Assembly: GCA_004356735.1 (NCBI GenBank)
Contig: SMWR01000148.1
Span: forward strand, 1 to 33,761
Reading direction: 5' to 3'
Length of the DNA: 33,761 nt
DNA from: Deltaproteobacteria bacterium
Lineage (GTDB): Bacteria; Myxococcota_A; UBA9160; SMWR01
The notes under the pieces: generated by a model
Database searches by the model: none
The model's input: the letters and a program-made list of their open reading frames with translations, nothing else
Told to the model about the DNA's origin: nothing
Part shown: in pieces, positions 1-33,761 of the stretch
Position numbering within the stretch: the first letter of the stretch is position 1
Layout: each line of letters begins with the position of its first letter
Position numbers and translations under genes: made by a program

Positions 1-42
1 CGCACCGTGGGCGCGGGCGTCGTCTCCGAGATCATCGAATAA
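1..42 (+). CDS. tuf: Elongation factor Tu, C-terminal fragment (partial, 5' end outside window)
   Basis: Frame 1 reads RTVGAGVVSEIIE*, the typical EF-Tu C-terminus, directly upstream of rpsJ. Confidence 0.85.
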   Translation, partial: RTVGAGVVSEIIE

Positions 43-51
43 AGGAGATTC

Positions 52-139
52 GGCGCGGACGTTCTTGACTGTTCAACTCGCTGAAGCTCGGAATCCGGTG
101 GAACCGGGACCGAGTTGAATACTCAAGAACGTCCCCGCT
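52..139 (+). promoter_or_regulatory. Long imperfect hairpin in the tuf-rpsJ intergenic region; candidate leader or translation-control RNA
   Basis: GGCG(C)GGACGTTCTTGA(C)TGTTCAACTCG pairs with CGAGTTGAATA(C)TCAAGAACGTCC(C)CGCT; about 27 bp with two C-C mismatches; an inner CCGGT-GGA-ACCGG stem lies at 95-107. Confidence 0.75.
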
Positions 140-148
140 CACAGACTT

Positions 149-466
149 ATGGCAGACCTAAACTCTCAGAGAATTCGGATCCGGATGAAGGCTTACGATT
201 TCAAGCTACTCGACCAGAGTGTGAGCGAAATCGTTGACACGGCTATGCGCACCGGCGCACGGGTGGCGGGACCGATCCCGCTTCCGACTACCATCAACAA
301 GTACACTGTGCTCCGCGGACCCCACATCGACAAGAAGTCGCGGGAGCAGTTCGAGATTCGGACGCACAAGCGACTCATCGACATCCTCGATCCCACCCCC
401 CAGACGGTCGACGCGCTCATGAAGCTCGAGTTGGCCGCGGGCGTGGACGTGGAGATCAAGCTGTAG
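149..466 (+). CDS. rpsJ: 30S ribosomal protein S10
   Basis: [19 protein letters not shown]...GPIPLPT...[21 protein letters not shown]; follows tuf. Confidence 0.97.
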
Positions 467-472
467 GACGAT

Positions 473-1123
473 ATGGCGAGCCTCGAAGTCGTAACCAGCG
501 AGAACAAGAAGGCCGGCAGCGTGGATGTGAGTTCCACGGTGTTCGAGGCCGCGGTTAAGCCGCATCTCTTCCACGCGGAAGTGCGGCGACAGCTGTCTCG
601 TCGCCGGCGCGGCACCCACTCCACCAAGAATCGCGCGGCGGTCTCGGGTGGCGGGGCCAAGCCGTGGCGTCAGAAAGGTACCGGTCGTGCGCGGCAAGGT
701 ACCATCCGTGCGCCCCAGTGGGCGGGCGGCGGCGTCGTCTTCGGACCGGTGCCGCGCTCCTACGAGCACGCGTTGCCGAAAAAGGTGCGGCGCGCCGCTC
801 TGCGCAGCGCCGTCTCCATGAAGCTGCGCGACGATGACCTGATTGTTCTCGAGGCGTTCGATCTGGATGAATACAAGACGTCGCGCGTGGTCCATCTGCT
901 CGACAAGCTCGGCCTTGCTGGAAAGGGTGCGCTGATCGTGATCGACGAGGCGAACGACTTCATCGAGCGTTCGGCGCGAAACCTTCCGTACGTGAGCGTC
1001 ATTCGAGTGGCCGGTCTCAATGTCTACGACGTCCTGCGGCACAAGAAACTGCTGGTCACCAAGGCAGCGCTCGAGGCCCTCGAGCGTCGTCTCGGTGACG
1101 CTCCGACGGGGGGTCAGGCGTGA
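473..1123 (+). CDS. rplD: 50S ribosomal protein L4
   Basis: [34 protein letters not shown] motif; precedes L23. Confidence 0.96.
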
Positions 1124-1407
1124 GGGTCCACCAGGTGATTCAACGTCCGGTCGTGACCGAGAAGAGCAGCATCGATCGTGAAGAGAACAATGTCGTGACC
1201 TTCGCCGTAGATCCGCGGGCGAACAAGCACGAAATCCAGCGGGCCGTCGAGCAGTTGTTCGATGTCTCGGTGCTCGACGTCCACACCATGCGGATGCCGC
1301 GCAAGACGCGCCGCGTGGGCAAGACGAAGGGGCGCAAGCCCGAGTGGAAGAAAGCCATCGTGAAGCTGGCCGCAGGCCAGTCGATCGAGTTCTTCGAGGG
1401 AGTGTGA
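1120..1407 (+). CDS. rplW: 50S ribosomal protein L23
   Basis: [12 protein letters not shown]...[25 protein letters not shown] start overlapping the rplD stop. Confidence 0.96.
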
Positions 1408-1414
1408 GAAAGCC

Positions 1415-2245
1415 ATGCCGGTGAAGAGCTACAAGCCCACATCGCCCGGTCGGCGGGGGATGAGCGTATCTGACTTCGGGGAGCTGACCCGGAGCAGGCC
1501 GGAGCGCTCCTTGGTCGAGGGTCGCGTGAACAAGACGGGCGGGCGGAACGCGAGGGGCCGCATCACCTCTTGGCACCGGGGTGGCGGCCACAAGCGGCGC
1601 TACCGCAAGATCGACTTTCGCCGGGAAAAGACCGGCGTGCCGGCCAAGGTTGCGGCCATCGAGTACGATCCGAATCGGACCGCCAACATTGCGCTGCTCC
1701 ACTATCTGGACGGCGAGAAACGCTACATCGTGGCGCCCGCGGGCGTTGTCGTTGGCGACCTGCTCGAGTCGGGACCCAATGCCGATATCCGGCCTGGCAA
1801 TGCGCTACCGCTTTCGAACATCCCGCTCGGAACCGTCGTGCACAACATCGAGATGAAGCCCGGTAAGGGCGGTCAGCTCGTCCGTTCCGCGGGTCTGGGT
1901 GCGCAGCTGATGGCCCGGCAGGGTCGCTACGCCACGCTTCGAATGCCGAGCGGAGAACATCGCCTGATCCTGGTCGACTGCATGGCCACCATTGGAAGCG
2001 TCGGCAACAGCGACCAGGAGAACCAGACCATTGGCAAGGCTGGCCGCAGTCGCTGGAAGGGCAAGCGCTCGAACGTTCGCGGCGTCGCGATGAATCCCGT
2101 CGACCATCCCATGGGCGGCGGCGAGGGCAAATCCGCGGGTGGCCGTCATCCGTGTACCCCGTGGGGTGTGCCCACAAAGGGACACAAGACCCGCAGGAAT
2201 CGACGGACGCAGAAATACATCGTCAAGCGACGAGGGAAGAAATAA
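1415..2245 (+). CDS. rplB: 50S ribosomal protein L2
   Basis: [18 protein letters not shown]...[22 protein letters not shown]...[25 protein letters not shown]. Confidence 0.98.
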
Positions 2246-2526
2246 TGGCACGCTCGCTCAGGAAGGGGCCGTTCGTCGACCCCAGTCTCCAACGGCGTGT
2301 GGATCGCGTGCTGCGATCCGGCACCAAACAGGTGATTCGAACCTGGTCGCGACGATCCATGATCACACCCGAGTTCGTAGGGCTCACGTTCCACGTGCAC
2401 AATGGGAAGTTGTTCGTCCCAGTCTTCGTGACGGAGAACATGGTCGGACATCGGCTGGGCGAATTTTCTCCGACCCGAAAGTTCACAGGACATGCAGCGT
2501 CTGGGAAGAAGCTCCGGGCCAGGTAA
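2245..2526 (+). CDS. rpsS: 30S ribosomal protein S19
   Basis: [19 protein letters not shown]...[46 protein letters not shown] overlaps the rplB stop; the track ORF was N-terminally over-extended. Confidence 0.96.
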
Positions 2527-2873
2527 TGGAAGTTCGAGCCAAGCTGAACAACTATCGGGTGAGTTCCCAGAAGGCGCGCCTTCTTGCGAACGAGATTCGC
2601 GGCAAGGGCGTCGAGAACGCGTTGGCAATTCTTGATCTTTCGCCGAAACGTTTTGCTCGACCACTGGCGAAGCTGGTGCGCTCGGCGCTGGCCAATGCCG
2701 AGGACAAGAACAACCGCGACAAGGCCGGGATCGACGTCGACAATCTGATCATCGGCGAGATTCGGGTCGACCGGGGGCCGAGCCTTTGGCGCATCCGCGC
2801 TCGGGCCCAGGGCCGGGCCGCCTGGATCCAGCGCCGCACCAGCCACATCGAAGTGGTTCTTTCGGAAGAGTAG
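2526..2873 (+). CDS. rplV: 50S ribosomal protein L22
   Basis: [39 protein letters not shown] overlaps the rpsS stop; start trimmed from the track ORF. Confidence 0.95.
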   Translation: MEVRAKLNNYRVSSQKARLLANEIRGKGVENALAILDLSPKRFARPLAKLVRSALANAEDKNNRDKAGIDVDNLIIGEIRVDRGPSLWRIRARAQGRAAWIQRRTSHIEVVLSEE

Positions 2874-2885
2874 GTAGGAACAGAA

Positions 2886-3569
2886 GTGGGACAAAAAGTA
2901 CATCCTTACGGATTTCGGATTGGCACCCTCTACGGGTGGCAGTCGAACTGGTACGCGGACAAGCACTATGCGGCCCAGCTTCACGAAGACCTCAAGATCC
3001 GGAAATTCATCAAGAAGAAGCTCTATCACGCCGGCATCTCGAAGGTCGTGATCGATCGGACTGGTGAGAAGATCGTCGTGAACATCCACACGGCGCGCCC
3101 GGGCATCCTGATCGGAAAGCGTGGCGCCGAAGTCGATACGCTCCGGGCGGAGCTCGCGGAAATGACCGTGCACAAGGAGATCTTCATCAACATCAAGGAA
3201 ATCCGGAAGGCCGAGTTGGACGCTCAGCTCGTGGCCGAGAACGTCGCGCTTCAGCTCGAACGTCGCGTCGCATTCCGGCGAGCGATGAAGAAGGCGATCA
3301 CGTCGACGATGAAGTTCGGGGCCGGTGGAATCCGGATCCAGTGTGCGGGGCGACTTGGAGGTTCGGAGATGGGCCGTCGTGAGTGGTACCGCGAAGGACG
3401 GGTTCCGCTCCATACGCTGCGCGCCGAGATCGATTATGGCTTTTCCGAGGCGAAGACGACGTACGGGATCATTGGAGTCAAGTGTTGGATCTTCAAAGGC
3501 GAGATTTCCGACAAGGATATGCGGACGGGTTCCCTGACTCAGCGTACGGGCGAAGCCATTCAGAGGTAG
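2886..3569 (+). CDS. rpsC: 30S ribosomal protein S3
   Basis: [13 protein letters not shown]...KH-domain and S3 C-terminal signature sequence; GTG start. Confidence 0.97.
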
Positions 3570-3572
3570 ATC

Positions 3573-3986
3573 ATGCTTCAGCCCAAAAAAGTCAAGCATC
3601 GCAAACAACACAAGGGCCGGATGAACGGGAAGGCCTACCGTGGATGCAATCTCGATTTCGGAGATTTCGGGTTGCAGGCCTTGGAGTGCTCGCGGATTAC
3701 GGCCCGGCAGATCGAGGCGGCTCGGGTGGCGATGACGCGGCACGCAAAGCGCGGTGGCAAGGTCTGGATCCGGATCTTTCCGGACAAGCCGATCACCCGG
3801 AAGCCGGCCGAGACCCGGATGGGCAAGGGAAAGGGGAATCCCGAAGAGTGGGTGGCCGTCGTGAAACCCGGCCGGATGCTCTACGAGATGGAAGGTGTCC
3901 CGGAGGAGGTGGCGCGCCAAGCGCTGCGCCTGGCGGCTCACAAGCTTCCGCTGGCCACACGAATCGTGGTCCGGGGGCAGGCGTGA
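3573..3986 (+). CDS. rplP: 50S ribosomal protein L16
   Basis: [24 protein letters not shown]...[34 protein letters not shown]. Confidence 0.97.
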
Positions 3987-4183
3987 TGAAGGCTGTAGAA
4001 ATCCGGGATCTGGCAACGGAGGAGTTGGAAGCGAAGTCGCGTGAACTGCGCGGTGAGCTTTTCAACGTGAAGGTCAAGCGTTCGACGGGTCAGCTCGAGA
4101 GCACGGCGCTGCTGATGCAGCTGCGACGTGACATTGCTCGGGTCGAGACCGTCCTGCGAGAGAAGCGCGGAGCAACGAAGTGA
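3986..4183 (+). CDS. rpmC: 50S ribosomal protein L29
   Basis: [40 protein letters not shown]...LRRDIARVETVLREK; start trimmed from the track ORF 3383..4183. Confidence 0.93.
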   Translation: MKAVEIRDLATEELEAKSRELRGELFNVKVKRSTGQLESTALLMQLRRDIARVETVLREKRGATK

Positions 4184-4196
4184 AGAGGATCGTGGC

Positions 4197-4445
4197 ATGC
4201 GACGAACACTGATTGGGATGGTGGTGAGCGATAAGCTGGACAAGACCGTTGTCGTTCGCGTCGAGCGGCTGGTCAAGGATCCGCGCTACAAGAAATACGT
4301 CCGTCACTATTCGAAATTCATGGCGCACGACGAAGAGAACTCGTGTGCGGTCGGAGACCGTGTACGCATCATCGAGCATCGCCCGATTTCCAAGCGGAAG
4401 CGTTGGAAGGTCCAAGCGACTCTCGATGGCGCTGCGGACGTCTAG
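4197..4445 (+). CDS. rpsQ: 30S ribosomal protein S17
   Basis: [48 protein letters not shown]; start trimmed from the track ORF. Confidence 0.95.
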
Positions 4446-4456
4446 GCGGTCAGATC

Positions 4457-4825
4457 ATGATCCAGCAGGAATCAGTGCTTCAAGTTGCAGACAACTCGGG
4501 TGCCCGGAAGGTCCTCTGCATCCGGGTGCTCGGCGGGACAGGCCGGCGCTATGCATCGATTGGTGACATCATCGTTGTCTCGGTCAAGGACGCCATCCCG
4601 AACTCGCGCGTGAAGAAGGGCGAAGTCCGCCGGGCCGTGGTCGTGCGTACGAAGAAGGAGATCGGGCGTCCTGATGGGTCCTATATCCGCTTCGATGACA
4701 ACGCCGCCGTGTTGATCGACGCGGCGCGCGAGCCGGTCGGGACGCGCATCTTCGGGCCGGTGGCACGCGAGCTTCGCGCCAAGCAGTTCATGAAGATCAT
4801 CTCGCTGGCGCCGGAGGTGCTCTAG
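4457..4825 (+). CDS. rplN: 50S ribosomal protein L14
   Basis: [48 protein letters not shown]. Confidence 0.97.
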
Positions 4826-5368
4826 GTGCAGCCGAGAATTCTCGAGCTCTACAAGAACGAGGTCGTCCAGAAGCTGCGCGACGAGTTCGGCTACAAGAAC
4901 GTCCACCAGGTGCCGGCGCTCCAGAAGATCGTCGTCAACATCGGCCTGGGTGAGGCAGCCGCCAATCCCAAGTTGCTGGAGACGGCCGCCGAGGAGCTGG
5001 CGAGCATCACGGGTCAAAAGCCGGCGATCCGACGGGCGCGCAAGTCCATTGCGAACTTCAAGCTTCGACAGGGTCAGGAGATCGGCTGCTCGGTGACGTT
5101 GCGCCGTACGCGGATGTGGGAGTTCTTCGACCGCCTCGTAAGCGTTTCGCTTCCCCGGGTTCGCGACTTCAAGGGAATTTCACCGAAGGCGTTCGACGGA
5201 CGCGGAAACTTTTCACTCGGGATTCGTGAGCAGATCATCTTTCCCGAGATCGACTATGACAGAGTGGAACACATCACGGGAGTGAACGTGACGATGGTGA
5301 CCACCGCGAAGACCGATACCGAGGGCAAGGCACTCCTGCAGCACCTTGGCGTCCCGTTCAGGCAATAG
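4826..5368 (+). CDS. rplE: 50S ribosomal protein L5
   Basis: [37 protein letters not shown]...[29 protein letters not shown] start immediately after the rplN stop. Confidence 0.96.
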
Positions 5369-5378
5369 GACACGAGCC

Positions 5379-5774
5379 ATGATGACCGATCCGATCGCCG
5401 ATCTGCTTTCCCGGATTCGAAATGCCGGGATGGCTCAACATACCGTGACGACGTGCCCGGCGTCGAAGTTGAAGCTTGGCATCGCCACCGTGCTGAAGGA
5501 CGCGGGTTTTCTCAGCGACGTCCGGGTGGAACCCCACGGCGGCCATTCCCGGCTGGTACTCGGTATCCGCTACCAGGACGACGGCCGCGCCCTGATCGGA
5601 GGCATCCGTCGGGTGAGTCGGCCCGGCCGCCGGGTCTATGTGTCCAGCAGCGACGTTCCCAGGGTCCGAAACGGTCTGGGTATCGCGGTGATTTCGACCT
5701 CGAAGGGCGTGCTCTCGGACCAGGCTGCCCGCGATGCGTCGGTGGGCGGCGAGATCGTCTGCGAGGTCTGGTAG
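5379..5774 (+). CDS. rpsH: 30S ribosomal protein S8
   Basis: MTDPIADLLSRIRNAG...ISTSKGVLSDQAARDASVGGEIVCEVW; the start could also be ATG 5382. Confidence 0.95.
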   Translation: MMTDPIADLLSRIRNAGMAQHTVTTCPASKLKLGIATVLKDAGFLSDVRVEPHGGHSRLVLGIRYQDDGRALIGGIRRVSRPGRRVYVSSSDVPRVRNGLGIAVISTSKGVLSDQAARDASVGGEIVCEVW

Positions 5775-5776
5775 CC

Positions 5777-6328
5777 GTGTCACGCATCGGAAGAACGCCG
5801 GTCCCGATTCCCAGTGGTGTCAACGTCGACGTCAGGGGAAACCTGGTCCAGGTGAAGGGCCCGAAGGGCACGCTCTCCGAGCGGCTGCCGGCGCCGATCG
5901 AGATCAGCGTCGCCAATGGCGAAATCAGGCTCGACCGGCCGGACGACAAGAAGACGAATCGCGCGCTTCACGGACTGGCGCGCGCCCTGGTCGCCAACAT
6001 GGTGAAGGGAGTCACCGACCAGTTCTCCAAGGAACTCGAGATCCAGGGGGTCGGCTATCGCGCCGAAGCCAAGGGAAAGAAGCTGATTCTCAACGTCGGC
6101 TATTCGCACCCGATCGAAATGACCATTCCCGACGACCTCAAGGTTTCGGTGGATCGTAACGTGATCGTCAAGATCGAGGGTGCGAGTCGCCAGCGGGTGG
6201 GACAGTTTGCGTCGGACATCCGGTCGGTCCGGCCGCCCGAGCCCTACAAGGGCAAGGGTATTCGCTATCTGGGCGAGCAGATCCGACGCAAGGTGGGCAA
6301 AGCCGGTGCGGCCGGCGGCACGGCCTGA
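5777..6328 (+). CDS. rplF: 50S ribosomal protein L6
   Basis: [32 protein letters not shown]...GRRP-type end [27 protein letters not shown] start. Confidence 0.96.
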
Positions 6329-6336
6329 GGCGGGAT

Positions 6337-6705
6337 ATGAACAAGAAATATCGGAACGAAAAGAAGCGGAAACATGACGCGCGCAAGGGACGCGTCGGGA
6401 CGAGTATTGCGCGTTCCGAGCGGCACCGGCTGACCGTCTTTCGGAGCGCCAAGCACATCTACGCACAGATCAGCGATGGAGGTACGGGACGCACGGTCAT
6501 CACCGTCTCCACTCGCTCCAAGGATGTGGTGAGTGAGGGCTACACCGGAAACATCGATGCGGCCAAGAAGGTTGGCAAGGTGGTAGCCGAGAAGGCACGA
6601 GAGAAGCGGATTGAAAAGGTGGTGTTCAATCGGAACGGATTTCTATTTCACGGTCGCGTCAAGGCGCTGGCCGAGGCAGCCCGTGAAGCGGGTCTGCAGT
6701 TCTAG
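6337..6705 (+). CDS. rplR: 50S ribosomal protein L18
   Basis: [19 protein letters not shown]...[27 protein letters not shown]. Confidence 0.95.
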
Positions 6706-6717
6706 AAAGGCGCGAGC

Positions 6718-7206
6718 ATGGCGACAGTTCACCTGAATCCCAATGACTTCGAGTTGCAGGATCGCGTGGTCCACATCAATCGCGTCGCAAAGGTCGTGAA
6801 AGGTGGACGGCGGTTCAGCTTCAGCGCGTTGATCGTGGTTGGCGATGGCAACGGCATCGTTGGGGTCGGCTATGGAAAGGCGGGCGAAGTTCCCGAGGCC
6901 ATCCGCAAGGGCGTGGAGCGGGCGCGAAAGGCGCTGATCCGCGTTCCGCTTCGGGACGGCACACTGCCCCATGACGTGCTGGGTCGCTTTGGCGCCGCCA
7001 AGGTGCTGCTCAAGGCGGCCTCGCCCGGAACCGGCGTGATTGCCGGGGGACCCGTGCGTGCGGTGCTCGAGTCGGCGGGAGTCCGCGACGTGTTGACCAA
7101 GAACATCGGTACGAACAATCCCCAAAACGTCGTGCGCGCGACCATGACGGCACTGCAAGAGCTTCGTGAACCCAGCGAGCGACTTCGGGAGCTGGCCCAG
7201 AAATGA
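6718..7206 (+). CDS. rpsE: 30S ribosomal protein S5
   Basis: [53 protein letters not shown]. Confidence 0.97.
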
Positions 7207-7391
7207 GTGACTCAAAGCGGATCCGCGTTCGCCAGGTACGGAGCGCGATTGGATACAACCGGAAGCAGCGTGCGAGCCTACGCGGCCTGGGCATCCGGCG
7301 GATGAACCAGACCGTTGAGGTCGAGGACACGCCCTCGACTCGGGGAATGATCGGCAAGGTGACTCACCTCGTCGTGGTGGAGGAAGGCTGA
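7203..7391 (+). CDS. rpmD: 50S ribosomal protein L30
   Basis: [51 protein letters not shown]. Confidence 0.95.
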
Positions 7392-7831
7392 TGCTGGATC
7401 GACTCCAGCCGCGACCCGGGGCGCGCAGCAAGCCCAAGCGAGTCGGCAGAGGTCCCGGCTCCGGGTGGAACAAGAACGCGGGTCGAGGTGTAAAGGGTCA
7501 AGGGCATCGCTCGCCGGGGCGGGAGGTTCCCTTCCACTTTGAAGGCGGTCAGATGCCCCTCGCCCGGCGTCTGCCGAAGCGCGGCTTCCATAGCCGGAAC
7601 CGGAAGGAATATCAGATCGTCAACCTCGAAGCGCTCGCCGCGTTCGGCGACGGGGCCAGCGTTGACGCGGCGGCGTTGGCTTTGCGCGGTCTGATCCGTG
7701 CCAAGGGCGGCGACGTGAAGCTGCTGGCTGAGGGCGCCGCGCCCAAGAATCTGACGATCAAGGTCAAGAAGGCCAGTGCAGCGGCTCGCCAGAAGGTCGA
7801 AGCCGCTGGTGGAAGTGTGGAAGTCGGCTGA
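7391..7831 (+). CDS. rplO: 50S ribosomal protein L15
   Basis: LQPRPGARSKPKRVGRGPGSGWNKNAGRGVKGQ...GFEGGQMPLARRLPKRGF-like region. Confidence 0.96.
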   Translation: MLDRLQPRPGARSKPKRVGRGPGSGWNKNAGRGVKGQGHRSPGREVPFHFEGGQMPLARRLPKRGFHSRNRKEYQIVNLEALAAFGDGASVDAAALALRGLIRAKGGDVKLLAEGAAPKNLTIKVKKASAAARQKVEAAGGSVEVG

Positions 7832-9141
7832 TGATCGGTGGCGTCCAGAACATCGGAAGGATCAAGGAACTCCGGGACCGGATCCTCTTCACGTTCGCGA
7901 TGCTCGCGGTGTACCGCCTGGGTGCCTTCGTAGTGACCCCCGGGATCAACCCGGATATCGTCAAGAGCTTCTTCGAGCAGATGCAGGGAACGATGTTGGG
8001 GATGATGTCGATGTTCACGGGCGGGGCCATGGAGCAGCTCTCGATCTTCTCCCTGGGCATCATGCCCTACATCAGTGCGTCGATCATTCTCCAGCTCCTG
8101 ACGGTGGTGATTCCCAAGCTCGAGCAGCTCAAGAAGGAAGGGGAGCAGGGGCGCAAGAAGATCAATCAGTACACGCGTTACTCAACCGTTGGCCTGTCCC
8201 TTTTCCAGAGCTTCCTGATCGCGGTGGCTCTGGAAAATGGACAGTTCGGTCAGGGTGCGGTGCTGGAGCCCGGCTGGGGCTTTCGGCTGATGTGCATGAT
8301 CACGCTCACGACCGGGACCTCCTTCATCATGTGGCTCGGTGAGCAGATCACCGAGCGTGGCATTGGCAACGGTATCTCGATGATCATCTTTACCAGCATC
8401 ATCATTGCGATCCCGGGTGGCCTGGTGCAGCTCTATCAGCTGGTCCAGACCGACGAATTCAGTCTGCTCCAGGTGCTCTTCCTGGCCGGCTTCATAATCG
8501 CGGTCATCGGCTTCGTGGTCGTCGTCGAACGCGGCCAGCGCCGGATCCCGATCCAGCACGCTCGGCGCGTCGTCGGGCGACGCGTGATGCAGGGTGGAAT
8601 GAGCTATTTCCCGCTGCGGGTGAATACGGCGGGTGTCATCCCGGCCATCTTCGCGTCCTCGCTCCTGATGTTCCCGCTCACGATCCGCCAATTCAGCGAC
8701 TCGCCCGCGGTCCAGCTCTTCATCGACCAGTACCTGGATCCGGGAAGCATCGTCTACCAGTTCTTCTACATCGGTTTGATCATCTTCTTTTGTTACTTCT
8801 ACACGGCCATCATGATCGACCCCGTGGACGTAGCCGAGAACATCAAGAAGTCGGGCGCCTACATTCCGGGTATCCGCCCGGGCAAGCGCACCGCCGAGTA
8901 CATCGACCGCGTGCTGACCCGCATTACATTGGTTGGCGCCATGTACATGTCGGCAATCTGCGTACTGCCGACGTTGCTGGCGGTACGGGTCGGCATTCCG
9001 TTTTTCTTCGGTGGAACGGCGCTGCTGATCGTGGTCGGCGTTGGCCTCGATACCATTTCCCAGATCGAAGCCCACCTGGTTTCGCGCCAGTACGAGGGCT
9101 TTGCCCAGGGGACCCGGATTCGCGGGAGGCTGGGACGATGA
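7831..9141 (+). CDS. secY: Preprotein translocase subunit SecY
   Basis: 436 aa polytopic membrane protein; [21 protein letters not shown]...[15 protein letters not shown]...[31 protein letters not shown]. Confidence 0.97.
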
Positions 9142-9707
9142 GTGCTCGCCGCATTCTGTTGCTGGGGCCGCCCGGCGCCGGCAAGGGGACCCAGGCTCAG
9201 CGCCTGGTGGATCGGTTGTCGATTCCCCAGATTTCGACCGGCGATATGTTCCGCGCGGCTGTGGCCGCCGGGACCGAACTGGGAAAGCGGCTCAAGGCGA
9301 TCATGGACAGCGGTGAGCTGGTCAGCGATGAGATCGTGATCGACATCTGCCGGGAGCGGCTGACCCAGGACGATGCCCGGGAGGGCTTCATCCTGGATGG
9401 CTTTCCCCGGACCGTGGGCCAGGCGGAGGCCCTCGACGGGCTGCTCGACAGCCTCGGCGTGAAGCTCGAGTGCTGCGTGGCCCTGGTCGTGGACGACGAG
9501 GCCATCGTCCAACGCCTGCTCAAGCGGGCCGAGATCGAGGGCCGCAGCGACGACAACGAGGAGACGATCCTCAACCGCATGCGCGTCTACCGCGAGCAGA
9601 CCAAGCCCCTGGTGGCGTACTACCGGGAGCGTGGCGTGCTGGTCGAGGTCGACGGCATGGGCGGGATCGACGCCGTGGCCCAGGGGATCCAGGAGGCACT
9701 CGCCTGA
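9138..9707 (+). CDS. adk: Adenylate kinase, short form lacking the LID insertion
   Basis: [42 protein letters not shown]...[16 protein letters not shown]; sequence passes from [22 protein letters not shown] without the ~30 aa LID segment. Confidence 0.95.
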
Positions 9708-10498
9708 TGTTGTCCTACGGCCAGCGCATCCCCATCAAGACCCGCAGCGAAATCGACAAGATGCGGGAGGCTGCCCGCCACGTGGCCGAGGTGCTCCTGA
9801 TCCTGCGGGATCGGGCGGAGCCCGGGATGCCCACCTCCGAGTTCGATCGGGTCGCCCAGAAGGAAATCTCCCAGCGGGGGGTGAAGTCCTCGTTCAAGGG
9901 CTACAATCCCTACGGCCTGCCCAAGTACCCCGCTGTGATTTGCATCTCGATCAACAACGAGATCGTTCACGGTATCCCCGGGGACCGCCGGATCGAGGAA
10001 GGCGACCTCATCAGTATCGACTTCGGCGTTTCGGTCGATGGCTATCACGGCGACTCTGCGGTCACTGTGATCGTGGGCGAGGTGGAGGAGGAAAAGCGGC
10101 GCCTCGTGGAGAAGACCCACGAATCGCTGGACAAGGGCATCGAGACCATGCGTCCGGGCAAGCGGCTCTCGGACATCGGCCATGCGGTGCAGAGTCACGT
10201 AGAGCCCGAGGGTTTTTCGGTGGTCCGCGACTTCGCCGGTCACGGGATCGGCAGCGAGATGCACGAGCCGCCCTGGGTGCCGAACTACGGAAGCAAGGGC
10301 CGGGGCCCGCGGCTCCAGCCGGGTATGGTGTTCGCGATCGAACCGATGGTGAACGCCGGTCGGGCAGACATCGAGATTCTGGATGACGAGTGGACGGCGG
10401 TGACGGCCGATGGCTCCTGCTCGGCCCATTTCGAACACACGATCCTGATTGGCGAGGCTGGACCCGACGTACTCACAAGGATCGAAGGGTCCCACTAG
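9707..10498 (+). CDS. map: Methionine aminopeptidase type I
   Basis: IPIKTRSEIDKMREAARHVAEVL...ISINNEIVHGIPGDRRIEEGDLISIDFGV...GHGIGSEMHEPPWVPNYG. Confidence 0.96.
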   Translation: MLSYGQRIPIKTRSEIDKMREAARHVAEVLLILRDRAEPGMPTSEFDRVAQKEISQRGVKSSFKGYNPYGLPKYPAVICISINNEIVHGIPGDRRIEEGDLISIDFGVSVDGYHGDSAVTVIVGEVEEEKRRLVEKTHESLDKGIETMRPGKRLSDIGHAVQSHVEPEGFSVVRDFAGHGIGSEMHEPPWVPNYGSKGRGPRLQPGMVFAIEPMVNAGRADIEILDDEWTAVTADGSCSAHFEHTILIGEAGPDVLTRIEGSH

Positions 10499-10522
10499 CG
10501 TGAACGTCCGAGGAGAGCAGAA

Positions 10523-10636
10523 ATGAAGGTACGAGCATCCGTTCGGAAGATGTGTGACAAGTGCCGGATCATCAAGCGGCGCGGCGTTGTCCGGGTGATT
10601 TGCGATAACCCCAGGCACAAGCAGCGCCAGGGCTGA
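10523..10636 (+). CDS. rpmJ: 50S ribosomal protein L36 (Zn-ribbon form)
   Basis: [37 protein letters not shown]; 37 aa, below the ORF-track cutoff; SD aggagag upstream. Confidence 0.95.
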
Positions 10637-10652
10637 GGGCGGAGGAACAAAT

Positions 10653-11036
10653 ATGGCGCGCATTGCAGGTGTCGATCTTCCCCGCAACAAGCGGCTCGAG
10701 ATCGCACTGACCTACATCCACGGGATCGGTCGTACCACGGCCAAGGAGATCTGTGGCAAGGCCGAGGTCGACGGCAGCATGAAGACCGACATCCTCTCGG
10801 AGGGTGAGGTGGTTCGGTTGCGCGAGATCATCGAGCGCGACTGCCAGGTCGAGGGGGATCGGCGCCGCGTGGCGTCGCAGAACATCAAGATGCTGATGGA
10901 TATCGGTTGTTATCGCGGGCTTCGGCATCGACGTGGACTGCCGGTTCGAGGTCAGCGGACACATACGAACGCACGGACGCGCAAGGGTCCGGCGAAGACT
11001 GTCGCGGGCCGGAAGAAGCCCGCCGCCAAGAAGTAA
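10653..11036 (+). CDS. rpsM: 30S ribosomal protein S13
   Basis: [33 protein letters not shown]...[34 protein letters not shown]. Confidence 0.97.
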
Positions 11037-11048
11037 GAAGGGTACGCT

Positions 11049-11429
11049 GTGGCCAAAGGTGGAAAGAAGAAGGTCAAGAAGAACGTCCAGTCGGGCATCG
11101 CCCATATCCAGTCGACGTTCAACAACACCCTGATCACCATCACGGACGTTGCCGGCAATTCGCTTTGCTGGTCGACGGCCGGTAGCCAGGGATTCAAGGG
11201 CTCGCGCAAGTCGACGCCCTTCGCAGCCCAGGTTGCTGCCGAGGAATGTGCCAAGAAGGCCATGGAACACGGTATTCGACAGCTGTCGATCCACGTGAAG
11301 GGGCCGGGTTCGGGGCGCGAGTCGGCGGTGCGGGCGCTCCAGGCCCAGGGAATCAAGATCACACTGATCCGGGACGTTACGCCGGTACCCCACAATGGTT
11401 GTCGCCCTCCCAAGCGACGGCGTGTGTAG
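11049..11429 (+). CDS. rpsK: 30S ribosomal protein S11
   Basis: [50 protein letters not shown]...[21 protein letters not shown] start. Confidence 0.97.
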
Positions 11430-11444
11430 AACGGAGAAGAGTCA

Positions 11445-12071
11445 ATGGCGCGATACACGGATGCAGTTTGCCGCCTCTGCCGGCGTGAAGGCACCAAGCT
11501 CTTTCTGAAGGGCGACCGGTGCTTCAGCCCGAAGTGCGGGATCGAACGACGCGCTTATCCCCCCGGACAGCACGGACAGGGACGAGCCCGTTTCTCGGAC
11601 TATGGCGTTCAGCTTCGCGAGAAGCAGAAGGTAAAGCGGATGTACGGACTGCTGGAGAAGCAGTTCGAGAGCACCATGAAGAAGGCCTCGCGGATGAAGG
11701 GTCGGTCGGGTGAGAACCTGCTGATCCTGCTCGAGCGGCGGTTCGACAACGTGGTCTTCCGCATGGGCTTCGCGACCTCGCGGGCCGAGGCCCGGCAGCT
11801 GGTCAGGCATGGCCACTTCCTGGTCGATGGTCGGAAGGCCGCGACGCCGTCGATGCTGCTGAAGCCTGGCTCGAAGATCAGCGTGCGCGAGAAATCCCGA
11901 AAGGTGGCCCGCATCGCGGGCGCGCTCGAGACCCTCGAAGGTCGCAGCCTTCCCAAGTGGGTCGAGATCGACAAGGACAAGTTCGAGGGCGAGGTGAAGG
12001 CGCTGCCCACCCGAGAAGACATCACGCTGCCCATTCAGGAGCAGCTCATCGTGGAGCTCTACTCGCGCTGA
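11445..12071 (+). CDS. rpsD: 30S ribosomal protein S4 (Zn-binding, Cys+ form)
   Basis: [46 protein letters not shown]4 domain [26 protein letters not shown]. Confidence 0.97.
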
Positions 12072-12103
12072 GAGGTCGCGAGAGAGACGAACGGGAGAAA
12101 CCA

Positions 12104-13126
12104 ATGGATCAGAACGTGATCGCAAGAAACTGGCGAGAGCTCATCCGACCGCGAGGCCTCGATTCGAGCGACGCCGACACCCAGACCTACTGGAAGTTCG
12201 CCTGTGAGCCGCTGGAGCGCGGTTTCGGTGTCACCTTGGGCAATTCCCTGCGTCGTGTGCTGCTGTCGTCGCTTCAGGGCGGCGCGATCACGGCCGTTCG
12301 CATCAACGGCGTGCTGCACGAGTTCTCGACGATTCCGGGCGTCCTCGAAGACGTCAGCGACATCGTGCTCAATCTGAAGGAAGTCAGCCTGCGCCTGCAC
12401 GGCGACGGCCCCAAGCTCGTGCGTGTGCACAAGCGGGGCGCGGGCGTGCTGACCGCGGGTGATCTCGCGTTGGAAGACTCCTCCGTTGAGGTGATGAACC
12501 CAGACCACAAGATCGCAACCCTGTCCGCGGACGCAGATGTTGAGATGGAGTTCACGATCAACAACGGAAAGGGTTACGTCCGGGCCGAGAAGAACAAGAC
12601 GGAGGACATGCCGATCGGAACCATTCCGATCGACGCTATCTTCTCGCCGGTCCGTCGGATCAACTACACGGTCACGCCGGCTCGCGTCGCTCGGGAGACG
12701 GACTTCGATCGGCTCAACTTCGAGATCTGGACCGACGGGACGGTGGCTCCGGCCGATGCCGTCGCCTACGCGGCCAAGATCATCAAGGAGCAGCTCACCA
12801 TCTTCATCAACTTCGAAGAGCCGGTGGAGGTGGCCCAGCTGCTTCCCGAGGAGCCCCAACCCCTCAACCCCAACCTCTTCCGGTCGGTGGACGAGCTGGA
12901 GCTGTCGGTACGTTCGGCGAACTGCCTCCAGAACGCGAACATCCGCTTCATCGGCGAGCTCGTGCAGCGCTCCGAGGCGGAGATGCTCAAGACCAAGAAC
13001 TTCGGAAGGAAGTCGCTCAACGAGATCAAGGAGCTGCTGGCTTCGATGTCCCTCGAGCTGGGGATGACCCTCGAGAACTTTCCGGATCGGCAGGAGATCG
13101 AGCGGATGCGGGAGCGGGAAGCCTAG
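12104..13126 (+). CDS. rpoA: DNA-directed RNA polymerase subunit alpha
   Basis: [54 protein letters not shown]-terminal alpha[33 protein letters not shown]; start set at [10 protein letters not shown]. Confidence 0.97.
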
Positions 13127-13129
13127 ATC

Positions 13130-13735
13130 ATGAGACACCGTGCCCGGTCCCGGAAGCTGGGTCGCACCAGCGCCCACCGGAAGGCGATGTACCGCAATAT
13201 GGTCACGTCGCTGCTGGAACTTGAGCGCATCGAGACCACCGATGCCAAGGCCAAGGAGGTGCGCCGGATTGCAGAGCGTATGATCACTCTTGGCAAGCGG
13301 GGAGGACTGCATGCCCGACGGCGTGCGCTGCGGGTGATTCGATCGCGCGAAGTCGCCTCCAAGGTCTTCGAGGAGCTGGCGGACCGCTACCGCGAACGTC
13401 CCGGTGGCTACACGCGTGTCCTGAAGCTGGGCGTCCGAAAGGGAGACGCTGCGGCGGTCTCGATCGTTGAGTTGGTGGACGGCACCGTTGGGGGTACTCC
13501 CGTCAAGGAGCCCGCCGTGGACAAGAAGAAGGCCGAGACGAAGAAAGCCGTTTCCAAGAAGAAGTCGGAATCGAAGAAGAAGGCCTCGGCCGCCAAGGCG
13601 ACTTCCAAGAAGACAGAGTCGAAGAAGTCCTCGGCCGCCAAGACGGCTTCCAGGAAGAAGACGACCAAGAAGGCCGCGGCCGCCAAGGCGGCTTCGAAGA
13701 AGAAGGCGGCCAAGAAAACGACGAAGAAGAAGTAG
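13130..13735 (+). CDS. rplQ: 50S ribosomal protein L17 with Lys/Ala/Ser-rich C-terminal extension
   Basis: [58 protein letters not shown]; last ~80 aa is KKK/AAK-rich low complexity. Confidence 0.95.
13587..13732 (+). repeat. In-gene imperfect tandem repeat, 45-nt period (15 aa), 3 copies, encoding the L17 basic tail
   Basis: cggccgccaag recurs at 13587, 13632 and 13677 (exactly 45 nt apart); peptides [15 protein letters not shown] / [15 protein letters not shown] / [15 protein letters not shown]. Confidence 0.8.
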
Positions 13736-14278
13736 ATGAAGCGTGGGGTCGGGCCCTGGCTGATCGCGGCTGGCGTGAGCGCGGCGGCCGCTTTTGCCCT
13801 CTGGATGGCTCCCTCCGCTCCCCCCGCCGTCGGTCGAGGCAGTGTCGCGCCTGCCTTCGAGCTCTCCAGCCTTGACGGTGACCGCGTGGCGCTCGAAGGG
13901 TTCGCCGGGCGCGTCGTTCTGGTGAACTTCTGGGCGACCTGGTGCAAGCCCTGCGAAGAAGAGATGCCCGCCATGGAGCGTCTCTACCGGACGCTGCGCA
14001 ATGACGGCTTCAATCTGTTGGCCGTCTCAGTGGACACCGACGTTTCGGACGTGGCCCGGTTCCGGGATCGTCTCGGCCTGAGCTTCCCCATCCTCCTGGA
14101 TCCGACCCAGGTCACGGCCCGTCGCTACCAGACCTTCAAGTTCCCCGAATCGTTGTTGATCGGCCCCGATGGGCTGGTGATCGAACGCTACATCGGGAGC
14201 AAGGACTGGGACGCCCCGGCCTACGTCAAGCGGATTCGACGCCTGCTTGGGCGGACGTTACCATCACCGCCCGCTTGA
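13736..14278 (+). CDS. TlpA/ResA-like membrane-anchored thiol-disulfide oxidoreductase
   Basis: N-terminal hydrophobic anchor; APAFELSSLDGDRVALEGFAGRVVLVNFWATWCKPCEEEMPAMERLYR (WCxxC thioredoxin fold). Confidence 0.9.
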   Translation: MKRGVGPWLIAAGVSAAAAFALWMAPSAPPAVGRGSVAPAFELSSLDGDRVALEGFAGRVVLVNFWATWCKPCEEEMPAMERLYRTLRNDGFNLLAVSVDTDVSDVARFRDRLGLSFPILLDPTQVTARRYQTFKFPESLLIGPDGLVIERYIGSKDWDAPAYVKRIRRLLGRTLPSPPA

Positions 14279-14322
14279 ACGGTTGCGACTGCGACCGTTG
14301 CAGCGATCTGGTGGGGGGAGGC

Positions 14323-14619
14323 GTGAGGGGAATCCTGGTGATTCCCGCTCTGCTCGGTCTGGCGCTGCTTCGCGTGGCGTTCGACGGGGAGGCGGGCATC
14401 CAACCCTGGCTGCACCTGCGGGCTGAGCTCCAGGACGCCCACACTCGAATCGAGGCGCTGCGCGCCCAGGTCGAGGAGCTCGAGCGCGAGGCAGATCTGC
14501 TGGACGTTCGTGGCTTCGCGCTCGAATCCGCTGTTCGCGAGGAGCTCGAGCTGGTACGGCCTGGCCAGACGCTGATTCGATTGGGCGGAAATGGGGTCTC
14601 AAGTGCCCGAATTCCTTGA
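14323..14619 (+). CDS. FtsB/DivIC-like septum formation initiator family protein
   Basis: TM segment followed by coiled coil LRAELQDAHTRIEALRAQVEELEREADLL and REELELVRPGQTLIRLGG; GTG start with ggggggagg SD preferred over the TTG at 14275. Confidence 0.75.
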   Translation: MRGILVIPALLGLALLRVAFDGEAGIQPWLHLRAELQDAHTRIEALRAQVEELEREADLLDVRGFALESAVREELELVRPGQTLIRLGGNGVSSARIP

Positions 14620-14652
14620 CGAAATACTTGGACCGCGCGATCTTGTGCGGCC

Positions 14653-16398
14653 ATGAGGGAAGCGCTCCACACGAGCATCGCCGCCGCCGTTCAGCGGCTC
14701 CTGCAGGCGGCCGGAGACCCCGGCGATCCGCCGGAATTCAGCCTCGAGATCCCGAAGGATCCCGACCACGGTGATTTCGCCTGCAACGCCGCCATGCTCC
14801 TGGCGAAGCGATTGCGGCAGTCGCCGCGCGACATCGCGGGACGCCTGCTCGAAGAGCTGGGCGACGGCGACGGACTCGTCGACCGCGGCGAGGTGGCGGG
14901 ACCGGGCTTCGTCAATCTCTGGCTGTTCGACTCCCGCTGGCACGACTTGCTGCGCCGGGTCCTCGAACTCGGCCCGCGTTACGGCCATTCCAAAACGGGG
15001 GACGGGACTCGCGTCCAGGTGGAGTTCGTGTCGGCCAATCCCACCGGTCCGCTGACCCTGGGCCATGGCCGCCAGGCCATCCTGGGCGACGCCCTGGCCC
15101 GACTCCTGGAGGCGTCGGGGTACGAGGTCACCCGCGAATACTATTTCAACAACAGCGGTCGCCAGATGCGTGTGCTGGGCGATTCCGTTCGCGCGCGTTA
15201 CCTGGAACAGCTCGGTCGCGCCGCAGCGCCACCTGCCCAGGCTTTCGATGCGTCCGAAGAAGAATGGCCGGACGAAATCGATGGATTGCCCGTCGTCTTC
15301 CCGCGCGATGGTTATCGCGGGGATTACATCGAGGATCTCGCCCAGGAGCTTCGAAAGCAGCACGGCGACGCATTGGCGGACTCGGACCAGCCCGATGGTC
15401 CGGAGAATATCTTTCGGAAGATCGCAGAAGAGACAATTTTCGCCGAGATCCGGGTCTCGCTCGACAAACTCGGCATCGTTTTCGACGTCTATTCGAACGA
15501 GATGGACCTCTACACCGAAGGGAAGATCGAAGAGACCCTCAACGAGTTGCGGGCCAAGAATCTGGTCTACGACAAGGATGACGCCGTCTGGCTGCGTTCA
15601 ACGGAGTTCGGTCTCGATCGCGATCGCGTTCTTGTGAAGCGCACCGGCGAACCGACCTACCTGCTGCCGGACATCGCTTACCACCGGGAGAAGTTTCGGC
15701 GCGGCTTCGACAGGGTGATTGACGTACAAGGCGCAGATCACCTGGAACAGTTCCAGTATGTGCGCCATGCGGCCGGCGCCCTCGGTTGTCCGATCGACGG
15801 CATGGAGCTGGTGATGCATCAGTTCGTGACGCTCTCTCGCAGCGGCAAGCAGGTGAAACAGTCCACGCGTCGCGCGACCTACATCACGGTGGACGAGCTC
15901 ATGGGCGACGTGGGACGCGACGTGTTCCGCTTCTTCATGGTGCAGCGCAAGGCGGACGGTCATCTCGACTTCGATCTCGATCTGGCCGAGTCCACTGAGT
16001 GGAACAAGAACCCGGTGTTGAAGATCCAGTACGCTCACGCGCGAACTCACGGATTGGAGCGCATCGCGGTGCAGGAAGGGGTGCCGATGCCGACCGCGAC
16101 CGACGTTGACGCGTCGGCCCTCACGCTCCCCGAGGAGATCGAGATCCTCAAGAAAATCGCAGAGTTCCCCGACGTCGTCCGCAACGCGGCCGAGGCCCGG
16201 GAACCCCATCACGTCGCCTATTACGCGCTGGAGCTGGCCGGTCTCTGGAACCCCTACGTGCAGGATCGGACGCGGCATCGCATCCTATCGGACGACCCGG
16301 CGATCACCAGCGGACGGCTGGGTCTGACGCTGGCGGTCCGTACGGTGCTTGCGAACGCTTTGAGCCTGTTGGGCCTCTCGGCCCCGGAGCGCATGTAG
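14653..16398 (+). CDS. argS: Arginyl-tRNA synthetase
   Basis: VEFVSANPTGPLTLGHGRQAILGDALARLLEASGYEVTREYYFNNSGRQM; FVTLSRSGKQVKQSTRRATYITVDEL. Confidence 0.96.
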   Translation: MREALHTSIAAAVQRLLQAAGDPGDPPEFSLEIPKDPDHGDFACNAAMLLAKRLRQSPRDIAGRLLEELGDGDGLVDRGEVAGPGFVNLWLFDSRWHDLLRRVLELGPRYGHSKTGDGTRVQVEFVSANPTGPLTLGHGRQAILGDALARLLEASGYEVTREYYFNNSGRQMRVLGDSVRARYLEQLGRAAAPPAQAFDASEEEWPDEIDGLPVVFPRDGYRGDYIEDLAQELRKQHGDALADSDQPDGPENIFRKIAEETIFAEIRVSLDKLGIVFDVYSNEMDLYTEGKIEETLNELRAKNLVYDKDDAVWLRSTEFGLDRDRVLVKRTGEPTYLLPDIAYHREKFRRGFDRVIDVQGADHLEQFQYVRHAAGALGCPIDGMELVMHQFVTLSRSGKQVKQSTRRATYITVDELMGDVGRDVFRFFMVQRKADGHLDFDLDLAESTEWNKNPVLKIQYAHARTHGLERIAVQEGVPMPTATDVDASALTLPEEIEILKKIAEFPDVVRNAAEAREPHHVAYYALELAGLWNPYVQDRTRHRILSDDPAITSGRLGLTLAVRTVLANALSLLGLSAPERM

Positions 16399-17006
16399 TG
16401 ACCGAACGATGCACGACCCAGAGTTCACGACACGCAGGCCCGAAGGGCAGGGTGCTCTTCTCCATGCTCGCGTTGTCGCTGCTTGCAATTCCGGGCTTTG
16501 CCCTGGGACTGGCGGCTGGGATCGCGTGGGAGGAGCCTGGCTTGCTGTTCGGTTACCTGGCGGGTCGCGGCGAGGACGTGGTGATTCGGGAGTCGGGTGA
16601 GCCGCCCCGGGTGGCACGAACTCCGGAATCGCCGCTGCCGAAGGCCATGCCGGATGTCGCGGCTCCGGCGCCGCCGGCCCCCCAGGCGCGTGAGGCCACC
16701 CGACTCCGCACCGAGCCCCCTTCGCCGTTGACGGCGAAGGCGTCGCCGTTGACGGCGAAGAAGGAACGCTTCGCCGTTCAGGTCGGCGCATTTTCCGAGA
16801 ACGAGAGTGCCGAGCGCCTGGCTGAAAATCTCCGGAAGAAGGGCTTCGACGTCTATGTCTCGGCGGGCGTAAAAGTCACTCAGGCCCGCTGGCGAGTTCG
16901 TGTTGGCCCCTTTCCCAATCGGAAGGAAGCCGAGCGTGCGGCCGGGCGCCTCAAGCAGAACGAAAAGCTGCCCACCTGGGTTCTCGATGAGCATGCAGCC
17001 GGCTGA
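16398..17006 (+). CDS. SPOR-domain protein with N-terminal TM
   Basis: TM LFSMLALSLLAIPGFALGLAAGIAW, Pro/Ala linker, SPOR domain ERFAVQVGAFSENESAERLAENLRKKGFDVYVSAG...RWRVRVGPFPNRKEAERAAGRLK. Confidence 0.88.
   Translation: MTERCTTQSSRHAGPKGRVLFSMLALSLLAIPGFALGLAAGIAWEEPGLLFGYLAGRGEDVVIRESGEPPRVARTPESPLPKAMPDVAAPAPPAPQAREATRLRTEPPSPLTAKASPLTAKKERFAVQVGAFSENESAERLAENLRKKGFDVYVSAGVKVTQARWRVRVGPFPNRKEAERAAGRLKQNEKLPTWVLDEHAAG
16721..16760 (+). repeat. Two tandem copies of a palindromic 21-nt unit within the SPOR-protein linker
   Basis: ttcgccgTTGAcggcgaa at 16721-16738, repeated as tcgccgTTGAcggcga at 16743-16758; encodes SPLTAKA-SPLTAKK. Confidence 0.85.
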
Positions 17007-17058
17007 GAAACGAGCCGGGTCGTCCGGGCATCAGCTCCGGCTCCCAAAACCCGATGGA

Positions 17059-17981
17059 ATGAAAGTGACGACGCGTTGGGTCATCATCGGCTGCCGCGGG
17101 CAGCTGGGTACGGCACTGGTAAGGCAGCTCGAGGCCGATCCGGAATCGGAGATCCTCGCCGCCGTCGATCTTCCCGAGCTCGACGTCGCGGATCCGGAGG
17201 CCGTGGTACGCCTCTTTGATGGTCTGGGTGGCGACGCGGATGTGGTCGTCAACGCGGCCGCCTTCACCCACGTCGACCGCTGTGAGCGCGAACCCGAGAG
17301 TGCAAGGCGGGCCAACGCGGATGCTCCCGGTCTTCTGGCCCGTGCCTGTGATCGGGTCGGCTGCGGTCTCGTCCATGTTTCGACCGATTACGTCTTCTCC
17401 GGCGAGATCGATCCCGAGCAAGCGCGCCCCCAGGCCTACCGTGAGGATGACCCCACGGGACCGAACTCGGAGTACGGGCGGTCGAAGCTCGCCGGCGAGG
17501 AGCGGGTCCGCGAGATCTCGGGGGAGTTCCTGATCGTTCGCACCAGCTGGGTCTTCGGCCGCGGGCGGAACTTCGTCGCTGCGATCCTGGGCCAGGCGGA
17601 ATCTCGCCACCGAGGCGAGGCCAAGGGTGCGCTGCGTGTGGTCGACGATCAGTGCGGTCGCCCCACCTACGCCGTCGACCTCGCCGGCGGAATCCGAAGC
17701 CTCTGCGGTCTGGAGGCCGTCGGCACCTATCACCTGGCCGGGGGCGGCGAAGCCAGCTGGTGGGAGCTGGCCCGGGCCACCCTGGACTCTGCCGGATATA
17801 CCGATGTCGTGGTCGACCGGATTCGTACCTCGGACCTGGATCTCGACGCGCCCCGGCCGGCGTATTCGGTGCTGGACTGCTCGAAGGCAGCGGAGCAAGG
17901 CGTGCGTCTACGAGACTGGCGCGCCGCACTCGACGCCTACCTGGGGTCCGAGGATTCGCCCGTCCAGCTGCAGGCGCTGTC

Positions 17982-17985
<4 letters not shown>
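17059..17985 (+). CDS. rfbD: dTDP-4-dehydrorhamnose reductase (RmlD/RfbD)
   Basis: [18 protein letters not shown]...[53 protein letters not shown]...YGRSKLAGE; start trimmed from the track ORF. Confidence 0.88.
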
Positions 17986-19780
<1,795 letters not shown>

Positions 19781-19784
<4 letters not shown>

Positions 19785-20560
19785 GCGACCGGGAACAGAA
19801 AGAAGAGCCGCACAGCGCCACAACCGGTGTTTTGGAGCAAGTCAGCACCCTCCTGCTCGCCGTGATCATCGCGCTCACGATCCGCGCCTTCGTGATCGAG
19901 CCGTATCGAATTCCGTCAGGATCGATGTTTCCGACGCTCCTGATCGGCGACCACCTCTTCGTCAACAAGTTCGTCTACGGCATCAAGATCCCGTTCACGG
20001 ACATCCGTCTGCCAGGTATTCGCGAACCCGCCCGCGGTGATGTCGTTGTGTTTACCGTCGCCAAGCTGAGCGGGTCGACCTTTCCAGCCGACCTGCGGCC
20101 GGAGCTGCCGCGCGAGGAGTTCGTCAAGCGGATCGTGGGGCTGCCCGGTGACCGACTCGAGTTCCGCGGCGATCGGGTCTACGTCAACGGCGAGCTGATC
20201 GAATCGAAGCCGTTGGACGACGATTTCATGGACGGCGGGATCCGTCTGCACCGTTCGGTCGTGAAGATGGGCGAACACGAATTCCAGACGTTGGACGATC
20301 CCGGGCGTCCGGCCTGGCCTCACCCGCCCGAGGTCATCGAAGCGGGGCGCTATTTCATGATGGGCGACAACCGCGACCACTCGAAGGACAGCCGATCGTG
20401 GGGCACGGTGCGGCTGGCAGAGATCAAGGGGCCGGCCTTCATCCTCTACTGGTCCTGGGACTTCAATGGCAGCTGGGCCGAACTGATCAACCCGCTGACC
20501 TGGTGGGAGCTCCTGTCGAGCAAGATGCGCTGGGAGCGCATTGGCGCCCGGGTCTCCTAG
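19781..20560 (+). CDS. lepB: Signal peptidase I
   Basis: [36 protein letters not shown]...RGDVVVF...[24 protein letters not shown]...[18 protein letters not shown]. Confidence 0.96.
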
Positions 20561-20647
20561 GCGCTCGGAGAATTCGGGAAGCCCCCAAAACTCCTGAATG
20601 AAACCGCGTTTTCCCTCTGATTTCCGATGGGTTGCCCGAGCCCACGG

Positions 20648-20676
20648 TTGGCGTTGCGGGCGCCGAGAGGTACCCT
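20648..20676 (+). promoter_or_regulatory. Weak sigma70-like promoter candidate for the pyr operon
   Basis: TTGGCG (20648-20653), N17, TACCCT (20671-20676); only moderate matches. Confidence 0.3.
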
Positions 20677-20717
20677 GCGTCGCCGGATCGAGATCGATTC
20701 CACCCAATCGGAATGGC

Positions 20718-20750
20718 CCTTTTAATTTCGTCCAGCGAGGCGAAGAAAGG
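20718..20750 (+). promoter_or_regulatory. Candidate PyrR-binding RNA stem-loop overlapping the pyrR Shine-Dalgarno
   Basis: CCUUU-UAAU-UUCG-U-CC-AGCGA-GG-CGAA-G-AAAGG; matches the core UCCNGNGAGGY of PyrR-binding loops; the 3' arm AAAGG is the SD for ATG 20758. Confidence 0.75.
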
Positions 20751-20757
20751 TGGCAGC

Positions 20758-21363
20758 ATGAGCCAGGCAGATGTGCCCACAGCTTCGGGTGGGCGGAACC
20801 CCGCTGGCCAGCCGCGCTCCGTCCTCGACGACACGGGCATTCGGCGCGCCTTGATGCGGATCGCCCACGAGATCGTCGAGCGCAACTCCGATCCTGAGAA
20901 CCTGTATCTCGTTGCGATTCCGAACGGTGGCGAGCCGCTGGCCCGCATTCTCGCCCGCAATCTGCACGAGATCGTCGACGTGGACGTCGCGGTCGGTGTT
21001 CTCGACACGACGCTCTATCGCGACGACCTCGTCACGACGGGAGAGCGTCCCCGGCTGCGACGAACCGAGATGCCGTCCGCCGTGGACGATCGTGTGGTGA
21101 TTCTGGTCGACGACGTGGTCAAGACCGGCCGGACGATCCGCGCTGCCATGGATGCGTTGATGGATTTCGGACGACCCAAGGTCGTGCAGGTGGTGGGCCT
21201 CGTCGATCGCGGACATCGGGAGCTCCCGATCAAGCTCGACTACGTGGGCAAGAACGTACCCACCCGGACCGGGGAGACGGTTCACCTGCGCGGGGCCGAT
21301 GGCTGCCTTGACGATCGGCTCGAAGTGGTCTTGCTCGATGCAGCCTCGGGGGGGACAGCATGA
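20758..21363 (+). CDS. pyrR: PyrR bifunctional pyr regulator / uracil phosphoribosyltransferase
   Basis: [12 protein letters not shown]...[14 protein letters not shown]...[61 protein letters not shown]. Confidence 0.94.
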
Positions 21364-22310
21364 TCGGACGGGATCTGCTGGGCATCGAGGATCTGGAGCG
21401 CGAGGACATCGAACGGATCCTCGAGACCGCCAATCACATGCGCGAGATCGGTGAGCGCGAAGTCAAGAAGGTTCCGACCTTGCGGGGTCGCACCGTGGTG
21501 AACCTCTTCTTCGAAGCCTCGACCCGCACGAGGGTCAGCTTTGAGATTGCGGGCAAGCGTTTGTCGGCCGACGTAATCAATTTCTCGCCGGCCCACTCGA
21601 GCCTGAAGAAATCCGAGAGTATTTTGGATACGGCGCGAACCCTCGATGCCATGGACCCCGATGTGGTGATCGTGCGCCACGCGGTTGCGGGCGTGCCGAA
21701 GCGCATTGCCGATGTCCTCGATGCCCCGGTCATCAATGCCGGGGACGGCGCCCACGAGCATCCCACGCAGGCCCTGCTGGACCTGTTGACCGTCCAGCAG
21801 GAGAAGGGACGCATCGATGGACTCACGGTCACGATCGTGGGTGACATCGTCCATTCACGGGTGGCGCGGTCGAACATTTACGGTTTCCGCAAGATGGGGG
21901 CCGAAGTGCGAGTCGTTGCGCCTCCACCGATGATACCGGCCGCGGTCGAAACACTGGGCGTGAAGGCCTTTACGTCGATGCGCGAAGCCCTTGATGGAGC
22001 GGATGTGGTCATGGCCCTGCGAATCCAGAATGAGCGGCTGGCCGGTTCGTACTTTCCGAGCATTCGCGAATACGCGGCGACCTTCGGCCTCGATCGGGCG
22101 AAGCTTCAGTTCGCCAAGGACGACGTCATCGTCATGCATCCAGGACCCGTCAATCGGGGCGTCGAACTCTCCCACGACCTGGCGGACCATCGGCCGAGCG
22201 TGATCCTCGACCAGGTCCGAAACGGCGTCGCCATCCGCATGGCCGTGCTCTATCTCTTCTCGGGCAGGCGCAAAGCGGGTCGGTCGGAGCGGATCCAGGG
22301 CAGCTCCTGA
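21360..22310 (+). CDS. pyrB: Aspartate carbamoyltransferase catalytic subunit
   Basis: [21 protein letters not shown]...[45 protein letters not shown]...[14 protein letters not shown]. Confidence 0.97.
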
Positions 22311-23601
22311 TGACCCGACTGTTGATCCGCGGCGGCCGGATTCTTGATCCCGCATCGGGCCGCGACGAATTCGGCGATCTATTGGTCGAAGACGGTCGGA
22401 TCGCTGCCGTCGGTCCGGGGCTGGATGCTCGGGAAGCCGAGGTGCTCGATGCTGAAGGGGCCTGGGTCGCGCCAGGCTTCGTCGACCTTCACACCCACCT
22501 GCGAGAGCCCGGCCAGGAGTACAAGGAAGACATTGGCTCGGGCGGGCGCTCGGCCGTGGCCGGTGGCTTCACCGCGATTGCCTGCATGGCGAACACCCAC
22601 CCGGTCAACGATGACCCCGCCATGACCGATTTCATCATCGACCGCGCTGAACACGACTCACCGGCCCGTGTCTATCCGATTGCGGCGGCGACCAAGGGCC
22701 TCGAAGGTCGCGTGATGACCGAGATGATTGCCCTCGTCGCGGCGGGGGCAGTGGCCTTCAGTGACGATGGCAAGACGATCATGAACGGCGGTGTGATGCG
22801 ACGGGTGCTCGAGTACTCGAATCTGGTGGGGGTGCCAGTGGTGGTCCACTGCGAGGACCTCACCCTGGTCGGCGACGGCGTCGTGAACGAGGGACCGGCC
22901 TCTACCCGACTGGGGCTGCCCGGAAATCCCGCCATCGCCGAGGATCTTCACGTGGCCCGCGACGTCATGCTCGCGGAGCTCACCGGGGCCTACCTGCACG
23001 TGGCCCACGTGTCCACGGCGGGAGGGATCGATGCGATCCGCCGCGCCCGCGAGCGGGGTGTGAACATCACGGCTGAAGTGACCCCCCACCACCTGACGTT
23101 GACCGATGAAGAAACCCTGGGCTACGACACGAACACCAAGGTGGCGCCGCCGCTTCGATCGAAGGCCGACATGCTGGCGTGTCGCGCCGCACTGGTGGAC
23201 GGGACCTTGGACGCCGTGGCGACTGACCATGCGCCCCACGCCCAGTATGAGAAGGATCAGGAGTTCTCCGAGGCGCCCCCGGGCATGATCGGCTTTGAAA
23301 CGGCAGCTCCGGTGGTCCTCGATCTGGTGCGGACGGGTGAGATCACGCCACTCGAGCTGATGCGACGGATGTCGACCAACCCAGCGCGCATCCTCGGGAA
23401 GCCCGGTGGCAATCTCGCCGAAGGCCAACCCGCCGACATCGTCGTGTTCGACCCGGAGCGCAGCTGGGTCTACGACGCCGCCAAGGGCTACTCGAAGAGC
23501 CAGAATTCGCCCTGGGACGGGCGCACCATGACGGGCCGGGCCGTTGCGACGATCGTGGGCGGCCGTCTGGTCTACCACGTGGACCGGGGGGTGCTCGTCC
23601 C

Positions 23602-23605
<4 letters not shown>
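22310..23605 (+). CDS. pyrC: Dihydroorotase
   Basis: [48 protein letters not shown]...[11 protein letters not shown]...[17 protein letters not shown]. Confidence 0.96.
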
Positions 23606-24810
<1,205 letters not shown>

Positions 24811-24812
24811 GC

Positions 24813-28034
<3,222 letters not shown>

Positions 28035-28141
28035 GGTGACGGGTTTCGGTCTGGTGTTTCTGGGTGCCGGCGCAACAGCGCCGCATGGAGAAACTGCGAC
28101 CCCGCAAACAACGTCGCCGACGGATGGAGTACGCTCGGCCC

Positions 28142-30565
28142 ATGACCACGAGCCCGTTCCAGGAGGCGCTCGATGCGGTGCGAAAGCCGCTGGCTTTTGC
28201 GGAGCGCGACGACTTCGCGGGACTCGATCGGGTGCGCGACCTGGCTACGACCGTGGCGGACGCGGCTCGACGCGCCGCCCGGTTGGCCATTCCCAAGGAC
28301 GCGTGCGATGGATTGCTTCGACTGGCCAAGCGGTTCGAGCAGCCGCTCGAAGGCGAGGACCTGCATCGGGAGATCTGCCGGACCCTGGAAGGACTGCGCA
28401 AGCTGGCGGACCCGGCCTGGAGCGAGGCGGCCCTGGCCCGCAGTCCGTCGGCCTTGCCCGGATTGGGACCGAAGCGGGCCGATAAACTGGCGCGGCGCGG
28501 TCTTGCCACGGTTGCCGACCTCTTGTTTCACTTGCCGGTTCGCTACGACGACCGCCGATCGCTTGTGCCCGTCGGCCAGCTCGAAGTCGGTCAGCACGTC
28601 ACTTTCGTTGCCAAGGTGCTGGTTTCGGACTTCGTCTCGCGTCGTGGTCGGCCGGATCGTTGGGGTCGGGCAGGCCGCATGTTCGAAGCCGTCGTCGGCG
28701 ATGGGACGGGTAGCGTGAACCTCAAGTGGTTCCACGCCAGCGATGCCATCGCTCGGCTCGTGAAGAAGGATGCCCGGCTGTTGATCACGGGTGACGTTAA
28801 GCGCTATCGCTTCAACAAGGAGATCGCTCATCCAGAGATCGAGCTTCTGCCGGACGAGGAAGCCGATTGCGAGAGCACGCCCGAATCCGTCCGGAGCATC
28901 GTCCCCGACTACGCCACTCCAGAAGGCATTCATCCCCGCGGACTGCGCCGCGCGATCCAGGCCGCGGTCGAGAGCTACGCGGATCTGGTTTCCGGACATC
29001 TGCCGCAGGCGTTGGTCCACAAGCGAGGGCTGCCGAAACCAGCGGACTCGCTGCGATTGCTTCACGCCCCGCCACTCGATACCGATCTCGATGCCGTTGT
29101 GGAAGGTCGCGACGGCGCGCGCACGCGCCTGGTCCTGGAAGAGCTCTACCTGCTCGAGCTCGGACTTGCGTTGCGACGCGAGTCGCGTGGGCGGGAAGCG
29201 GGCAACGCCATCGATGTGTCGGGTCCGCGGACGGCCAAGGCGTCGGTGAGTCTCCCGTTCCAGCTGACACGCGCCCAGCAACGTGCAGTTGCCGAGATCG
29301 TGGCGGACCTGTCGCGCGGACACCCCATGAATCGTCTGCTCGAGGGCGACGTCGGCAGCGGTAAGACCGTGGTGGCATTCCTGGCGGCGGTCGCCGTGAC
29401 CGAGAGCGGATTCCAGACCGCTTTGATGGCACCGACCGAGCTGCTGGCGGAGCAGCACTCACGCACCTTGAAGCGTCTGGTGCGTGGTGCGGGAGCCGCC
29501 GCTGCCCTGCGTGTCGAGCTCCTGACGTCGTCGGTTCCAAGGGCCGAAGCCGACGGGATCCGGGCCGAGCTCGCCGCGGGAGAGATCGATCTCGTGGTTG
29601 GAACGCATGCGCTGCTGCAGGAGTCCGTGGGTTTCCATCGCCTGGCATTCGTCGTGATCGATGAGCAACACCGCTTTGGAGTGCGCCAGCGCGCCGCCCT
29701 CGCCGCCAAGGCCGCCGATGGCAAGTCGCCCCACACTCTGGTCATGACGGCCACGCCGATTCCCCGGACCCTGGCGCTGACGGCCCATGGTGATCTCGAT
29801 CTCTCGATCCTGGACGAGCTTCCGCCCGGGCGGTTGCCCACCACGACGCTTCTCCTCCGAGACGGCGAAGGCGCTCGGGTGACCCGTCTGCTCAGGGAGA
29901 CGGTCGAGCGCGGCGAGCAGGTCTTCGTCGTCTATCCGCTGGTTGAGGAATCCGAGAAGACCGACCTGCGGGCGGCGAGCGAGTCCGCCGAGAAGATCCG
30001 CCGCGCGTTTCCGCAGGTGGCGGTGGATCTCGTCCACGGGAGAGTCGATTCGGCTGCGCGGGCCGAGGTCATGGCCCGTTTCGAGTCCGGCGAGACCGGG
30101 GTGCTGGTGTCGACTACGGTGATCGAAGTGGGCATCGATGTTCCCAACGCCACCCTGATGATCGTGGAGCACGCCGAACGCTTCGGCCTGGCCCAGCTTC
30201 ACCAGCTACGCGGCCGGGTCGGACGCGGTGAGAAGCCCGGCACCTGCGTGCTGGTCGCCCGTGGCTTTACCGAGGACAGCGAGGCCCGCATGCGCGCACT
30301 GATCGAGACCACGGACGGTTTCGAGATCGCTGAAGCCGACCTGCGGATCCGGGGACCGGGCGAGTTTCTGGGCACGCGTCAGCATGGATTCATGCCCGAC
30401 CTGCGAATCGCCGACCTGGTGCGCGACGTGGAGCATGTCGCCGTGGCTCGCGATGCAGCGCTTGGAACCGTTGGCCGAGATCCGGGATTGAACGCCGAGC
30501 CGACGCTGATGCGCGCAGTCCGCGCCCGTTGGGGCGAACGCCTGGATCTGGCGGGGGTCGGCTAG
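28142..30565 (+). CDS. recG: ATP-dependent DNA helicase RecG
   Basis: Wedge/OB domain, LLEGDVGSGKTVVAFLAAVAV, APTELLAEQHSRTLKRL, IDEQHRFGVRQRAAL, MTATPIPRTLALTAHGDLDLSILDELPPGR; long N-terminal region before LPGLGPKRADKLARRG; exact start uncertain (track start 28064). Confidence 0.94.
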   Translation: MTTSPFQEALDAVRKPLAFAERDDFAGLDRVRDLATTVADAARRAARLAIPKDACDGLLRLAKRFEQPLEGEDLHREICRTLEGLRKLADPAWSEAALARSPSALPGLGPKRADKLARRGLATVADLLFHLPVRYDDRRSLVPVGQLEVGQHVTFVAKVLVSDFVSRRGRPDRWGRAGRMFEAVVGDGTGSVNLKWFHASDAIARLVKKDARLLITGDVKRYRFNKEIAHPEIELLPDEEADCESTPESVRSIVPDYATPEGIHPRGLRRAIQAAVESYADLVSGHLPQALVHKRGLPKPADSLRLLHAPPLDTDLDAVVEGRDGARTRLVLEELYLLELGLALRRESRGREAGNAIDVSGPRTAKASVSLPFQLTRAQQRAVAEIVADLSRGHPMNRLLEGDVGSGKTVVAFLAAVAVTESGFQTALMAPTELLAEQHSRTLKRLVRGAGAAAALRVELLTSSVPRAEADGIRAELAAGEIDLVVGTHALLQESVGFHRLAFVVIDEQHRFGVRQRAALAAKAADGKSPHTLVMTATPIPRTLALTAHGDLDLSILDELPPGRLPTTTLLLRDGEGARVTRLLRETVERGEQVFVVYPLVEESEKTDLRAASESAEKIRRAFPQVAVDLVHGRVDSAARAEVMARFESGETGVLVSTTVIEVGIDVPNATLMIVEHAERFGLAQLHQLRGRVGRGEKPGTCVLVARGFTEDSEARMRALIETTDGFEIAEADLRIRGPGEFLGTRQHGFMPDLRIADLVRDVEHVAVARDAALGTVGRDPGLNAEPTLMRAVRARWGERLDLAGVG

Positions 30566-31017
30566 CGCTCGGCGATCCGCGTCGTCTGGGCGACGGCGCA
30601 CAGACGATCACCGACGAGGGAGCGCACCTCGACGAAGTGTGTACGGCCGGTCCGGTTGAGGATCTCGCCCTGCATCTCGAACTCGGGGCCTGTGATCGGG
30701 GCGAGGTCGTCGACTCGCAGATTCGCCGTCTGCTGCCAGCGCAGCTGCTCCGAGTCGTCGCAGACCGTGCGGACCACGTGGAGTGCGAAGCAGTCGACGT
30801 AGGTCGGCATGAATCCCCCAAAAAGATCGCCGCGTGGATGCATCACGCGCCGGGGCAGACGGGCCCGAACCCGCCTCTTTCCGGGTTCGCGCTCGAGCAC
30901 CTTCCAAGCGTGGGCCTCCAGGAAGTCGCCGATCGGATGCCCCTTGCCGGCTAGGCGCCGAGGGTTCTGGGTCCTCCAGAGGCGCAGGGCGTCTTCCGCG
31001 GTCTGGGGGCTCGTCAT
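30562..31017 (-). CDS. PaaI/hotdog-fold thioesterase-like protein
   Basis: HPRGDLFGGFMPTYVDCFALHVVRTV...QTANLRVDDLAPITGPEFEMQGEILNRTGRTHFVEVRSLV; start at MTSPQTAED with upstream ggagg SD. Confidence 0.72.
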   Translation of the reverse strand: MTSPQTAEDALRLWRTQNPRRLAGKGHPIGDFLEAHAWKVLEREPGKRRVRARLPRRVMHPRGDLFGGFMPTYVDCFALHVVRTVCDDSEQLRWQQTANLRVDDLAPITGPEFEMQGEILNRTGRTHFVEVRSLVGDRLCAVAQTTRIAER

Positions 31018-31094
31018 TTCCCCCGTCTCCTCCCGCAAGAAGCGAGCTTAGGCGAGAATTCTCAAGGCCGTCGACGCCCGGCCGATGGGTTCGC

Positions 31095-31123
31095 TTGACG
31101 CGGCTGGGGGCTTCGTCTACACA
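31095..31123 (+). promoter_or_regulatory. Sigma70-like promoter candidate for the leuA leader
   Basis: TTGACG (31095-31100), N17, TACACA (31118-31123); would place the TSS within a few nt of the leader ATG (31133). Confidence 0.35.
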
Positions 31124-31132
31124 GGAATCTCA

Positions 31133-31216
31133 ATGGTGAATCGGACTCGGACGTTCGTGGACCTTCTCGGCGCTCTGCTTCTTAGCAGGGCGGGAGAGGG
31201 TTCCTGCGGCCACTAG
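31133..31216 (+). CDS. Putative leucine leader peptide (27 aa) upstream of leuA
   Basis: MVNRTRTFVDLLGALLLSRAGEGSCGH*; Leu codons CTT CTC GGC GCT CTG CTT CTT (5 Leu in 7 codons); AGGA 7 nt upstream of ATG. Confidence 0.72.
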   Translation: MVNRTRTFVDLLGALLLSRAGEGSCGH

Positions 31217-31279
31217 TCGATCCGCCCAGACAACAACCCTCTCTCGCCGTACCGGTCGCGGTCGCGGTTGGAGAGGGTT
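31172..31279 (+). promoter_or_regulatory. Attenuator-like region with alternative stems 1:2, 2:3 and 3:4
   Basis: 1:2 GCTCTGC(31172-31178)/GCAGGGC(31185-31191); 2:3 GGCGGGAGAGGGTT(31189-31202)/AACCCTCTCTCGCC(31235-31248); 3:4 AACCCTCTCT(31235-31244)/GGAGAGGGTT(31270-31279). Confidence 0.72.
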
Positions 31280-31337
31280 TCGTGCATCTGAGTCCCGAAC
31301 AGGGACTCGAACCAGAGCACCGTTCGCCTCGAAGCCT

Positions 31338-31364
31338 CGCTCCGGCCGGTCCGGCCAAGGAGCG
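31338..31364 (+). promoter_or_regulatory. Hairpin sequestering the leuA Shine-Dalgarno
   Basis: CGCTCC-GGCC-GGTCC-GGCC-AA-GGAGCG; AAGGAG SD (31357-31362) lies in the 3' arm, ATG at 31369. Confidence 0.65.
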
Positions 31365-31368
31365 AATC

Positions 31369-32544
31369 ATGTCCGACAAGATCATCGTCTTCGATACGAC
31401 CCTGCGCGACGGGGAGCAGGCGGCCGGCGTCTGCTTCTCCGAGCGCGACAAGCTGGAGATCGCGTTGCAGCTCGAGGCGATGAACGTCGACGTGATCGAA
31501 GCGGGCTTCCCGGCCGCCTCGCGTGTCGAAGCCTGCAACGTCGCGGCCGTCGCCCGCCAGGTCCGCACGGCCTCGATCTGTGCACTCTCTCGGGCTGTGC
31601 CCGGCGACGTGGATGCCGCGGCCGCCGCCCTCGAAGGCGCCAGCCGGCCCCGCATCCACGTCTTCGTCAACTGCAGCGACGTGCAGCTGGCCCAGCAGCT
31701 CGGCAAGGACCGGGACGAAGTGCTGGGCATGGCGGCGTTCGCGGTCCGCCGTGCGCGCAAATACACCGATGACGTCGAGTTCAGTCCGATGGACGCGACC
31801 CGGGCCGATCCGGTGTTCGTGGCCCAGATCGTGCGCGTCGCCCTGGCCGCCGGCGCCCGCACCATCAACATCCCGGACACCGTCGGCTACATCCTGCCCG
31901 ACCGCCTGGCCGCACTGTTCCGGGATCTCCAGCAGCGCGTCCCCGAGCTGGAAGAGGCCATCCTCTCGTTTCATGGTCAGGACGACCTGGGCCTGGCTAC
32001 GGCCAATGCCCTGGCCGCAGTCTTGAGCGGCGTGCGCCAGGTCGAACTCGCCGTGAACGGCATTGGCGAACGCGCGGGCAATACGGCCTTCGAGGAGGTT
32101 GTGATGGCCATCCAGGTCCACGGGGAATCTCTGGGCGTCCATACGAACGTCGATCCCTCGGGCATTACTGCGATCTCGAGACTGGTGGAAGAGCGCAGCG
32201 GCATGGCCGTCCCGCGCAACAAGGCCATCGTCGGTGCCAACGCCTTCCGCCACGCCTCGGGCATCCACCAGGACGGCGTCCTCAAGTTCCGGGGCAACTA
32301 CGAGGTGATCGACCCGGCCGTGATCGGTCACACCACCGGTACCGAGATCGTGCTGGGCAAGCTGTCGGGTCGGGCGGGCTTCGTGTCCCGAATCCGGGCG
32401 CTCGGGATCGTGCTCCCCGAGGGCGGTCTCGACCGTGCCTTCGACCGCTTCCAGGAAGTCGCCAACCATCGCCCCCAGGTCGACGACGAGGACCTCCGCG
32501 AGATCTGCGATATGGCGCAGTCTGGATGCGTCTCCGATGCGTGA
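31369..32544 (+). CDS. leuA: 2-isopropylmalate synthase-like protein, short form lacking the C-terminal regulatory domain
   Basis: KIIVFDTTLRDGEQAAGVCFSERDKLEIALQLEAMNVDVIEAGFP...DDVEFSPMDATRADP...GARTINIPDTVGY...SFHGQDDLGLATAN...NGIGERAGN...ASGIHQDGVLK; 391 aa. Confidence 0.88.
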   Translation: MSDKIIVFDTTLRDGEQAAGVCFSERDKLEIALQLEAMNVDVIEAGFPAASRVEACNVAAVARQVRTASICALSRAVPGDVDAAAAALEGASRPRIHVFVNCSDVQLAQQLGKDRDEVLGMAAFAVRRARKYTDDVEFSPMDATRADPVFVAQIVRVALAAGARTINIPDTVGYILPDRLAALFRDLQQRVPELEEAILSFHGQDDLGLATANALAAVLSGVRQVELAVNGIGERAGNTAFEEVVMAIQVHGESLGVHTNVDPSGITAISRLVEERSGMAVPRNKAIVGANAFRHASGIHQDGVLKFRGNYEVIDPAVIGHTTGTEIVLGKLSGRAGFVSRIRALGIVLPEGGLDRAFDRFQEVANHRPQVDDEDLREICDMAQSGCVSDA

Positions 32545-32577
32545 GTCCCAGCGCAAAGGAGATGAATCCAGACGCGA

Positions 32578-33360
32578 TTACGCGTCCGTGGGTTGCTTGC
32601 AGATGGCGAGCAGGTCGAGGCAGCGGTCGTCGGCGGGGCCAATGGGGAAGTCCTGCCAGGAGGCTTGGGGGGTGCCTTCGTCCGCCTGGGTCTGCCTCCG
32701 GACCAGCACGGCGAAGCGGGCGAAGAGCCATTCGACCAGGCCGCGCGGCAGGAGGTTGCGAAAGCCCAGGGGGTCGATGCGCATGATGCGGCGGATGCGG
32801 GCCGAGCGGGCCGCAAAGTAGGCGTGGACCGGTTCGGTGGCGCCGATTCCCAGGACCTCGACTGTACCGAAGCGGCGCTGTAGCACGTCTCCCAGCTCGT
32901 TGGCCCGGTACTCGTGGACGTGGAAGGGGTTTATGCCGTCGGACATCAGGATGTTGGGCGTCGTCAAGAGTGCGGTTCCGTCCGACGCCAGCAGGTCGGC
33001 GATGGCGTCGACGTAGTCGGTCGGGTCCTCGAGGTGTTCGATCACCTGGAAGCTGATGATCAGGTCGAAGCACCGGGATGCCAGCGGGATGCCTCCGCCG
33101 AGATCGGCGCGCAGGAAGTGGCCGTCATCGCGATGCTTCGAATCCGGGCGGATCCGGTCGAGGCCCACCACGCGCGGGTGTTCGCGGGCGAGGGCGGCCG
33201 TGCCGTAACCCGATCCGGAGCCCAGGTCGAGCACACGGTGGGCGTCGATCATCCGTTGACGCGCCAGTTGGTAGGCGGCCTCGTGGCGCGCCAGGTCGAC
33301 CGAGAAGAGCGGGTCTCCGGCGTGGAGCCGCTCTCCCGTGAAGGTGATGTCGTCGTTCAA
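32578..33360 (-). CDS. SAM-dependent class I methyltransferase
   Basis: HRVLDLGSGSGYGTAALAREHPRVVGLD...FDLIISFQVIEHLEDPTDYVDAIADLLASDGTALLTTPN; TTG start overlaps the upstream gene's TGA. Confidence 0.85.
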   Translation of the reverse strand: MNDDITFTGERLHAGDPLFSVDLARHEAAYQLARQRMIDAHRVLDLGSGSGYGTAALAREHPRVVGLDRIRPDSKHRDDGHFLRADLGGGIPLASRCFDLIISFQVIEHLEDPTDYVDAIADLLASDGTALLTTPNILMSDGINPFHVHEYRANELGDVLQRRFGTVEVLGIGATEPVHAYFAARSARIRRIMRIDPLGFRNLLPRGLVEWLFARFAVLVRRQTQADEGTPQASWQDFPIGPADDRCLDLLAICKQPTDA

Positions 33361-33761
33361 GATTTTTTCCAGTCGCCGGCAGCGCGTGTTTCCTGCAAGG
33401 CCTCGCGGGTGTATTCGCGAGCAAACAGGATCCCCAACGCGGCGCGCAGCGCAATCAGGCCTCCCGACAGCACCAGGCTGATGGTGATCAGCATTTCGGG
33501 CGGGGCCACGTCCTTGAAGACGTAGACGGCGGCGATCTGGCCCGTGCCCAGACCGGCCACCGCGATCGGCAGAGCGCCGATCACGGCCAGGATCATCATG
33601 CCCACCACCAGTCGGCCGATCTCGACCGGCACCTGGAAGGCCGCAAAGCTGGCCCCGCCCACCGCGACGAAGCACACGCTGAACACCGCCCGCAAGAGCA
33701 GCAGCTGTCCGAGGCGGTCGGCCGGCGTCGTGCGCAGGGCGTCGAAGATGGCGAGGGAGCG
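33357..33761 (-). CDS. Polytopic membrane protein, C-terminal part, UPF0104 / LPG-synthase TM-like (partial; N-terminus beyond the window)
   Basis: ...GRLVVGMMILAVIGALPIAVAGLGTGQIAAVYVFKDVAPPEMLITISLVLSGGLIALRAALGILFAREY; frame open to the window edge. Confidence 0.55.
   Translation of the reverse strand, partial: RSLAIFDALRTTPADRLGQLLLLRAVFSVCFVAVGGASFAAFQVPVEIGRLVVGMMILAVIGALPIAVAGLGTGQIAAVYVFKDVAPPEMLITISLVLSGGLIALRAALGILFAREYTREALQETRAAGDWKKS

Follow-up and report, generated by a model that had tools for sequence, protein, structure and literature searches.

A candidate leucine attenuator family of classical logic upstream of isopropylmalate synthase genes in a class of uncultured bacteria

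Leader elements resembling the one described here have been reported from several bacterial groups. The leuL element of E. coli and Salmonella (Rfam Leu_leader) features a Leu-codon leader peptide and alternative antiterminator and terminator stems upstream of leuA, and the sensitivity of such attenuators is set by codon choice, the rare CUA codon having been discussed for the enterobacterial leader (PMC1183508). In the alphaproteobacterium Sinorhizobium meliloti, the transcript of trpL (rnTrpL), which senses tryptophan and controls trpE(G), begins with the AUG of the leader ORF (PMC7298713). The actinobacterial LEU element is a pseudoknot that involves the Leu codons and the leuA Shine-Dalgarno box (PMC1262725). 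No earlier work on attenuators in Deltaproteobacteria or Myxococcus was found in the open-access literature.

The locus presented here lies in a window of 33,761 nt, the whole stretch of DNA that was analysed, and it resembles leuL in its leader peptide, its stems and its position. It differs from the enterobacterial leader in being predicted leaderless, with arm 2 of the RNA inside the ORF, in using CTT, CTC and CTG codons, and in apparently controlling either a LeuA without the allosteric domain or a PRK03739-type 2-isopropylmalate synthase (IPMS). It is like rnTrpL in the predicted start of its transcript at the leader AUG, and it differs from the LEU element in conserving a terminator/antiterminator pair that leaves the Shine-Dalgarno site uninvolved. 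No Rfam family matched the window at gathering score, and the leader region returned only an unrelated sRNA at an E value of 7.2. A scan with Leu-leader models had been proposed as a check along with the original prediction of an attenuator at this locus; no Leu_leader match was obtained even at an E value of 10, and ten related loci gave only sub-threshold matches to unrelated families. Judged from its sequence, the element belongs to a new attenuator family of classical logic that is absent from Rfam.

The leader ORF and its competing RNA stems

The gene behind the leader (31369-32544, forward strand) encodes a short IPMS of 391 aa that lacks the LeuA allosteric domain. Pfam finds HMGL-like and HCS_D2 only and no LeuA_dimer, and the best NCBIfam match, a PRK00915-type IPMS, is below the curated cut-off and aligns over the first 382 of 516 positions. 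Upstream of this gene, a predicted leaderless ORF of 27 codons (31133-31216, forward strand) encodes MVNRTRTFVDLLGALLLSRAGEGSCGH, with the coordinates and letters that were originally given. Its five Leu codons are codons 11, 12, 15, 16, and 17, and its TAG stop codon (31214-31216, forward strand) stands just beyond arm 2. Among the 202 short ATG ORFs of 15-45 codons that the window contains, 2 reach a density of 5 Leu in 7 codons; the run by itself is uncommon and not decisive, and it is conservation that is decisive.

A predicted promoter (31095-31123, forward strand) precedes the ORF, with TTGACG at 31095-31100, a 17-nt spacer and TACACA at 31118-31123, while a generic scan called neither a canonical promoter nor a canonical terminator at the window leader. 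The assignment is based on conserved spacing: in 62 of 64 leaders an in-frame start codon follows TTGAC at a distance of 35-41 nt, with a mode of 38 that leans on the choice to seek start codons 32-45 nt downstream of TTGAC with 37 preferred. At standard sigma-70 spacing, transcription usually starts 6-8 nt from the -10 box. With this distance and the 17-nt spacer, the transcript would begin within a few bases of the start codon, probably near 31130, which is 0-3 nt ahead of the leader ATG. The near absence of a 5′ leader, which had been remarked upon as an unusual point, is thereby seen as a conserved predicted feature of the family, and the leader ORF is predicted to have little or no untranslated sequence ahead of it. 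Adjoining the promoter is a divergent ORF of 158 aa (30562-31038, minus strand) with no Pfam or NCBIfam match.

The three downstream arms, all on the forward strand, carry exactly the letters originally reported: arm 2 (GGCGGGAGAGGGTT, 31189-31202), which also codes for R-A-G-E-G in the peptide and pairs with arm 3; arm 3 (AACCCTCTCTCGCC, 31235-31248), which can pair with arm 2 or with arm 4; and arm 4 (GGAGAGGGTT, 31270-31279), which forms with arm 3 the putative terminator hairpin at 31235-31279. The 1:2 hairpin, first placed at 31172-31191, is present but larger than described, with the minimum-energy fold pairing about 31159-31203. Arm 1 (31159-31183, forward strand, from a fold of 31155-31205) accordingly includes the Leu control codons at 31163-31168 and 31175-31183, so that the arm holds all or nearly all five. 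Arm 4 was correctly recognized as a near-copy of arm 2, a resemblance to be expected because both must pair with arm 3. In isolation the stems have nearly equal energies, at -32.1 (1:2), -32.6 (2:3), and -31.4 kcal/mol (3:4). The 211-nt region folds better than 200 of 200 dinucleotide shuffles (z -5.4), and none of 2000 dinucleotide shuffles of 31133-31289 contained a 14-bp 2:3 stem whose arm 3 also pairs over 10 bp downstream. With a ribosome on the Leu codons, the stretch that stays uncovered folds as 2:3 as long as arm 4 has not been made. After arm 4 has been synthesized, free folding of the stalled state favours 3:4, which counts against the attenuator model and means that the switch must act kinetically.

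The 3:4 stem had been described as lacking a clear U-tract, and the window tail, GGGUUUCGUGCAUCU, is indeed weak; this is partly peculiar to the window copy, however, since most relatives have a T-rich tail. The interrupted tail (31278-31289 in the window, forward strand) was recognized from the composition of the family, in which the 12-nt tail of 64 relatives contains 6.3 T on average, the background being 16%. The stem of the terminator also runs outward 5-14 pairs past the CCC/GGG core in many relatives, with compensatory changes among pairs such as CGCGAAA/UUUCGCG, CGCCAAA/UUUGGCG, and CCGCAAAG/CUUUGCGG, whereas the window copy extends by two A-U pairs only. As a candidate intrinsic terminator, the 3:4 stem is therefore represented in the family by a strong covarying hairpin with an interrupted T-rich tail, and in the window by a copy with a weak tail and a negative generic scan. 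Between the terminator and leuA lies a further perfect 7-bp hairpin, GAGTCCC-GAACA-GGGACTC (31290-31308), which is not evident in relatives. On the minus strand near 31300, a GGTTCGAGTCCC-like string hinted at a tRNA arm, but ARAGORN found no tRNA.

Conservation and covariation among relatives

Absence of the leader and stems from relatives had been named as evidence that would tell against the original prediction; the opposite was found: dozens of genomes share the Leu-rich leader, the three downstream arms and the spacing of the promoter. The short LeuA is present at 62-76% identity in 22 of 60 relatives, and a Leu-rich leader with the same arms precedes those orthologs whose upstream DNA was readable and inspected (the upstream DNA of G017 is masked by N, and that of G036, truncated at a contig end, retains its terminator hairpin). 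A covariance model built from 21 leaders of short-LeuA orthologs matches in 75 of the 91 genomes of the class, and where the flanks were read, most strong matches have Leu-rich leaders, ranging from MALHRSRLLLLGLLLLGAGGDVARR to MDPQRANFRPSLGLLPGLLLSGAGEG. Outside the class but within the same phylum, two genomes (G302 and G313) were accepted, each with a Leu leader before a short LeuA; weak matches elsewhere in the phylum were mostly not counted as members, and reverse-strand matches at the same places, which reflect the palindromic hairpin, were discarded.

Four matches (L205, L210, L212, L222) cover the terminator half only, with at least one located shortly after a gene end, and it may be that terminators at gene ends in these genomes have this stem and T-rich tail as well. 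Such matches raised the possibility of a genome-wide terminator repeat, which was rejected, as the exact terminator pattern occurs only at these attenuators in the 61 genomes searched.

Covariation was examined in 64 elements aligned with structure-blind MAFFT, and it was found in both of the mutually exclusive stems that share arm 3. The 2:3 antiterminator is paired in 88.2% of cells, with double changes in 7 of 14 pairs and 47 double-change cells against 18.8 in shuffles, its count and covariation score exceeding all 500 shuffles (0/500), which leave the relatedness of the sequences in place. In the 3:4 terminator core, pairing reaches 97.2% of cells, and the 41 double-change cells compare with 12.0 in shuffles of the same kind (0/500); its covariation score is also above every shuffle. 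Sliding the partner columns by 1-3 positions lowers the paired cells and the covariation score of both stems.

Leu is found at codons -5, -4, and -3 before arm 2 in 60, 58, and 64 of 64 leaders, respectively, and the regulated genes encode IPMS, so that the codon run corresponds to the amino acid made by the pathway. The other two frames have no comparable Leu run; the single position in frame +1 that reaches 50 owes its count to the same CTT letters. Relative to the end of arm 2, the stop codon of all 64 leaders starts at -6 to +18 nt, mostly at 0-15, which implies that arm 2 is translated and that a terminating ribosome would mask it. Codon usage is skewed: CTT accounts for 8.8% of Leu codons in the downstream genes and for 32.5% in the leaders (Fisher p 1e-34). 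In 63 of 64 leaders, CTT is the final Leu codon ahead of arm 2 (31181-31183 in the window).

Proposed mechanism and rival explanations

Taken together, conservation and covariation support the 1:2 / 2:3 / 3:4 logic that was first proposed, and the element is very probably a ribosome-mediated transcription attenuator that senses charged leucyl-tRNA, with the response to leucine being predicted. The ORF, its Leu run, the promoter spacing, the placement of the stop codon, the covarying alternative stems and the link to IPMS genes can all be read from the sequences themselves. In the proposed mechanism, RNA polymerase would start at or a few bases from the leader AUG, so that a ribosome would load straight onto the transcript's 5′ end. 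Under leucine shortage, the ribosome would stall on the CUU/CUC/CUG run and cover arm 1, leaving arm 2 free to pair with arm 3 before arm 4 is made, and transcription would continue into the IPMS gene. When leucine is plentiful, the ribosome would reach the stop codon at or just past arm 2 and mask this arm, so that arm 3 would pair with arm 4 and transcription would stop. With no ribosome, 1:2 and 3:4 would form, leading to termination as well. From these features we infer the start of transcription, the translation of the leader, the efficiency of termination and the response to leucine.

Other explanations for the conserved leader were weighed against attenuation. One rival reading is that the leader folds control how accessible the leuA ribosome-binding site is, a mechanism put forward for the LEU element of actinobacterial leaders, in which Leu codons of the run pair with the leuA Shine-Dalgarno box (PMC1262725). 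At this locus, however, about 80 nt separate the end of arm 4 from the leuA AGGAG (about 31357-31361), and that site takes part in no conserved stem; the features that are conserved are a GC-rich hairpin and, behind it, a T-rich tail. The conserved pairs are accounted for by arms 2, 3, and 4, none of them reaching 31357-31361, as judged by position only in alignments that end before this site, and we consider translational control to be quite improbable. A similar-looking leuA leader in S. coelicolor did not behave as a classical attenuator when mutated, as far as it is cited in PMC1262725, and this counts against the attenuator reading.

It is less probable still that the ORF is a functional small-protein gene with the hairpins merely serving as its terminator. 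The peptide tail LLLxRAGEG is conserved, and some attenuator peptides act in trans, such as peTrpL of S. meliloti (PMC7298713), but the conserved RAGEG is coded by arm 2 and is explained by the covariation of arm 2 with arm 3, and the N-terminal half of the peptide is poorly conserved. Furthermore, the Leu run recurs before leucine-pathway genes, while a sibling element before an MFS gene has Trp codons. Finally, the equally Leu-rich short ORFs in the window might suggest a fortuitous Leu-rich ORF and repeats in a GC-rich region, an explanation that is scarcely credible given conservation in dozens of genomes with covariation and a geometry that no shuffle reproduced; the comparative data already refute it. 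Attenuation remains the preferred reading in what follows.

Exchange of the regulated enzyme and a Trp-codon sibling

Wherever the gene behind a Leu-type match was read, it proved to encode an IPMS, and two kinds are found: the short LeuA, as in the window, and a PRK03739/leuA_yeast-type enzyme of roughly 550-630 aa that has the allosteric domain and about 25-29% identity to LeuA. A canonical LeuA is also present in most genomes of the class, and the attenuator is absent before those canonical full-length leuA genes whose upstream DNA was read. The same is true of the window genome, where a second LeuA, 49% identical and with a longer frame, has no leader in its readable upstream DNA.

The two attenuator-linked enzymes appear to exclude one another. 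The short LeuA is found in 29 and the PRK03739-type IPMS in 49 of the 91 class genomes, with both together in 0 (Fisher p 5e-14, relatedness ignored). Both kinds are present inside each of five families (f1, f4, f5, f8, f12), which indicates that several changes were needed. In both settings the end of recG lies directly upstream of the leader, which is followed by the short LeuA in the window and at L009, L012, L013, L020, L023-L025 and L161, and by the long PRK03739-type IPMS at L166, L170, L172, L173, L179, L182, L184, L187, L189, L190, L194, L199, L202, L208 and L213. With mutually exclusive enzymes and recG upstream in both cases, the most economical interpretation is an exchange of the enzyme gene in place, under a switch that persisted, and these observations suggest such an exchange. 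An alternative possibility is differential loss from an ancestor that had both kinds of IPMS.

Other matches to the covariance model precede an MFS transporter gene and have leaders with Trp codons just before arm 2, such as MLARFEWTWLVVLASKPEVGVGSLGR and one that ends in TALQTAWTVWKWKVGGGAPGR; their terminator hardly differs from that of the leucine element. These Trp-type leaders stand before orthologs of the transporter in about a dozen genomes, several with similar TTGAC spacing (genes at L181, L183, L185, L198, L204, and also at L227-L230, L232-L235, L242, L245 and L249-L252, many with a near-identical terminator). The element is a candidate tryptophan attenuator, and the transporter is, by inference, a candidate for tryptophan-related transport. 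In one genome (G021, contig C50; L013/L240), the short leuA is immediately followed on its own strand by the MFS transporter gene, and both may be under the leucine attenuator.

A broader reading, which we advance tentatively and hold to be slightly short of probable, is that the attenuator is a resident cassette that outlives its gene. A recG-linked leaderless leucine switch would have been kept while its target was swapped repeatedly, within families, between two distant IPMS enzymes, and a copy changed from Leu to Trp codons would have been redeployed before an MFS transporter, which would then be tryptophan-related.

The finding adds an uncatalogued attenuator family, as predicted here, to uncultured bacteria that form a group at class level and are listed in public records as Deltaproteobacteria or Myxococcales. 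It predicts which IPMS of these genomes is leucine-controlled, and the Trp-codon sibling gives an unannotated MFS transporter a testable function. The putative Leu/Trp pair on one RNA scaffold is a natural one that would allow the role of codon identity in specificity to be tested. Ultimately, the locus points to a regulatory RNA that stays in place while the enzyme behind it changes.
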